Assembly: GCF_963668385.1 (NCBI RefSeq)
Contig: NZ_OY764327.1
Coordinates: 248,001 to 312,000 of the forward strand
Reading direction: 5' to 3'
Source: an uncultured Carboxylicivirga sp.
GTDB taxonomy: Bacteria; Bacteroidota; Bacteroidia; Bacteroidales; Marinilabiliaceae
DNA: 64,000 nt
Made by a program: the position numbers and the translations under genes. The notes under the pieces were generated by a model. The model worked only from the letters and a program-made list of their open reading frames with translations, was not told the origin of the DNA and did not search any database. Positions within the stretch are counted from its first letter, which is position 1; every line of letters begins with the position of its first letter. Below are positions 1 through 64,000 of the stretch, in pieces.

Positions 1-288
1 CTTTTCTTAAGAAGAAAAATTAACCATTATAGGCTTTCATAAAACCTCGCTCCATATATTTACGGAACACTATCACTATCATACTTTTCGTCCAATATCT
101 CATCCTTTTTCAAAAGAACAGATCCATCATTTACATTTATCCATTGTGCCATAGCTTATACTTTAAACGGTTTGTATAAGTATTTGAATGATCTCAACAA
201 CCTAATAATCTCCAATCAAATTCAATTATACATTGAAATTAACTCTTATTTAAGTCAAGTTAATATCGATTTATATTGTAATTGATTT

Positions 289-343
289 GAGTTTAATTTG
301 AGTTTAATTTGAGTTTAGTTCGAGTTTAGTTCGAGTTTAATAT
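289..343. repeat. 11-bp tandem repeat, five units
   Basis: Five consecutive 11-base units begin GAGTTTA. The first two end ATTT, the next two end GTTC and the fifth ends ATAT; a degenerate sixth unit (GACTTTATATA) follows. The period is close to one helical turn, so the T-tracts lie on one face of the helix. An inverted partial copy (GAATTTAACTCAATTC) lies about 25 bases further on. The function is unknown. Confidence 0.85.
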
Positions 344-411
344 GACTTTATATAAACTCTGATACGAATTTAACTCAATTCTAATGCGACATAGATACAG
401 AAGGTTTGCCC

Positions 412-448
412 AAAAAACAGAGAAGGTGCCACAACCATGGACACCTTC
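412..448 (-). terminator. Hairpin with T-run, minus-strand terminator
   Basis: The arms GAAGGTG and CACCTTC (422-428 and 442-448) form a stem that is followed on the minus strand by CTCTG and six T. This fits an intrinsic terminator reading leftward. It lies far from any recognised gene end, so it may be a second terminator for the gene stopping at 819 or the end of an untranslated RNA. Confidence 0.4.
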
Positions 449-660
449 TTCGTCTACTGAAAAAGACTGAGTTAAAACCCAGGCATATTTTTAGTTTGTT
501 AGTTTATATCCAGAAGTACAGAGTACCAATACAAATTACCACGTATTAAAACATTGAATTTCTACCAACTAACACATTCTAAATTTAAGACAGTAGTTCA
601 CCTCATATGTACTCAAACCTCTTCAACTAAAATGCAATCATTTGTAATAACATCCGATCA

Positions 661-690
661 AAAACTGAAGCAAAAAGCTTCAGTTCTAAA
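661..690 (-). terminator. Likely terminator of the flavoprotein gene
   Basis: A perfect 9-bp stem (AACTGAAGC / GCTTCAGTT) with a 5-base loop is followed on the minus strand by a run of five T. It lies about 130 bases downstream of the minus-strand flavoprotein gene that stops at 819. Confidence 0.5.
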
Positions 691-818
691 TCAGATCGGT
701 TCAATCAAGTGTTTGAATTATAACAAATCCTTAACCTAAGAGTCTGTAATAGAAAGTTCGATATCAAGGCTTTAAAACTAGCGTAACGCTGATAACTAAC
801 TTTCAAGACGGACTCTAA

Positions 819-2822
819 TTACATTTGAGACATCATAGCTGCAATACCTCCACCGTTTTTCACATTGGTATATCCTCGCTGCTTTAATACTTGTTGTGCA
901 TAGGCAGAACGAGCTCCTGAAGCACAATACACAATTATTTCTCTATCTGCGTTATCTCCTAAATCGCCTTTACCCGACATAATATCGTCCAAAGGAATAT
1001 TAACAGCATCGGGGAAAGCTCCCGACATAAATTCTCCCGGCGTACGCACATCCACTACCAAACGGGCCATTTCATCCTGACTAATATTTTGGTTCGTTTC
1101 TGTCTCTTCAACTTCCGACTTTTTATCTAAACTCTTCTTCTCAATTGGTAATAACTCAACCTGGAAGTTTTTATATCCAACTGCCATCGCATGACGTTGT
1201 AATGATGTATGACCTCCTGAAATATTATATACCTCTTCGAAACCTGCATTTTTTAAAGTACGCAAGGCCTGATGACCTTTTTTACCAATCTCATCATAAA
1301 CCAAAATAGGTACATCTTTAGGAATCGCCTGTAGGTTTTCCGACAACATTTCTAAAGGTAAGTGGTGAGCTCCCTTCAGGTTACTCTTCTGAAATGCAAA
1401 TACATCACGTACGTCCAATACCACCAAACGCTTACCTTCGATAAATTCATCTAACTCCGAGGCCAATAAACTTGGGCTAAATCCCGACATTTTATTTTCA
1501 GCAGCATAAGCTGCCATGTTCATTGCATCATTGGCTGTTCCAATCGGAGGCGAATAAGCAAAGTCCATATCGGCAATATCGCTTACCTTAATTTTGGCAG
1601 CAGCTGCAGTAGCCAACACATCCAAACGTTTGTCGGCTCCTTTATAACCTGCTGTTTGTCCACCTAACACAACGCCTGTCTTACGATCGTAAATAACCAT
1701 TACCGAAACCGTTTCAGCTCCCGGATAGTAAGAAGTATGGTGTTCTTTATGAACCACCACAGCATCGGCATCAATACCGGCTGCTTTAGCTTGTTTCAAC
1801 GACATACCTGTGATACCTGCAACGGCTTCAAACACTCGCACAACCGAAGTTCCGATAGCTCCTTTGTAAGCATGTTTTCCACCCAAGGCATTCTCGGCAG
1901 CAATACGTCCCTGGCGGTTAGCAGGTCCTGCCAATGGGATACGAACTTTTTTATTGCTCACACGATGTTCAATCTCCACCATATCTCCGGCGGCGTATAT
2001 ATCTTTATCTGATGTTTGTAAGTACTCATCAACCAATAAACCACCTGCTTCACCAATGGCCAATCCGGCATCAATAGCCAATTGCAATGTTGGACGAACA
2101 CCAATTGATAGTAACACCATATCGGCCTCTAACTTCTGACCATTATCCAATTCCACAGAATCATCATTGATTTTAACTACACCAGTTTCGGTATGAACAC
2201 CCACTCCGTACGAATGTAACTCGCGAGTGATAAAACCTGCTGTTTCGGCATCCATCAACGACATTACATGAGGCATCTTTTCAACGACATGAACTTTTAA
2301 ACCACGCTTCACTAAAGCCTCAACCATCTCTAAACCAATAAAACCACCACCCACAACAACAGCTGTTTTAGGGTCTTCGTTTTTTAGGTGAGAATCAATT
2401 TTATCCATATCTCCCAATGTCCATAAGCTGAACACATGGTCGTAATCGGCTCCGGGAAGATCCGGCTGAATAGGGCGCCCTCCCTGAGCTAAAATCAACT
2501 TGGTATATTCATATTGTTTTTTTGATCCGTCGCGGGTATCAATAGTATTTACAACATGTGCATCTTTATCTATTGATGATACCAATGTATGAATGAAAAC
2601 ATCCACATTATATTGCTCTTTAAAGCTTTCAGGACTTTGTAGAATTAAGCTTGAACGATTTTGGATATCGCCAGCTATATAATAAGGTAAGCCACAATTA
2701 GCAAATGAAACATCAGGCCCTGCCTCCAACATGGTAATTTGAGCATCTGGTGATAATCTTCTTGCCTTTGCGGCTGCCGTAGCTCCGGCAGCAACTCCCC
2801 CTATAATTACAATCTTTTCCAT
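819..2822 (-). CDS. CoA-disulfide reductase-like flavoprotein with two rhodanese domains
   Basis: An FAD/NAD(P)H-dependent pyridine nucleotide-disulfide oxidoreductase of the CoA-disulfide or polysulfide reductase (Cdr/Npsr) type, probably cytosolic. The N-terminus has the FAD dinucleotide fold (IIGGVAAGATAAA, residues 5-17) and the single redox cysteine of this family in SFANCGLPYY (about 39-48). A second nucleotide-binding motif (VVVGGGFIGLE) lies near 155-165. Two rhodanese domains follow. The first, about 470-555, lacks a catalytic cysteine; the second, about 580-667, has the loop CASGARS. At 667 residues it matches rhodanese-fused family members. The likely role is reduction of CoA-disulfide, persulfide or polysulfide. 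A Crp/Fnr regulator is divergent. The exact substrate cannot be read from the sequence. Confidence 0.88.
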   Translation of the reverse strand: MEKIVIIGGVAAGATAAAKARRLSPDAQITMLEAGPDVSFANCGLPYYIAGDIQNRSSLILQSPESFKEQYNVDVFIHTLVSSIDKDAHVVNTIDTRDGSKKQYEYTKLILAQGGRPIQPDLPGADYDHVFSLWTLGDMDKIDSHLKNEDPKTAVVVGGGFIGLEMVEALVKRGLKVHVVEKMPHVMSLMDAETAGFITRELHSYGVGVHTETGVVKINDDSVELDNGQKLEADMVLLSIGVRPTLQLAIDAGLAIGEAGGLLVDEYLQTSDKDIYAAGDMVEIEHRVSNKKVRIPLAGPANRQGRIAAENALGGKHAYKGAIGTSVVRVFEAVAGITGMSLKQAKAAGIDADAVVVHKEHHTSYYPGAETVSVMVIYDRKTGVVLGGQTAGYKGADKRLDVLATAAAAKIKVSDIADMDFAYSPPIGTANDAMNMAAYAAENKMSGFSPSLLASELDEFIEGKRLVVLDVRDVFAFQKSNLKGAHHLPLEMLSENLQAIPKDVPILVYDEIGKKGHQALRTLKNAGFEEVYNISGGHTSLQRHAMAVGYKNFQVELLPIEKKSLDKKSEVEETETNQNISQDEMARLVVDVRTPGEFMSGAFPDAVNIPLDDIMSGKGDLGDNADREIIVYCASGARSAYAQQVLKQRGYTNVKNGGGIAAMMSQM

Positions 2823-2865
2823 ATAGACTTTATTTTATGTTGTTTGTTATCAAAATTTCTTGTGA

Positions 2866-2873
2866 CAAAACTA
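2866..2873 (-). promoter_or_regulatory. Candidate -7 promoter box of the flavoprotein gene
   Basis: The minus-strand sequence TAGTTTTG matches the Bacteroidota -7 consensus TAnnTTTG and lies 44 bases before the start codon. TTG-rich sequence lies about 20 bases further upstream. Confidence 0.5.
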
Positions 2874-2905
2874 TATGCAATACAAACAACAACCTGAAAA
2901 AATGG

Positions 2906-2937
2906 ATTGACCTTGATCCGTATTTAAATTGACCTTG
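2906..2937. promoter_or_regulatory. Paired direct repeats in divergent promoter region
   Basis: ATTGACCTTG occurs twice, at 2906-2915 and 2928-2937, with a spacing of 22 bases (about two helical turns). Both lie between the divergent flavoprotein and Crp/Fnr genes, so they are candidate regulator-binding sites. The protein that binds them is unknown. Confidence 0.4.
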
Positions 2938-2995
2938 CACAACTTTTCAGGTGATGACTGGCTCATTTCTTAAAATACATTCTATTTTTGTGTGT

Positions 2996-3694
2996 ATGAT
3001 AAAGACCATTACTGCTAAAGACAACGAATATATATGCGACATACAAGCACCTTGTTTTCAAGCTTTAGATGATAACGAAGTGGAGATTATCCGAACCAGT
3101 AAAACACAGGTTCAGTTTCGCAAAGGTGATAACCTGACTAAGCAAGGTACATTTGCTTCGTATGTTCTTTTTGTTGCCAAAGGACTGGCAATTCAATATG
3201 TTGAAGGAGATATTAATAAAAGCTATAACCTGCGAATTATTCAACCGGGCGAGTTTGTTGGCCTATCATCAGTATTCTCAAAAAACACCTTTAATTATTC
3301 GTCGGTAGCCATAAGCGATTGCCATGTTCTGTTGGTTGAAAAACATGCCATTAATGAAATCATTGGTAAAAATGGAATTTTTGGTCACGGTTTAATCAGT
3401 CGTTATACCGAGCAAAACCTAAACCTCTTCGACAATTTACGTTCGATTCTTTATAAGCAGATGATGGGGCGAATGGCCGAGTCTCTACTTTATATTGATG
3501 GATTTAAAGAACAGTTTCCGGAGATCTTCACCTTACTAACCCGCAAACACATTGCTGATTTTGCAGGTATTACAACCGAAAGTGCTGTTAAAATTCTTAA
3601 GACGCTTGAAAAAGAAAGTATTCTGAAATTGGATGGGAAAGATATTCATCTTTTAAATAAAGATTATCTGAACGATTTAAGTATCCGGGGATAG
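2996..3694 (+). CDS. Crp/Fnr family transcriptional regulator
   Basis: A cyclic-nucleotide-binding-fold regulator. The cupin-like sensor occupies roughly residues 20-130 (ending VGLSSVFSKNTFNYSSVAISDCHVLLV), followed by a dimerisation helix and a C-terminal winged helix (HIADFAGITTESAVKILKTLEKESI). The sensor lacks an obvious N-terminal cysteine cluster for an Fnr-type Fe-S centre. The frame is open upstream to a GTG at 2951, but the ATG at 2996 is preferred. It gives a normal 232-residue length, and TATTTTTG just upstream (2983-2990) fits a -7 promoter box, which would lie inside the longer version. Divergence from the sulfur/CoA flavoprotein suggests it regulates that gene (inference). Confidence 0.85.
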   Translation: MIKTITAKDNEYICDIQAPCFQALDDNEVEIIRTSKTQVQFRKGDNLTKQGTFASYVLFVAKGLAIQYVEGDINKSYNLRIIQPGEFVGLSSVFSKNTFNYSSVAISDCHVLLVEKHAINEIIGKNGIFGHGLISRYTEQNLNLFDNLRSILYKQMMGRMAESLLYIDGFKEQFPEIFTLLTRKHIADFAGITTESAVKILKTLEKESILKLDGKDIHLLNKDYLNDLSIRG

Positions 3695-3790
3695 AAATTT
3701 GTATTTATACTAGTTGAAAAGTAGCACACACCGAGTATCAAGACTAATAAAGACACCTAAAATAGGTACATGTTTTTAACGATTTTATAG

Positions 3791-3822
3791 TTTGGGAAGC
3801 TGATTGGTTTAGTGTAAATTTG
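3791..3822 (+). promoter_or_regulatory. Promoter of the toxin-antitoxin operon
   Basis: TTTG at 3791-3794 and TAAATTTG at 3815-3822 are separated by 20 bases, an exact match to the Bacteroidota -33/-7 pattern. The antitoxin start codon is 16 bases after the -7 box. Confidence 0.7.
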
Positions 3823-3838
3823 TATAAAAGATTGAGAA

Positions 3839-4084
3839 ATGAATACTATTGATATTAAAAATAATATCCACAGGCTTATTGATCAAATCAACGATGATAA
3901 GATATTATCCAGGTTTTACGAAATATTAGAGAAAGCATCCTCTAAAAAAGAGGGAGCGTTGTGGAGTAACCTGACGTTATCTGAACAAGAAGAACTATTG
4001 AGAATTGATAAAGAGACTGATAACGAGAGTAATTTAATATCTTTTTCAGAAATGAAGTCAAAGCATAAGAAATGGCTCGAGTAA
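3839..4084 (+). CDS. Antitoxin of a type II toxin-antitoxin pair
   Basis: A small acidic helical protein of 81 residues whose C-terminal part (SFSEMKSKHKKWLE) resembles the toxin-wrapping tails of small Bacteroidota antitoxins. No clear DNA-binding motif can be read from the sequence. It is called an antitoxin mainly from context: it lies immediately upstream of a RelE/ParE-fold toxin and overlaps it by 13 bases, and it is preceded by a strong promoter. Autoregulation by the complex is typical of such pairs but is not shown here. Confidence 0.75.
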   Translation: MNTIDIKNNIHRLIDQINDDKILSRFYEILEKASSKKEGALWSNLTLSEQEELLRIDKETDNESNLISFSEMKSKHKKWLE

Positions 4085-4383
4085 TAAGGTGGTCAAAATA
4101 TGCTGATAAAAAATACGATAAGATTTTAGATTATCTTACTGAGAATTGGGGAGAAAATACGACGAAAGCATTTGTGAGAAAGACCTATGAACTTCTTAAT
4201 TTGTTAATTGAGTTTCCTGAAATAGGATCGATTGAAAATACAGATCATCAGATTAGGGGGCTTGTGATGATAAAACAAATAACATTGTTTTATAAAATAA
4301 AAGGAGAAACAATAGTTATTTTAAACTTCTACGATAGCAGACAAAGACCCAAAAGACGAAGATATGCAAGGCACTCCTACTAG
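4072..4383 (+). CDS. RelE/ParE family toxin
   Basis: A 103-residue basic protein with the RelE/ParE pattern. Two N-terminal helices (DKKYDKILDYLTENWGE) are followed by a strand-rich core (GLVMIKQITLFYKIKGETIVILNFYDSRQRPKRRRY). The ending FYDSRQRP with following arginines is typical of ParE-like toxins from Bacteroidota. The target could be gyrase (ParE) or ribosome-bound mRNA (RelE); the sequence does not decide. Its start codon lies inside the antitoxin gene, implying translational coupling. Confidence 0.85.
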   Translation: MARVIRWSKYADKKYDKILDYLTENWGENTTKAFVRKTYELLNLLIEFPEIGSIENTDHQIRGLVMIKQITLFYKIKGETIVILNFYDSRQRPKRRRYARHSY

Positions 4384-4446
4384 GATTCTGATAAAAATAC
4401 ATCTTTCGTCCACCTATTTTTTTTAAATAAGTAAAAAAAGATAAAA

Positions 4447-5214
4447 GTGAAATTAATATCATGGAATGTAAACGGATTACGAGCCGTTGCTAAAAAAGAT
4501 TTTTTTGAGTCGTTTGACCAAATGGCTCCCGACATACTTTGTTTGCAAGAAACCAAAGCGCAGGATGATCAGGTTGCCGAGGTATTAAAGTCAATGATGG
4601 GATGGCATTTTTATTCCAATTCAGCAGAGAAAAAAGGCTATTCCGGAACTGCCATTATTTCAAAACAAGAACCTATTAGCGTTTCTAAAGGCATAGGATT
4701 GGAGGAGCACGATAACGAAGGCAGAGTATTAACTTTGGAATACGATCGATTTTATTTGGTTAATGTATATGTACCCAATTCGGGTAGTGAGTTAAAACGT
4801 TTGGATTACCGTCAGGATTGGGATAAGGCGTTTTTTGATTATTTGAAGAAGCTGGAAGAAAAGAAGCCTGTTTTAAGCTGTGGTGATTTTAATGTGGCTC
4901 ACAAAGAAATTGATTTGGCTCGACCTAAACCTAATTATAATAAGTCTGCTGGTTTTATGCAGGAGGAGATTGATGGAATGGATAGGTTTACTCAAGGTGG
5001 TTTAGTTGATACTTTTCGTCATTTTCACCCAGATGAAGCCGATAAATATTCGTGGTGGAGTTACAGGGCCGGAGCACGTGGCAAGAACATAGGCTGGAGA
5101 ATCGATTATTTTCTTGCTTCCGAATCTTTCCTTCCTGAGATAAAAGATGCTTTTATCCTTCCTGAGGTTATGGGATCGGATCATTGCCCTGTTGGAATCG
5201 TGGTTAATGATTAG
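4447..5214 (+). CDS. xth: Exodeoxyribonuclease III (AP endonuclease)
   Basis: A base-excision-repair nuclease of the ExoIII/APE1 family that cleaves DNA 5' to abasic sites and removes 3' blocks. The canonical motifs are present in order: SWNVNGLRA (5-13), LQETKAQ with the metal-binding Glu (33-39), YVPNSG, CGDFNVAH with the catalytic Asp and Asn, and the C-terminal SDHCPVGI with catalytic Asp/His. Length (255) is normal for the family. The gene begins with GTG, as the protein starts directly at MKLISWN. It stands alone, after the toxin gene and before a repeat-filled gap. Confidence 0.95.
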   Translation: MKLISWNVNGLRAVAKKDFFESFDQMAPDILCLQETKAQDDQVAEVLKSMMGWHFYSNSAEKKGYSGTAIISKQEPISVSKGIGLEEHDNEGRVLTLEYDRFYLVNVYVPNSGSELKRLDYRQDWDKAFFDYLKKLEEKKPVLSCGDFNVAHKEIDLARPKPNYNKSAGFMQEEIDGMDRFTQGGLVDTFRHFHPDEADKYSWWSYRAGARGKNIGWRIDYFLASESFLPEIKDAFILPEVMGSDHCPVGIVVND

Positions 5215-5261
5215 TTGTTAATGATAAATGGTTAGTGACCTTAAGGTTGCTAACCTTGAAA

Positions 5262-5578
5262 TACAGTCGCCCCTTCCGGGCTCTAATCCCTTCTCGCCCG
5301 GAACAGCATTCCACTTCGCATAACTCAGTGTCATGCTGTGTTAATACAGTCAGGGCTACACCTTTCTTTTATCTGCGACATTAGATGCAACAAGTCAAAA
5401 GTTATTTAGTCAAGGTTCAAGAGTGAAATAGCAATCGGATGGATAACATTCAGAGAAATCCGCTATAAGCCAGTAGCTAACAGCTAAGCAGTCCCGTAGG
5501 GACGTCTTTAACAGCATAGTACGTCAGTGCTATGAGAGAGAATAAGAATGTAAATATCAGTCCTGAAAGGACGTCTTT
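5262..5578 (+). repeat. Mosaic interspersed repeat, near-complete copy
   Basis: A copy of the window-wide repeat family in plus orientation. Modules in order are: a GCCCCTTCCGGGC hairpin; a segment pairing CAGCATT with the ATGCTGTG part; a degenerate AGGGCTACACC; a spacer with CAAGTCAAAAGTTATT; GCTATAAGCCAGTAGC; the hairpin GTCCCGTAGGGAC; AGCATAGTACGTCAGTGCTATG; and AGTCCTGAAAGGACGT. It ends two bases before the stop codon of the converging LytTR gene, so its last hairpin may serve as that gene's transcript end. Confidence 0.8.
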
Positions 5579-5579
5579 A

Positions 5580-6338
5580 TCACCCTCCCAACACCTCCAT
5601 TACCTTTTCTTTACGCAGTCGTGATATAGGAACCTGCGATGCATCTTTCATGAGTAAATACCCTCCATCGGCTTTTTCGTAGGATTGAATCATCTGCACA
5701 TTAACCAAATGAGATTGATGTACTCTGATAAAACCTTCTTCAGCAAGCAACTCTTCATATTCCTTCAAGGTTTTTGACACTACTTCCTTAGCACCAGATT
5801 GAAGATAAATACAAGTATAATTGCTCTCCGCTTCGCAGCGAATAATATCCGACACCTCAACAAACAGCAATCGTTGAGCCGAAGGCAAAGCAATTCGTTT
5901 TGCCGAATGAGCACCATTATGCTGTAAGGTTTCGTATTGCAGTTTAGATTCCTTCTTATGACTTTTTAATTCGGCCACAACTCTATCCACAGCCTTTTGA
6001 AGCTCAATGGTATTGATAGGTTTTAATAAATAATCGAAAGCACAGTAACGAATGGCTTTTATGGCATATTGATCGTAAGCAGTAACAAAAATCACTTTAA
6101 AATCCCGTTCCGAAATCGACTCAAGCAAATCAAAACCATTGCCTCCGGGCATTTGAATATCCAGAAACACCAAATCAGGTTGGTACTGATGAATCAGTTG
6201 AACTCCTTCGGCTGCATTATTAGCCATAGCACAAACCTCAACCTGTATGCAATACTTTTGCAGTTGTTTTCTCAAATACAAACAGTTGTTGGGCTCATCA
6301 TCAACAATAATGGCTTTTATCAATTTACTTTCAGACAT
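5580..6338 (-). CDS. LytTR family response regulator
   Basis: A two-component response regulator of the AlgR/LytR type. Residues 8-125 form the receiver domain, with acidic residues D13/D14, phosphoacceptor D60 (LVFLDIQMPG) and a conserved Lys in LLKPI. Residues about 150-250 form a LytTR DNA-binding domain (VEVSDIIRCEAESNYTCIYL; FIRVHQSHLVNVQMI; VPISRLRKEKVMEVL). Its start overlaps the end of the upstream LytS-type kinase gene by 8 bases, so the two form one translationally coupled pair. The target genes are not evident from the neighbourhood. Confidence 0.93.
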   Translation of the reverse strand: MSESKLIKAIIVDDEPNNCLYLRKQLQKYCIQVEVCAMANNAAEGVQLIHQYQPDLVFLDIQMPGGNGFDLLESISERDFKVIFVTAYDQYAIKAIRYCAFDYLLKPINTIELQKAVDRVVAELKSHKKESKLQYETLQHNGAHSAKRIALPSAQRLLFVEVSDIIRCEAESNYTCIYLQSGAKEVVSKTLKEYEELLAEEGFIRVHQSHLVNVQMIQSYEKADGGYLLMKDASQVPISRLRKEKVMEVLGG

Positions 6339-9300
6339 CGTTCAGTTCGTAGGTTATTTCAACTAAAGTACCATTTTTAGCGGGATCTGCCTCCCCTTTA
6401 TTTTTGATATCTAATCCAATTTCCAATTGATAGGATTCTTTCATCACCTCGAGCCTACGCTTAGACAAAGCAATACCCTGCCCATTGAGCAAGGTATTTT
6501 TAACTTCGGAATAACCGCCTCCATTATCATCAACACAACAGAGTAACTTATTATTATGTAACTGGAATGATATTCGTATTCGTCCCTTTTCCTTTAGTTT
6601 TGAAACTCCATGAATAACAGCATTTTCAACAAAGGGCTGAACCATCAATCCGGGAATTTCTATCAGATCTGTCTCCAGATTAGGATCAACCTCCAAATGA
6701 TAATCGAAGCCAAAACGAAGAGCCTCTAGTTTCAGATATGTTTGCAAAGCTTCTATTTCGCTGGCCAAAGGAATCAACACCTTATTGGAGTCGTTTAAAA
6801 CCTGCCGCATCAAACCCGAGAACTCAGAAATATATAAACAAGCCTCCTCGTTTCGATCATCACTCACCAAATGCTGAATAGAGTTTAGCGTATTAAACAT
6901 GAAATGTGGATTCAGTTGAGAACGGATCGCTTTTAATTCCAATTGCACCTTTTCGCGTTTACGAGCCTCTTCCCTTTCAAATTGTTTCTGACGCATTTTA
7001 AAGTAAAACCATACCAAAGCACTTATCAACATTATCACAGCCACACTTCCATAAATGTAACTCTTCTGAATCTTTGACTTTGAAAATTCAGGTTGCTTAA
7101 GATGAATATATTCAGATAAAACATGGGCGTATTGAAAGAATCGATCATTGCCCACCCCAATATCAGAATTAAGATGTTTATCCCACAATAATTCGAACTC
7201 TCCCTTTGAGTTAATTAAAAAGGCTGAGTTGGATTTGGTTGCTTTGTAGTTTAAGGTTTCAGAATTATTCCACTCTGGATTTAACAATACATCACCCGTA
7301 TAGAATTTTCTAATTTCACTAATTAACTTATAATTCGCTGTCTTATCCGTTACAACCAATAAAGTTTTAAACGGCCCTTGTACCGAATCATTCAAAAGTT
7401 GCAAAAAACGCAGATTTGAATTATTAACATCATCCTGCACTTTTTTAAACACTACATACACCCATTGTCCTTGATAATCAGATAGGCTAATATTTTTTCC
7501 ATCCATATTAGGTAAAGTAAAATCAGGAGCTGGCTTGCCTTCCTTCATTACAGAATAATCTCCTAACTGTCGCTTAAACGTATTGGCTAATTCGGTGAAT
7601 GGATATTTTTCCTGAAATTCATTTAGCATCTTCTCTGCCAGTTCAAGATTTACCTTTTGAATGGCTTCATTTAAATATTTCCCTTCAGAATAATAAAGAA
7701 CCTCACCTTCCAGCAACACTTTAGCTAAATTATATTGCACCTCAGTCCCATTATTCTTCCATCTGTACCTTTGAAGGTCATCAGATTTAATCTTAATATA
7801 AGTATCGATAAAAGCTCTGGTTTTATTGGTTTCAGGATAAATATACAAGGCACTTTCCATCTCCTCCATCCATTTTACATGAAGCTCCTTTAAATCCTTA
7901 ATTAAATTACGCGACACATAATTAGAACCTTTCATTGAATAATTTATGTTGACAAAAAGATTTGTTTTAATATACTTTTTTGCCCATGTTGTTAATGGTT
8001 TATCCTTAATTTGCTGCTCCAATAAATGAACCTGATCCCACATCTTTTGTATTAGCGAATCAACATTCTCACCTTCAGTAACAGTATATGGCTTAATCTG
8101 ACTATTAATGTTATCAAGTAAATTAAATTTTAAAGCTGATTTTCCACCAAAGCTCCATTCCGGCTTCTCTGTTTGATTATTGATATTGATTTCCAATTCA
8201 TCACCAGGCTCTAAAAAAATATCTTTAGCAAAAGTCAGATCAGAGGTTATTGCTCCCACACGCAATGTTAAATCCATTGGTCGATGCAAGTCAAAAGTTA
8301 ATTCGAAAGTACCATCCTCTCCTATCTTAAATACTTGCTTCTGAAAGGACTCATAATCGGGGTAACGCTGTTTCATATACAAACTACCTGTAGTGGCTGC
8401 ATTCCCTATAATCACGCCTTTTAAAACAACACGATTAGATCTATTATCTTCTACACCGTAATTAACAAAACTGGCAACTCGCCCAAAAACGTTCGAGAAA
8501 TTATTATACCCAGTTACTCCTTTAGATTCATCGTCATCATAAAACTCTTTATTGCTTTTTATTTCTCCCTTCACAAATCTACCTTTTGACTTAGAAAACA
8601 ATAAAGTATCGGCCATAAATGGAAGATACTGTTCCATGTCTCCATTATTCAATATACATATATCATATTTATAGGGTGAAGTCGTAGCCTTGTAGATAAC
8701 ATTTAGCAGATCAGAAGCATCTGCAACTTTTACGACATTAGATGCTAAGTCCAATCGAGGAAAGATATTTTGAATCACCTTTTTAAATTCTACTGCAGAA
8801 AATGCTGTTCGAAAACTGGTATTATAAAACTGATTGAAGCTATCGGAGAATTTTTTATTCAGTATATCTTCATAAATATCTTCAATACCTTCAACAGTTA
8901 ACACCTTTCCTTGCTTATCGAGGGTAATAGTAAACGATTTATTTACCAGTTCTTTAAAAATATTTTCATAACTATCAATCGCATAATTGGGTATTTGAGT
9001 ATCGTAGCATCGATTGTTGTGCCATCGAACTACCCTTTGAATGTCCACCTTCATTTTGGTTACTCCTCTACTATTACTGAGAGGTTGAAACAGAAAATAA
9101 AAATCAATTGAAGTAGGATTTAACTCATTAACATCAATAACAGATTGCATTGATAATTTATTATAAACCAGCCCATAGCTCCTGGATTTTACTACAAATG
9201 CATCGCCAGGGGTAAAAGTATATTTTAGTGCTGAGGAAGTATTTGCATGAGATATTGCAATATGAGTTATTAAGAAAGTTAAAAACAGAAGCTTCTTCAT
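6331..9300 (-). CDS. LytS-type histidine kinase with periplasmic thioredoxin-like domain
   Basis: A 989-residue sensor kinase. Residues 1-19 are a signal peptide. The long extracytoplasmic part ends in a region (about 610-735, GKPAPDFTLPNMDGKNISLSDYQGQWVYVVF) that matches the start of AhpC/TlpA thioredoxin-like domains. The CxxC or peroxidatic cysteine is missing: VFKKVQDD stands where WCxxC is expected. Before it, a strand-rich segment (DLTFAKDIFLEPGDELEININNQ) resembles the DUF4369-like N-terminal domain of Bacteroidota TlpA proteins. One membrane helix lies at about 742-763. The His_kinase domain follows, with QLNPHFMFNTLNS (H799), then an HATPase region (FVENAVIHG; DDNGGGYS). It is paired with the LytTR regulator. 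The sensor looks like a disulfide-reductase scaffold turned into a receptor (inference). Confidence 0.88.
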   Translation of the reverse strand: MKKLLFLTFLITHIAISHANTSSALKYTFTPGDAFVVKSRSYGLVYNKLSMQSVIDVNELNPTSIDFYFLFQPLSNSRGVTKMKVDIQRVVRWHNNRCYDTQIPNYAIDSYENIFKELVNKSFTITLDKQGKVLTVEGIEDIYEDILNKKFSDSFNQFYNTSFRTAFSAVEFKKVIQNIFPRLDLASNVVKVADASDLLNVIYKATTSPYKYDICILNNGDMEQYLPFMADTLLFSKSKGRFVKGEIKSNKEFYDDDESKGVTGYNNFSNVFGRVASFVNYGVEDNRSNRVVLKGVIIGNAATTGSLYMKQRYPDYESFQKQVFKIGEDGTFELTFDLHRPMDLTLRVGAITSDLTFAKDIFLEPGDELEININNQTEKPEWSFGGKSALKFNLLDNINSQIKPYTVTEGENVDSLIQKMWDQVHLLEQQIKDKPLTTWAKKYIKTNLFVNINYSMKGSNYVSRNLIKDLKELHVKWMEEMESALYIYPETNKTRAFIDTYIKIKSDDLQRYRWKNNGTEVQYNLAKVLLEGEVLYYSEGKYLNEAIQKVNLELAEKMLNEFQEKYPFTELANTFKRQLGDYSVMKEGKPAPDFTLPNMDGKNISLSDYQGQWVYVVFKKVQDDVNNSNLRFLQLLNDSVQGPFKTLLVVTDKTANYKLISEIRKFYTGDVLLNPEWNNSETLNYKATKSNSAFLINSKGEFELLWDKHLNSDIGVGNDRFFQYAHVLSEYIHLKQPEFSKSKIQKSYIYGSVAVIMLISALVWFYFKMRQKQFEREEARKREKVQLELKAIRSQLNPHFMFNTLNSIQHLVSDDRNEEACLYISEFSGLMRQVLNDSNKVLIPLASEIEALQTYLKLEALRFGFDYHLEVDPNLETDLIEIPGLMVQPFVENAVIHGVSKLKEKGRIRISFQLHNNKLLCCVDDNGGGYSEVKNTLLNGQGIALSKRRLEVMKESYQLEIGLDIKNKGEADPAKNGTLVEITYELNDV

Positions 9301-9768
9301 AGGTTTAAGATTTTAATGTAAAGGTTGAAATTTCTTCGACACCAAATATCATAAACATAAGAAAAGTTTCACATCCAAATGAGTATGTGGTATTATTTTA
9401 TGAGTATTGGTAGAAAGAGTCCCACACAGTATACAGATTCGAAAGGACGTCTATAAATGATTATCAATTATACGATGCCCCAATTTTCGATTAGCTAAGC
9501 AGTCCCGAAGACCGTATGTAAAAGCATAGAACGTAAGAGCTATGTATGAGTGACAACATCTTACAAAGTCCAGGAATGACACCTGTAGCTATGAACCAAG
9601 TCAAAAGTGATATAATTAATTAAAATGGACTCAGGACTTATAGCTTCGGACTCTTAATGTTAATTTGTTAAGTCGTTGTATAATTGCTATGCAGTCCCGA
9701 AGGGACGTTTGTTCCAGCATAGTACGTAAGTGCTATGAACAAATAAATATGACCAATAAAATTTTGCG
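9301..9768. repeat. Intergenic region with two diverged repeat copies
   Basis: From about 9412 to 9745 there are diverged fragments of the mosaic repeat family in plus orientation. Recognisable modules are a damaged GTCCC hairpin (9508), AGCATAGAACGTAAGAGCTATG (about 9531), the CAAGTCAAAAGTGATATAATTAATT spacer, GGACTTATAGCTTCGGAC, GCAGTCCCGAAGGGACGT (about 9691) and AGCATAGTACGTAAGTGCTATG (about 9717). The 110 bases next to the kinase gene contain only its upstream region, with GATATTTG as a possible -7 box. No gene was seen. Confidence 0.7.
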
Positions 9769-10200
9769 TTAATTAAACACCTGGCGTTTACGAATCAGGT
9801 TATTTTTAATATAGCGTTGAAGTCTTTCGTCGCGATACTCCAGCCATTCCATTCTAACGTCAGGAAAATGTTTGATAGCCGTAATAAAATGACCTATTCC
9901 ATCCGATTTACGAAGTGCAGCCACTAAGCTTCTGGTGACTTCGATATCTTCCTGCTCCTGCGAAAAATCCATCATCAGATTATACATCTCACGAGAATTC
10001 ATACCCTGAACCTGAACATACTCTTCGGGATTTCTCTCGATATTATCCATATCAAAATTGGTCCCATCATTAAAATCGATAAAACCATCAAATTCCGGAA
10101 TAGCAGTTACTTTGCCCGTAGGTTTGTGTACATAAACCGAATAACCGTTATCGAGCAAGCGAACAATGTTTTGAAGTGTTGAAATTGAAGTAACATTCAT
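9769..10200 (-). CDS. UPF0158 family protein
   Basis: A 143-residue soluble protein with the pattern of UPF0158 proteins. An acidic middle (DFNDGTNFDMDNIERNPEEYVQV) is followed by the helix SREMYNLMMDFSQEQ. The ending (GIGHFITAIKHFPDVRMEWLEYRDERLQRYIKNNL) matches the family's typical phenylalanine, WxxYRDxRL and basic tail. No enzymatic function is established for the family. It sits alone between repeat copies and the first TPR kinase, with its own upstream gap of about 135 bases. Confidence 0.65.
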   Translation of the reverse strand: MNVTSISTLQNIVRLLDNGYSVYVHKPTGKVTAIPEFDGFIDFNDGTNFDMDNIERNPEEYVQVQGMNSREMYNLMMDFSQEQEDIEVTRSLVAALRKSDGIGHFITAIKHFPDVRMEWLEYRDERLQRYIKNNLIRKRQVFN

Positions 10201-10335
10201 GGCTCAATTATTATAGGTTTAACAATACGCTAGCTGAAAAAGAGTCTCTTTTAAGTTCTATAAAATTATCGTTTTTTTAATTAAAGACAAGTCGAAGTCT
10301 GTTAAATTAAGTTGATTTTTTGTTGCAATAAGATT

Positions 10336-12396
10336 CTAATTTATGACTGATGCGACTACTTGACTTGGCTCAGTTTCTTTATCAGAGATAATATTACAAG
10401 GAATAGTAAACCAAACTTTTGTACCCTTATTGAGCCACGAACTAGCGGCTATACGCCCTTTGTGTTGCTCTACAAACTCTTTACACAAAATCAATCCCAA
10501 ACCAGTTCCTTTTACTCCAGCTCTATCTTCAATAAAAAAAGTTTCTTTCTTTTCAAACAGTCTGTTAGCTTGTTCGGCATTCATTCCTGTACCTTCATCT
10601 TCAACACATATTTGTGTCTCTAACTTATTTTGTTTGGCCGAAATTGTTATACAACCGCCATTTGGGGAAAATTTTACAGCATTCGAAATTAAATTACGGA
10701 GTATAGTGCTAAGCATATTAACATCGGCTGTAATAATTAAGTCATCAGAAATATTATACTTAAAAGTATTTTTTTGAGCTTGCGAAACTTGAACACATTG
10801 TATTGCCAATGGTAAAACTAAGAATTGCGATGGTTTAAACTCAATTTGTCCTTTTTGTGAATTTGCCCAGGTTAGTAAATTCTCCAATAAAAAATACGAA
10901 CTATTGGAAGCCGCACTTGCAGCTTCCAACAAATTTTTAAAATCCTGTTTATCAAAATCATTTAATCCTTTATACAATTCGGTTAGTTCTTTTAAACTAC
11001 CAATAGGCCCACGTAAATCATGACCAATTATAGATAAAATCCGATCCTTAGCCTGATTCGCAACCTTTAATTCCTCGTTTATCTCTTCTATTTTGTTTTT
11101 ATGCTTTTGTAAATTACTCTCCGACTGTTTTAAACCTAATCGTTGACTATTCATCAGATACCCTAAAACAATTAACATCACAATCAGAGAAACACCAAAT
11201 ATTATAAACTGCCGTTGCTTTTCAACGACTGCTTTATTAAGTGCTTCTTCTTTTTGAAGTAAAGCAATATTTTGGTCACGATCCTCTATCTCTATACTCT
11301 TTTGTAAATCAATCAACTTATCCGAAAAAGCAACTTCATTTAGCGAATCCTTTAAATCCTTGTACACATCCAGCTCCTCATCTGCCAACTGTGACTGATT
11401 CGTTAAATGAAACAATCGCAACCTGTTATAACTTAACGACAATAAATAATCGGTAGCCACATGCGGATTTTGAAGGATAAGTTTTTGTATTCTTTTTTCA
11501 ACAGAAATGGCTTTGCTTGCATCTTTTCGTCGGAGATTCAAATTAAATAAATTCATAAGCGATGAAGCAACACCTATTGAATCATTATTTTTTTCCCTTA
11601 GTCTCAATGCCTCAGTCAATTTTATTTCTGCACTATCTAGCCTGTCTAGGTTTAAATAAGCCATCGCCATGTTATTTTTAACGCGCGCCAGCTTAAGTTC
11701 ATCTCCTTGTTGTAATCTTGCCTCTTCTATTTTTTTATAATAATGTAATGCACTTACATAATCACATATTTTAAAATAATAGTTCGCAAAATTTAACTTT
11801 AACATCTGACAATACAATTCATTAATAGGATATTGATTTGCTATTGCCTCGGTTTTTGAAAAATAGTTTTTCGCATATGGATAATTACCATTCTGAGTAA
11901 AGTAGATAGCAATATACATTGTTGCAAGAAAAGCCCTATTATAGTTTTCTTCCTTTATAAAAAGCATGTTCGCCTTTTCAAAAAACGTAATTACCTCTTC
12001 AGGGTGATATTGCAGTGAACTAACCTCACCTTTATAAAAATAACAATAAGCAATACCCAGAGTACAATCCTGTGTTTCAAAAACAGGTATACAATTATCT
12101 AAGATAGATGGTATCAAATCAATTTGATTGTTAACAAGTAAACATTTACATAGCTGAAGTAAATAATGAGGTTTGCTTATCTGATCAAAATGTTCGATTT
12201 GATTGCATAAATCCTCGATAGGTAAATCTTGATTTCTTAATTGTTGGAAAATACTACTTGCATTCTCTGCAAAATCTTTCGATGAATCATAAATATTTTG
12301 CAATTGATTTTCGGCAATCGTAACATTACACGCACTAATTGCCAAAATAAAAGCAAAAACTATTCTCAAATAATAAATTAATCCCTTATTAATCAT
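10336..12396 (-). CDS. TPR-domain sensor histidine kinase
   Basis: A 686-residue kinase with an N-terminal signal or anchor sequence (about 9-28), tetratricopeptide-like helices (about 75-330, best seen in ARVKNNMAMAYLNLDRLDSAE), one membrane helix (about 398-416) and a short coiled coil. HisKA carries H459 in SIIGHDLRGP. The HATPase domain shows N and G boxes NAVKFSPNGG, DEGTGM and GTGLGL. No response regulator is adjacent. It is a paralogue of the kinase starting at 14919 and shares its whole layout, including the segment IEIEDRDQNIALLQKEEAL before the membrane helix. A -7-like TAATTTTG lies at 12409-12416, giving a very short leader. Confidence 0.88.
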   Translation of the reverse strand: MINKGLIYYLRIVFAFILAISACNVTIAENQLQNIYDSSKDFAENASSIFQQLRNQDLPIEDLCNQIEHFDQISKPHYLLQLCKCLLVNNQIDLIPSILDNCIPVFETQDCTLGIAYCYFYKGEVSSLQYHPEEVITFFEKANMLFIKEENYNRAFLATMYIAIYFTQNGNYPYAKNYFSKTEAIANQYPINELYCQMLKLNFANYYFKICDYVSALHYYKKIEEARLQQGDELKLARVKNNMAMAYLNLDRLDSAEIKLTEALRLREKNNDSIGVASSLMNLFNLNLRRKDASKAISVEKRIQKLILQNPHVATDYLLSLSYNRLRLFHLTNQSQLADEELDVYKDLKDSLNEVAFSDKLIDLQKSIEIEDRDQNIALLQKEEALNKAVVEKQRQFIIFGVSLIVMLIVLGYLMNSQRLGLKQSESNLQKHKNKIEEINEELKVANQAKDRILSIIGHDLRGPIGSLKELTELYKGLNDFDKQDFKNLLEAASAASNSSYFLLENLLTWANSQKGQIEFKPSQFLVLPLAIQCVQVSQAQKNTFKYNISDDLIITADVNMLSTILRNLISNAVKFSPNGGCITISAKQNKLETQICVEDEGTGMNAEQANRLFEKKETFFIEDRAGVKGTGLGLILCKEFVEQHKGRIAASSWLNKGTKVWFTIPCNIISDKETEPSQVVASVIN

Positions 12397-12408
12397 TATA
12401 ATACTTTA

Positions 12409-12416
12409 CAAAATTA
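12409..12416 (-). promoter_or_regulatory. Candidate -7 box of the TPR kinase gene
   Basis: The minus-strand TAATTTTG matches TAnnTTTG and ends 13 bases before the ATG, implying a leader of only a few bases. No TTTG was found at the expected -33 distance. Confidence 0.4.
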
Positions 12417-12556
12417 AAAGTATTTAAACATTTTGGAGCGTAATACCTGAATGAATTACAACGGATAAAGATAGAAAAAAGTATATTGTTATATGTTAAG
12501 TTTGAATTTATTCATTCTAATTAAGTATCCATATAGGGTATTTAGCATCTTGTAGA

Positions 12557-12880
12557 TACAGTCGCCCCTACAGGGCTCCAATTAGCAATACCTATTACAC
12601 AGCACTCCTCTTCGACAAGCTCAGTATCGTACTGTCCTGTTACAGTCAGGCTTACAGCCTTCTTCTAACTACTGCATCATATGAACCAAGTCAAAGTTCA
12701 TAAGGGAAATAGCTATATAATTGATAACAGTCTAACTGCTGAGTTTTATTTTTTTAATTGTCGAGTTGTTGAATTGCGTAACTGTTGAGGCTATCAGCCA
12801 AAGGCTAGTAGCTAACAGCTAAGTAGTCCCAAAGGGCCGTTTGTAAAAGCATTGTACGTAAGTGCTATGTAAGAATGACG
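12557..12880 (+). repeat. Mosaic interspersed repeat, near-complete copy
   Basis: A plus-orientation copy: GCCCCTACAGGGC, then CAGCACTCC...GTACTGTCCTG, AGGCTTACAGCCT, CCAAGTCAAAGTTC, GCTATCAGCCAAAGGCTAGTAGC, a damaged GTCCCAAAGGGCC hairpin and AGCATTGTACGTAAGTGCTATG. It ends a few bases before the stop codon of the second TPR kinase. The gap 12397-12885 holds nothing else recognisable apart from the promoter of the first kinase. Confidence 0.8.
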
Positions 12881-12885
12881 ACTAC

Positions 12886-14919
12886 CTAATTTAACACAGC
12901 AGAGTTTTCATGTATTGGAGCTATTTTAACTTCCTCGATATTCAAAGGTATAGTAAAGCACACTTGCGTACCTTTATTAGTTTTTGAATCGGCCCAGATA
13001 CGACCGTTATGTCGCTCTACAAACTCGCGACATAAAATTAAACCCAATCCCGTGCCTTTGGCATTGTATCCGGCCTCGATATAATACGTTTCCTTTTGCG
13101 TAAACAAAACTTCAGCCTGATCGGCACTCATACCATAGCCACTATCAGTAATGGAAATAAGCGTTTCAACATTATTTTGGACAGCCGAAATAGTTACACA
13201 ACTTTCGGGTGGTGAGTACTTAACTGCATTAGATACCAAATTACGCACTACAGTACGAATCATATTGAGGTCGGCCGTTAACTTTAGATTTGGATGAATA
13301 TCGAATTTAAAACCTACATGGCGGGTATTTATGGAGCTATCGAGCAAATCAACACATTGTTTTACCAATGGATACAAAGGAGCATTTACCGGCATGAAAT
13401 TTATTTGGCCTCGTTGCGAATTGGCCCAGGTTAACAAATTCTCGAGCAGATGATACGAACCTGTTGAAGCCTCGCGCGCTGCTTTTATCAACGATTTAAA
13501 ATCTTCTTCTTCGTAGGTAGGTAAATCTACATATAAATCTATCAACTCTTTTAAACCTCCAATGGGCCCGCGCAAATCATGACCTATAATAGATAAAATA
13601 CGGTCTTTGGCCTGATTGGATAGATCTAGGTTGTCGTTCATTGCCTGAATACGGTCTTGTTGTTTTTTTAAATCACACTCCGACTTTTTAAGCTTTATGC
13701 GCTGACGATTAATAAAATAACCCAATACTATTAACACCAAAACAACCACGCTTATGGACACAATTACTATAAACTGGTTATTTAAACGGGCTTCTTTTAA
13801 CTCATCTTCTTTTTGTAGTAAGGCTATATTTTTATCCCGCTCTTTTATCTCAAAGCTTTTTTGCATTTCAACTAGTTTGTCGGAAAAAGCAATATTTGAG
13901 AGGGAATCTTTTAAAGAACCATATATTCCTAATTCTTTACGTAATTTTCCGGAATTTTTTATTAAGGCATAGTAACTTATTTTATTATAACTATAATTGA
14001 CCTTATCTTTCAAATCTATAGAATACAAATCTGAAAGCCTATTAATTTCTTCATAAATGACACTTGCTTCATTAATATTTTCCGTTGTAATTGCAATTCT
14101 AAAAAGATTCTGCTGGGCTAAAATAATGTTTAAAGTGTCTTCGGTTTTATATCTAATTTGCAAAGCTCTATTTATATAATATTTAGCTTTATTATAGTCT
14201 TGATGAGTTCTTAAGTATATGACTCCAATATTATTATAGATATTTGCTTTAAAGCCTTTATCAGCACTTTCCTCAGCGTATTGGAGACATTCAAAAAAGT
14301 ATTTTTGAGCTAAATCATATTTTTTTCTTTCTGAGAGTAGATTAGCATAGTTAAAAAATGCAAAAATTTTAAGCTTTTTATTACTTGTTTGATCAAGATA
14401 ATCTATAATATTAGAATAAGATTTTTCAGCTAAAGTTAGATTCTTATATTTAGAATGATGATTAGCAATTGTTATAGTGGCTTTTATAAGATTGTCAATA
14501 TCATTAAGATTTTTGAATATTGAAATTGAAGCCGAAAGATTAATTAGGCCTTCATCAATTCTTTTTAATTTTAAATAAGAATTCCCTAAGTACATCAAAC
14601 AGATACTCTCATTTAATTTATAGTTTAATTGATTTAATATAGGTATGGCAACTTCATAATTCTTAGAACAGTCTATGTATTTTTTTTCTTTATAATGAAT
14701 ATCACCTAAAAGAATATTTAATAGTGCTTTTTTTTCTAATTTATCTTTATTTAATGTGTCAATAATATTTCTAATACTTTCTTTGTTAGTTATTTCATTT
14801 CTAATCTCATTCTTTATATTGGTAAATTCAGACTCATTATATCCTTTAGTCTCTAAAAAAGAAAAACAAAAAGAGCTCAAAAAAAACAATCTAATAGATA
14901 TGTATTTAATTGAGCTCAT
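12886..14919 (-). CDS. TPR-domain sensor histidine kinase (paralogue)
   Basis: A 677-residue kinase with the same plan as the kinase at 10336-12396: N-terminal hydrophobic signal (about 8-25), TPR-like helices (about 60-330, e.g. FAFFNYANLLSERKKYDLAQ and ANIYNNIGVIYLRTHQDYNK), a membrane helix near 380-400, HisKA with GHDLRGPIGGLKELIDLY and an HATPase domain (NAVKYSPPES; DSGYGM; GTGLGL). The two share most of their kinase sequence but diverge in the sensor half. The 5' half is visibly richer in A/T than the kinase half, suggesting separate histories. A 120-residue gene lies 22 bases upstream and is probably in the same transcript. No cognate regulator is adjacent. Confidence 0.88.
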   Translation of the reverse strand: MSSIKYISIRLFFLSSFCFSFLETKGYNESEFTNIKNEIRNEITNKESIRNIIDTLNKDKLEKKALLNILLGDIHYKEKKYIDCSKNYEVAIPILNQLNYKLNESICLMYLGNSYLKLKRIDEGLINLSASISIFKNLNDIDNLIKATITIANHHSKYKNLTLAEKSYSNIIDYLDQTSNKKLKIFAFFNYANLLSERKKYDLAQKYFFECLQYAEESADKGFKANIYNNIGVIYLRTHQDYNKAKYYINRALQIRYKTEDTLNIILAQQNLFRIAITTENINEASVIYEEINRLSDLYSIDLKDKVNYSYNKISYYALIKNSGKLRKELGIYGSLKDSLSNIAFSDKLVEMQKSFEIKERDKNIALLQKEDELKEARLNNQFIVIVSISVVVLVLIVLGYFINRQRIKLKKSECDLKKQQDRIQAMNDNLDLSNQAKDRILSIIGHDLRGPIGGLKELIDLYVDLPTYEEEDFKSLIKAAREASTGSYHLLENLLTWANSQRGQINFMPVNAPLYPLVKQCVDLLDSSINTRHVGFKFDIHPNLKLTADLNMIRTVVRNLVSNAVKYSPPESCVTISAVQNNVETLISITDSGYGMSADQAEVLFTQKETYYIEAGYNAKGTGLGLILCREFVERHNGRIWADSKTNKGTQVCFTIPLNIEEVKIAPIHENSAVLN

Positions 14920-14941
14920 TGACTTTTGTCTAATTTTTAAA

Positions 14942-15304
14942 CTAAATTACATCTTGATATTCTAACAGAGAACCAGACTCTTCTTCATCTCCAAGGCTGT
15001 TTTTAGCAATAGGCATCTCTGTTGAAATCAACTTAACTTTCACATTCACTCCTCTTTCCAACAAACCAACATCTTCGCGTTTAATGGTAAAGTCGGCGCC
15101 AAAATAATCAAAGTCTGTAGAGGTACCATCGTAAGAGATGGTTAATGGACGATATAAAACATTATCAGCAATTGGGCCTTCACCACTAGTGGTTACTTTG
15201 CTGTCTTTTGGTAAATAAGATACGGTTCGTAGTACAAATTGGGTAATTTTACCATTGCTGTCTTTAACCGTTTCTAAATTTACATAAGGTACTAATTTCT
15301 TCAT
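14942..15304 (-). CDS. Hypothetical protein, 120 residues
   Basis: Not recognised. The protein has no signal peptide or membrane segment and is rich in beta-strand-like stretches (QFVLRTVSYLPKDSK; RPLTISYDGTSTDFDYFGADFTI; VNVKVKLISTEM). It ends in an acidic tail (GDEEESGSLLEYQDVI). It is a good coding candidate because of its clean ATG start (MKKLVPYVNLE) and its spacing of 22 bases ahead of the TPR kinase, which suggests co-transcription. A role in signalling with that kinase is only a guess. Confidence 0.6.
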   Translation of the reverse strand: MKKLVPYVNLETVKDSNGKITQFVLRTVSYLPKDSKVTTSGEGPIADNVLYRPLTISYDGTSTDFDYFGADFTIKREDVGLLERGVNVKVKLISTEMPIAKNSLGDEEESGSLLEYQDVI

Positions 15305-15423
15305 ATTAATTAAGGTAAAATTATAATGGCTGCTAATATAAAAAAAAACAATTTATTACACAGGGTTTTAGTCAAATATTGTTAAGTAATCAAAAAAAGC
15401 TTTTTTGATATATAAATAAAAAA

Positions 15424-15446
15424 ACAATTCCTTTGCAAGGAATAAT
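15424..15446 (+). promoter_or_regulatory. Short inverted repeat before the ZIP transporter gene
   Basis: ATTCCTT-TGC-AAGGAAT is a 7-bp inverted repeat located about 20 bases before the ZIP transporter start codon. Its placement fits an operator or a small leader hairpin. A metal-responsive regulator binding here would be plausible, but nothing in the sequence identifies one. Confidence 0.35.
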
Positions 15447-15463
15447 TTAATATACTAAAAACG

Positions 15464-16273
15464 ATGGAATTTAATGCTGTTTTATTGGCTTTTAGCCTAA
15501 CTCTTTTTGCCGGTTTAAGTACAGGTATCGGAAGTGCTATGGCTTTTTTTGCCAAACGCACTAACACTCGCTTTTTGGCTATATCGCTGGGCTTTTCAGC
15601 CGGCGTGATGATATATGTGTCGTTTGTTGAGATTTTTGTAAAAGCAAAAGATGTGCTGGTCGAAGCATATGGCGAGGCCCCCGGTACATGGTACACTGTT
15701 ATTGCTTTTTTTGGCGGAGTACTTTTTATTGCTTTAATCGATAAGTTTATTCCTTCGGCCGAAAACCCTCATGAGTTACACTCGGTTGAAGAAATGAACC
15801 AACAGCCGCAGGCAAAAGATAAAAAGTTAATGCGCATGGGTATGTTTACGGCATTGGCTATTGGTATACATAATTTTCCCGAAGGATTAGCCACTTTTAC
15901 AGCCGCCTTGCAAGATCCTAACCTGGGTATTGCCATTGCCGTTGCCATTGCCATACATAATATTCCGGAAGGTATTGCAGTGTCGGTTCCTATTTATTAC
16001 GCCACCGGAAGCCGACGCAAGGCGTTTCGTTTAAGTTTTCTCTCGGGCTTATCTGAACCTATTGGTGCTTTAATTGGTTACTTGGTTCTGATGCCGTTTA
16101 TGGGTCCGTTAACATTCGGAATTATATTTGCAGCCGTTGCAGGTATTATGGTGTTTATTTCTCTCGATGAATTATTACCATCAGCACGCGAATATGGCGA
16201 GCATCATTTATCTATTTACGGATTATTTGCCGGAATGGCGGTTATGGCGGTTAGTTTACTACTATTTTTATAA
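15464..16273 (+). CDS. zupT: ZIP family zinc transporter (ZupT-like)
   Basis: An inner-membrane metal importer of the ZIP/ZupT family, 269 residues with about eight hydrophobic segments. The metal-site helices are clear: [13 protein letters not shown] (about 133-145) and [22 protein letters not shown] (about 162-183), each with the HNxPEG signature. The charged loop between helices 3 and 4 ([13 protein letters not shown]) is the family's variable loop. Zinc is the usual substrate, with lower affinity for other divalent ions. Length and spacing agree with E. coli ZupT. It is followed by endonuclease III in the same direction after about 120 bases. Confidence 0.93.
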
Positions 16274-16395
16274 CTATAATGTACAGGGTAAATTAAACGA
16301 TCATCAAAAAAAAACAACATGAGTAATAATCTGTATCTGATAAAGAATCAAAATCAAAGCAGTTATTAATATCCCGTTAAAAACCTTTGCTATTT

Positions 16396-17043
16396 ATGCT
16401 TAAAAAAGAACGCTATCAGCGCACCATCGAATATTTTCAAAAACACATGCCGGTTGCCGAAACAGAATTGCATTACTCAAATCCCTACGAGTTATTAGTT
16501 GCTGTAATATTGTCGGCTCAATGCACCGATAAAAGAGTAAACCAGATAACACCGGCTATTTTTGAACGTTACCCAAGAGCCGAAGATTTAGCAGAGGCCA
16601 CTCCTGACGAAATATTTGAGCTGATTCGTTCGTGTAGTTATCCTAACAACAAAAGCAAGCATTTGGCCGGCATGGCAAAAATGTTGGTTAATGATTTTAA
16701 CAGCGTTGTTCCCGATGATATTAATCAACTGCAAAAGCTACCCGGTGTGGGGCGAAAAACAGCCAATGTTATCGCATCGGTAGTGTACGAAAAGCCAGCT
16801 ATGGCTGTTGATACGCATGTTTTTAGAGTAGCTGCCCGCATTGGTTTAACCACCAACTCAAAAACACCCCTCGACACCGAAAAGCAATTGGTTAAGAATT
16901 TTCCTGAAGATTTACTCCCAATTGCCCATCATTGGCTGATTTTACATGGCCGATATGTGTGTATTGCCCGCAAACCCAAGTGTGGAAAGTGCGGATTGAA
17001 AGACTTTTGCAAATATTTTGAACAACAAACTATCAATGCGTAA
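16396..17043 (+). CDS. nth: Endonuclease III (DNA glycosylase/AP lyase)
   Basis: A base-excision-repair glycosylase for oxidised pyrimidines. The helix-hairpin-helix LPGVGRKTANV carries the catalytic Lys (about K121) and is followed by AVDTHVFRV with the catalytic Asp (about D139). The C-terminal 4Fe-4S loop is intact, with spacing C-x6-C-x2-C-x5-C (CIARKPKCGKCGLKDFC). The frame is open to a TTG at 16387, but the ATG at 16396 gives the usual start MLKKERYQR and a 215-residue protein, normal for Nth. The gene is followed by a 2.3-kb gene-free region. Confidence 0.95.
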   Translation: MLKKERYQRTIEYFQKHMPVAETELHYSNPYELLVAVILSAQCTDKRVNQITPAIFERYPRAEDLAEATPDEIFELIRSCSYPNNKSKHLAGMAKMLVNDFNSVVPDDINQLQKLPGVGRKTANVIASVVYEKPAMAVDTHVFRVAARIGLTTNSKTPLDTEKQLVKNFPEDLLPIAHHWLILHGRYVCIARKPKCGKCGLKDFCKYFEQQTINA

Positions 17044-17120
17044 TAGCAACACTTTCAGATCGTAAGATAGTATGAGTGATATCTACCCAATTAACGTTTA
17101 ACAATTATTAACTGCGATAA

Positions 17121-17237
17121 TTTGATATATACCCCATAAATATTGCATCTTTGTAGTAGGGATTTTCATAAAAATTGGATTTAGTTAGCTGATTTAAGGG
17201 TAAGGACAGATTTTTCGATCTGTCCTTTTCTTTTTTA
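17121..17237 (+). ncRNA. Small RNA cassette, copy A
   Basis: A promoter-like pair (TTTG at 17121, CATCTTTG at 17146-17153, 21-base spacer) precedes a short region. It contains the core TTGGATTTAGTT (17175-17186) and GATTTAAGGGTAAGGACAG, ending in a terminator: stem AAGGACAG / CTGTCCTT followed by a T-rich tail. The predicted transcript is about 75-80 bases (from about 17160). The same core, spacing and terminator recur at 18804-18898 and 18930-19053. There is no ORF inside. The RNA family is not recognised; an Rfam search is needed to tell whether it is known. Confidence 0.6.
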
Positions 17238-17298
17238 TATCCCTCATTGTCGATTATTCGATTATCAATGTCCCGATTTTTCAATTGAGCGATTAACT

Positions 17299-18690
17299 TA
17301 CAATACAGTCGCCCTTTCAGGGCTTCAATTTACATAGCGTATTACACAGCACTCCACTTCGACTAGCTCAGTGTCGTACTGTGCTACTACAGTCAGGCTT
17401 ACAGCCTTCTTTTAACTGCTGCATCACATGCACCAAGTCAAAGTTCAAAAGGGAAATAGCTATATAATTGATAACAGTCTAACTGCTGAGTTTTATTTTT
17501 TTAATTGTCGATTTGTTGAATTGCATAACTGTTGAGGCTATCAGCCAAAGGCTAGTAGCTAAAAGCTAAGAAGTCCCGCAGGGACGTTTATACAAGCATA
17601 GTACGTAAGTGCTATGTATACGAATTCATCATGCCCATAAGTCCTGGAAGGACGTCTGTTATTATGCACCAAGTCAAAATTTATATAATTAATTGTTTAA
17701 AACGGACTCCGGACTTATAGCTCCGGACTTTTAATATTAATTCGTAGAGTTGTATAATTGCCATGCACTAAGCACTGCGCACAAAGCACAAGAAATATAG
17801 CTTCGGACTCTTCCGTCTCCGGTCTTCCATCTTCGTGCTAATAACTATTGACAGTCGCCCCTGCAGGGCTCCTATTTACAATACCTATTACACAGCACTC
17901 CACTTCGACAAGCTCAGTGTCGTACTCTGCTGCTACAGTCAGGGCTACGCCCTTGTTCTAACTACTGCATCATATTCACCAAGTCAAAAGTTATTAAGTC
18001 AAAGTTCGAAACGGAATAATCATCGGTGGATAACGTTAAGCGAAATAAGCTATCAGCCAGAGGCTAGTAGCTAACAGCTATGCAGTCCCGCAGGGACGTT
18101 TGTATTAGCATAGTACGTAAGTGCTATGTATACGAATTCATCATGCCCATAAGTCCTGGAAGGACGTCTGTTATTATGCACCAAGTCAAAATTTATATAA
18201 TTAATTGTTTAAAACGGACTCCAGACTTATAGCTCCGGACTTTTAATATTAATTCGTAGAGTTGTATAATTGCCATGCACTAAGCACTGCGCACTAAGCA
18301 CAAGAAATATAGCTTCGGACTCTTCCGTCTCCGGTCTTCCATCTTCGTGCTAATAACTATTGACAGTCGCCCCTGCAGGGCTCCTATTTACAATATCTAT
18401 TACACAGCACTCCACTTCGACTAGCTCAGTATCGTACTGTGCTGCTACAGTCAGGGCTACGCCCTTGTTCTAACTACTGCATCATATTCACCAAGTCAAA
18501 AGTTATTAAGTCAAAGTTCGAAACGGAAATAATCATCGGTGGATAACGTTCAGCGAAATAAGCTATCAGCCAGAGGCTAGTAGCTAACAGCTATGCAGTC
18601 CCGCAGGGACGTTTGTATTAGCATAGTACGTAAGTGCTATGTATATGAATTCGTCATGTGCATAAGTCCTGAAAGGACGTTTGTAATAAA
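17299..18690 (+). repeat. Tandem array of the mosaic repeat (unit about 512 bp)
   Basis: About two and a half units lie head to tail. The first (from 17299) is diverged, the second runs from about 17841 to 18352, and the third from 18353 to about 18690 is truncated. ATAACTATTGACAGTCGCCC recurs at 17841 and 18353, a period of 512. The second and third are almost identical by eye. Each unit holds short hairpins in fixed order: GCCCCTGCAGGGC, CAGCACTCC...GTGCTG, AGGGCTACGCCCT, a GCTATCAGCC/GGCTAGTAGC stem, GTCCCGCAGGGAC, AGCATAGTACGTAAGTGCTATG, AGTCCTGGAAGGACGT, GGACTCCGGACTTATAGCTCC. ORFs crossing it are repeat-derived. Confidence 0.9.
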
Positions 18691-18803
18691 TGGAAAACCA
18701 ACCAAACTCAATAGATCTTAAATTATTTCTCAACATGACTTAACTGCCTCAAAATCTTAACACGAATTAACTTTGCTTGAGTTTTGTTCACTATAATTTT
18801 AAT

Positions 18804-18898
18804 GATATTTGTTATGTAGATTTTTTTTCATAGATTTTGGATTTGGTTAACGAACTGGTAAAAAAAGGACAGGTTATTATGATCTGTCCTTTTTTTTG
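18804..18898 (+). ncRNA. Small RNA cassette, copy B
   Basis: The second copy of the cassette seen at 17121. A -7-like GATATTTG (18804-18811) is followed by TAGATTTTTTTTCATAGA and the core TTGGATTTGGTTAACGAACT (18837-18856). The terminator stem AAAGGACAG / CTGTCCTTT lies ahead of eight T. It lacks the GATTTAAGGGT segment of the other copies. Upstream, AACACGAATTAACTTTG and TTGAGTTTT are shared with copy C, so the promoter region is conserved as well as the transcript. Confidence 0.6.
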
Positions 18899-18929
18899 AC
18901 CTATAGCGATTTAACATGAATTAACCAAG

Positions 18930-19053
18930 TTTGAGTTTTCTTTACTGAATAAGTTCGCATATTTGCACTGTAGATTTTTATTCATAGATTTGGATTTAGT
19001 TAACGAACTGATTTAAGGGTAAGGACAGGTTTTTATGATCTGTCCTTTTTTTA
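18930..19053 (+). ncRNA. Small RNA cassette, copy C
   Basis: The third copy, 70 bases after copy B. It has TTTGAGTTTTC (18930), a -7-like CATATTTG (18958-18965), then TGTAGATTTTTATTCATAGA, the core TTGGATTTAGTTAACGAACT (18990-19009), GATTTAAGGGTAAGGACAG and the terminator CTGTCCTTTTTTT. AGTTAACGAACT can form a small hairpin, as in copy B. The predicted transcript is about 80 bases. Tandem copies with retained promoter and terminator argue for selection at the RNA level. Confidence 0.6.
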
Positions 19054-19313
19054 TGCATTAATATTTGAGTCGATAATCTCAATCAATTCAATTTGCAGCA
19101 ACACCTAGTCTAAAAAAACTCAGATAACTGAGATATATCCTTTAATCGGGCAATTGAGTAACAAGTTATTAACAGTTATTACTTCTTATAAAAGGAAAAT
19201 AACCAGAGACTTCCCCCAATTACATCAATACAGCAAATACCTCGTTTAATTTCTTGGCCGATTAAGAGCTTTTTGTTACCTTATGATCAGTTTAAACCGC
19301 TAAATTCAACACT
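19054..19313. other. Intergenic region before the cytidylate-kinase-like gene
   Basis: AT-rich sequence of about 260 bases with no recognisable gene, hairpin or repeat. It presumably contains the promoter of the following gene, but no confident -7 box was found. Confidence 0.4.
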
Positions 19314-20015
19314 ATGGATAATCTGTTTTTACAATACATGAAAGAAAGATCCGGACAGCCAAAAAACAGTGGATCGCGAAAAAAGAACGGAGGTCCGGTA
19401 GTTACCATCTCGCGCGAATATGGTTGTCATGGACAACGCATTGGACAGTTACTTGCCGAACGTATTAACGTAGAACTTCGCAAAGAGGGTATTAGAAAAG
19501 AATGGCGCATGATAAGTAAAGAAATTTTGGAGCGTTCAGCCTCGGAGCTTAAACTTACATCGGCACTATTAGAAGATTTGAGCGACTATCGGCAAAAGAG
19601 TTTTTTCGAAAACCTTGCATTGTTTTTTAGCAGTTCGTATTACCCGGGCGACGTTAAGATTAAAAATACCATTGCAAAATTTTTACACGACGAAGCCGAA
19701 GTTGGTAATGTGGTTATTATTGGACGTGCCGGAGAAGCCATCACTAAAAATATCAAAAAAGCACTGCACGTTAAAATGGAAGCTCCACTAGACTGGAGAG
19801 CCGAAATTGTTTCGAAAGACGAAAATATTAGTATCAGCGATGCTAAAAAACGATGCATCGAACAAGATAAACGACGAGCCAGCTTCAGAGATTATTTCGA
19901 AAAAGACAGGCCTGATGTTGATTTCTTTGATATTCGCATTAATGCCATGAGCATGACGGACGAAGAAATTGTAAATTTGTTGTTCTGTTTTGCCCGTTCA
20001 CGAAACTTTTGGTAA
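19314..20015 (+). CDS. Cytidylate kinase-like family protein
   Basis: A 233-residue P-loop-type kinase of the cytidylate-kinase-like family found widely in anaerobes. The N-terminal nucleotide-binding segment reads VVTISREYGCHGQRIGQLLAERI (about 28-50). A mid-protein segment VVIIGRAGEAITK (about 134-146) and the arginine-rich lid (KRCIEQDKRRASFRDYFE) match the family. It is distinct from the housekeeping CMP kinase and its physiological substrate is not established. It stands alone on the plus strand, converging with the fructosamine kinase gene only 5 bases away. Confidence 0.85.
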   Translation: MDNLFLQYMKERSGQPKNSGSRKKNGGPVVTISREYGCHGQRIGQLLAERINVELRKEGIRKEWRMISKEILERSASELKLTSALLEDLSDYRQKSFFENLALFFSSSYYPGDVKIKNTIAKFLHDEAEVGNVVIIGRAGEAITKNIKKALHVKMEAPLDWRAEIVSKDENISISDAKKRCIEQDKRRASFRDYFEKDRPDVDFFDIRINAMSMTDEEIVNLLFCFARSRNFW

Positions 20016-20020
20016 TGACA

Positions 20021-20878
20021 CTAAAGATATGAACGCATTAGTTGCTCAGCCTGCGATTGATATGAGTATCCGAATAGATTAAGATGATTCAAAACGTGAT
20101 AAAGCAGGTAAATATTTTGGCGGTATTGATGTCCATCTTTCAAAGGGTAAGTTTGTTTGTAACTTTGATAAAATTGGGGACTAAAACCGCCAAATAAATG
20201 AGTCATGGCAAGGTCGGCCTCACGATGCCCATAATAAACAGCCGGATCGATTAGTACAGGTTTATAATACTCATCTACCATATAGTTTCCTCCCCATAAA
20301 TCGCCATGTAGCAAAGTTGGTTTCTCGTCACTTCCTTCTAAAATGGAATCAATTCGTTTTTCAATCACCAAAAACAAGCGCTTGAACTCCTTTGTAGCAT
20401 ACCCATTTTTCTCGGCCAATAAATACTGGTACAGTAAACGCTTATTAAAATAAAACTCAGTCCAGTTATTACGTTCCACTTCTGTAGCCTTGTTTATTTG
20501 CGGAGTAGCCCCAATGAAGTTATCTTCATAAAAACCAAAATACGTTGCTGTATATTGGTGCATAATGGCATAAGTTTTACCAAACTCCGAAAAAAAATCA
20601 GTTGTTTTAGTACCTTCCTTTATAGCCTCCAATAATAAAAAATCTTCGTCAACCGCAATAACTTTCGGAATCCTTATGCAACTGGCTTTTGTCAGCTCAT
20701 TAAGGCCGTTAGCTTCTTTCCGAAACATCGAGTTCGAAAAACCGGATTTCAGAAAATACCGATTCCCATCAGTCGTTTTAATCATCTGCGTTTGCGCAAT
20801 ACAACCACCACCCACATTTTGCTTTTGAATGATGTTTGTATTGAGCACTTCTTCTATTTTGGTAAAAACATCAGGCAT
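20021..20878 (-). CDS. Fructosamine/ketosamine kinase family protein
   Basis: A 285-residue small-molecule kinase with the fructosamine-3-kinase fold, thought to phosphorylate ketosamines so that glycated amines break down. The ATP-binding lobe includes GGGCIAQTQMIKTTDGNRYFLKSG (about 23-46). The catalytic loop is LLHGDLWGGNYM (about 187-198), and the metal-binding loop is VLIDPAVYYGHREADLAM. Its start overlaps the end of the protein tyrosine phosphatase gene by 8 bases, the common pairing of these two genes in bacteria. This suggests joint action on sugar-phosphate-derived glycation adducts (inference). Confidence 0.9.
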   Translation of the reverse strand: MPDVFTKIEEVLNTNIIQKQNVGGGCIAQTQMIKTTDGNRYFLKSGFSNSMFRKEANGLNELTKASCIRIPKVIAVDEDFLLLEAIKEGTKTTDFFSEFGKTYAIMHQYTATYFGFYEDNFIGATPQINKATEVERNNWTEFYFNKRLLYQYLLAEKNGYATKEFKRLFLVIEKRIDSILEGSDEKPTLLHGDLWGGNYMVDEYYKPVLIDPAVYYGHREADLAMTHLFGGFSPQFYQSYKQTYPLKDGHQYRQNIYLLYHVLNHLNLFGYSYQSQAEQLMRSYL

Positions 20879-21353
20879 TTTCTAAGTGATTGATAAGCCC
20901 CATACAGGCATCTTCCAAAAGATCCAGAACCAATTCAAAACCGGCAGCTCCACCATAATATGGATCAGGTACAGAGGTGTACTCGAAAGAAGTACAGTAG
21001 TCTGTCATTTTACTAATTTTAGCTCGCTGAGCATCGTTATGTGCCATAAATTCCAAGTCTTCAACATTCTGATCATCCATGGCAATGATGTAATCAAAGT
21101 AATCGAAATCAACTTTTGCATTTACTTTTCGACTGATGCTGGTTAAACGATAATCGCGATTGATAGCATGTCGCTGCATACGCTGATCGGCGGGTTCTCC
21201 TGAGTGATAAGCTGCAGTTCCTGCCGAATCAATTTCAAAATATTGACTCAGTCCTTCTTTCTCTACCTTAGCCTTCATCACAGCTTCGGCACTCGGACTT
21301 CGACAAATATTGCCCAGGCACACAAAAAGTATCTTTGTTTTATCCATAATCAT
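20871..21353 (-). CDS. Low-molecular-weight protein tyrosine phosphatase
   Basis: A 160-residue phosphatase with the signature VCLGNICRSPSAEAV near the N-terminus (nucleophile C12, R18 in the C-x5-R loop) and the general-acid Asp in SVPDPYYGG (about 130). It is followed, with an 8-base overlap, by the fructosamine kinase. Two in-frame ATGs (M1 and M3) are possible starts; either keeps the domain intact. Substrates may be tyrosine-phosphorylated proteins or small sugar phosphates; the operon partner favours the latter weakly. Confidence 0.93.
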   Translation of the reverse strand: MIMDKTKILFVCLGNICRSPSAEAVMKAKVEKEGLSQYFEIDSAGTAAYHSGEPADQRMQRHAINRDYRLTSISRKVNAKVDFDYFDYIIAMDDQNVEDLEFMAHNDAQRAKISKMTDYCTSFEYTSVPDPYYGGAAGFELVLDLLEDACMGLINHLENA

Positions 21354-21657
21354 CTATTTTATTTCAAATATAACAGTTTCGATGTGATAAAAAGCTTTAG
21401 TTTTATGCTTCCTAAATGCTATTGCCAATCACTTACTCTCTTCTGATCAATAATAGAACTTCGTACTAAAGCTCAATTTTATCTTAAAAAAATAAACGTT
21501 ATCCCATACCATAACAAGCCCTTAGATAGCTGATAATAAACTCATTTTACATCAACAGAAAACAAAGCACAGAAAACAATCTATTATTTCTGTTGTTTTT
21601 TTAATAGGCAGAAAAGCCTTTATTTTAGAGGATCAAAAAGCAAATATAGTTATCGCC
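21354..21657. other. Intergenic region between divergent genes
   Basis: About 300 AT-rich bases between the divergent phosphatase genes. No clear promoter box, terminator, repeat or small gene was found. It must contain the promoters of both flanking genes. Confidence 0.4.
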
Positions 21658-22830
21658 ATGAAAAAAATCAGCATTCTAATAAGTCTCATCTTCGTTTCAA
21701 TCAGCATATTTGCTCAGGAAGATTACAAAGACGTAAAACACGAAAAATACGAATATACAGTTGAACATCAACACGATGTTATTCCATTTAATAAAGATGA
21801 TGTAAAGTTTAAGAAACGCCCTAAAAACATCATTCTATTTATTGGTGATGGCATGGGGATAGGACAGGTTTTTGCGGGCATAACTGCTAACGGTGGTGAG
21901 TTAAATATACAAAACATGCCTTACACAGGCTTTAGTAAAACCCAAAGTGCCGATAATTATGTCACCGATTCGGCAGCTGGTGGTACTGCCTTATCTACAG
22001 GAAAAAAAACTACTAATGGCACCATTGGCTTAGATGCTTATGGTAATAAAGCAACTACTATACTGGAATATGCCGAACGAAATAACAAAGCTACAGGTTT
22101 GGTTTCTACTTCGGCCATTACACATGCAACCCCAGCCTCGTTTATTGCACATCAACCCAGCCGTATCATGTACGAACAAATTGCCGGTGATTTTATGAAT
22201 ACCGACATTGATGTATTTATTGGTGGTGGGGCTGATTTTTTTACCAGAAGAGTGGATGGTCGTAATCTGGTAACAGAGTTGAATGACAAAGGCTACCGCA
22301 TTGCCTACAATATGCAAGAGATAGAACCATTCACCAAAGGAAAACTGGCAGTATTGACTGCTTTAGGTCATAATGCTGGTTACCGCGACAGAGGAGATAT
22401 GTTACCTCAAGCTACAGCTAAAGCCATTGAAGTATTGTCAAATGCTGATAGTAAAGGCTTTTTTTTAATGGTGGAAGGGAGTCAGATTGATTGGGGTAGT
22501 CATCAAAACAATGCTGCTTATACTACCGGAGAAGTGTTGGATATGGATAAAGCATTAGGTGAGGCTATCAAATTTGCCCTAAAAGACAGAAGAACGCTGA
22601 TTATTGTTACTGCCGATCATGAAACAGGAGGAATGACTATTAATGATGGTGACATGTCGAAAGGTTATGTAAAAGCAGCTTATACCACCGGTGATCATAC
22701 CGGCATTATGGTGCCTGTATATGCCATTGGTCCGGGAGCAAAGGAGTTTACAGGTGTATATGAGAATACTGAAATTTTCGAGAAGATGTACAGGTTATTT
22801 AAGTTTAAAGAAGAAGAGAAGGATAGATAG
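21658..22830 (+). CDS. Alkaline phosphatase
   Basis: A 390-residue exported phosphomonoesterase of the PhoA family. The signal peptide is residues 1-19 (MKKISILISLIFVSISIFAQ, cut near Q20). Metal and catalytic motifs are in order: LFIGDGMGIGQ (D64), VTDSAAGGTALSTGKKT with nucleophile S105, MVEGSQIDWGSHQN, VTADHETGGM and GDHTGIMVPVYAIGP. All zinc ligands expected for the family appear present. It is somewhat short, near the minimal bacterial form. It is likely periplasmic and used for phosphate scavenging. Confidence 0.93.
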   Translation: MKKISILISLIFVSISIFAQEDYKDVKHEKYEYTVEHQHDVIPFNKDDVKFKKRPKNIILFIGDGMGIGQVFAGITANGGELNIQNMPYTGFSKTQSADNYVTDSAAGGTALSTGKKTTNGTIGLDAYGNKATTILEYAERNNKATGLVSTSAITHATPASFIAHQPSRIMYEQIAGDFMNTDIDVFIGGGADFFTRRVDGRNLVTELNDKGYRIAYNMQEIEPFTKGKLAVLTALGHNAGYRDRGDMLPQATAKAIEVLSNADSKGFFLMVEGSQIDWGSHQNNAAYTTGEVLDMDKALGEAIKFALKDRRTLIIVTADHETGGMTINDGDMSKGYVKAAYTTGDHTGIMVPVYAIGPGAKEFTGVYENTEIFEKMYRLFKFKEEEKDR

Positions 22831-22911
22831 GTTACATAGCTTCCGATTTGGCTTATAGCTATACATAGCTTTGTGAAATACGATAATTATCGAACTAAAA
22901 AGATATCCTTT

Positions 22912-22975
22912 ATTAAAGGCGTCCTTACAGGACTATATTTTACATCATCTATCTCTCATAGCACTTAGCTAATAG
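22912..22975 (-). repeat. Repeat fragment, minus orientation
   Basis: Two modules of the mosaic family on the minus strand: the hairpin GTCCTTACAGGAC and a degraded CATAGCACTTAGCTAATAG. It lies between the alkaline phosphatase and polymerase gene ends. Confidence 0.6.
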
Positions 22976-23006
22976 AAAATTGAGTCATTATATAATTGAC
23001 ATCAGT

Positions 23007-25946
23007 TTATTCATCCAAATTACGATTGTGCAAACGATACATCTTACTCACCTCAATACTAATAAACCCATACTCTTCTACCACATTGCCAAAAATATGA
23101 TAACACCCCGGGCCACGAAATGGATAGCGGGCAGCTGCTTCTACAAAATGAACCGTATCAATCCACCTCCCCTGCATATCGAGCCAGGTACCAAAAAACA
23201 TAGCCGCTCCGTTGGCAGTACGTGTGGGTTTACGCGTTACCAGATAACCTACTATCGACACATATTTATTAATCAGAAGAGGTAAATCGCGAGCCCTCAA
23301 AGTGCTGGGTAATTTATCCGCCAATAGCTTAAACGGACTTACCAATGGAAAGCCCAGTAGTTCTATCTCATCAAAAGCATTCTCTAAATCGTGACTCCAC
23401 AACTCGGGCAACTCAAAAGCTTTTACTTCGGCAGGAGCAAACAATGTTGCTTCTTCTTTTACCTTTTTAGTATACCCTAACAGATGATGTGCATCCCACA
23501 GCAACTCCTTCTTACCTTTACTTGTAAACCGAAATGCTCCCACACGTATCAGAATCAACAATTGTTCCAGCGAACTACCTGTTCGCATTACAAAGTCAGA
23601 CAAATCTTTAAACTGACCATATTGTTCTCGCTCCCCCAACAACTTACGCACGGTTCCTTTCTCAAGATTGTACAACATAGCAAAACCAAGATAAATACGT
23701 TTACCTGTGATTTTATTGTGCCAATCGCTTCTATTCACACAAGGTGCCTCTACCTCAGCTCCGTTAATTCGAGCCTCGTGTAGGTATAACTCGGGTCGAT
23801 AAAAACCTCCACCATTATTGAGCGTTGCCACCATATACTCCAACGGATAATGCGCTTTGAGATACAACGCCTGATAGCTCTCAATGGCATAACTGGCCGA
23901 ATGGCCTTTGGCGAAAGCATAGTTGGCAAAGCTCTCAATCTGCATCCATATGTCTTTCACTGTTTGCTCCTCATAACCTTTTTTTCGGCAGTTGCTGTAG
24001 AATTTATCTCGCACCTTCCAAAACTCATTACGTTGCCTGAACTTCCACGACATTCCCCTACGCAGAATATCGGCTTCATCCAGAGACAAACCTGCAAAAT
24101 AATGCGCCACCTTAATCACATCCTCCTGATACACCATCACACCATAAGTCTCATCCAATATTTCGTATAACTGCGGAAGATCCTGCTTCGCTTTCTCTCG
24201 TCGTTTCTCATCCTGAAACCGCAAGATATACTCGCGCATCATTCCACTCTTTGCCACTCCCGGACGAATAATAGAACTGGCCGCCACCAGACGGAGATAG
24301 TCGTCAGCCTTTAACTTAGTTAACAACATACGCATGGCGGGCGACTCCACATAAAAACAACCGATAGCCTTCCCCACCTTTAGATGCTCTTTAATTGACT
24401 CATCTTCTTTAAACTTATTGATGTCGTGAATATCAATCTCCACGCCCCTATTTTCTTTGATGATGTCCAATGTGTCTTTAATCTTACTCAACCCACGCTG
24501 ACTAAGAATATCGAATTTATGCAAGCCCACATCTTCGGCCACATACATATCAAACTGTGTTGACGGGAAACCTTTAGGCAGCATCTCGGTAGCCGAATAA
24601 TACGAGATAGGTTTTTCAGAAATGATAACGCCACTGGAGTGAATACTGCAATGACTGGGAAATCCGTCGATGTATTTGCTATACTGGATCACCCATTTAC
24701 CATACTGCCCGTAATTTTTAGGTGATGGATCTTTTTGCAGCGCCACAATCTCCTCGTCGGGCAAGCCAAACACCTTACCTATCTCCCTGAAAGCCGATTT
24801 ATGGTTAAAGGTGATATAAGTTCCCAACAAGGCTACATGATCGTAACCATAACGATCAAAAATATAACGAGTCACATCATCGCGATCGGTCCACGAAAAG
24901 TCGATATCAAAATCGGGTGGTGAAGTACGATACGGATTGATAAAACGCTCAAAATAAAGATTAAGGTCAATGGGATCAACATTGGTAAGTCGCAACAAAT
25001 AAGCCACCAAACTATTGGCTCCACTACCCCGCCCCACATAATAATAGCCCTGATTGCGGGCATACTTTACAATATCATTTGTCACCAAAAAGTAAGCACA
25101 GAAGCCCAGATCACGAATGGTATTCAGCTCTTTATTCATCCGTTCAATTACTTCCTTTGGTCGATCGGGGAAACGATATTTCAAGCCTTTCTCACACTCA
25201 TCTTTCAGCAACTGAAAATCCTTTTCGTCGGAGCCCAAGAAATAGCGTTTATTCTTATTTACCCCCAGCTCAAAATCGATATTGCACGACTCCATCAACT
25301 TTTGCGTATTGTGTAATATGGCCGGAAATCTGCCAAACAAACTAATCAACTCGTCTTTCGAAAGAAGCTTTTCATTCATCGTTCCCTGCTCCTCTTCGGG
25401 TAGTTTGCTCAATAACATATTCAGGTCGATGGCTCGCAACAATCGATGCACATTATAATCGTGCTTATTCCGGAAAGTCACCGTATGCTGGATCACCAAC
25501 TTACTTTTCTGATCTTTCCACACCGAGAAAGGCAAATTCTTCAACTGATCGGGCCGTATCCCAACGAACTCGTTATAACGCAACTCACGCTTTTTGTTTG
25601 TAAACGGATAGATAACATAGGCATGTTTAAATTCAGGCGCCTTGGTGTCCAATTCTTCTCCCGAATGACGATGATAAGTAAGGTGCTCGCATAACTCGCG
25701 ATAACCTTCATTATTGCGGGCAATACCCACATACATCTGCTCCACGCCATTTCGAAAATCGATACCCACCACTGGCTTTATCCCAAACTCAGCCGAACGA
25801 CGCACTAAATCAACACAGGCAGAAGTACTGTTGATATCAGTAATTGCAAGCGTGCTGTAGCCCTTTTCTGAAGCTTCTTTCAGCAGATCCTCGGTAGAGA
25901 TGGTTCCGTATTTAAAACTATAATATGTATGACAGTTTGTTAGCAC
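23007..25946 (-). CDS. DNA polymerase III alpha subunit, DnaE2/ImuC-like
   Basis: A 979-residue C-family polymerase, shorter than a replicative DnaE. The N-terminal PHP domain begins MLTNCHTYYSFKYGTIS, closer to DnaE2 (HCLSNFSFLRG-like) than to active PHP nucleases, and lacks several metal-binding histidines. The polymerase motifs are intact: GRGSGANSLVAYLLRL (about 305-320), PPDFDIDF with catalytic aspartates (343-350), GVMVYQEDV and KGHSASYA. A helix-hairpin-helix region and a C-terminal OB fold follow, but no long tau-binding tail. The start is GTG. Downstream position after the DinB-type gene and the divergent LexA-like repressor points to error-prone translesion synthesis. Confidence 0.88.
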   Translation of the reverse strand: MLTNCHTYYSFKYGTISTEDLLKEASEKGYSTLAITDINSTSACVDLVRRSAEFGIKPVVGIDFRNGVEQMYVGIARNNEGYRELCEHLTYHRHSGEELDTKAPEFKHAYVIYPFTNKKRELRYNEFVGIRPDQLKNLPFSVWKDQKSKLVIQHTVTFRNKHDYNVHRLLRAIDLNMLLSKLPEEEQGTMNEKLLSKDELISLFGRFPAILHNTQKLMESCNIDFELGVNKNKRYFLGSDEKDFQLLKDECEKGLKYRFPDRPKEVIERMNKELNTIRDLGFCAYFLVTNDIVKYARNQGYYYVGRGSGANSLVAYLLRLTNVDPIDLNLYFERFINPYRTSPPDFDIDFSWTDRDDVTRYIFDRYGYDHVALLGTYITFNHKSAFREIGKVFGLPDEEIVALQKDPSPKNYGQYGKWVIQYSKYIDGFPSHCSIHSSGVIISEKPISYYSATEMLPKGFPSTQFDMYVAEDVGLHKFDILSQRGLSKIKDTLDIIKENRGVEIDIHDINKFKEDESIKEHLKVGKAIGCFYVESPAMRMLLTKLKADDYLRLVAASSIIRPGVAKSGMMREYILRFQDEKRREKAKQDLPQLYEILDETYGVMVYQEDVIKVAHYFAGLSLDEADILRRGMSWKFRQRNEFWKVRDKFYSNCRKKGYEEQTVKDIWMQIESFANYAFAKGHSASYAIESYQALYLKAHYPLEYMVATLNNGGGFYRPELYLHEARINGAEVEAPCVNRSDWHNKITGKRIYLGFAMLYNLEKGTVRKLLGEREQYGQFKDLSDFVMRTGSSLEQLLILIRVGAFRFTSKGKKELLWDAHHLLGYTKKVKEEATLFAPAEVKAFELPELWSHDLENAFDEIELLGFPLVSPFKLLADKLPSTLRARDLPLLINKYVSIVGYLVTRKPTRTANGAAMFFGTWLDMQGRWIDTVHFVEAAARYPFRGPGCYHIFGNVVEEYGFISIEVSKMYRLHNRNLDE

Positions 25947-26262
25947 GTTTTAGACACTAAACTTTTAGATATTAGACTGATAAATATGTAGAACTGTTGA
26001 ATTGTCGAGTTGTTAAATTGATTTTTTACAAATAAAGGATTCAACGAATCAACTCTCAATACAGACAGCCCTCCGGGCTTTGGTTTTACATTATTTTTAA
26101 TCATAGCACTTACGTACTATGCTGGTACAGTCGTCCCTCCGGGACTCCAAAATAGATGATGAATTGCAGAACTGCCCAATTGTTAAGTTGATTTTATTAC
26201 AATTAAACATACAAGCTAGTAGCTATCAGCCATTAGCTTAATTCACAATTCATCATTAATAA
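25947..26262 (-). repeat. Repeat fragment between the two polymerase genes
   Basis: This gap holds repeat modules in minus orientation: CAGCCCTCCGGGCT (about 26066), CATAGCACTTACGTACTATGC (about 26104), GTCCCTCCGGGAC (about 26131) and AGCTAGTAGCTATCAGCC (about 26213). It separates the two polymerase genes by 316 bases, so these may be transcribed separately or the repeat may have been inserted into an operon. No gene was seen. Confidence 0.7.
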
Positions 26263-27465
26263 TCAACCATTAACTACTGCTGTTTGTCCATTAAAAGGAT
26301 TGGGTCGGGCAATGGTTTTAGAACTCATTCCAATGGCACGAGCCACTGCTTGTTGTCCATAACGATCGCGTACCTTATCCATAGCCTGATAGAGTTTGAT
26401 AAGTTTAAAAGAATCTTCGAACAGTCTTATCTGGTAGCTTCCGCCAATCAAATGACTAAAACGAACGCCCACCAATCGTACCAGTACCCGACGATCGTAT
26501 ACCTTATCAAACAAATCTTTCACCACCTCAATTAGAGTATGATCCAACGATGTATACGGAATGCGTTTTTGCTTACTATGTGTCTGAAAATCGCTGTAAC
26601 GCACCTTTACCGTTACACAGGCTGTAAGCTTATTTCCATGTCGTAGCTGAAATGCCAGATTCTCGGCCATCCCCATAACAATGGCACGCAGTTTATATAC
26701 ATCGGTAGTGTCTTTATCGAAAGTACGCTCCATCGAAAGCGATTTACGTTCGTGATAAGCTACCACAGGTGAATTATCAATGCCCTGCGCCTTTTTCCAG
26801 ATAACATTACCGTTTTTACCCAGTACACGCTCCATCAATTCAACTGGCATCTCCTGAACCGTTTTTACACGCTCCACTCCCATGCTTCGCAGCAAACGAT
26901 AAGTTTGATTTCCCACCATTGGTATTTTCTTCACAGATAAAGGTGCCAGAAAAGGTTTTTCATAACCATTTTCGATACGCATATAGTTATTAGGCTTAGC
27001 CTCACCCGTCCCTACCTTCGACACCGTTTTACTGGTTGATAAGCCAAAGGAAATAGGCAGATGCGTCTCACGAATAATCTCATCGCGCAATTCCTGAGCC
27101 CACATGTAGGTTTGCTTCACATATCGATCCATCCCGCTCACATCCACATAAAACTCATCAATTGATGATTTTTCGAACAAAGGAGAACGTTCTTTTATAA
27201 TTTCTGTTACAGCATCTGAAAACTGAGTATACACTCCACTATTCCCCCTGATTACCGTTGCATGCGGACACAATTGCCGCGCCATACGCATGGGCATAGC
27301 CGAATGAACACCGTATTGCCTCGCCTCGTAGCTGCACGCAGCCACCACTCCTCTATCAGAAGTTCCTCCTATCAGCACCGGACGATTGTTTAGTTTACTA
27401 TCCATCAGGCGCTCGCACGACACAAAAAAAGTGTCTAAATCCAAATGTAAAATTGACTTTTGCAT
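26263..27465 (-). CDS. dinB: Y-family DNA polymerase (DinB/Pol IV-like)
   Basis: A 400-residue translesion polymerase. The metal-binding aspartates sit in LHLDLDTFFVSCE (D9, D11) and SSIDEFYVDVSG (D103, E104), so the active site is complete, unlike degenerate ImuB proteins. A helix-hairpin-helix thumb (KKIPMVGNQTYRLLRSMGV) and a little-finger domain (SMERTFDKDTTDVYKL; TACVTVKVRYSDFQT) follow. It lies in the same direction as the DnaE2-like gene and divergent from the LexA/UmuD-like gene. Together these resemble a damage-inducible mutagenesis cassette. It could equally be called an ImuB-type partner by context. Confidence 0.9.
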   Translation of the reverse strand: MQKSILHLDLDTFFVSCERLMDSKLNNRPVLIGGTSDRGVVAACSYEARQYGVHSAMPMRMARQLCPHATVIRGNSGVYTQFSDAVTEIIKERSPLFEKSSIDEFYVDVSGMDRYVKQTYMWAQELRDEIIRETHLPISFGLSTSKTVSKVGTGEAKPNNYMRIENGYEKPFLAPLSVKKIPMVGNQTYRLLRSMGVERVKTVQEMPVELMERVLGKNGNVIWKKAQGIDNSPVVAYHERKSLSMERTFDKDTTDVYKLRAIVMGMAENLAFQLRHGNKLTACVTVKVRYSDFQTHSKQKRIPYTSLDHTLIEVVKDLFDKVYDRRVLVRLVGVRFSHLIGGSYQIRLFEDSFKLIKLYQAMDKVRDRYGQQAVARAIGMSSKTIARPNPFNGQTAVVNG

Positions 27466-27509
27466 TTATGTCGATATTTTCGTCATTTTCCTGACTATAA
27501 TTTAATCAT

Positions 27510-27532
27510 TTTATTTATCTTTATGAAATAAA
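27510..27532. promoter_or_regulatory. Candidate operator between LexA-like and dinB genes
   Basis: An inverted repeat with 7-bp arms, TTTATTT (27510-27516) and AAATAAA (27526-27532), lies in the divergent promoter region and spans TATCTTTA, a near match to the -7 box. It is a candidate binding site for the S24 repressor. The region is AT-rich, so chance is possible. Confidence 0.3.
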
Positions 27533-27627
27533 TAGGTAGTTAGTTTTTAGTCAGAAGGCAGAAGAAATTGAATATTAAGAACAAAAAAAGCTGTCGGCTA
27601 AGAGCTACCAGTTAAAAGCTAAAACAT

Positions 27628-28353
27628 ATGTATTTCGCAGAAAACATCAAGTTCCTACGCCAACGACGAAAACTATCTCAAAGCGATTTGGCCACCAACT
27701 TAGAATTGACACGAACCACATTGGCGGGGTACGAAAAAAGTGTGCAACCACCATTTAAAACACTGGTTAAGTTTGCTGACTACTTTAAGGTATCAATCGA
27801 TGCGTTGATCCGTTACAACCTGCAGGCTTTATCCGAATTTCAGCTATCGCAGATAGAAGATGGTTTTGACATTGATGTTACCGGGCAAAAATTACGTTTG
27901 CTAACTGTATCGGTAGATAAAGATGGACATGAGAATATAGAAATGGTGCCTGTTAAAGCGCAGGCTGGTTATACATCAGATTATGGTGATATGGAGTTTA
28001 TCTCATCATTACCTAAATTCTCATTACCCTTTTTGCCACAAGACAGAACCTATCGTACTTTTCAGATTAAAGGAGATTCGATGTTGCCCATTCCCGAAGG
28101 ATCGTGGATTACGGGAAGCTACGTACAAAACTGGAAAACCATTAAAGACGGCACACCATGCATTATTGTTACCCGCGACGAAGGAATTGTTTTTAAAGTA
28201 GTGTACAATCAAATTGAGAAAAACCAAACCTTATTACTGGTATCAACCAACAGGGATTATAAGCCTTACGAAATAGAAGCCAACAAAATAATTGAGGTAT
28301 GGCAATTTGTTACTTATAATGGATTTGAGGTAGAGAGAGGTACAACATTATGA
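27628..28353 (+). CDS. LexA/UmuD-like self-cleaving repressor (HTH + S24)
   Basis: A 241-residue XRE-type regulator fused to an S24 peptidase. The HTH is at residues 6-60 (LSQSDLATNLELTRTTLAGYEK). The predicted self-cleavage site is the Ala-Gly bond A113-G114 in KAQAGYTSDYG. The catalytic dyad is S151 (IKGDSMLPIPEGSW) and K190 (GIVFKVVYN). This is the layout of a repressor inactivated by RecA-stimulated autocleavage. It is divergent from dinB and probably controls it and itself. A strong terminator follows. Confidence 0.88.
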   Translation: MYFAENIKFLRQRRKLSQSDLATNLELTRTTLAGYEKSVQPPFKTLVKFADYFKVSIDALIRYNLQALSEFQLSQIEDGFDIDVTGQKLRLLTVSVDKDGHENIEMVPVKAQAGYTSDYGDMEFISSLPKFSLPFLPQDRTYRTFQIKGDSMLPIPEGSWITGSYVQNWKTIKDGTPCIIVTRDEGIVFKVVYNQIEKNQTLLLVSTNRDYKPYEIEANKIIEVWQFVTYNGFEVERGTTL

Positions 28354-28428
28354 TAACTACCCCCTAAAGCGGCTTAATCACAAAGGAAATGAGCGTAAGT
28401 GATCAGGTTAATATGTTTTACAATGCTA

Positions 28429-28470
28429 AAAAAGCTATTAGCTAACAGCTGATCGCTAATAGCTTTTTCC
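28429..28470 (+). terminator. Terminator of the LexA-like gene
   Basis: A long stem with AAAAAGCTATTAGC paired to GCTAATAGCTTTTT encloses a short loop that includes AACAGCTGATC. A T-run completes an intrinsic terminator, which is bidirectional by symmetry. It resembles the GCTA-rich hairpin module of the repeat family. Confidence 0.75.
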
Positions 28471-28498
28471 TATATTGTATGCTCTAATTTTAATTCGC

Positions 28499-29179
28499 AT
28501 GAAGAACCTATTTTTATTAGCCCTCATACTACTGGGCGCCACGCAAATAAAGGCACAGATTAAAGCTACCACCGAATCGGGCAACACAGTAATATTATAC
28601 AAGAACGGAACCTGGGAATATTACGAAGCCGGAATGGAAACCACCACTACTCCATCTCAGGAAGCTCCGGTTACTTCGGTTACAACTCCGGCTGTAACTT
28701 CCGCAGCTCCAACGGTTACTATTGATGCCAGTAAAGAAGCTTCCTCCGAACGTTTTGAATTATTTTATGAGGTAAGTCCACGTATGGCACGCTTTTTTGG
28801 TGAAGAGAAGGGTAAAATCAGATGCAACAGCACCATCAGGAATCAAAAAGGACAGTTTCTGATTTCGTTTGAGATTAATGTACCTGTTGGTGATGCGAAC
28901 CGCTACTTTGGTCCAACCCTGAAAGAACGTAGCATTACTTTTGAGCTTAGCAACAACACTAAAATTGAGATTCCGATTACAGAAGGAATAAGCGAAAAAT
29001 GGATGGATAAATGGAACCAGAGCTATTATGTAGGTAGCGGCATTTTAAGTAATGATGATGTTAAGGCTATTGCCACTAACCCAATTACCAATGTTTACAT
29101 CGACTGGAAAAAATTTCCAGAAAACTATAAAGTTACCGATAAAACAGTGCTTCAAACAGCTGTTAAAGAAGTGCTTTAA
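28499..29179 (+). CDS. Exported hypothetical protein
   Basis: A 226-residue protein with a clear signal peptide ([20 protein letters not shown]). The mature N-terminus [23 protein letters not shown] contains the short G-x-V-x-L-x-x-NGTWEY motif common in Bacteroidota periplasmic proteins. A low-complexity Thr/Pro/Val linker (about 52-80) leads to a strand-rich C-terminal domain of unknown function. The frame extends upstream to a TTG at 28475, but the ATG at 28499 precedes the signal peptide directly and is preferred. It is followed 17 bases later by the AIM24-type gene, so the two may be co-transcribed. Confidence 0.75.
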
Positions 29180-29196
29180 CCAATAAAACACCTCCT

Positions 29197-29964
29197 ATGG
29201 ATTCACACGAAATTGATTATGAAATTAAAGGTCACGATGTTCAGTTTGTTGAAATTGAGCTTGATCCTCAGGAAACTGTAATTGCCGAAGCCGGAGCCAT
29301 GTTATATATGGAAGATGGCATTGATTTTGAAGCTAAGATGGGCGATGGTTCAAATCCTTCGCAAGGCTTTTTTGGTAAGATCATGGCCGGAGCATCACGT
29401 GTAATTACCGGCGAATCGTTATTTCTCACTCATTTTACACATCGTGGTTATGGCAAGAAAAAGGTAGCTTTTTCGGCTCCTTACCCTGGCACCATCGTTC
29501 CTTTAGATCTTCCTCAATTGGGCGGAAGGGTAATTGTGCAAAAAGATGCATTCTTATGCGCTGCCCTGGGCACAAAGTTATCTATGCATTTTAATCAACG
29601 ATTGGGAGCCGGATTTTTTGGCGGTGAAGGATTCATCCTTCAAAAACTCGAAGGTGATGGCAAAGCATTTATTCATGCCGGAGGAACACTGATAGAACGC
29701 CATCTGAATAACGAAAGCCTTCGCATAGACACAGGTTGTGTGGTTGGTTTTACCGATGGAATCGATTTTAGCGTTCAGAAAGCGGGTAATCTTAAATCGA
29801 TGATTTTTGGTGGCGAAGGTTTATTCTTATCTACATTAAGAGGTACAGGAACGGTTTGGATCCAGTCAATGCCAATTAGCAAATTAATCAAAGCTGTTAC
29901 TCCTTATGGTAAAAACTCGGGCAAAGAAGAAAGTGGCGGATTGCTGAACAATATTTTTGAGTAA
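29197..29964 (+). CDS. AIM24/TIGR00266 family protein
   Basis: A 255-residue protein of the AIM24-like family, with repeated beta strands and glycine-rich turns. Family landmarks include [21 protein letters not shown] (about 17-37), [37 protein letters not shown] and [23 protein letters not shown] near the C-terminus. The biochemical role is unknown; bacterial members are predicted cytosolic. It follows the exported unknown protein and ends at a strong terminator. Confidence 0.88.
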
Positions 29965-30012
29965 AATACAATCGCAACTGATTTAGTTGATCGTTTGAAA
30001 ACAAAATAAAAC

Positions 30013-30050
30013 AAACAGGTTTATGGGCTCAGTGCCGATAAACCTGTTTT
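30013..30050 (+). terminator. Terminator after the AIM24-type gene
   Basis: The stem AACAGGTTTAT / ATAAACCTGTT encloses a 13-base loop and is followed by a short T-run. The remaining intergenic sequence to 30333 is AT-rich, with nothing else recognised. Confidence 0.8.
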
Positions 30051-30333
30051 GCATTTTATACATCGTGCATTTGTAGTAATGATGATAAAAATTCAAAATA
30101 CGAACCAGAATGAGAATTACTCTTTTATTTGTCATCAAAAAAGAATGGTTAAGAATTGAAGAGCAAAAATCAAAATGACATAACTTCTCAAAGATGTTAG
30201 ACAAGTAATATCAATACTTTTAAACATACATCTATAAATATTCAACTATCAGTCAGAATAATAACTCATCCAAAAAAACTCGCTATTCATAAATTTCAAA
30301 AATATATTCTACTATTTTTCTTTACCTTACGGT

Positions 30334-32523
30334 ATGCTTCTGAAAAAAGTAATATTAATAATAACACTCGTTATTAGTGGGGTATCTTTGGGTCAAAACC
30401 AAGAGCATAATATTACGTTGTCTCAAGACGAAATCACATGGCTTCAAAACAACCTCCACAAAATGAGGTATGCTCCCAATCCCACCTGGGCACCTGGGGA
30501 TTTTATTGATGAAAACGGGCAACATAAAGGCATTATCTCGGAGTACATGCACATATTTGAAGATGTATTAAATACAAAATTCCAAAACGTTATTTATAAA
30601 GATTGGAAAGGGATGTACAACGGTTTGCTTAACGATGAAATCGATTTTTTAGGAGCAATGCAAGTAACTGAGGAACGCAAACAATATTTCTGTTTTACCC
30701 AACCTGTTATTAACATTCCGATTGTACTACTAATAAACAAGAATAAAACATTCGATTTTACCAATCATGATCTGAACGGTATGAAAATATCGGTTATGAA
30801 AGACTATATAACACAAGACTATTTGGTTGAAAACTACAGTAATTTCGAAATGGTTGAGTGCGACAATGAGTTAGAAGCTCTTATTAAAACTTCATTAGGG
30901 GCTACTGATGCTACCATTATTGACATTTTAACAGCCAGTTATACTGTTGAGAAATATGGCATCTCAAATCTTAGTGTGGGTACCGAACTTGACTTTATTT
31001 GGCACTTGGCATTTGCCTTTCGAAAAGAACACCAGTCATTTGCTCAAATAATAGATAAAATAATTTCGACAATAGATGAAAACGAGCAACGAGAAATATT
31101 TAATAAATGGGTTAATATAAATTACATACCAAAACAAAACTTTTTTCAAAAAAACTACAAGCTTTTTGTTGTATCGTTAATTGTATTTTTAATTGCACTC
31201 ATTGCTTTTTTGTTTTACACTCTGGTACTACGTCAAATGGTTAAACGTAAAACTTATGAACTAAATAAAGAGCTTGCAGCTAAAAATAAAGCAATTTTAC
31301 AATCGCGAAAAAATGAAGCCCGACTAGAAAGCTTAGTTGAGCTATCAAAAATTAAAACGGATAAGAGTAATGTTTTTTTAGATCATGCCTTATTTGAAAT
31401 TATCAGACTGACAGAAAGTATTTTTGGATTGCTTTATAAATATAGCCCAGATAACAACTCCTTTTTCCTTTCAAACAAATTAGATTTAAATAAAACATCT
31501 ACCCCGGTTATAAAATCCTTTTCATATGATAGTTTAAAATATTGTATTAACACCACACATGAATTACAAATAAACATATGTAACGAATGCCATTTGCACA
31601 AACACCACAAATGCCCATTTGCCAATCACAACTTTAAACACACTCTTATTTTCCCGGTTATTGAAGATGAAGCCATTGAAGCTGTTTTATTCCTAGGTAG
31701 TAATAATGCTTTCAACGAAAAAGACTCGCAACAAATTGTGCATCTAGTTAGCGCCATATGGAAATTATTAAGCAAACAAAAGTGGCAAGAAGAATTAATT
31801 TTAGCCAAAGCCAAGGCTGAAGAAAGTGACAAATTAAAAACTTCATTTCTCGAGAACTTATCTCATGAGATTAGAACCCCAATGAATGGAATTATCGGTT
31901 TTGCCGAACTACTAAATAGCCCGGAATTATCTCATGACAACACCCAATTTTATACTGATATCATCCGAAATAACGCTTATTATCTATTATCTGTTATTAC
32001 CGATATTGTTGAAATATCAAAAATTGAATCTGGTCTGGTAAAACCAAGTAACTCTGATTTTATTATAGATCACTTCTTTCAAGATATAATTCTCGACACC
32101 CAAAATATGCTGACTAACAAACCTGTTACAATTGTAATAGAAAATGAGTGTAAAAAGAGTTTTTCTATCAAAACGGATGAAATCAAGCTACGACAAGTTA
32201 TACTTAACTTAGTTTCTAATGCTATCAAATACACCGACCAAGGCCAAATTACCATAAAATATTCCATTTTAGATGAACATCTTACTGTTAGTGTAATAGA
32301 TACAGGTATTGGCATTGCACCCGAATATCACAATGTGATTTTCGAACGCTTCAGGCAAGGTGATAAAAAACTTGCTTCTTTAAAAGGCGGAACCGGTTTG
32401 GGCTTATCCATTTCTGACTTATACATAAAAATGCTGGGCGGACAAATACGCTTAAAATCAGAACTAGGTAAAGGCTCTGAATTTTCGTTTACCATACCCG
32501 TTAATGTTATAAGCAAAGACTAA
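30334..32523 (+). CDS. Sensor histidine kinase with solute-binding and GAF domains
   Basis: A 729-residue membrane kinase. Residues 1-20 are a signal peptide, and 30-262 form a bacterial solute-binding protein family 3 domain (MRYAPNPTWAPGDFIDENGQHKG; DFLGAMQVTEERKQYFCF) that may sense an amino acid or similar ligand. A membrane helix follows at about 277-299. A GAF-like domain (about 335-480) contains an unusual Cys/His cluster (C416, C419, H420, H422, H424, H425, C427). HisKA has H511 (SHEIRTPMNG), and the HATPase domain has NAIKYTDQG, DTGIGI and GGTGLGLS. There is no receiver domain and no adjacent intact regulator. Confidence 0.88.
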   Translation: MLLKKVILIITLVISGVSLGQNQEHNITLSQDEITWLQNNLHKMRYAPNPTWAPGDFIDENGQHKGIISEYMHIFEDVLNTKFQNVIYKDWKGMYNGLLNDEIDFLGAMQVTEERKQYFCFTQPVINIPIVLLINKNKTFDFTNHDLNGMKISVMKDYITQDYLVENYSNFEMVECDNELEALIKTSLGATDATIIDILTASYTVEKYGISNLSVGTELDFIWHLAFAFRKEHQSFAQIIDKIISTIDENEQREIFNKWVNINYIPKQNFFQKNYKLFVVSLIVFLIALIAFLFYTLVLRQMVKRKTYELNKELAAKNKAILQSRKNEARLESLVELSKIKTDKSNVFLDHALFEIIRLTESIFGLLYKYSPDNNSFFLSNKLDLNKTSTPVIKSFSYDSLKYCINTTHELQINICNECHLHKHHKCPFANHNFKHTLIFPVIEDEAIEAVLFLGSNNAFNEKDSQQIVHLVSAIWKLLSKQKWQEELILAKAKAEESDKLKTSFLENLSHEIRTPMNGIIGFAELLNSPELSHDNTQFYTDIIRNNAYYLLSVITDIVEISKIESGLVKPSNSDFIIDHFFQDIILDTQNMLTNKPVTIVIENECKKSFSIKTDEIKLRQVILNLVSNAIKYTDQGQITIKYSILDEHLTVSVIDTGIGIAPEYHNVIFERFRQGDKKLASLKGGTGLGLSISDLYIKMLGGQIRLKSELGKGSEFSFTIPVNVISKD

Positions 32524-32566
32524 ATGACCTAAGTTCAAAATTTTACGTCGAACTCAGGTAAATACA

Positions 32567-32722
32567 TTACTGATTTACCCAATCTTTAAACTGTATCCTT
32601 TTACCTCTACTCATCACTATTTTATCGTTGAGTTTATTACCCTGTTTAACACCAAACTTAAATGACATGGCGTAGTCTTTTTGAATACGCTTAATATTCT
32701 CATTATTAATTCCTTTATTCAT
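32567..32722 (-). pseudogene. Relic of a LytTR response regulator gene (C-terminal tail)
   Basis: A 51-codon minus-strand frame whose second half reads GNKLNDKIVMSRGKRIQFKDWVNQ and stops. It is nearly the same as the end of the LytTR regulator at 53179-53964 (NKLNDKIMISRGKAVQFKDWVNQ). The first half has no receiver or LytTR similarity. This looks like the surviving 3' end of a deleted paralogue, or a tail captured by a new short ORF. It lies just after the GAF kinase gene and converges with it. Confidence 0.7.
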
Positions 32723-32861
32723 AACATTACTTGTTGTGTAACGCTATTTCAGGACTAGACATAGAAAACCAATAGTTATCTAAATTTCTTCATTAAGCAG
32801 AACATTACTATAATCATCTGAACGAGATATGGTTTTCGGGAGTATTGTCGATAGTTTATAT

Positions 32862-32912
32862 AAAAAAAAAAAAAGGGTTTCGAACACCAATATAAACTGA
32901 TGATGAAACCCT
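32862..32912 (-). terminator. Terminator of the SusC/SusD operon
   Basis: On the minus strand, the stem AGGGTTTC / GAAACCCT (32905-32912 and 32874-32881) is followed by thirteen T. It lies 46 bases past the last gene of the operon. Confidence 0.9.
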
Positions 32913-32957
32913 AAAATTTGAGATTTAGTTGTATTATTCTATTACAGTAGTTTTATC

Positions 32958-33776
32958 CTATTCTTCATGAATTGGGTAGATATTAAAGGTACCTCTGTCG
33001 AAGCCTAAATCAGGTGTTTCTGATGGATAAATAAAATATTCCAAATCCTGAATAGTTCCGAGACATGAGTTGTACTCGCCCGGTGTTAAGCTTTTAATCC
33101 AAACATTGTAATATCCCATCGATGGATTATCAAAGAAAAACTGATTGTCGATTCTACACTCCAATGTAGAAGGATCGAAACGAATAATCACTTCCTCTTC
33201 ATATACTTCCCACAATCCGGTTACTTTAATTGAAAACGGATCATCGCCTTTTTTAATCTTTACTTCATACTCAAAATCGCCAAAGTTTGATTTTTCAATC
33301 ACCTTGAAATCACCAATAAACTCATCACGATTAAAATCGCAAAAACGATAAAGGTTTAATTCAAATTCGTTTCTAAAACCGGCTATATCCTCATCATTTT
33401 CGGCTTTTACACTAAGATTTAATGCTAATCCTAAAGAATCAGAATTTTCATATAGTCCCTGAACCGGAACCTGAGTCATTACCTCTCCGGCTTTAATGGT
33501 AAAGTTATACTCCGGAATAGCGTAATGAACTCCTTCTTCGGCCTCCGATTTTTCTGTATCAACCACCAAACTAAAAGTACGGTCGTAATTGGCCGGACGG
33601 GTAACTCCTAATTCCAATAAGTAATTGGGATTTTCTTCACCAATAATTATTCTACCGGTCTCCGATATAAAATGCAATTGTGATGGACCGTCGTAAGGTT
33701 CCACCTTATTGGTTTCGCAGTTAAATAGCAACATTACAATTGCCAATAGACTTAATATAAATTGATTTTTATACAT
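32958..33776 (-). CDS. SusCD-associated lipoprotein, unknown substrate
   Basis: A 272-residue lipoprotein. The hydrophobic N-terminus ends in LLFNCETN, with the lipobox cysteine at about 20. The mature part starts with a beta-rich repeat (FSLVVDTEKSEAEEGVHYAIPEYNFTIKAGE) of the type seen in Bacteroidota DUF4843/Calx-beta-like surface proteins. A second domain (about 150-272) contains DFKVIEKSNFGDFEYEVKI. It is the last gene of the SusC/SusD operon, 17 bases after susD, so it is probably a surface glycan- or peptide-binding accessory. Confidence 0.75.
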   Translation of the reverse strand: MYKNQFILSLLAIVMLLFNCETNKVEPYDGPSQLHFISETGRIIIGEENPNYLLELGVTRPANYDRTFSLVVDTEKSEAEEGVHYAIPEYNFTIKAGEVMTQVPVQGLYENSDSLGLALNLSVKAENDEDIAGFRNEFELNLYRFCDFNRDEFIGDFKVIEKSNFGDFEYEVKIKKGDDPFSIKVTGLWEVYEEEVIIRFDPSTLECRIDNQFFFDNPSMGYYNVWIKSLTPGEYNSCLGTIQDLEYFIYPSETPDLGFDRGTFNIYPIHEE

Positions 33777-33793
33777 CTCTGTTGGTATTAAAA

Positions 33794-35236
33794 TTAATAT
33801 CCAGGATTTTGCTCCATGTTTGAATTCCCGTTCATCTCAACCGTTGGAATAGGCCAAATCCATCGATGGTTATCAGCATTTACCACAAGGTCGTTAGCCA
33901 AAGTTGTATTTTCCTGCGGTATACGCGCAAAACCTTTTCCTTTACGCTTTAAATCAAACCAGTTAAAGCCTTCGAACATTAACTCGCGTTTGCGCTCGTT
34001 TTCGATAAATGAAATCAGATTATTTCCATCCAATTCGTTATCTATCGTATAACCACTGATACGAGTTTCAATTAACTCCTGAAGGTCATCTCTGGCATCA
34101 TCAGCATTTCCTAGATATGCATTTGCTTCGGCTCTGATCAAATACATTTCGGCCAAACGCATTGGTTTAGGCATATTCATTCCTTGTTGCACATAACCGG
34201 TGGCTGTTGGATATTTATAAACTAAATTACCGGCCCATCCGTAACGGGTTTGCGAATAAGTTATATAAGTCTCTTTTCTGATATCTCTGTCCGATTCGTA
34301 AGAGTCTATCCAAGAATCTGCCGGAATATAATCAGGTGATGGATACTGATCGAAGCTCTCGCGATTAAAGAAATTATATCCAACTGCAGCACCCGGATCA
34401 CTAATGGTATAACCCACTCTGAAGATAATTTCATTTCCTTCATCTTCTTTCCACATATTTGTAAAAGAAGCACCGGATGTTAATGAATACAACGAGTTAT
34501 CAATCACTTTAGAAGCATACTCTGCAGCCGTTTCATAATCTTGCATATCCAATGCTATACGGGCACGTAACCCATAGGCAAAGCTTTTTGTTAAGCTTGT
34601 ACTTTGGTTTTCTTTTTCATTTGGAAGAAGTTCAATTGCCTCTTCAATATCCTCAACCAAATAATCATATACCTCCACAACAGTATTGCGCGAAGGTTCA
34701 CGTACATCATTCCAGGTTACATAAGGCACACCTAAAGCACTCTCGCTCATACCCGGTTGATAAGCCTCTCCATAAAGGCGAACCAGATTATGATGCAATA
34801 ACGCTCTTCCGGTTAATGCTTCACCCATCATACGGTTAATATTGGCTGAATCACCTTCGATGGTATGCAGGTTATTGATCAGGAAATTACAATTATACAA
34901 GTTTGAATAATGAGCTCCCCAAACTGATGCCACATCAGATGAACCCGGATTATATCTCCACGAATACATCTCACCCATTTGGTTGGAGAAACCACTGGCT
35001 GCCAATGAGGCGTCTGTCATCAAATCGCCTAATATGGTTAGATAACGCCCATACATAGCAGAACTTTTTAAGCCTGAATAGAAACCATTCAATATATTTT
35101 GAGCATCTCTTTCATTCTCTATAATATCCTCGTCCGGAGTACTATCTCCCGGCTTGAGATCAAAAAACTTCTCGCACGATGTAAGCGACATCAATAACAT
35201 GAGAAGTGCCAGATATTTTATTTTATTTATTTTCAT
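33794..35236 (-). CDS. susD: RagB/SusD family outer-membrane lipoprotein
   Basis: A 480-residue SusD-type binding lipoprotein that caps the SusC channel. The signal peptide ends in the lipobox SLTSCEKFFDLKPGDST, typical of the family. TPR-like helices in the N-terminal half (ALTGRALLHHNLVRLYGEAYQPG) and the C-terminal motif RLAEMYLIRAEANAYLGN and ERKRELMFEGFNWFDLKRKG are characteristic. The frame extends upstream to a TTG at 35257; the ATG at 35236 is the better start. It lies 63 bases after susC. The substrate is unknown, because no enzyme gene lies nearby. Confidence 0.93.
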   Translation of the reverse strand: MKINKIKYLALLMLLMSLTSCEKFFDLKPGDSTPDEDIIENERDAQNILNGFYSGLKSSAMYGRYLTILGDLMTDASLAASGFSNQMGEMYSWRYNPGSSDVASVWGAHYSNLYNCNFLINNLHTIEGDSANINRMMGEALTGRALLHHNLVRLYGEAYQPGMSESALGVPYVTWNDVREPSRNTVVEVYDYLVEDIEEAIELLPNEKENQSTSLTKSFAYGLRARIALDMQDYETAAEYASKVIDNSLYSLTSGASFTNMWKEDEGNEIIFRVGYTISDPGAAVGYNFFNRESFDQYPSPDYIPADSWIDSYESDRDIRKETYITYSQTRYGWAGNLVYKYPTATGYVQQGMNMPKPMRLAEMYLIRAEANAYLGNADDARDDLQELIETRISGYTIDNELDGNNLISFIENERKRELMFEGFNWFDLKRKGKGFARIPQENTTLANDLVVNADNHRWIWPIPTVEMNGNSNMEQNPGY

Positions 35237-35299
35237 TTCTTTCTTTTTAATTCTCAAAAAGGCCTGCTAACCATTTTTGATAATTACTAAACTTGTTTA

Positions 35300-38224
35300 T
35301 TAGAAGCTAAGATCAATACCGAATGTAAAGGTTCGTACATGCGGATACATGTTAGCTTCTGATGCTCCAAAAAATTCAGGATCAAAGCCTGAGTATTTAG
35401 TAAAAGTCAAAAGGTTTTGACCTTGAGCATACACTCTGCACCCTGTGAATAAGTTTGTTTTCCCGACTAATTCTGGATTGAAACGGTAACTTAATGTTAA
35501 GTTTTTCAAACGCATAAATGAAGCGTCTTCCAACAAACGAGTGTCCATTTGGTTATCTTGATACTTCGGATGAGGATTAGCTGATACATCACCTGGTTTT
35601 TGCCAGAAATCCAACATATCGGCACTTTGGTTATAAGTAGAAAACATACCATTACTATCGGTGAAATAACGAGTGTTATTAATCATCCATTTATCGGCCA
35701 TCCAGGTAAAGAATGCTGATAATTCAAGGTTTTTGTACGAGAATGAGGTTGTAAAACCTCCACTCCACGGGGCCAAAAAGCTTTTGCCTTCGTGCACTAC
35801 ACGGTGCGCATCTGAATATTCTTCGGTTACCTCACCATCGGCTGTGTACCACATTCCTTTACCATTGGTTGAGTTTACACCAGCCCATTCAGCCAGGTAA
35901 AATGTTCCGAATGATCGATCTACTTCGATAATGGTGCTCACATTATCAATCTCGTTAATATCTCCGTAAAGTTTAGTTACCCTGTTACGGTTATAAGCCA
36001 CATTAGCATTTACTGTAAAACCAAAATCTTTTGTGCGAATAACATCGGCTTCAAATTCAAACTCAATACCACTGTTATTCATTTCGCCAATATTTTCCAT
36101 ACGTCCGCTGATACCGGAAGTAAGTGAGGTTGGTACGAAATACAACATATCTTTGGTTGTTTCGCTATACAATTCCACTTTAGCACGGTAACGACGTAGG
36201 AATGCCAGATCAATAGCCACATTGGTTTTCAGCTTTTTCTCCCAGGTCAGATCCTCATTTGCATACTGGTAGAATATTGCACCACTGTTGTTCATATAGG
36301 TATCGTATCCCCACAATGCCAAATGCTCGTAGTTACCAATATTAGCGTTACCTGTAGTACCAATACTACCGCGTAATTTCAATTGATCGATCCAGTGAAT
36401 ATCTTTGATAAATTCTTCTTCCTGCATGTTCCATCCTGCACCGGCACTCCAGAAAGTACCCCAACGGTTGTTTGCTCCAAAACGTGATGATCCATCCTGA
36501 CGAACACTAAAATCAACCAAATACTTATAGTTGTAGTTATAGTTTACATTGGTAAAGAACGAAGCGAAAGTATAATCTTCAAACCCTCCATTCCAACTAT
36601 CAATTTCGGCTGCGCTACCCAGGTTACCCACTTTATCGCTTGGTAGCGAACGGGCTGCCACACCAAAGTTTTCGAAGTTATTAATTACTATTTCCTGACC
36701 ACCTAACAAATTAAAGTTATGCTTTTCATCTATCGAGAAATTGTAATTTAAGGTATTGGTTGGCGTAAATCGGAAATTACGACGGAAGGCACGCGATGTT
36801 AAACCACCATAAGGTTGACCCCATTCTGAATCAGGATGAAGATAACTATGCGCTGTATAATCGTAAAAATCAAAACCTAAGTTAGTTTTGAAAACAAGTT
36901 TAGGTGCTAACTCGGCTTGCATATAAGCACTACCAACAATTTTTACTGTATTGGTACTATTCTCGTTTAGCATTACCTGCTCAATAGGATTAGCAAACGG
37001 ATAGTTAGTGCTGTTATAGCTTCCATCAGCATTACGAGGTTCCAAATACGGCAGTAACAAACGCGACGCAAAAATAGGGTTGTATACATTGGTTGCAGCA
37101 CCGGCATCGCTATCGGGCGAAACTGTTAAGTTATTTTGCTCATAGCCAATGGTAAGGTTGGTACCAAAAGTAACTCTATCCGAAACCTTTGTTTCTAAGT
37201 TAATACGCGTGTTGTATCGCTCAAAATCTGATCGGTACTGAATACCGTCCTGATAGTAGTAACTTCCTGACACATAAAATACCGTACGATCGTTACCTCC
37301 ACTAAATGAAATCTCGTGCGACTGTGTCATTGCATTTTTTAATACTTCGTCCAGCCAATTGGTATCGGTACGCATTAATACCATTTTCTCTTGTGGGGTA
37401 TATGATTTTAACCCAATGGCCTCTTCATACCAAATACGCTCTTCGGTATTCATCATATTAAAGTTATCGCGTGCAATTTGGTTATATCCATACTGACCAC
37501 GATACTGAACTTTCATCATGCCGGCCTGGCCTTTTTTAGTGGTAATTACAATTACCCCGTTACTCGCCCTACTACCATAAAGTGATGTGGCTGTAGCATC
37601 TTTCAGGATGGTTACATTCTCAATATCATTTTGATTTAATGAACTAAACTGTCCACTTGTAATAGGTACACCATCCATAATGTATAATGGTTCGCTACCT
37701 GCATTAATCGAACTCATACCTCGGATACGCACTGTAGAACCCGCTCCCGGACGACCCGATGAGCCAACCGAAACAACACCTGCAGCACGACCTTGTAAGG
37801 CCTGATCGAAACTGGCCACCGGAACTTGCTCCAATGCCTCAGCACTTACTACTTCAGCCGAACCGGTATAAGTTCCTTTCTTTTGAATACCATAACCGGT
37901 TACCACAATTTCGTCGATGGTTTCGGAATCATCCTGCAGTTGAATGTCGATAACTTCCTGACCAGAGTACGCAACTTCCTGTGTTTTGTATCCGATAAAA
38001 GAATATACCAATGTTTCGGTATCAGCCGGAACCTGAAGGTTATAAGCACCTTCAAAATTTGTTACGGTTCCCACTGTAGTACCTTTCACTACTACGGTTA
38101 CTCCTATCATGGGTTCTCCATCTGCTATATCTGTAATGGTTCCTGTAAGCACATTGTTTTGAGCCCATACAGAACCGGATGAAATAAAGAAAACCAGGAG
38201 CAAATAATTAAATAATTGCCTCAT
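35300..38224 (-). CDS. susC: SusC/RagA TonB-linked outer-membrane transporter
   Basis: A 974-residue TonB-dependent receptor of the SusC class. After a signal peptide (about 1-21) comes a carboxypeptidase-regulatory-like domain (LTGTITDIADGEPMIGVTVV). The TonB-box region DEIVVTGYG follows, then the plug (ALQGRAAGVVSVGSSGRPG; VRIRGMSSINAGSEPLYIMDGVP) and a long beta-barrel ending in TFGIDLSF with a C-terminal aromatic residue. It forms the uptake complex with the SusD protein encoded next. It is preceded in the operon by a small lipoprotein gene, 58 bases upstream. Ligand unknown. Confidence 0.95.
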   Translation of the reverse strand: MRQLFNYLLLVFFISSGSVWAQNNVLTGTITDIADGEPMIGVTVVVKGTTVGTVTNFEGAYNLQVPADTETLVYSFIGYKTQEVAYSGQEVIDIQLQDDSETIDEIVVTGYGIQKKGTYTGSAEVVSAEALEQVPVASFDQALQGRAAGVVSVGSSGRPGAGSTVRIRGMSSINAGSEPLYIMDGVPITSGQFSSLNQNDIENVTILKDATATSLYGSRASNGVIVITTKKGQAGMMKVQYRGQYGYNQIARDNFNMMNTEERIWYEEAIGLKSYTPQEKMVLMRTDTNWLDEVLKNAMTQSHEISFSGGNDRTVFYVSGSYYYQDGIQYRSDFERYNTRINLETKVSDRVTFGTNLTIGYEQNNLTVSPDSDAGAATNVYNPIFASRLLLPYLEPRNADGSYNSTNYPFANPIEQVMLNENSTNTVKIVGSAYMQAELAPKLVFKTNLGFDFYDYTAHSYLHPDSEWGQPYGGLTSRAFRRNFRFTPTNTLNYNFSIDEKHNFNLLGGQEIVINNFENFGVAARSLPSDKVGNLGSAAEIDSWNGGFEDYTFASFFTNVNYNYNYKYLVDFSVRQDGSSRFGANNRWGTFWSAGAGWNMQEEEFIKDIHWIDQLKLRGSIGTTGNANIGNYEHLALWGYDTYMNNSGAIFYQYANEDLTWEKKLKTNVAIDLAFLRRYRAKVELYSETTKDMLYFVPTSLTSGISGRMENIGEMNNSGIEFEFEADVIRTKDFGFTVNANVAYNRNRVTKLYGDINEIDNVSTIIEVDRSFGTFYLAEWAGVNSTNGKGMWYTADGEVTEEYSDAHRVVHEGKSFLAPWSGGFTTSFSYKNLELSAFFTWMADKWMINNTRYFTDSNGMFSTYNQSADMLDFWQKPGDVSANPHPKYQDNQMDTRLLEDASFMRLKNLTLSYRFNPELVGKTNLFTGCRVYAQGQNLLTFTKYSGFDPEFFGASEANMYPHVRTFTFGIDLSF

Positions 38225-38282
38225 TATTATGTAGTTTTTGATTTTTCAGTTTAAATAACCAATCGAATGATTGATTGAATGC

Positions 38283-38714
38283 TTATTGAATATATATTGG
38301 AATCTCTGTTTGACTATAATTCAAACTTTGATCTGAAGTGACAATAACAAGTTTATACTCCCCGGACATAATGTTCAAGGGGATGGTTGGTTCAAACAGA
38401 TATTTATTTTCTAACTTATCTTCTTTACCTGATAATGGAAAGATATGGTCATCAGGCTTCCAGGGACTATCCCATCCCTTAGCGTTTTTTGATTGTTGAG
38501 GAGTTAGATAAACAGCACATTCTTTCAAAGCTGTATCATCGGTAAATACAGCATTTAAGTATAAGGTATTACCCCTGTAGTATTTTGTATTAGCTACAGG
38601 TGCTGTAATAAATGCTTCCGGTGCTGTAGTATCAGCAATGTCTTCTTTTCCACATGCTTCTAACAACAGCAGGCCCATTGCCAACACTATTAAATTTCTT
38701 AGCACTTTTAACAT
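38283..38714 (-). CDS. Small lipoprotein, DUF4625-like
   Basis: A 143-residue lipoprotein (signal ends LLLLEACGKED, lipobox Cys about 21). The mature part looks like one Ig-like beta domain (PEAFITAPVANTKYYRGNTLYLNAVFTDDTALKECAVYLTP ... GEYKLVIVTSDQSLNYS), as in DUF4625 proteins. It is first in the SusC/SusD operon. It is probably a cell-surface accessory that aids capture of the operon's ligand, by analogy with other SusCD loci. The family name is tentative. Confidence 0.7.
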   Translation of the reverse strand: MLKVLRNLIVLAMGLLLLEACGKEDIADTTAPEAFITAPVANTKYYRGNTLYLNAVFTDDTALKECAVYLTPQQSKNAKGWDSPWKPDDHIFPLSGKEDKLENKYLFEPTIPLNIMSGEYKLVIVTSDQSLNYSQTEIPIYIQ

Positions 38715-39039
38715 TTTATGTTGTTTTTATTTGTTCAATATTGAGCTGACCAATATTATACCTGTTCTATCTTTTCCTATTCTACTTCCGCTCAAGCCGC
38801 GGAGGCTTTTGGCTTCGCCGATTTTCAATTCATTTCTGGTCTTAACACAAGAAACGAAACAAAGAAAGTCAAGGCTGCATTAGAGATGTTTTATGCTTTT
38901 TGTATTCCTTAAGTGCGGCCGGGTGATCTTCGAACAAGTTCTCAGCTTCCCGGTCTTACTAAAGCTATACTTCAAATCATTAATCATCTCTACTGAGGCC
39001 GAAAAGGCACAATAAAATCAATCTCTTTACGACTTTAAT

Positions 39040-39136
39040 CATAGATGATATTGTAAGAATTCACCTAAAAACATTGGATTTAGTTGGTTGATGAGTAAAG
39101 CCTCCGCTTTTACACGGAGAACTTTGTTTCTTTAAT
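39040..39136 (+). ncRNA. Possible fourth copy of the small RNA cassette
   Basis: This copy shares GATATTGTAAGAATTCA, then the core TTGGATTTAGTTGGTTGATG (39074-39093), with the three copies at 17-19 kb, but it has a different terminator-like stem (CTCCG / CGGAG) followed by a T-rich tail. Because the stem sequence has changed while position and core are kept, it may be a diverged paralogue. The rest of the gap 38715-39223 contains a GC-richer segment near 38800 (CCGCGGAGGC, GGCTTCGCC) and no gene. Confidence 0.45.
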
Positions 39137-39160
39137 AACTCTTGCGAGCTTAGTATCCTT

Positions 39161-39193
39161 AAAAACCAATAGCTTCCAGCCATTAGCTGTTGG
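39161..39193 (-). terminator. Terminator of the type IX secreted protein operon
   Basis: On the minus strand the stem CCAACAGCT / AGCTATTGG, with one G-T pair, is followed by five T. It lies about 30 bases after the stop of the 649-residue protein gene. Confidence 0.6.
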
Positions 39194-39223
39194 CCATTCT
39201 CATAGCACTTAATTTGCTACTTA

Positions 39224-41173
39224 CTAGTTCTTGGTAATTTTAATAGTTTCAACTGCTCCTGTTTCGTCAGTTAATACTAAAATGTAAATACCATTATTCA
39301 AACGACTTAATTCTAATGTTTGAATATCATTACCTAGTTCAGTCAGTAACATACTTCCGGCAACGTTATAAATCTGAGCCTTAACAATTGTCTTATCCGA
39401 CTGAATATTAATTAATCCGTCAGTTGGGTTTGGATAAACAGTTGTTTCTACAGTCTCAAAATCAGGAATATTAGTAGCCTCATCTGCTTCTAACACTAAT
39501 GTTTCATATGAATCACCCTGCATTAAAAACAGGCTACCCGTTTTGGTATGATACCCCACAGCACTCAAAGTATAATTATACCAGGTAGCGGGTATTTGTT
39601 CGGCAATAGTTTGACCATTTTCGTCAGTTTGTAATTCAAATACATCCAAATTTGTTTCAAGAGTTAGCGTTGCATTAGCAATTGTATTTGTTGTCTCACT
39701 ATCTTCAATTGTAAAATTGACGGTACTTAGTTTAAATTCACCATCTTCAGCAACATTGTGTTTGAATATATTCATTTCAGAACCGTCACCAGTTTCTTCA
39801 AACACAAATAGTTCGTTTCCGTTTGAAAGTAAATTGGTTACTTTACCCCAGGTGTAGAATCCGTTATCAGGACCTCTGAAAAGCATATAACCCGATTCGG
39901 CATATCCTTGAGTAACTTCAACAACTCCCATATTATCAGCTTCATTCCAATAGGCAAAAGCAATACCCCCTTCTACAGCTGTCATGCCTCTGAATTCGCT
40001 ATCTGTAAACTCTTTTATTAAAACTGGTTCAGGATTGTTATCATTTGCCGAAATAGCATAAATACCCTGAACATATTCTAACGAGTAAGCAGTAAAATAC
40101 AATTTATCTCCACTTATCAATAGATTTGCAGCCTCATCATCGGTAGTTGGAAGCGTAACATCAATGGCATGAACCGTGTTATCATCCAGATTGATGTAGC
40201 CCACTTTTCGGATTAATAGTTTATCTGAACCCGCATTAAAAGGATCGACAATAGTAAACACTTTATTACCGAACTCAATTAACTCTTCTTCCCAAAAATG
40301 ACCTCCCGATAGAGTTGAAACATTATTTACATTTTCTACCGGATAAAAGTTAATGGCGCCACTCAAGGGGTTTTCGCCCAACACCACCTCATCTTTTACA
40401 TAGTAACCTTTGTCATTAATATATACATCAGCCCAGGTATTACCCATGGCCTGAGGATCGAGCACATTCACAATTTCACTTCCTCTAACAGGATCTACCT
40501 CTATTTTAAACAAACCGTTTGGAAAGCCAATTCCGGATACAGTAGCCGCAAAATAAACAGCACCATCCATTTCATAACTTTTAAATATGCCATCTTTATG
40601 CAATCCATTTAACATTACGGGCTTATAACCTGTGCCTCCGCTGTTAATATTCCATGTACCGCCATCGGTTCCATCCGTTTCGTATACGAATGCTTCTTCG
40701 CCATTAATTTGATTATAAGAACCTCTTCCAATGTAGAAGAAAACATCCTGATTATTAACCTGACTTCTAACAACATTAGTTAATCCAGGATGATCGCCAT
40801 GCCCGAAATTTAACAACAATGAAGAGCTACCGGAATTATTAACACGTAATTCAACACCTAAAAGATTATCATCACTTTCTCCATAATAAAAAGCGCGCGA
40901 GCTACCTGACCATGCCGAAAGATTAGAAACGGTACCGTTTACAAGGCGCTCTGACTCGCTAAAATCCGTACCATCTAGTGAGTACTCAATAATATCATTT
41001 GATGCATCGTCTACAATATATATAATCCCTGCACCATATGGCTTAATATCTTTTACTGTTCCGTTAAAAGTATGCACCAGGTCACAATTTTGCGTTGGAA
41101 TAACTTGTCCCTGAGCTGCAATAGGTTGAAGGCCAAATGCGAAAGTAAATAAGAAGAATAAAAGTTTATTCAT
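39224..41173 (-). CDS. Type IX-secreted protein with C-terminal sorting domain
   Basis: A 649-residue exported protein. The signal peptide is about 1-20 (ending LQPIAAQ). The body (about 25-480) has repeated strand-rich segments with tryptophans and glycines, consistent with a beta-propeller (e.g. LSAWSGSSRAFYYGESDDN; GGHFWEEELIEFGNK). Then a carboxypeptidase-regulatory-like segment (ATLTLETNLDVFELQTDENGQTI) precedes the type A sorting domain at about 575-649 (VYPNPTDGLINIQSD ... LNNGIYILVLTDETG). It is therefore predicted to cross the outer membrane by the type IX system and stay on the surface. It is 62 bases downstream of the large protease gene, likely co-transcribed. Confidence 0.8.
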   Translation of the reverse strand: MNKLLFFLFTFAFGLQPIAAQGQVIPTQNCDLVHTFNGTVKDIKPYGAGIIYIVDDASNDIIEYSLDGTDFSESERLVNGTVSNLSAWSGSSRAFYYGESDDNLLGVELRVNNSGSSSLLLNFGHGDHPGLTNVVRSQVNNQDVFFYIGRGSYNQINGEEAFVYETDGTDGGTWNINSGGTGYKPVMLNGLHKDGIFKSYEMDGAVYFAATVSGIGFPNGLFKIEVDPVRGSEIVNVLDPQAMGNTWADVYINDKGYYVKDEVVLGENPLSGAINFYPVENVNNVSTLSGGHFWEEELIEFGNKVFTIVDPFNAGSDKLLIRKVGYINLDDNTVHAIDVTLPTTDDEAANLLISGDKLYFTAYSLEYVQGIYAISANDNNPEPVLIKEFTDSEFRGMTAVEGGIAFAYWNEADNMGVVEVTQGYAESGYMLFRGPDNGFYTWGKVTNLLSNGNELFVFEETGDGSEMNIFKHNVAEDGEFKLSTVNFTIEDSETTNTIANATLTLETNLDVFELQTDENGQTIAEQIPATWYNYTLSAVGYHTKTGSLFLMQGDSYETLVLEADEATNIPDFETVETTVYPNPTDGLINIQSDKTIVKAQIYNVAGSMLLTELGNDIQTLELSRLNNGIYILVLTDETGAVETIKITKN

Positions 41174-41235
41174 AATTACATTTTATAAGTTTATAAATCA
41201 GCTTTCCTGCGATGAGTGCAGGAAAGCTTTATATT

Positions 41236-44200
41236 TTATTGTTTTGTGAATTTTTTAATGGCAACTCCCTGATCGGTATAGATCTTTAAAATATATATTC
41301 CCGACATCAGGTTTGTAACTGAGATCTGCTCATGACTACCATGTAACAAATTCCCATTTTTAAGAACTGATCCGCTGGCATCAATTATATCATATCTCTC
41401 GGCATTGATACCCTGATAATCGAGGTATAAAACATCCTGAACCGGATTTGGATACATTCTTATGGTCGATTCCCAATTATCATCAATACCCACTCGATAT
41501 TCAACAAACACATCAAAAGCTGTTTCCAAGGTTGCTCCGTGTTCATCAGTGGCTTCAATACTTACTTCTGAATATCCAAGGGCTTGAGGAATGAATACAA
41601 CTGTTTCTCCTGTTTGAAAAACATCCATTACCTCAGGATTAGAGTAATTTACATCAAATTCAATATCATCTCCATCCGGATCTATAATATAATCTGTAAG
41701 CTGTATTACGTAACCATCTTCGTTTTGCAGATCAAACTTTTGAGTTCCGATTATTATCTCTTCTACTGGTGCACGGTTTACATTATTAACAGTAATATTA
41801 ATAGTACATTCCGTTTGATTACCCCAGGAGTCGATACCTGAAATAACAACATCATAATTACCAGCTCCATCATAGTCGGGTTCAAAAACAATGGATACCT
41901 GGTCGCCATCAATCTCACATGTTAAGTACTTAACTTCTTCTTTTAACGATAAAGTAAAATTATCTCCTTCTTCATCGTATGCTCTGAAGGTATATTCTAA
42001 TACTTCCATCTCATCAATAGTAAAGTTAACTTCACTACCATCTTCGTATTGAGGACCTTTATTACGTGTTAAGCTAATAGGCAACTCTGCTCTTTCAGTA
42101 TATGGATCGTTGGTTCTGAAAACAACAGCTCCGGTATTAACTCCTTGTCCTGCGTAAACAGAATTAAAGTTAACCGTAAAACTTTGTTCAGCTCCGGGCG
42201 ATAGTTCACCCACTTTTTCGTCATCGGAACTTGCCCATACAGCGTCACCCAATTCCATCTCTGCTGCTTTCATCATCCATGCCATGGTACCATACCCTTG
42301 CGATACGGCATCATAAAAAGTTTGACCATCACCAAAGTAAAAACGATCAAGACGAGATGTTTGTACTTGGGCTGTACCCAGCGGAAATGTTACATCTTCG
42401 CTAAACTTAAACATCACATAAAACTTCTCGTATGGAAAGAAGAATGTTGACTGATCGAGTTCAATAGTAACATACTCTCCTTTTGAAGAAGCTGTCTCGG
42501 CCGTATGCTTGTAATCAGTTACTGCCAGAACTTCGGTTTTATAAAAATCGTCGCTACCACCTCTAATGATTACTTGAATATCAGACTCAAGAATTTCGCC
42601 CCAGGCATACCACACCATTACATGTGATAAATTAAATCCTGTACTAGGAGCTTCAAAAGCTGTGGCGGCATAAAACTCGTAACTTCCACCAAAACCAACA
42701 GCACTGGTTGATGTTTCATCGTTTTCGTGCTCAAGTATATTATTAAAATCGTCCCAATCAATATCAGAGTCATCAAATGCAGCTGACGAATAATCGATAG
42801 AATTATTAACCTGTAAAGCGGCTCCCGCATTGTAAGCACTATAACCTTGCGAATAAGTTTGTGCTAAAAAGTTATTTTCAACTTGTTGACGATACAATAC
42901 AAACTCCATATGATATTCTAAGTCAACCGGCCCATCGTTTGAAATGGTAAACTGTTTACTATCTGTTTCATTGGCCGTATTAGCATACACATGCAGTCCT
43001 TCTGAATGAATATTGATACGAGGAGGCATAGTAAAATGAGCATCAACAGGCAATCTTATTTCACCTTCTTCAGTATCACAAATGATCAACAATGTATCGG
43101 CAATAATACCTTGTTCTAAAGGAGTAACTCTTAACATAAAGACTTCCTTTTCATTAGGATAAAGAGTATGGTTGATACGCGAACGTGAGATATCTATCCA
43201 ACCGTCTTCTGAATTACCATTACCAAATTTATCATCATCCCCCATTATTGAATAGGTTGCAAAACCATTTTGCATTGCCAGATTACGTATAAACAGAGCT
43301 CTACTACCCTCATTACTAATGGTAAATTCATATTCATATCGTTTATAAGGAGATTGATAATCCTCGCCATCGTAATCAACTATATATACATCACCTAAAT
43401 CTAATGTATCTTCAATCACAATATTGTCTATACCAAGTACTCTAAAATCAACCGGTATAGAAAAGGATGGATTATCGGGTGTATTGTTTTCAAATACAAT
43501 TTGATCCTGGTATTCTCCGCCATATATTGAACGCGCATTCAGATAGACATCAAAATCCATTGAACCATTTGATTTAACTGTATATGTCTCTTTAGGAATG
43601 AATGTTACTATTGTTTTATCTTTGATTACACCATTGGTACGAGCCGAAACCTGAATTCCTTTTTTACCGTCATGATTTTCAATACCTATTAAAGTACTTT
43701 CCAATAATAAATGTACAGTTGAAGGATCATCAATTTCATACATAAACTTGATTAATCCATTACGAAACATCCAAATTTCAGTAGATATAGGTTTTCCCCC
43801 TCCAAAGGAGGCAATATCCTGAAACCTTACAACAAATTTATCTTCATACCCTTTGCAATATACACCTGTTAGAGGGTAATCCTCAGGGTTTGACAAGCCA
43901 TTAAATCCAAAGACGGGTGCCAAAAAGCCTTGTAATCCATTTTCGTTAGGAATATAGTAATCCGGCCCGTTTATCATGGCATCCTGCCCCCCTATGGTTG
44001 TAATAACACCATTTTGACCTATAAATAAGGTATCGGCATCTACACCATAATAATTTACTGGATATGGCAACGGTACACCTACCCAATAAGCTTCTTCATC
44101 AAATGGATCTTCAGGCATTTCTAGTTTTTCGCCTGAAATAATAACATCGCTGGGATTATATAAATGGTCTGCATCATATTCAACGGTATAGGCATAATCG

Positions 44201-47200
44201 AAACCTTCAGGATAACTATCTTGCCCTGCAGGTAACACATTCATCCATTCATTACCCGATGGAGATACTTCCATATCGCTTAATCCGCTGTTTGAGATGG
44301 AGACCTGTACCGTTTTTGTTTCACCAAAAGATAAAGTTTCTTCGATTCTATCTTTACCTGAACCTATTTCAGGGGCATATATCACGTTGCATTTAACATC
44401 CAGCTCGAATTTATTACCCAATGTATCGGTAAATACAACCACGTCATTAAGCTCACCTAAATCTTTAGCATTAACTGATACTATATAATCAGAGTACATA
44501 TTAGGACGTAAAGCTACAGGCATGTAACCCGATACTTCAAATAGTTCATTTTTAGTTGTTACAGATGTTAAAAAGCCAATGGCCTTACCATCATTACCTA
44601 TGGTTAGTTTATAATCGTAAACGCCACCCTGAAACACATCACCAAAGTTTACTTCGTCAACATTAGATGTATAGTTTACTTCGCCACCACTTTCAATATC
44701 CATTTTAATTGAATAAGATAAAGTGGTATTAATAGGATCATTAGTAATAACATTAATATTTTCCTCAAAATCTCCTACATATAGTCCATCAGTATCAAAC
44801 TCGTAATCTAAGCGTATAGAATCTCCTACCTGAACAAGTCCGTATGGATTCGTTAGTGAAGTAACAACACCATATCCCGGATTTTTAAAGTATATTTTAT
44901 GTCCGGTGGTAGGAACTATATTATAAATACGTGGTTCATCTTCTTCTGTACCAAATCCATTCAGCACCAAAGCATCTTCAATCGTTTGATCTTCGATCAT
45001 TATTAATGTTGTAGATCGGTTAAAGCCAATCCGCTCGTCATTAATAACACCACCTAAATCTTTATATAAGAAATCAATATCTCCATCCTGATGGAGTATG
45101 ATCTGAAATGTAATCGGTTCATCTAACCAACCAATACCTGAATTACTATTGGTATCCCATATATAACTTCCATGTACAACCCCTTCATATTGTAAAACAA
45201 ATTTATCAGGATAGGACTGGTAAAATATTTGTCCTCCAATATTTAAATCGAAAGGCATACCCCAGGCACTAATTAATTTGTGCGATTGCGTAGGATTGTT
45301 GTATCCTGCAGGTTTGGCATTAAACCAACCATTATTACTTAGGGCAATAGCTCCTTGGTTTGTTATGTAACAAGTATCGTAAGTGTTACCAAAATATGGA
45401 AAAGCAAAACCAATGAGTGCCTCTTTGTATACCACACTTCCGTCTAAACGGAACGCATCGGTAATTTCTTTTCCAGAGGTAGAAATATCGTTCCACTCAA
45501 AAGCGAAGTCTTCACCGATTTCAGGTTCAATTCGTCCTCCGGCATAACCAAAACGATGAATCATACCGCCATCATAATCAGGCATATTACTTCCATCTGC
45601 AAACTTAGGTACGTAATAACGTAAAGGATAGTCACCATCATTACGTAAGTAAAAATGATCCCTTACAATGGTATCAAGATCTAATTCAGAATATTCTTTA
45701 TAGGTAGGACTTAAAACTGCTTTAGCAGGTTTTGAGGCCACTCCAAATAATGTAAATTTATAGGTACCTCCATTCTTCTCTGTTAATGTTACTGTTGCAT
45801 TTGATGGTCCTTCTTTTACCGGAGTATATCTTAAATCAATTTTGAAGGCTCGTTGTGCCTGTATGGTACTTGTCATTTCACCAATAAGAGTAAACTCTTC
45901 GTTGGAAATACTAATATCAATGGCACCACCATTATCAAATGCACCCAGGCCAACATTATGTATTACTATTGATTCGGTAGAATATTCGCCAATAAATACA
46001 TTACCAAACTCAAGTAAATCATCACTCTCTAGTTTATAAGTATGTCCATCTACTTTAAAATCAAGATCGACATTCTTCCAGTATTCATCATAGCCTTCAC
46101 CAAATATTTGCAATTGTGCATCGTATTCACCATTAATTAATTCATGGCCATTAACGGTTAAATCTATTTCTTTCGATTCTCCGGCGGCTAATAAGCCACT
46201 ACTCTCTGAAAGTTTAATGTACTCGCCCAATGGCTCTAAAGCGCTAATTGCAATAACATTAAAAACCTTTAACTCATCATCATAAACATCTTTTAGTACT
46301 TTCCATGTATTTCCAAAATCGGTACTAAAGTAACAATAGTCCGATGTGGAAGTATCCTCTGCATCGGATGCTAACACAGGATATTGATATCCAGGTCCTA
46401 TATGGTAAACGATAAAGAAACCATCGCCTTGATTAAAATGCATTTGTTTTAAAAAGAATACCTCTTCAAAGGTAACTCCATCGTGCTGCACATAATACAC
46501 TTGAGAGTGTAAGAGTTTAGCTGTAGTAATATCATGTCCCTGATACACTTCAATGTGCATTGAATCCGTTGGTATATTCTCGAAATAAACACCTATTTCA
46601 GCACCCGTTAAGTTAAACCCTTCCTCATCTGTTACCTTGAAATAGGTAGCTGTACTATTCGGACTGGTTCGTTCCTGATCACCCAATCTAATCATGGAAG
46701 TCTCCATAACATCCACGTCGAAGTAATAAATATAATTTTCGGATGGAACCTGCTCGAAAGGAGTAATACTACCTTCATTTACACTTTGGGTTTTAACTAC
46801 TCCCGAACGTGTTCCATTATTATGGAATTGATAGTTGGATTTAAACGGCGTGGTGTTATACGTGTCAACATTTTTTATATGACGTGGTACAATATTCCAC
46901 TTTAATATTCCGTCACCCTTATTGAACATAGTAAAAGACTGATGAGAGGCAGAATCGCTTCTTACATCAATACCGAACTCAATCAATTCTTTGTCGAGTT
47001 CTATTATTGGGCCATTATTAGTACTAACACTTATTAAATCAGACAATTCAGCCTCATTTCCCCAACGATCAACACCCGAAACAGCTATGTAATAGGTTGT
47101 ATTGCGCTCTAAACCGTTTAAGTCATACACAAATTCTTCACCAGCTCGTAAAGACGAACCTACTCTTTTACGCTCAGCATTGTTTATAGTAGCTGTATCA

Positions 47201-48870
47201 AAAGGAATGGTATGATAATATATATGAAAATAACGAGGCTCATCATCATCTTCATCCACTGGCACGGTCCATTTTAATCGTGCAAAATTAGAGGATGTAC
47301 CTTCCGATACTAAATCTGTAATAGGGTTGGGTGGTATACCATTATCTTTTTGCAGTGCAAGGTAGGCATCAACACCACCAATACCCATTTTACCCTCATA
47401 TCCTTTATTAAATTCGATGGTATCTAAAGGAATGGTTCCTCCGATTAAGCGGGCAATTAATTGCTCATTATCGAAATCACCACCCCTGTATTGAGAGGCA
47501 ACAAGTGCGGCAATTCCTGAAACGTGTGGACAAGCCATTGATGTACCATCATAAAAGCCATAGCTATTATTTGGCATGGTACTTAAAACACCATATTCTG
47601 ATCCTTTTGTAACTTCTCCACCCGGAGCCGATACAGTAACCCACTCTCCATAGTTTGAGTAATTGGATAGATGGTTATAGGGATCGGTAGCTGCCACTGA
47701 AATTACATGTTCATAACAACCAGGCCAGTAATTACCTTCATCGGCCATATTACCAGTTGCAAAAATAACTACTCCCCCTTTCATTGGGCTGCCACTAAAT
47801 TGTCCGGCTTCAGCAATAAAGTAGTCAATCGCATCCAATTCCGACTGTTCATAAACATCGGGTTGATTATACCCCCAACTGTTTTGAGCGATAATAGCCC
47901 CATTATCGGCAGCGTATACAAAAGCGGCAGCAGCATCTCCACTTGCATTTTCACTCATAATCATACACGACATAATGCGCACACCATCGCCATTACCCGA
48001 ACCTCCGGCAACACCCGAAACACCAATACCATTATTATTGGTTGCAGCCACAGTACCAGCTACGTGGGTACCATGATCTAAGCGTTCAATTTTTCCGGTC
48101 ATATTAACGAAATTAAATCCGTAAATATCATCAATGTAACCATTGCCATCAGAGTCTTCACCCGGAGTACCATTTAACTCAGCTTCATTAATCCACATAT
48201 TGTCAGCTAAGTCTTCGTGTAAGTAGTCAACTCCCTGATCAATAACAGCAACAATAACATCAGGATGTCCGGTTTCCCTTTCCCAGGCACGTAACAGATT
48301 AATATCAGCTCCAGGAATACCCGGGTTATCTTCGGTATTATGATAATGCCACTGCTCATCAAATCGTGGATCATCAAAAGGAGACGCCGATTTTGTGCTA
48401 CGTATATTCTTTACTACTTCATCTGTAACCTCACTTATATTATAAGGCATCAGACTACGTTGATAAAAAGGCTCTGCGTATTCTATTTCAGCTACATCGG
48501 CATATGCTCTCAGAACATCAGCAATATCGGCATCGGCTTGTATTCTTACCTTATACCATAAATGAAGACCATGTTTTTGATGCCTTGCATTAAATTTGGC
48601 CGAATACGGAAAAAGTCTTTCGAATGAAATGGCTTCAAACTGAAAGTTAAGCTTATCTACGCCAGTCAATCCCACAGTAGAATAACCATTAGCCTGTGTT
48701 GATTTTAATCCGGCTGAAGAAAGCGATACTTCGCGCTTTAATTTTACTTTAAACTCGCTTTGTAATACACCATTTTTATATACAGTGGGTTGTTGACCAG
48801 CAACACTTACAGTTATAATAGATATAAAACAAAAGCAAACCAAGCTTTTTAAATAGGTAGAAATAATCAT
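41236..48870 (-). CDS. Giant subtilisin-like (S8) protease with type IX sorting domain
   Basis: A 2544-residue secreted protease. After a signal peptide (about 1-25) and propeptide, the S8 domain carries D211 (AVIDQGVD), H266 (DHGTHVAGTV), oxyanion N374 (FATGNMADEG) and S444 (DGTSMACPHVSG), so it is catalytically complete. A fibronectin type III domain (about 520-620) follows. A long array of beta-sandwich domains then has HYDIN/ASH-like hallmarks (LEFGNVFIGEYSTESIVIHNVG; VNFGDVFQGGVYDYKLTIGNDG). Cadherin-like segments (about 2340-2460) lead to a type A sorting domain (MYPNPVQDVLYLDYQG). It is predicted to be a surface or released protease. Confidence 0.9.
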   Translation of the reverse strand: MIISTYLKSLVCFCFISIITVSVAGQQPTVYKNGVLQSEFKVKLKREVSLSSAGLKSTQANGYSTVGLTGVDKLNFQFEAISFERLFPYSAKFNARHQKHGLHLWYKVRIQADADIADVLRAYADVAEIEYAEPFYQRSLMPYNISEVTDEVVKNIRSTKSASPFDDPRFDEQWHYHNTEDNPGIPGADINLLRAWERETGHPDVIVAVIDQGVDYLHEDLADNMWINEAELNGTPGEDSDGNGYIDDIYGFNFVNMTGKIERLDHGTHVAGTVAATNNNGIGVSGVAGGSGNGDGVRIMSCMIMSENASGDAAAAFVYAADNGAIIAQNSWGYNQPDVYEQSELDAIDYFIAEAGQFSGSPMKGGVVIFATGNMADEGNYWPGCYEHVISVAATDPYNHLSNYSNYGEWVTVSAPGGEVTKGSEYGVLSTMPNNSYGFYDGTSMACPHVSGIAALVASQYRGGDFDNEQLIARLIGGTIPLDTIEFNKGYEGKMGIGGVDAYLALQKDNGIPPNPITDLVSEGTSSNFARLKWTVPVDEDDDEPRYFHIYYHTIPFDTATINNAERKRVGSSLRAGEEFVYDLNGLERNTTYYIAVSGVDRWGNEAELSDLISVSTNNGPIIELDKELIEFGIDVRSDSASHQSFTMFNKGDGILKWNIVPRHIKNVDTYNTTPFKSNYQFHNNGTRSGVVKTQSVNEGSITPFEQVPSENYIYYFDVDVMETSMIRLGDQERTSPNSTATYFKVTDEEGFNLTGAEIGVYFENIPTDSMHIEVYQGHDITTAKLLHSQVYYVQHDGVTFEEVFFLKQMHFNQGDGFFIVYHIGPGYQYPVLASDAEDTSTSDYCYFSTDFGNTWKVLKDVYDDELKVFNVIAISALEPLGEYIKLSESSGLLAAGESKEIDLTVNGHELINGEYDAQLQIFGEGYDEYWKNVDLDFKVDGHTYKLESDDLLEFGNVFIGEYSTESIVIHNVGLGAFDNGGAIDISISNEEFTLIGEMTSTIQAQRAFKIDLRYTPVKEGPSNATVTLTEKNGGTYKFTLFGVASKPAKAVLSPTYKEYSELDLDTIVRDHFYLRNDGDYPLRYYVPKFADGSNMPDYDGGMIHRFGYAGGRIEPEIGEDFAFEWNDISTSGKEITDAFRLDGSVVYKEALIGFAFPYFGNTYDTCYITNQGAIALSNNGWFNAKPAGYNNPTQSHKLISAWGMPFDLNIGGQIFYQSYPDKFVLQYEGVVHGSYIWDTNSNSGIGWLDEPITFQIILHQDGDIDFLYKDLGGVINDERIGFNRSTTLIMIEDQTIEDALVLNGFGTEEDEPRIYNIVPTTGHKIYFKNPGYGVVTSLTNPYGLVQVGDSIRLDYEFDTDGLYVGDFEENINVITNDPINTTLSYSIKMDIESGGEVNYTSNVDEVNFGDVFQGGVYDYKLTIGNDGKAIGFLTSVTTKNELFEVSGYMPVALRPNMYSDYIVSVNAKDLGELNDVVVFTDTLGNKFELDVKCNVIYAPEIGSGKDRIEETLSFGETKTVQVSISNSGLSDMEVSPSGNEWMNVLPAGQDSYPEGFDYAYTVEYDADHLYNPSDVIISGEKLEMPEDPFDEEAYWVGVPLPYPVNYYGVDADTLFIGQNGVITTIGGQDAMINGPDYYIPNENGLQGFLAPVFGFNGLSNPEDYPLTGVYCKGYEDKFVVRFQDIASFGGGKPISTEIWMFRNGLIKFMYEIDDPSTVHLLLESTLIGIENHDGKKGIQVSARTNGVIKDKTIVTFIPKETYTVKSNGSMDFDVYLNARSIYGGEYQDQIVFENNTPDNPSFSIPVDFRVLGIDNIVIEDTLDLGDVYIVDYDGEDYQSPYKRYEYEFTISNEGSRALFIRNLAMQNGFATYSIMGDDDKFGNGNSEDGWIDISRSRINHTLYPNEKEVFMLRVTPLEQGIIADTLLIICDTEEGEIRLPVDAHFTMPPRINIHSEGLHVYANTANETDSKQFTISNDGPVDLEYHMEFVLYRQQVENNFLAQTYSQGYSAYNAGAALQVNNSIDYSSAAFDDSDIDWDDFNNILEHENDETSTSAVGFGGSYEFYAATAFEAPSTGFNLSHVMVWYAWGEILESDIQVIIRGGSDDFYKTEVLAVTDYKHTAETASSKGEYVTIELDQSTFFFPYEKFYVMFKFSEDVTFPLGTAQVQTSRLDRFYFGDGQTFYDAVSQGYGTMAWMMKAAEMELGDAVWASSDDEKVGELSPGAEQSFTVNFNSVYAGQGVNTGAVVFRTNDPYTERAELPISLTRNKGPQYEDGSEVNFTIDEMEVLEYTFRAYDEEGDNFTLSLKEEVKYLTCEIDGDQVSIVFEPDYDGAGNYDVVISGIDSWGNQTECTINITVNNVNRAPVEEIIIGTQKFDLQNEDGYVIQLTDYIIDPDGDDIEFDVNYSNPEVMDVFQTGETVVFIPQALGYSEVSIEATDEHGATLETAFDVFVEYRVGIDDNWESTIRMYPNPVQDVLYLDYQGINAERYDIIDASGSVLKNGNLLHGSHEQISVTNLMSGIYILKIYTDQGVAIKKFTKQ

Positions 48871-48878
48871 ATATACTA

Positions 48879-49025
48879 TTAATTTTTACTTTTTATCTTA
48901 CAGTTGATTCTTTTCTCACAAGCCTCTCCAAACATCTTTATCAGTTTTCGAAACACTTGATTTTGTTCTTCACGCTTTTTGATATCGCGCTTAATAGAAT
49001 CTTTCCATGTATACTTATTCATCAT
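48879..49025 (-). CDS. Small basic ORF just upstream of the protease gene
   Basis: A 48-codon ORF (MMNKYTWKDSIKRDIKKREE at its start, ending CEKRINCKIKSKN) whose stop is 8 bases before the protease start codon. It is rich in Lys, Arg and Glu and is predicted helical, with no signal peptide. It may be a leader peptide or an unannotated small protein co-transcribed with the protease. No homologue is recognised. The remaining gap to 49332 holds no other feature. Confidence 0.4.
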   Translation of the reverse strand: MMNKYTWKDSIKRDIKKREEQNQVFRKLIKMFGEACEKRINCKIKSKN

Positions 49026-49332
49026 GTTTTAACCATTTCTTATTTGTACCTCGTACACGTGTTAACAATGATTTTACAAAAGACATAAAAGCATAGTGAT
49101 CAAAGAAATATTTCACTGCTACTTGGTTTCTCACATTACGCACAAAACCTCTCCATCAGAATTTGGCTTCTACTTTACACCTGATACATCACCTCTCATT
49201 TGATCTTTATATACCTGATATATTGATTCTTTTTAACTCTCATTACCATCTCTTATAACTCTCGCCTAATTTTCGGTATGCTTATTGATTAGTGACTGCA
49301 CGACCAGAAAAACATTAATATTTATACACTCT

Positions 49333-50982
49333 ATGAAGTCATACTTTAAATCATCATCTGTTATTGCATTATTATGTACTATGCTATTTTTACTTATAAG
49401 TGGTATAAAAGCCGAAGCTGCACCTTACAATATGACACAAGAAGACAGTTTGGTAACCAAGCTTAAAAACACGCAGGAGTACAGTGAAAAAATGGATATA
49501 CTATTTAAGCTAAGCACTCTTTCTCGCGGTAAGGATTATAAGAAATCACTTGAATACAGTAACAAAGGCTTTACTTTGGCTGATAGTTTTGATGATGATA
49601 TTAATTGTGCCTTATTTAAACTGGAATCGGGACTAACCACCTATTTTCTGGGAGATTACAAAGAAACATTGGAATTGTATTTTTATGCACTTCGCATATT
49701 CGAAAGACACAATCATTCAATAGGCATTATTAGAACCTTAAGCAACCTGGGAGCTGTTTACGATAGAGTTGAGGCATACAACAAAGCCATTGTGTATTAT
49801 AATAAATGCATTGCCTATTTTAATGAAATGCCCTTGGATGCAAAGCAGGAATATTTAAAATACTTGTCGCAGGTTTATAATAACCTTGCCAGTGCATACG
49901 AAAAGCTAAATAACAATCAAGAGGCGAACCTATACTATAAAAAGGCCCTGGATGTTGGTCAGTCGATCGACTACCCCCAGATTGTTGGATCGATCTATAA
50001 TAACCTGGGTAAATTAGAAGCTAAGAACCAGAATTATGACTCAGCCAAAGATTATCTATCCAAGGCTATTAATATTAGAGAAGAAATTAATGACACCGAA
50101 GGATTAGCCAAATCGTATTATTTCTTATCGGATTATTACAATAAAACCAACCAGATAGACAGCGCTGAATGGGCTGCTTTGCAATCGCTTAAATTAGCAG
50201 AGGACAAAGGTTTACTTGAATCGCAACAAATTGCTCATATGTTTTTGTATGAGATATACGAAAAGAAAGCCCAACCTTACAAAGCCCTGGCTGAACATAA
50301 GTTATACAAACAATTAAGCGATAGTTTATTGAATGAGCAACGAATGAGTCAGATTGCTCAATTGCAAATTTCGTACGAATTGGATAAGGTGGAAGAAGAG
50401 GCAGAAATGGATAAAGAAAGGATGAAATTCTCTTTTATTATTGTGCTGGTAATTCTGTTTGCCATATTGGTTGTTGCCATTCTGGGACTTATTATTTACC
50501 GAAAGCAGAAAACGAAAATTAAATTAGAGAACAAAAATCTGGAATTGGAAATAGATACCAAAAACAAGGAGCTTACCACCAATGTAATGTACCTGGTACA
50601 GAAGAATGAACTGATCAACAGTGTTGCTAAGAGTTTATTATTACTTAAACAAAATGTGAGCTCCGAAAATCAATTAATGATTCAGAAAATAGTACAGAAC
50701 CTGAATGCGGAGTCGGATGGTGAGTTATGGAACGAATTTGAGTATCGTTTTCAGATGGTACATACCGAGTTTTACAAAAAGCTAAGAAGTTTGCATAGTA
50801 ATATAACACCCTCCGAAGAGCGTTTGGCTGCATTATTACGGCTAAATCTTAGTTCAAAAGAGGTTTCAACCATTACGCATCAAACCATCAGAAGTATTGA
50901 GGTAGCAAGGGGCCGTTTACGTAAAAAGCTTAATTTAACCGGTACTGATATTAATTTGGTTACGTATTTGGCGGAACTTTAA
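49333..50982 (+). CDS. TPR-domain transcriptional regulator with C-terminal HTH
   Basis: A 549-residue membrane-associated regulator. The N-terminal signal/anchor (about 8-28) is followed by tetratricopeptide repeats (about 50-320, e.g. RTLSNLGAVYDRVEAYNKAI and IVGSIYNNLGKLEAKNQNYD). A membrane helix (about 368-390) and a coiled coil lead to a LuxR/GerE-like HTH at the end (PSEERLAALLRLNLSSKEVS; RSIEVARGRLRKKL). Such proteins in Bacteroidota sense across the inner membrane while the HTH binds DNA. The frame extends upstream to 49285, but the ATG at 49333 precedes the signal directly. Its divergence from the protease operon suggests it controls it (inference). Confidence 0.85.
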   Translation: MKSYFKSSSVIALLCTMLFLLISGIKAEAAPYNMTQEDSLVTKLKNTQEYSEKMDILFKLSTLSRGKDYKKSLEYSNKGFTLADSFDDDINCALFKLESGLTTYFLGDYKETLELYFYALRIFERHNHSIGIIRTLSNLGAVYDRVEAYNKAIVYYNKCIAYFNEMPLDAKQEYLKYLSQVYNNLASAYEKLNNNQEANLYYKKALDVGQSIDYPQIVGSIYNNLGKLEAKNQNYDSAKDYLSKAINIREEINDTEGLAKSYYFLSDYYNKTNQIDSAEWAALQSLKLAEDKGLLESQQIAHMFLYEIYEKKAQPYKALAEHKLYKQLSDSLLNEQRMSQIAQLQISYELDKVEEEAEMDKERMKFSFIIVLVILFAILVVAILGLIIYRKQKTKIKLENKNLELEIDTKNKELTTNVMYLVQKNELINSVAKSLLLLKQNVSSENQLMIQKIVQNLNAESDGELWNEFEYRFQMVHTEFYKKLRSLHSNITPSEERLAALLRLNLSSKEVSTITHQTIRSIEVARGRLRKKLNLTGTDINLVTYLAEL

Positions 50983-51830
50983 ATAGTCCGAAGCACGAAG
51001 TCCAAAGTCCGAAAGGATTAATAGCTGTTAGCTACTGGCCACTAGCTTCTTCCAGCAAAGATGCTTACTTCAACAAATAAACATTAAAAGTCCAAAGCTT
51101 TATGTCCGTATTCGTTAGCTGATTGGTTTATTGGATAACAGGTCATTTAAAGGGCGGAGCCCTGACTGTAGCAGCACAGTACGACACTGAGCTTGTCGAA
51201 GTGGAGTGCTGTGTAACAGGTATTGTAAATAGGAGCCCTGGATGGGCGTCTGTCAATAGTTATTAGCACGAAGATGGAAGACCGGAGACGGAAGAGTCCG
51301 GAGCTTTGATTACTGTGCTTAGTGCATGGCAATTATACAACTCTACAAATTAACATTAAGAGTCCAGAGCTATAAGTCCGGAGTCCGTTTTAAACAATTA
51401 ATTATATCAATTTTGACTTGCATAATAACAGACGTCCTTTCAGGACTTTGCCAGATGATGTCGTTCATTCATAGCACTTACGTACTATGCTTTTACAAAC
51501 GTCTCTTCGAGACTGCTTAGCTTATCGAAAATTGTGACATCGTATAATTGATAATCTTTTAGTAACGTCCTTTCAGGACTTAGACGCATGACGAATTCAT
51601 ATACATAGCACTTACGTACTATGCTTTAACAAACGTCCCTGCGGGACTGCCTGAATTTGATTAATAATGAAGGGCGTAGCCCTGACTGTAACAGCACAGT
51701 ACGACACTGAGCTTGTCGAAGTGGAGTGCTGTGTAACAGGTATTGTAAATAGGAGCCCTGGATGGGCGACTGTCAATAGTTATTAGCACGAAGATGGAAG
51801 ACCGGAGAGAAAAAAACCTATTATGAACTA
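50983..51830 (-). repeat. Mosaic repeat, minus orientation, two copies
   Basis: This is the reverse complement of the elements at 17-18 kb. The first copy (about 51145-51530) runs from GGGCGGAGCCC through GTGGAGTGCTGTG, the GAAGATGGAAGACCGGAG segment, GAGTCCAGAGCTATAAGTCC, GTCCTTTCAGGAC and CATAGCACTTACGTACTATGC to GTCTCTTCGAGAC. A second partial copy (about 51565-51810) repeats most of these. The stretch CAGGTATTGTAAATAGGAGC occurs in both. The rest of the gap to 52010 is AT-rich with no gene. Short ORFs here are repeat-derived. Confidence 0.88.
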
Positions 51831-52010
51831 ACTCCTGGTGGTTAATTAAGTAGAGCCTGACAGACCTCTAAACTTCTAAGCAAGTAAAAGCAATACAAAG
51901 TACTAAGCAACGTACACCTACGTTAAAAATTAAACTTAAAAAGTTAATGTATAATTTTAATTATTGATATAAATAATTATTTTTATATGCAAGTATTGCC
52001 AATAAAATAA

Positions 52011-52074
52011 ACCGCCGGCTGGTCATTAACCCTTACAAGATTGGCGTCGCGTAGTGGACAATGTGGCCGGCGGA
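52011..52074 (+). promoter_or_regulatory. Structured leader of the HU-like gene
   Basis: A GC-rich 8-bp perfect stem (CCGCCGGC at 52012-52019, GCCGGCGG at 52066-52073) encloses a 46-base loop in an otherwise AT-rich leader, 35 bases before the start codon. The extreme contrast in composition suggests an RNA structure, or possibly a protein-binding site, that controls the downstream gene. Confidence 0.5.
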
Positions 52075-52108
52075 ATTTTGCGCAATATATTAATTAAATG
52101 GTATTATA

Positions 52109-52810
52109 ATGGCATTACGCTATGGATTAATTCCAAATCATCTCACCGATGATCCAAACGACTGTATGGCAATTACCACCGATAATGATACGGTGGATAT
52201 TGAACAAATTGTGGACACTATGATTGGTAAAGGTTCCACTGTAACCAAGGCCGAAGCCCTATCGGTAGTAGAAGAATTTGAATACGCAATTGTTGAAGCC
52301 GTAAAAAACGGTCAATCGGTAAGTACCGAATTGTTTAACATTTCACCAAGTGTTTCTGGTGTCTTCACTTCAAGTAGCGATGGGTTTGATGCTTCGCGTC
52401 ACTCTGTTCGACTAAACCTTAATCCGGGTAAAAGGCTAAAAGAAGCGATTCACTCTATTGAACTAAAAAAAGTAGAAATTACATCGCCACAACCGGTATT
52501 ACAACAATTTGTAAACCTGAAAGACAGCTCTGTAAACGAATGGTTTACTCCAGGCCAGATTGCTGCTATTCGGGGATCAATGTTAAAATTTGACGAAGAC
52601 GATGCACAACAGGGTATTTTCTTTATTGCAGCCGATAGCACCGAAACACGTGTTACAAATGTGGTAAAAAACAAGCCCTCGGAATTACTGTTCTTTGTGC
52701 CCGAAGAACTTAACAACGGCACTTTTGATGTGGAGGTAAGAATGACACCTCACAACCAGAAACAACTAAAGAAAGGCAGACTGCAAGTAAGTTTAACCGT
52801 TACAAATTAA
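52109..52810 (+). CDS. HU-like DNA-binding protein with DUF4469-type C-terminus
   Basis: A 233-residue protein typical of Bacteroidota. The N-terminal half (about 20-120) is an HU-like fold (AITTDNDTVDIEQIVDTMIGKGS; SVVEEFEYAIVEAVKNGQSV; SVRLNLNPGKRLKEAI). The C-terminal half (about 130-233) is a DUF4469-like beta domain (FTPGQIAAIRGSMLKFDEDD; LFFVPEELNNGTFDVEVRM). A structural or regulatory role on DNA is likely but not established. It is monocistronic, with a structured leader and a terminator. Confidence 0.85.
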   Translation: MALRYGLIPNHLTDDPNDCMAITTDNDTVDIEQIVDTMIGKGSTVTKAEALSVVEEFEYAIVEAVKNGQSVSTELFNISPSVSGVFTSSSDGFDASRHSVRLNLNPGKRLKEAIHSIELKKVEITSPQPVLQQFVNLKDSSVNEWFTPGQIAAIRGSMLKFDEDDAQQGIFFIAADSTETRVTNVVKNKPSELLFFVPEELNNGTFDVEVRMTPHNQKQLKKGRLQVSLTVTN

Positions 52811-52816
52811 AAAATA

Positions 52817-52848
52817 GAAGAGCGCTGCACATGTGGCGCTTTTCTTTT
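52817..52848 (+). terminator. Terminator of the HU-like gene
   Basis: A short AGCGC / GCGCT stem is followed by a T-rich run (TTTTCTTTT), just after the stop codon. Confidence 0.65.
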
Positions 52849-52861
52849 ACACTAAAATATT

Positions 52862-52980
52862 GCGCATACACCTTGCGCGCATAAGCGCAAACACTTTGCG
52901 TGCATAAGCGCAAACACCTTGCGTGCATAAGCGCAAACACCTTGCGTGCATAAGCGCGAACACCTTGCGCAGATAAGCTC
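52862..52980. repeat. 23-bp tandem repeat with internal dyad
   Basis: Four near-perfect units of 23 bases (from 52877, 52900, 52923 and 52946) are flanked by partial units. The unit includes TTGCGTGCATAAGCGCAA, in which TTGCG and CGCAA can pair, so the array can form a row of small hairpins. It lies just past the terminator of the HU-like gene. The rest of the gap to 53178 shows nothing else clear. Confidence 0.85.
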
Positions 52981-53178
52981 CATGTTAATCACCATTTAAC
53001 ATCAGTAAGGTTGAATGCATATTAAATCGGGCGTTAATAACTTTATTTAAATGGATAATACATTAATAACAAAGCTTTTAACATTGCAACACAATAAGTA
53101 ATGAGACCACTAAAAAGTTTCAGAAGAAACAAAGGCATTAGAAAGTCCAACAAGTTTAATTAAAGTAATTTCTCCTTG

Positions 53179-53964
53179 TTACTGATTTACCCAGTCTTTA
53201 AACTGAACAGCTTTACCTCTACTAATCATTATTTTATCGTTGAGTTTATTAACCAGTTTAACAACTAACTTTCCACTAAAGTAGGCCTCAAAATGGTCTA
53301 TGGCTTCGATATTAACAATGGATTGACGATTAGTTCTGAAAAACATTTCAGGATCAAGCTCTTCTTCGAGCTTATCTAAAGGCTGGTTTAAAATATGTTG
53401 AGTACCATCAAACCCCACTGCAAAAGTTACGCGCGATTCAAAATAAAAATAAGCTATTTCTTCAACAGGCAATTTAAAATAAGAGTCTCTTTTTGAAATC
53501 AAAAATCGCTTACGATAAGCCCCTCCCGATTTCATTATACTTTTGGCCAATTGCTGAAAGTCAACTTGCGAACGAGTAGATGTAACATTTTCCTCAATTA
53601 ATTTAGCAGCTCTTTCTAATTTCTCAATACTTTTCAACAATTCCGACTCTTTAATCGGCTTTAATAAATAATCAACACTATTAAGTTCAAATGCTTTTAA
53701 TGCGTACTCGTTATAAGCGGTTGTGAAAATGATAGGATATTCAACTTTTATCTGATCAAATATAGAGAAGGAATTACCATCAGCCAATTCAATATCTAAG
53801 AACAATAATGCACTTTCATCATTGTTTTGCAACCATTCAACCGTTTCGGCAACACTTTGTAATATGGCTAACACATTCCAATCGGGCCGTAATGAAAGCA
53901 ACATATCTTTTAACATTCCGGCCGTATGCAATTCATCTTCTACAATTACAACATTCATCTGCAT
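53179..53964 (-). CDS. LytTR family response regulator
   Basis: A 261-residue two-component regulator. The receiver domain (about 3-120) has E9/D10/E11 in VIVEDE, phosphoacceptor D57 (LLFLDIEL) and the Lys in YLLKPI. The LytTR domain occupies about 155-261 (LPVEEIAYFYFESRVTF; FFRTNRQSIVNIEAI; NDKIMISRGKAVQFKDWV). It follows its kinase gene with a 3-base gap. It lies at the end of the efflux cluster, so it probably regulates those genes (inference). A remnant of a close paralogue is found at 32567-32722. Confidence 0.93.
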   Translation of the reverse strand: MQMNVVIVEDELHTAGMLKDMLLSLRPDWNVLAILQSVAETVEWLQNNDESALLFLDIELADGNSFSIFDQIKVEYPIIFTTAYNEYALKAFELNSVDYLLKPIKESELLKSIEKLERAAKLIEENVTSTRSQVDFQQLAKSIMKSGGAYRKRFLISKRDSYFKLPVEEIAYFYFESRVTFAVGFDGTQHILNQPLDKLEEELDPEMFFRTNRQSIVNIEAIDHFEAYFSGKLVVKLVNKLNDKIMISRGKAVQFKDWVNQ

Positions 53965-53967
53965 TGA

Positions 53968-54999
53968 TTAATTTTTAATTAATGGCAACTCTACAATAAA
54001 TTCATTCGAGTCTTTAATTATATTTATTTTCTTATCGGTTAAGAAGGCTATACGTTTCTCAAGGTTTTTTAAACCTGTATTAGTTGAGTAGGTTGAGTTT
54101 TTTAAATTAAGATTATTTTTTACCGTCACAAAATCCTGATCGGTTTTTATCTCAATTTTAAGCGGATGAGCTAAAGTGGCAACGTTATGCTTTATGGCAT
54201 TTTCAACCAACAACTGTAAACTCAACATCGGAATTTTCATTTCAAGCACCTCTGGCAGTATATTATACTCTAATTGTAACCCCTCACCTAATCGTTCCTT
54301 ATGCATTTCGAGATAAGCATTTATAAAGGTCATTTCTTCCTCTAATGTTACCGAAATAGCATCTTTACTTTTGAGGACATAGCGATATACATCAGAAAAA
54401 TTTTCAGCAAACCGAATAGCCGCTTTCTGATCTTGCCTGATAATTGCAATAAGAGTACTTAAGTTATTAAATAAAAAATGAGGATTTATCTGATCTTGTA
54501 AAGCCCTGTAATCGAGTTGTAGTTTCTCGTTTTTTAGAGCTTCATTTTCTCTGATAAACATGGCCAGACTTTGATGATAATTATAAGCAATTAGCAGGCT
54601 CACGTAAATAAATACAAATAATATGGATATGACTAAACTAGCCCAAAACAGTGTTGGAGGTATTTCTCTATTATGTTCTAATAATGGTTTGGTTAAATGA
54701 GCAATAATCGATACTACAACAAACCAAAATCCAGTAAATATTACCAATAACAATAATCGCTTTAGAGTATGCTGATGCCAGGAATACTTATATCCTAATA
54801 GTTTATTAAAAGCAAATATTCCCTCTGAGATAAGAACAAAAAGTCCGATAGTAAACGCCAGACTTTGACAGGTTGACGTATCACCTGGGAAAAACATTTT
54901 AACAATAATAAGATTAAACATAGCCCCCATTGTAACCTCAAACAGTAACCTGGCCTTATAACTTATTATTTTTGGCTGACATTTCTTACTTATCATCAT
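53968..54999 (-). CDS. LytS-type sensor histidine kinase
   Basis: A 343-residue kinase with four membrane helices in the N-terminal half (about 20-36, 47-65, 80-100, 118-140), no large extracellular domain, and a cytoplasmic His_kinase region. The His box is YRALQDQINPHFLFNNLS with H174, and the ATP-binding part contains LLVENAIKHN. The gene precedes its LytTR partner by 3 bases. The pair may sense membrane stress or an efflux substrate, given the adjacent RND system, but this is inferred from position. Confidence 0.9.
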   Translation of the reverse strand: MMISKKCQPKIISYKARLLFEVTMGAMFNLIIVKMFFPGDTSTCQSLAFTIGLFVLISEGIFAFNKLLGYKYSWHQHTLKRLLLLVIFTGFWFVVVSIIAHLTKPLLEHNREIPPTLFWASLVISILFVFIYVSLLIAYNYHQSLAMFIRENEALKNEKLQLDYRALQDQINPHFLFNNLSTLIAIIRQDQKAAIRFAENFSDVYRYVLKSKDAISVTLEEEMTFINAYLEMHKERLGEGLQLEYNILPEVLEMKIPMLSLQLLVENAIKHNVATLAHPLKIEIKTDQDFVTVKNNLNLKNSTYSTNTGLKNLEKRIAFLTDKKINIIKDSNEFIVELPLIKN

Positions 55000-55018
55000 G
55001 CACCTTTCAATTATAAAG

Positions 55019-55048
55019 AGTGCGATAAGATTAGTTGCTTATCGCACC
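55019..55048 (-). terminator. Hairpin between the TolC and kinase genes
   Basis: A perfect 10-bp stem (GTGCGATAAG / CTTATCGCAC) with a 10-base loop lies between the efflux genes and the two-component genes. On the minus strand it is followed by TCTTTATAATTG, a weak T-rich tail. It could be a partial terminator or attenuator that lowers expression of the downstream pair. Confidence 0.5.
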
Positions 55049-55073
55049 CCCAAAAATAGTTTAATCTTCACAA

Positions 55074-56429
55074 TTATTGCACCTGACTCAACTGACCAAT
55101 TCCTTTATAGTAATTGGTTTTGGCTATTTCATAATCGGCAAGTGCTGTTAACAATTTTGCATGAGCACTTTGCCAGCTTGCCTGCGCATCCAGCAAATCG
55201 GTGGTTGAATTCAATCCGGCTTCATAGCTTATCTTTACTTCTTCCAAACTTTCTTCGGCCTCTTCTTTTGCACTTTGTGCCAGCATAATTGTTTCGTAGG
55301 CTTCTACTAAATTCAAAATATATTGTTGCACTTCTAATTGTACCAACTCTTTGGTATCATCCAACTGAAGCTGCGCCTGTTCTTTTTGATAACGGGCTGC
55401 ATCCATCTTATGTTTGCGCTCGCGCCAGTGCACAATAGGAATAGATAATTGAGCATTAACCTGTGTCATATAACGGCTAGATTCAAAAGTAGGTATATCC
55501 ATATAACCATAACTAACCTGTGCTCCTAATTGAGGGAGGTATTCAGCAGCAGTTGACTTTTTCTGCAATTCGGCAATTTCAACCTGGCCATCTAACATTT
55601 TAAGCTCATTTCGATTATCCAACGCCATCATTTGTGCTCCATCTACATTAATCATTTCAGGATTTTCGTGTAACGACTCACTAACCTCCAATTGAGTATT
55701 AAGCGGTAGGCCAACCAACTGACAAAGATTCATCTGTAGTAATTTTAAACCATTACGAGCTTTAATCAGATTCAACTCAGCCTCATTTCGCTGTACCTTT
55801 ACTTTAAGGTATTCACTTTTGGGCGATAATCCTACATCGTACATGGTTTGTAACTGACTTTGCAACGAATCAAGCATCTCAACATATTTATCAGCCACTA
55901 ACAAATTCTCTTTTAAAGCCACCAATTTCCAATACACATTATCGGTATTTAAAATCACCTCATCTGTTTTTAACTTATAATCCTGATGTGCAATTTCAAC
56001 ACCTTTATCGGCCATTTTATTTCCATATCTAATCTGCCCTCCTGCATAGATAGGAACAGTAGCAGCCACCTGTGCCTGATACAATTTCAATCCGGCAGTT
56101 TCTAATGCCATACCCGGAAAATACACATCGCTCTGTCCGGTAATATTTCCATCAGCATCAGCCGTTGGCATAAACATTCCAGGTATTTCAATATCATCCA
56201 TATCAGGCAGGTACGTTAAAGTACCTGTTCCGTCAATCATTGGTAAATAATTGGTTCGTGCTTCTTTCTGCTTCGCAACAGCTTCTAACTGTTTGAGGTC
56301 GGCTACTTTTAAAGTACGATTGTATTCAAGAGCCATGCTTCGGGCTTTTGTAATGGTCATCACTTCCTGACCATTCGCCACCGAAACCATTATCAGCCCC
56401 ATTAATATATATATGTGTTTTAATTTCAT
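55074..56429 (-). CDS. TolC-like outer-membrane efflux protein
   Basis: An outer-membrane channel of the TolC/OEP family, 451 residues from the preferred start. The signal peptide MKLKHIYILMGLIMVSVANG is followed by the two-fold repeat of long helices and strands (ARSMALEYNRTLKVADLKQ; LNLIKARNGLKLLQMNLCQL; EEAEESLEEVKISYEAGL). The frame extends upstream to 56534, overlapping the pump gene, but the signal peptide fixes the start at 56429. Together with the pump and adaptor upstream it completes a tripartite export system. Confidence 0.9.
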   Translation of the reverse strand: MKLKHIYILMGLIMVSVANGQEVMTITKARSMALEYNRTLKVADLKQLEAVAKQKEARTNYLPMIDGTGTLTYLPDMDDIEIPGMFMPTADADGNITGQSDVYFPGMALETAGLKLYQAQVAATVPIYAGGQIRYGNKMADKGVEIAHQDYKLKTDEVILNTDNVYWKLVALKENLLVADKYVEMLDSLQSQLQTMYDVGLSPKSEYLKVKVQRNEAELNLIKARNGLKLLQMNLCQLVGLPLNTQLEVSESLHENPEMINVDGAQMMALDNRNELKMLDGQVEIAELQKKSTAAEYLPQLGAQVSYGYMDIPTFESSRYMTQVNAQLSIPIVHWRERKHKMDAARYQKEQAQLQLDDTKELVQLEVQQYILNLVEAYETIMLAQSAKEEAEESLEEVKISYEAGLNSTTDLLDAQASWQSAHAKLLTALADYEIAKTNYYKGIGQLSQVQ

Positions 56430-56460
56430 AATTAATTCTTTTGTAGGCATTCGTCCAGCT

Positions 56461-58624
56461 TTATTCTTCTGCTTTATGATGTAACGATCGGGTATCAACC
56501 CTGTAAAACATCGCGTACAATACCGGCACCACAATTAAGGTGATAAGCGAGCCGATTAACAATCCAAACATGATGGAAATAGCTAAACTGTTAAACATCT
56601 TATCCCAAACCAACGGAAGCATACCTAAAATAGTAGTTAACGATGCCATCATTACCGGACGTACCCTCGAAATAGTTGAATCAATAATTGCCTGCAATGT
56701 TTCTTTCCCTGCTTTTATTTCAAGGTTGATTTCGTCGAGCAGTACCACGGCATTTTTAATCATCATACCCATTAAGCCAAGTGATCCTACCAAAGCGAAG
56801 AATGTGAAGTATGTTTGAGTAACCACAAATCCCCAGATAACACCAATAAATGCTAACGGAACCAATAAAAAGATGATGGCCGGCTGACGGAAATTACCAA
56901 ATAAACCAATAATAATGATAATCATTAAAAACACTGCTAACGGCAAATTCTCAGCTAAACCAGCATTGGCATCCTTACTTGTTTTGGTTTCGCCCAACCA
57001 CTCAATTTGATAACCTTCGGGCAAAGGAATCGCTTCAATCTTATCCTGTATTTTCGCCATTACTTCACCGGTTGAAGAACCAACTATTGGATCGCATTGA
57101 GCCTTTATAGCCTTTTGTCCATCGTAATGCATAATGCGATAATCGCTCCATTCAATACTTACAGAATCTACCACCTGACTTAATGATACACTATTGGGTA
57201 ACTGTGCCCAAACCGGAATGGAGTTCACCAGGTTAACATCATCCGATAAAGTATTTTTCAACCTTAAAATAACCGGTAGCTGGTAATCACCTTCGTAATA
57301 CAAACCAACGGGTGCCCCATTAGAAGCAATGGCTAAAGCACGTGCAACATCTTCGCGGTTAATATTCATTTCGCGAGCTTTTACATTTGAGTAAACAGGC
57401 TTTAACACCTTCACCTCGTTTTTCCAGTTATCGGTTACAAATTCGGCAGTTGGTTCTGCTGTCATAATCGCTTTTGCCTGATCTGCCAGGTTACGAAGTA
57501 CCTTCTCATCTTTACCCGAGAATTTTACTTCTATTTTGGCATCGCCCCCCACTGCAATATACTCGCGAACACGTGCATAAGCTTGTGGATAATGTTCACT
57601 TGCATAGGCTTGGAGTTTTGCCATAGCCCTTTCGGTATAGTCGGCATCTTTCACACTTACAATCAACTCACCATAACTTTGGCTCAAACCATTCATGGGG
57701 CGAAGCAGGGTGTAACGCGTAGGTGTACTTCCCAGTCCGGTAACCACATAATTGATATCGTCCCAATTGATGATTTCTTTTTCAATCTCATCCAAATCAG
57801 CTTCAACCTGCGAAAGATCAGAACCCTCGGGCAAACGATACTCCAATATAAACTGATCGTAGTTAGCACCAGGGAAGAAATTCTGCCTTACAAAACGGAA
57901 CGACATAAATGAAAGTATGAGAATAGCAAAGGTAACAATGGTAACCAACGATTTATGCCATAACGAGAAGCGTACAATCTTTTCGAAGAATCGATAAAAA
58001 CCAGTATCATATGGATTTGTATTGTCTTTCTTCTTACCTTTTTTGGCAACTCCTTTTTTATAGAAATACTGAGCCATAAAAGGGGTTTGAATCATTGCCA
58101 AAATCCAGCTTACAAATAACGAAATAGCTAATACAAAGAATAATGGTTTTAAAAACTCACCAGCACCTGTACTATTGAAACCCAATGGCATAAAAGCCAG
58201 AATGGCTACTAATGTGGCTGCCAATAACGGCATTCCTGATTTTTTAGCCGCATCTACAAAAGCAGCTTTGCGCTTCATCCCTTTTTGCAGATCGATTAAA
58301 ATACCATCGGCCACCACAATTGCATTATCAACCAACATACCCATGGCAATGATAATAGCTGCCAATGATACACGATGAAGCTCAATACCCATCATATTCA
58401 TTACGATGAAAGTACCCAGAATGGTAAATATCAAACCGCTTGCTATTAACAAACCAGCCCTCATTCCCATAAAAATCAACAACACACCAATAACAATCAA
58501 AACCGACTCAACCAGATTGATCATAAAATCGCTGATGGCAGCATCTACATTTTGATGTTGATAAAAGATGGGGTGAATCTCCATACCCACCGGCAAATCG
58601 TTTTGTAATTCAGCCAAACGCTTC
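56461..58624 (-). CDS. RND efflux pump, C-terminal part (frameshifted)
   Basis: The larger part of an AcrB/MexB-like inner-membrane pump. From FEKRLAELQNDLPVGMEI it continues through transmembrane helices and the conserved segment GMLVDNAIVVADGI to the porter domains and C-terminal helices (GLMGMMIKNAVVLLDEINLE; LTTILGMLPLVWDK). No good start codon exists for this part. It continues the protein encoded at 58625-59524 after a one-base shift. Joined, the two give about 1020 residues, the normal length. If the shift is real, the pump is inactive unless suppressed. Confidence 0.85.
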
Positions 58625-59524
58625 TCAAACACGCTCGCCCAACTCAATTACGTTGCCTCCTTTTTCCATAGAGATGGCCAAACTAATAGCTTCTAAGCCA
58701 TTAAATTTTAGTTTTTGCATGGTTGGCTCGTAATAACCGCGTTCAACTTTGGCTATCTCACCTAACTTATAGCGACCTCCATTGGGCAGCACTACTTCAA
58801 AATTTCGGATCTCATCCAAGTCCTGAAACTTCTTACCTATATCAATAGTGATACGCTCGCTTCCGGCCATAAAACTACCCGGAGCCATTACCGCGCCCTG
58901 ATCCTGAAACTTCTGAAAAATCATCATTGGATTAATACCCAATGAGGCAAAGTATTCGTTATCGAAAATAATGTTAATGGTTTCGGTTTGCTTACCAAAT
59001 ACTTCAATACGTTTTACGCCATCAACCAACAGCATTTCTTCTTTTACATTGTCTACATAATCTTGAAACTCGCTGTATTTATAACCATCGTTACTAATGG
59101 CAAAGAAAATCCCTGACACATCTCCAAAGTCATCGTTAACAATGGGTTCTCCGGCTCCGCGAGGCAGACTTCCTTTAGCATCGTGCACCTTACGACGTAA
59201 ATGGTCATATAGTTGAGGCATATCTTTAGAGCGGGTTCCCGATTTTATATTCACCGTTATTTCGGACATACCCGGCATAGAGCGCGACTCAATAAAGTCG
59301 ATATTTTCAAGACGCTGTATCGCCTTTTCAAGTACTTCGGTTACTTCTTTCTCTACCTCTTCGGCCGAAGCCCCCTGATAGGTAGTAATAACAACTGCTG
59401 CTTTAATCGGAATCTCCGGATCTTCGAGTTTACCCATTCCGTTAAACGAAGATATACCTCCAAAAATTAAAGCCACAAAGAAAAAGCTTAGGAACGCCTT
59501 TTGACTTAATATTTTATCTAGCAT
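58625..59524 (-). CDS. RND efflux pump, N-terminal part (frameshifted)
   Basis: The first 299 residues of the RND pump: the N-terminal membrane helix (about 8-28), the first porter region (VEKEVTEVLEKAIQRLENIDFIESRS; RSKDMPQLYDHLRRKV) and following beta segments, ending GGNVIELGERV then TGA. Reading GAG CGT GTT T GAG AAG, the removal of one T from GTTTGAG restores VIELGERVEKRLAEL, a normal RND sequence. So a single extra T explains the stop. It may be a sequencing error, a recent mutation, or programmed +1 shifting (GTT TGA resembles the prfB CTT TGA site). Confidence 0.85.
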   Translation of the reverse strand: MLDKILSQKAFLSFFFVALIFGGISSFNGMGKLEDPEIPIKAAVVITTYQGASAEEVEKEVTEVLEKAIQRLENIDFIESRSMPGMSEITVNIKSGTRSKDMPQLYDHLRRKVHDAKGSLPRGAGEPIVNDDFGDVSGIFFAISNDGYKYSEFQDYVDNVKEEMLLVDGVKRIEVFGKQTETINIIFDNEYFASLGINPMMIFQKFQDQGAVMAPGSFMAGSERITIDIGKKFQDLDEIRNFEVVLPNGGRYKLGEIAKVERGYYEPTMQKLKFNGLEAISLAISMEKGGNVIELGERV

Positions 59525-59543
59525 TATAAATTTCTGTTTCGGA

Positions 59544-60596
59544 TTAAAGCTTTTGGTTTTCCAATACTCTCACTTCTTCGTTTTCGTGTAAACTATGCAC
59601 ACCGGCTACCACAATCATCTCATTACCTTTTAAATCCCCATCAATTGAGATATATCCGTTATTAACCAGCTTACTAATTCGAACTTGTTGCTTGCGTACC
59701 TGCGAATTACCCGGATTGTAGACCCATACATAAGAAGCGTCTCCCTGATTAAATACCGATTCTACAGGAACCAAAGTATGCGAAATACCTTCGTCAGATA
59801 ATTGTACATTCACTTTTGCCGACATACCCGGACGTAGTTTTGAACTTTGCTCCTTAGCTAACAACAAGCGGACATCGTACATATCGCTACCATTGGCCTT
59901 TTCGTTTACCGACAATATTTCAGCAGTAACACCCTTTGCTCCTGCATTAGCAACATCGCAAGTTATTTTGGTAAAATCCTTAGCCTGAGCAACCTGTTTT
60001 TCGGATAGGCTGAAATGTACTTCCAACTCACTTACATCTAATAATGAAATAATGGGTTGACCAGGTCCTACATTCTCAAACTTGTGAATATTTCGTTTAT
60101 ATACATAGCCTGAGAAAGGGGCTGTTAGCTCTGTATCATTTAATGCATTAACAGCTGCTTCATACTGACTTTTTGCACCCATATAACCTGCTTCCAACTT
60201 TTCTAATGTATTAGCCGGAAGTTTATTTTTCTCGTATAATTCTTTATAACGGGTATATTCTCCTTCAACCTGATTATACTGCGCTTTAGCACTTTGCAAT
60301 TGCACTTTATAATCGCGTTTATCGATGCGGGCTATCACTTGGCCTTCTTTCACATAATCACCTTCATCAACCAATAGTTCAAGAACTTGCCCCCCTACTT
60401 TGAAAGCAACATTTACATCGCGTTTCTCTTTTACCTGACCATTAAACTGAAGTTGATCGCCCATTTGATTCGACTCCAATTGCATCACTTTCACATAGCG
60501 TGCCTTTTGCTCCACTTGTTCTGTTTTACTTCCACATGCCGACAACAATGAAATGAATCCGGTAAGAAGTAAAATTTGTTTTAATCTTTTTTGCAT
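59544..60596 (-). CDS. RND efflux periplasmic adaptor (membrane fusion protein)
   Basis: A 350-residue lipoprotein (signal ends LISLLSACGSKTE) that bridges the pump and the outer-membrane channel. The family features are present: the lipoyl half-motif (VAFKVGGQVLELLVDEGDYVKEGQVIARID, about 64-93), a coiled-coil hairpin (about 95-145), the second lipoyl half (TELTAPFSGYVYKRNIH) and beta-barrel segments (KLRPGMSAKVNVQL). It is first in the efflux operon, 19 bases before the pump. Substrate unknown. Confidence 0.92.
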   Translation of the reverse strand: MQKRLKQILLLTGFISLLSACGSKTEQVEQKARYVKVMQLESNQMGDQLQFNGQVKEKRDVNVAFKVGGQVLELLVDEGDYVKEGQVIARIDKRDYKVQLQSAKAQYNQVEGEYTRYKELYEKNKLPANTLEKLEAGYMGAKSQYEAAVNALNDTELTAPFSGYVYKRNIHKFENVGPGQPIISLLDVSELEVHFSLSEKQVAQAKDFTKITCDVANAGAKGVTAEILSVNEKANGSDMYDVRLLLAKEQSSKLRPGMSAKVNVQLSDEGISHTLVPVESVFNQGDASYVWVYNPGNSQVRKQQVRISKLVNNGYISIDGDLKGNEMIVVAGVHSLHENEEVRVLENQKL

Positions 60597-60977
60597 GATT
60601 TGTTGAATAATAGTTGTTAGTTCTTTCGAAAACTTTCCACAAAATTATTACAGCAAAACAACTATATTTCAGCACAATTGCAGGAAACGCATTTTATCTT
60701 GTATGAAGCGACGTGTAGAAGTATAAAAAACATCACCAGTTATGTATTAATTATTATTGCGAAAGCAAATTACACCCGTTCTCTCCATTTATATATCGTA
60801 TAATCAGTTCAATACATTATAAACATCAAATAATCGTTGGTTAGCACTACTATCGTTAAAAAAATATCAGATCCCATAAATACCCCCCTTTAATTATTAC
60901 CCTTTGAGGATTAAATCGAAATAAAAAATTAATTTTACCCTACATAATAAGTACTTACCTAAATAAACAAACCAATT
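60597..60977. other. Divergent intergenic region without clear features
   Basis: About 380 AT-rich bases between the efflux operon and the TlpA-like gene. No hairpin, repeat or well-matched promoter box was identified. It must contain both divergent promoters. Confidence 0.4.
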
Positions 60978-62378
60978 ATGAAATTTATTTATTTCATTGT
61001 ACCTGTTTTACTACTTGCATCGTGTACACAAAAAAACATAGTAAGCATAAGTGGTAAAATAACAAATCCTGATAGCGAAGTTGTTACATTAGACATCCCT
61101 TATCTTCAAACGCAAGATACGATTGCATCTTTAGCAGAAGATGGTTCTTTTAAAGCAAGCATTGAACTTACCGAAGCGCACATGGCAACTTTTATTAATG
61201 GAGATGCCTACCTTAAGCTAAATCTTGTTCCCGGGGCTGAACTTAGCATCAATATGGATGCCAAAGAGTTAAAAGAAGGTAAAGCCCAAAATGTTACTAT
61301 TGAAGGTAGTAATAGCGAAAGCTCATTGCTTTTGCTTAATATTCGCAATGCCAACACAAACAACAACTTGCGTGCATTATTAGGTTTGCCAACCAACGAA
61401 TTTGACGAGCAAGTAAGCAAAGACGCACAACTAATAAGTAGTAAAATTGATGAGTTTGAAGTAGCTAATCCCGGGTATGAAACATTTCTTGAGATGCTTC
61501 GATTGGAGCAAAAAGTTTTGCTTGCACAAAAGTACGATTACTTTGTGATGTATCACGGACGTTTCGCTCCCAATGATACTGTACCTGTACCAGAAAACTA
61601 CAAAACTTTTTCAGATGCCATTCCTACTGATAATTACAGCGGTTTTAAAGAAGTAAGAGCTTATACTCAATTTGTAGTTAATAAGCATACTTCCAATATT
61701 TTTGATCAGATTAAAGCAGAAGGAACAGACGAAGAAAGTGCTGAGTTTATTAGTAAAGAAATCGATGCTATAAAATCATTGGAGGCACCTCAAATGGTGA
61801 AAGATGAATTGGGTAACCGCTTATTAGGCTCTTATACTTATCAGCCTGATAGTATCAAAGAGGTGATGAAAAGTCGTTATACCGAAATTATTACAAGCGA
61901 AAAATATACCACAGCATTTAAGCAATTATTGGCTCAATTAGAAAAATTACAACCAGGCGCTGTAGCTCCTACTTTTGCTTACAACGATATTAATGGTAAA
62001 CTAGTTAAATCGGAAGATTTGAAAGGAAAAGTTATTTATGTTGATGTTTGGGCAACCTGGTGCGGCCCCTGTAAAGGTGAAATACCTCACTTAAAAGCCA
62101 TGGAAGAAGAATTGCATGATTTAGACATTGCTTTTGTAAGTATCTCGGTTGATAATGATAAAAGCGCATGGGAGAAAATGGTAGCTGATAAAGAGTTAAA
62201 AGGATATCAACTTTTTGCTCCTAATGACTGGAATTCTGAGATTATCAAAAATTATGCCATCAGAGGTATTCCTCGTTTTATAATGATTGATAAAGAAGGC
62301 AAATTGGTTGATGCCAATGCCAGTCGTCCTTCAAACCCTGAAACCAAAGATAAATTGATTGAATTGGCAAATAGCTAA
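60978..62378 (+). CDS. TlpA-like thioredoxin-domain lipoprotein
   Basis: A 466-residue periplasmic lipoprotein (signal ends LLLASCTQKN, lipobox Cys about 16). The N-terminal part (about 20-120) looks like the DUF4369 domain of Bacteroidota thiol-disulfide oxidoreductases (SISGKITNPDSEVVTLDIPY; LKLNLVPGAELSINMDA). A helical linker follows, then a TlpA/ResA thioredoxin domain (about 330-466) with the active site VWATWCGPCKGEIPHL. The CxxC is intact, unlike in the related kinase sensor at 6331-9300. Likely roles are disulfide reduction or cytochrome maturation; the substrate is not shown. Confidence 0.9.
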   Translation: MKFIYFIVPVLLLASCTQKNIVSISGKITNPDSEVVTLDIPYLQTQDTIASLAEDGSFKASIELTEAHMATFINGDAYLKLNLVPGAELSINMDAKELKEGKAQNVTIEGSNSESSLLLLNIRNANTNNNLRALLGLPTNEFDEQVSKDAQLISSKIDEFEVANPGYETFLEMLRLEQKVLLAQKYDYFVMYHGRFAPNDTVPVPENYKTFSDAIPTDNYSGFKEVRAYTQFVVNKHTSNIFDQIKAEGTDEESAEFISKEIDAIKSLEAPQMVKDELGNRLLGSYTYQPDSIKEVMKSRYTEIITSEKYTTAFKQLLAQLEKLQPGAVAPTFAYNDINGKLVKSEDLKGKVIYVDVWATWCGPCKGEIPHLKAMEEELHDLDIAFVSISVDNDKSAWEKMVADKELKGYQLFAPNDWNSEIIKNYAIRGIPRFIMIDKEGKLVDANASRPSNPETKDKLIELANS

Positions 62379-62400
62379 AATCCTTATAGTAAACTATTTC

Positions 62401-62429
62401 AAACCTGACTTTAAAAGTCAGGTTTTTTT
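62401..62429 (+). terminator. Terminator of the TlpA-like gene
   Basis: The stem AACCTGACT / AGTCAGGTT is followed by seven T, 23 bases after the stop codon. This is a canonical intrinsic terminator. Confidence 0.9.
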
Positions 62430-62547
62430 ATGCCAATAAACCACCCATTAATAAAGGGTTTTGATACAAAACAGCAGCTCAAAATCAGAAGCATAACAAA
62501 CATTTTAGCTCAAATAACTTGCAGTTTTTAAAAATGGCTCATACTTT

Positions 62548-62565
62548 TGACTGAACGTTCAGTCA
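62548..62565 (+). promoter_or_regulatory. Operator palindrome of the TetR-family gene
   Basis: TGACTGAACGTTCAGTCA is an 18-bp perfect palindrome, ending 13 bases before the regulator start codon. This is the form of a TetR/AcrR operator and suggests autoregulation of the regulator and the downstream genes. Confidence 0.75.
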
Positions 62566-62578
62566 CTTTAAAAGCATT

Positions 62579-63172
62579 ATGTCACCTCGAACCGATATAC
62601 AAAACGAAAAAATACGCGAAGAACGCAAGCAACAAATCATGAATGTGGCACTCGAAGTAATTGCTGCAAATGGTTTTGCCAACTCCTCTATTTCGCGAAT
62701 CGCAAGCAAAGCAGGTATCTCAAAAGGACTTCTTTACAATTATTTCGAAAGTAAAGAAGATTTGGTCATTAGCATTATGCTTGAGGGCTTTAAGCAATTT
62801 ACTTCAGCTTTTGATACTAATCATGATGGCACACTCACTGAAGAAGAAATGCATTCTTTTATCAACCAGTCATTCATTATGCTGAAAAAAAAACTGCCCT
62901 TTTGGCGTATGTATTTTATGGTCGTTCTTCAGCCCGATGTTTATGCAATAATAACACCTCATCTCGAAGCAACATTACAGCCCTTTTATGAGATAGCCAT
63001 TCACTATTTCAGCAATCAGGGTTATGCCGATCCTGTTACAGAGGTACGCTTTTTTGCAGCTATAATGGATGGCGTAGGGCTACATTTTATTCTCGATCCT
63101 GAGAATTTTCCATTAGAAGGAGTGAAACAGAAAATACATCAAATATTCGCATCAAAAAATAAAACTACTTAA
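62579..63172 (+). CDS. TetR/AcrR family regulator with EF-hand-like loop
   Basis: A 197-residue regulator. The N-terminal HTH is canonical (about 14-60: VALEVIAANGFANSSISRIA; SKGLLYNYFESKEDLV). Residues 79-90 read DTNHDGTLTEEE, an exact match to the 12-residue EF-hand calcium loop (D79, N81, D83, G84, L86, E90 at positions 1, 3, 5, 6, 8, 12). This lies at the start of the ligand-binding domain. A palindromic operator sits just upstream. A LolA-like gene follows 11 bases later, so the regulator probably heads its own export operon. Confidence 0.88.
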   Translation: MSPRTDIQNEKIREERKQQIMNVALEVIAANGFANSSISRIASKAGISKGLLYNYFESKEDLVISIMLEGFKQFTSAFDTNHDGTLTEEEMHSFINQSFIMLKKKLPFWRMYFMVVLQPDVYAIITPHLEATLQPFYEIAIHYFSNQGYADPVTEVRFFAAIMDGVGLHFILDPENFPLEGVKQKIHQIFASKNKTT

Positions 63173-63183
63173 AGCACACGCTT

Positions 63184-63945
63184 ATGTCAACTATCAAACC
63201 ACTAAAAACGCTACTACTAACCTTCATTTTATCAGTTTCTGCTTCATTACAGGCTCAGAACGCAAAAGAGATTGTAAAGAAGGCTGATGATAAGATGGAG
63301 GGTGAAGAATCCAGCATTTCAGTTATGTCGATGACCATTAAACGGCCAACCTACGAGCGAAACCTGGCATTTAAAAACTGGACTAAAGGCAATAAAAATG
63401 CCCTGACATTGGTAACTGCCCCTGCTCAGGAAAAAGGCCAAACTTTTTTAAAACGCGATCGTGAAATGTGGAACTGGAATCCGCGAATATCGCGAATGAT
63501 AAAACTTCCACCATCCATGATGTCGCAAGGTTGGATGGGATCGGATTATACTAATGATGATGCCCTGAAAAAATCATCCATTGTTGACGATTATAATCAC
63601 ACTTTACTAGGTGAAGAAGAAATTGATGATCAGCTTTGTTATCATATCCAACTGGTTCCAACCGAAGAAGCTGCAGTGGTTTGGGGTAAAGTTATCATGT
63701 GGATTACCAAAGACGAGTATCTGCAGATGAAGGTGGAATATTACGATGAAGATGAGTTTTTGGTTAAGACAGAACTGGCCCATAACATTACAACTATTGG
63801 TGGACGAATTTTGCCATCTCAGTTTGAGATAATTCCTGCTGACAAACCCAACCAGCGTACTATTATCAACATTGAGAGTATTGAATTCAATGTTCCGATT
63901 AATGACAATTTCTTCTCGCAACAGAATATGAAACGTATTCGCTAA
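63184..63945 (+). CDS. LolA-like outer-membrane lipoprotein-sorting protein
   Basis: A 253-residue exported protein with a signal peptide (about 1-24, ending SASLQAQ). It belongs to the LolA-like group often found next to FtsX-type ABC permeases and RND proteins. Landmarks are EIVKKADDKMEGEESSISVM (about 28-47), RNLAFKNWTKGNKNALTLV, GQTFLKRDREMWNWNP, SMMSQGWMGSDYTNDD and the strand pairs KVIMWITKDEYLQMKVEYY. It likely carries a hydrophobic ligand across the periplasm. It follows the TetR gene by 11 bases and precedes the permease start by 18. Confidence 0.85.
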   Translation: MSTIKPLKTLLLTFILSVSASLQAQNAKEIVKKADDKMEGEESSISVMSMTIKRPTYERNLAFKNWTKGNKNALTLVTAPAQEKGQTFLKRDREMWNWNPRISRMIKLPPSMMSQGWMGSDYTNDDALKKSSIVDDYNHTLLGEEEIDDQLCYHIQLVPTEEAAVVWGKVIMWITKDEYLQMKVEYYDEDEFLVKTELAHNITTIGGRILPSQFEIIPADKPNQRTIINIESIEFNVPINDNFFSQQNMKRIR

Positions 63946-63963
63946 TCAATTAAATATCGAACA

Positions 63964-64000
63964 ATGGCAAACAGCGAATTAAAACTGGCCTGGCGCAATA
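63964..64000 (+). CDS. Start of a probable ABC transporter permease (truncated)
   Basis: Twelve codons only, MANSELKLAWRN, cut by the window end. The segment LxLAWRN matches the start of FtsX/MacB-type permeases, which usually continue as NIWRNxRRT. Its position after the LolA-like gene supports this. The identity is a guess from a short stretch. Confidence 0.5.
   Translation, partial: MANSELKLAWRN

Follow-up and report, generated by a model that had tools for sequence, protein, structure and literature searches.

The closest described counterpart of the RNAs analysed here is FopS of Bacteroides thetaiotaomicron, described in 2025 as a Bacteroidaceae system that switches off glycan uptake at the level of translation (PMC11697453). 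FopS RNAs have the same layout as those found here, occur in 12–15 copies per genome and have sigma-ABfr promoters; they bind the protein RbpB and, by base-pairing around the AUG, repress susC translation, an effect that RbpB counteracts. It was a BLAST search that led that paper to describe FopS for Bacteroidaceae. GibS, another Bacteroides sRNA, has the R1 seed and the RbpB association in common with FopS, and differs from the RNAs studied here in being single-copy and in having two seeds and promoter motif PM2 (PMC11697453); it was matched by none of our models. DonS-type PUL RNAs of Bacteroides fragilis likewise repress a glycan-uptake locus (PMC11697453), but they are encoded in cis, opposite their target, while the RNAs studied here are encoded in trans. 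The literature surveyed, which included few subscription papers, held no description of these RNAs outside Bacteroidaceae, nor of sigma-54-driven FopS-like RNAs.

The DNA analysed (hereafter, the window) is a 64,000-nucleotide stretch of contig NZ_OY764327.1 (positions 248,001 to 312,000) from an uncultured Carboxylicivirga sp. It contains three cassettes, A, B and C, which are likely to encode trans-acting, FopS-like repressors of SusC translation of ∼80 nt.

The array and its conservation

Inspection of the sequence found a promoter box, a core and a terminator hairpin in each of the three cassettes, at the places given by the first-pass annotation. The -7-like boxes have the form ANNTTTG, the core TTGGATTTrGTT is found in all three copies, and hairpins of the form AAGGACAG/CTGTCCTT followed by T-runs lie at 17202–17237 (A), ∼18865–18897 (B) and 19021–19052 (C). 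The common upstream sequence reported for copies B and C is present as well. The features of the region are as follows, bit scores being those of covariance model R1, built from the window-type RNAs alone, or of the FopS model:

16387..17043, + strand, endonuclease III-like gene nth, flanking the array on its upstream side (Pfam HhH-GPD, E 4.9e-26)
17147..17153, + strand, -7-like promoter box of copy A, CATCTTTG form (from sequence)
17157..17237, + strand, sRNA copy A, short 5′ variant, start approximate (stem 17202–17227; R1, 88.4 bits)
17305..18687, no strand assigned, direct repeats with 512-bp spacing between A and B, outside the RNA genes (repeat search)
18805..18811, + strand, -7-like promoter box of copy B (from sequence)
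18816..18897, + strand, sRNA copy B, start approximate (terminator ∼18865–18897, from the fold; R1, 82.3 bits; FopS model, 22.0 bits)
18959..18965, + strand, -7-like promoter box of copy C (from sequence)
18970..19052, + strand, sRNA copy C, start approximate (stem 19021–19047; R1, 97 bits; FopS model, 22.1 bits)
19314..20015, + strand, cytidylate kinase-like gene (PF13189) immediately following the array, a candidate for a linked target (Pfam, E 4.7e-26)

The proposed tandem layout holds for copies B and C, whose starts are 155 bp apart, but not for A and B, which are not adjacent; their starts are separated by 1662 bp because ∼1.57 kb carrying direct repeats spaced by 512 bp intervenes. The spacing is 154–174 bp in the three relatives whose array is still flanked by nth on one side and cmk on the other. 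Of the two variants, copy A has the shorter (GGGATTTTCATAAAAATTGGATTTAGTTAG--CTGATTTAAGGG) and B and C have the long one, GTAGATTTTTTTTCATAGATTT(T)GGATTTRGTTAACGAACTG. A terminator pattern scan of the region returned 14 terminator-like sites, against 1.5 expected from shuffles; the hairpins of A and C were listed among them, and that of B, absent from this listing, is nevertheless plain in the predicted fold.

The repeats between A and B consist of units of 138–300 nt spaced by 512–546 bp, with many short palindromes (e.g. GTCCCGCAGGGAC). Tandem Repeats Finder, whose period limit was 500 against a repeat spacing of 512, reported none in the region. Sub-threshold matches to Acido-Lenti-1 (31–36 bits, cut-off 37) were obtained on the minus strand at 17572–17616, 18084–18128 and 18597–18641; since these fall within the repeats and outside the RNAs, Acido-Lenti-1 was discarded as their identity.

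Conservation extends beyond the genome of origin, as expected of the selected family that the first-pass annotation had suggested. A search with copy C matched 54 of 100 related genomes, namely the source genome itself, all 13 others of the genus and 40 of the 46 others of the family; no match came from the 40 genomes that represent other families of the order. When copy A was used to search its own genome, copy C and two further copies were recovered (E 4e-13 to 2e-20), copy B not being among the matches at E <= 0.001. Given these matches within and between genomes, the cassettes cannot be attributed to chance. The long-variant pattern was found in 40 stretches of named genomes, which include Carboxylicivirga, a member of Marinilabiliaceae, and Marinilabilia, Saccharicrinis, Geofilum, Anaerophaga, Alkaliflexus, Alkalitalea, Breznakibacter, Natronoflexus and Thermophagus, genera that we take to belong to the same family; it was also found in Marinilabiliaceae isolates and MAGs, in three MAGs labelled Bacteroidales and in one labelled Cytophagaceae. 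The nearest flanking genes are those of Carboxylicivirga linearis (90% for nth, 86% for the kinase gene). A single scan of viral contigs with one exact window-type pattern gave no match, and phage spread was set aside as an explanation.

The 62 distinct copies collected from relatives aligned well. An ANNTTTG box was present in the heads of 60 of them, compared with 605 of 6200 shuffled heads (9.8%); the strict form TAnnTTTG was seen in 12 of the 62, and four of the five window-type copies of the source genome have the relaxed box. The consensus structure is a single 10-pair terminator hairpin in which six pairs show at least one change on both sides. In the alignment of the 62 copies no consensus structure was found in the 5′ 50–60 nt, and in the predicted folds of single sequences most of this 5′ part is weakly paired. 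A protein-coding role was rejected: the longest ORF comprises 8 closed codons, or 20 open codons running into the terminator. On sequence grounds, small-RNA genes are the best reading of A, B and C, each of which has a Bacteroidota -7 box, a 5′ part of ∼50 nt and an intrinsic terminator. The idea of a selected small-RNA family retaining promoter, core and terminator thus gains support from the comparative data (relatives, box, covariation and synteny).

Fourteen copies and two promoter classes

Two further window-type copies lie at 2.672 Mb of the same genome, bringing the window type to five. Model R1 recovered these five (82–97 bits) and, in addition, nine relatives of a second type (L084–L090, L092 and L094; 27–47 bits, E 8e-6 to 0.15), an identification also backed by promoter and terminator; the genome therefore contains 14 RNAs of the two types. 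Second-type RNAs are shorter, consisting of GATTTTTTTTCATAGATTTGGGTTAGGTTAATAA plus a terminator, and have ∼30 nt of 5′ sequence in common with the window type. Two additional R1 matches were left out of the copy count because they run antisense to SusC start regions: L091 (E 0.015) and L093 (E 0.11). At L091 (genome positions 144363–144458, + strand) and L075, a FopS-like antisense stretch with a terminator-like hairpin lies directly opposite a SusC start; it could be a cis-antisense RNA like DonS.

The two types differ in their promoters. The element TGGCAN6TTG corresponds to the -24/-12 consensus of sigma-54. It was found in all nine second-type copies, 29–33 nt upstream of the T-run, and in none of the five window-type copies, while no sigma-ABfr-type promoter was recognised in the nine. 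Its background frequency is low (8 of 2800 shuffled upstream sequences; 11 occurrences in 800,000 strand-bases of the same genome, i.e. 0.001 per 70 nt). The genome encodes sigma-54 (E 4.2e-54), and sigma-54-type elements have been reported in the phylum in a paper on F. psychrophilum. Stretches of other genomes picked solely by weak blast matches yielded nine more second-type copies, from six genomes of two genera; seven of these have the strict sigma-54 element and two a form that differs from it by one letter, and the remaining seven RNA-like rows of that blast-chosen listing, which are of other types, have none. Canonical FopS loci of other families showed a relaxed -7 box within 60 nt in 31 of 34 cases and a sigma-54-like string in one.

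Further variants were seen in passing. At L118 (C19 of G014, a genome of the window's family) several weak model matches with the core AAGGGTTAAGGTTAGGTTA stand in a row; they may represent a third type of RNA, one with different promoters. A third variant, CCTGGATTTAGTTAATCGGTTTTA, with different terminators, occurs at L025 (1860–1945), L031 (1336–1402) and L033 (1162–1244).

Relation to FopS

The first-pass annotation had left room for a known Rfam family; no family reached its curated cut-off in the window (0 matches at gathering). At relaxed thresholds, snoR138, MicC, the L20 leader and other implausible families appeared and were judged to be chance matches. FopS (RF04319) was retained from this set because it aligned end to end with two copies: C scored 22.1 bits and B 22.0 bits, where the cut-off is 56, with an E value of 0.3 over 301 bases. 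Copy A was missing from the matches even at the relaxed threshold.

The likeness to FopS lies in the order of parts, with a terminator hairpin after an anti-start 5′ part that is probably single-stranded, in copy number (14 here and 14 in B. thetaiotaomicron), in the sigma-ABfr-type promoter of the window type, in the presence of an RRM protein and in the predicted pairing with SusC starts. The differences, apart from the score of 22 bits against 56, concern the seed, the arrangement and the promoters. In place of the FopS R1/R1′ seed GAUUUAAGGUUAAU, the window type has the core GAUUURGUUAAC plus a second element, CUGAUUUAAGGGUAA, and the second type has (G)GGUUUAGGUUAAU; unlike FopS, the window arrays are tandem and linked to nth and the cytidylate kinase-like gene, and nine relatives in the same genome carry sigma-54-type promoters.

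Searches with the different models addressed kinship. Among 295 genomes of the class, RF04319 found matches at E <= 0.001 in 11, including G014, in which two loci were matched both by a window copy (E 1.6e-16 and 2.3e-14) and by RF04319 (E 7–8e-4). In the opposite direction, R1 matched 21 of 25 canonical FopS loci in the right place at E <= 0.05 (21–28 bits) and missed or nearly missed the other four (L109, L111, L113 and L115). These R1 matches are suggestive at most, since the reverse strand of a true copy scores 25.5 bits with R1, and since FopS-model matches outside the order (37–44 bits) include plain antisense of start codons. A joint model, R2, was built from the window type, the second type and FopS. 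Applied to 393 genomes of the order, it gave matches at E <= 0.001 in 111, of which 75 reached 1e-6 or better; in a sample of 296 genomes of the phylum it matched six (three in the order, three weak). As FopS went into R2, most of its matches are canonical FopS. When 20 loci were examined at the Rfam FopS cut-off, 11 passed, from 11 different families of the order, indicating that canonical FopS is not restricted to one family; none of the eight loci of the window's family did so.

Our best guess, by analogy, is that the window RNAs work like FopS, although by the Rfam test they are not members of that family. Whether the two are related by descent is a separate matter, on which the sequence link is suggestive. 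The resemblance may also reflect convergence, RNAs that cover the start regions of signal-peptide genes coming to resemble UUUUUCAUnnAUUUnnnGUUAA; this concerns descent only, is compatible with a FopS-like repressor, and we regard it as a serious possibility that we do not favour. Consistent with convergence, two loci outside the order, L257 and L259, are antisense to ORF starts (MKN...), the former (identical to L116) reaching 43.9 bits even with the FopS model and the latter being matched with R2. Antisense of SusC starts was likewise picked up in the source genome (L091 and L093), the bridging matches in G014 are no stronger (38 bits), and the R1 scores on FopS loci are of the order of that given by the reverse strand of a true copy. 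On the other hand, the RNAs agree with FopS in length and copy number as well as in promoter type and the order of their parts, the G014 copies are matched by window copy and FopS model alike, and the two RNA types of the source genome have their ∼30 nt of 5′ sequence in common.

Predicted targets

The 5′ part of the RNA resembles the reverse complement of a start-codon region (leader-AUG-AAA). The genome contains 46 SusC genes over the cut-off and one RRM_1 protein (E 2.2e-22). Pairing was computed for the start regions of 45 of the SusC genes (one lacks a start), with start codons picked by eye, and for a control set of 263 other genes, drawn from the window and from 20 stretches, each of 20 kb; for these controls the first ATG was used. 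Over positions -30 to +20, with the kinase gene left out of the controls, copy C gave a mean of -17.1 kcal/mol for SusC (n = 45) and -12.5 kcal/mol for the other genes (n = 262; P = 1e-7), values that ignore intramolecular structure and that would understate the pairing of controls with a wrongly chosen ATG. The difference was also clear for copy B (P = 1.8e-6), whereas copy A showed a weaker preference and barely separated SusC from controls (P = 0.022). Among the 31 top-ranked of 308 start regions, 4.5 SusC genes were expected; the number observed was 18 for copy C, 17 for B and 9 for A. Over -40 to +30, the SusC and control means were -16.9 and -15.0 for A (P = 0.015), -18.7 and -14.8 for B (P = 1e-5) and -19.2 and -14.6 for C (P = 5e-7); two second-type RNAs gave -16.0 and -12.4, and -17.4 and -12.4 (P = 3.5e-7 and 1e-9). 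Against a subset of 85 signal-peptide-like genes the preference persisted (P = 0.027, 2e-4 and 2e-5 for A, B and C; 4e-5 and 8e-7 for the second type). For each of these five RNAs, none of 200 dinucleotide-shuffled RNAs reached the SusC mean, and reversed RNA gave -11.2 to -11.4. The duplex spans the AUG in 43 of 45 SusC genes and in 247 of 263 controls, so it is the strength of pairing that discriminates. A genome-wide scan for an exact-like seed target returned 12 matches, five of them the RNAs themselves, versus seven for the reversed control, which is not significant on its own.

The window has the cytidylate kinase-like gene (Cytidylate_kin2) directly downstream of the array and in the same orientation, as do 28 of the 40 loci from other genomes. 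Several of the 12 loci with no kinase match are cut by contig ends; L141, L147, L166, L167 and L177 have no match despite sufficient room. The nth gene was found in six of the 40 loci and cmk on the opposite side in three, and a HAD-hydrolase query over the loci found no match. It could be argued that the array chiefly regulates the adjacent kinase gene, the SusC signal being a by-product of generic anti-start complementarity. The kinase start region ranks second of 308 for copy C (-33.0 over -30 to +20), and over -40 to +30 its pairing reaches -39.9 kcal/mol, a value attained by none of 200 shuffled RNAs, though part of the -40 region is probably the gene's own promoter and so untranscribed. 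Across 29 loci, the kinase start regions averaged -20.6 and 136 other genes in those loci -16.9, a difference whose P value (9e-5) is optimistic because the loci are related; the kinase ranked first in its locus in 15 of the 29 (7.1 expected; one locus had no competitor) and last in four (L171, L155, L150 and L165). Its pairing fell within 10 of 200 shuffles in 13 of the 29 loci (mean z -1.8) and was not below that level in the other 16, being poor in several species. The variant TATTCAT, the best fit to ATGGATAA, is found in the gene-adjacent copy of five loci, all with ATGGATAA, and these look like one clade, pointing to a single inherited event. Moreover, two more window-type copies and nine relatives lie elsewhere in the genome, and the SusC enrichment would require a separate explanation. 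Regulation chiefly of the kinase gene is therefore unlikely. That the cassettes form a tandem leader or attenuator of the downstream gene, and not stand-alone RNAs, is highly improbable: they do precede the kinase gene in the same orientation and a terminator ends each copy, but nine of the 14 copies face an oppositely oriented gene (by mechanically called ORFs) and so are not general leaders, the pair at 2.672 Mb is convergent with the neighbouring gene, and conservation falls on the 5′ stretch, which is probably single-stranded, while no alternative anti-terminator came to light.

Under the preferred reading, that of FopS-like repressors of SusC translation, each copy would be transcribed from its own sigma-ABfr-type promoter up to its intrinsic terminator, giving an RNA of ∼80 nt. 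The anti-start 5′ half, UUUUUCAUAGAUUUGGAUUURGUUAAC, would pair across the AUG and the A/U-rich leader of target mRNAs, mainly those of SusC-like glycan transporters, and would block initiation in a phylum that has no Shine-Dalgarno step to interfere with. A likely partner or antagonist, by analogy with RbpB and FopS, is the RRM protein that the genome encodes, and the several copies would provide dosage and a fast response to a presumed signal.

The sigma-54-type promoters of the nine relatives and the kinase linkage of the array go beyond published FopS and are unexpected to a specialist. We tentatively suggest, while holding it doubtful as a whole, that a two-armed family of anti-start-codon RNAs governs SusC translation in this lineage, with a sigma-ABfr housekeeping arm and an arm dependent on sigma-54 and an enhancer activator, that one array also gained a second seed and the kinase target, and that such RNAs may recur from antisense transcripts of susC starts. 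If so, a phylum that lacks Shine-Dalgarno sites would have come upon anti-start RNAs as a solution more than once. A 14-copy FopS-like family in a non-gut genome, with arrays and two promoter classes, would make control of this kind far wider than the Bacteroidaceae system; the two promoter classes would show how it is wired to different signals, and lead to the testable prediction that sigma-54 controls SusC translation via small RNAs.
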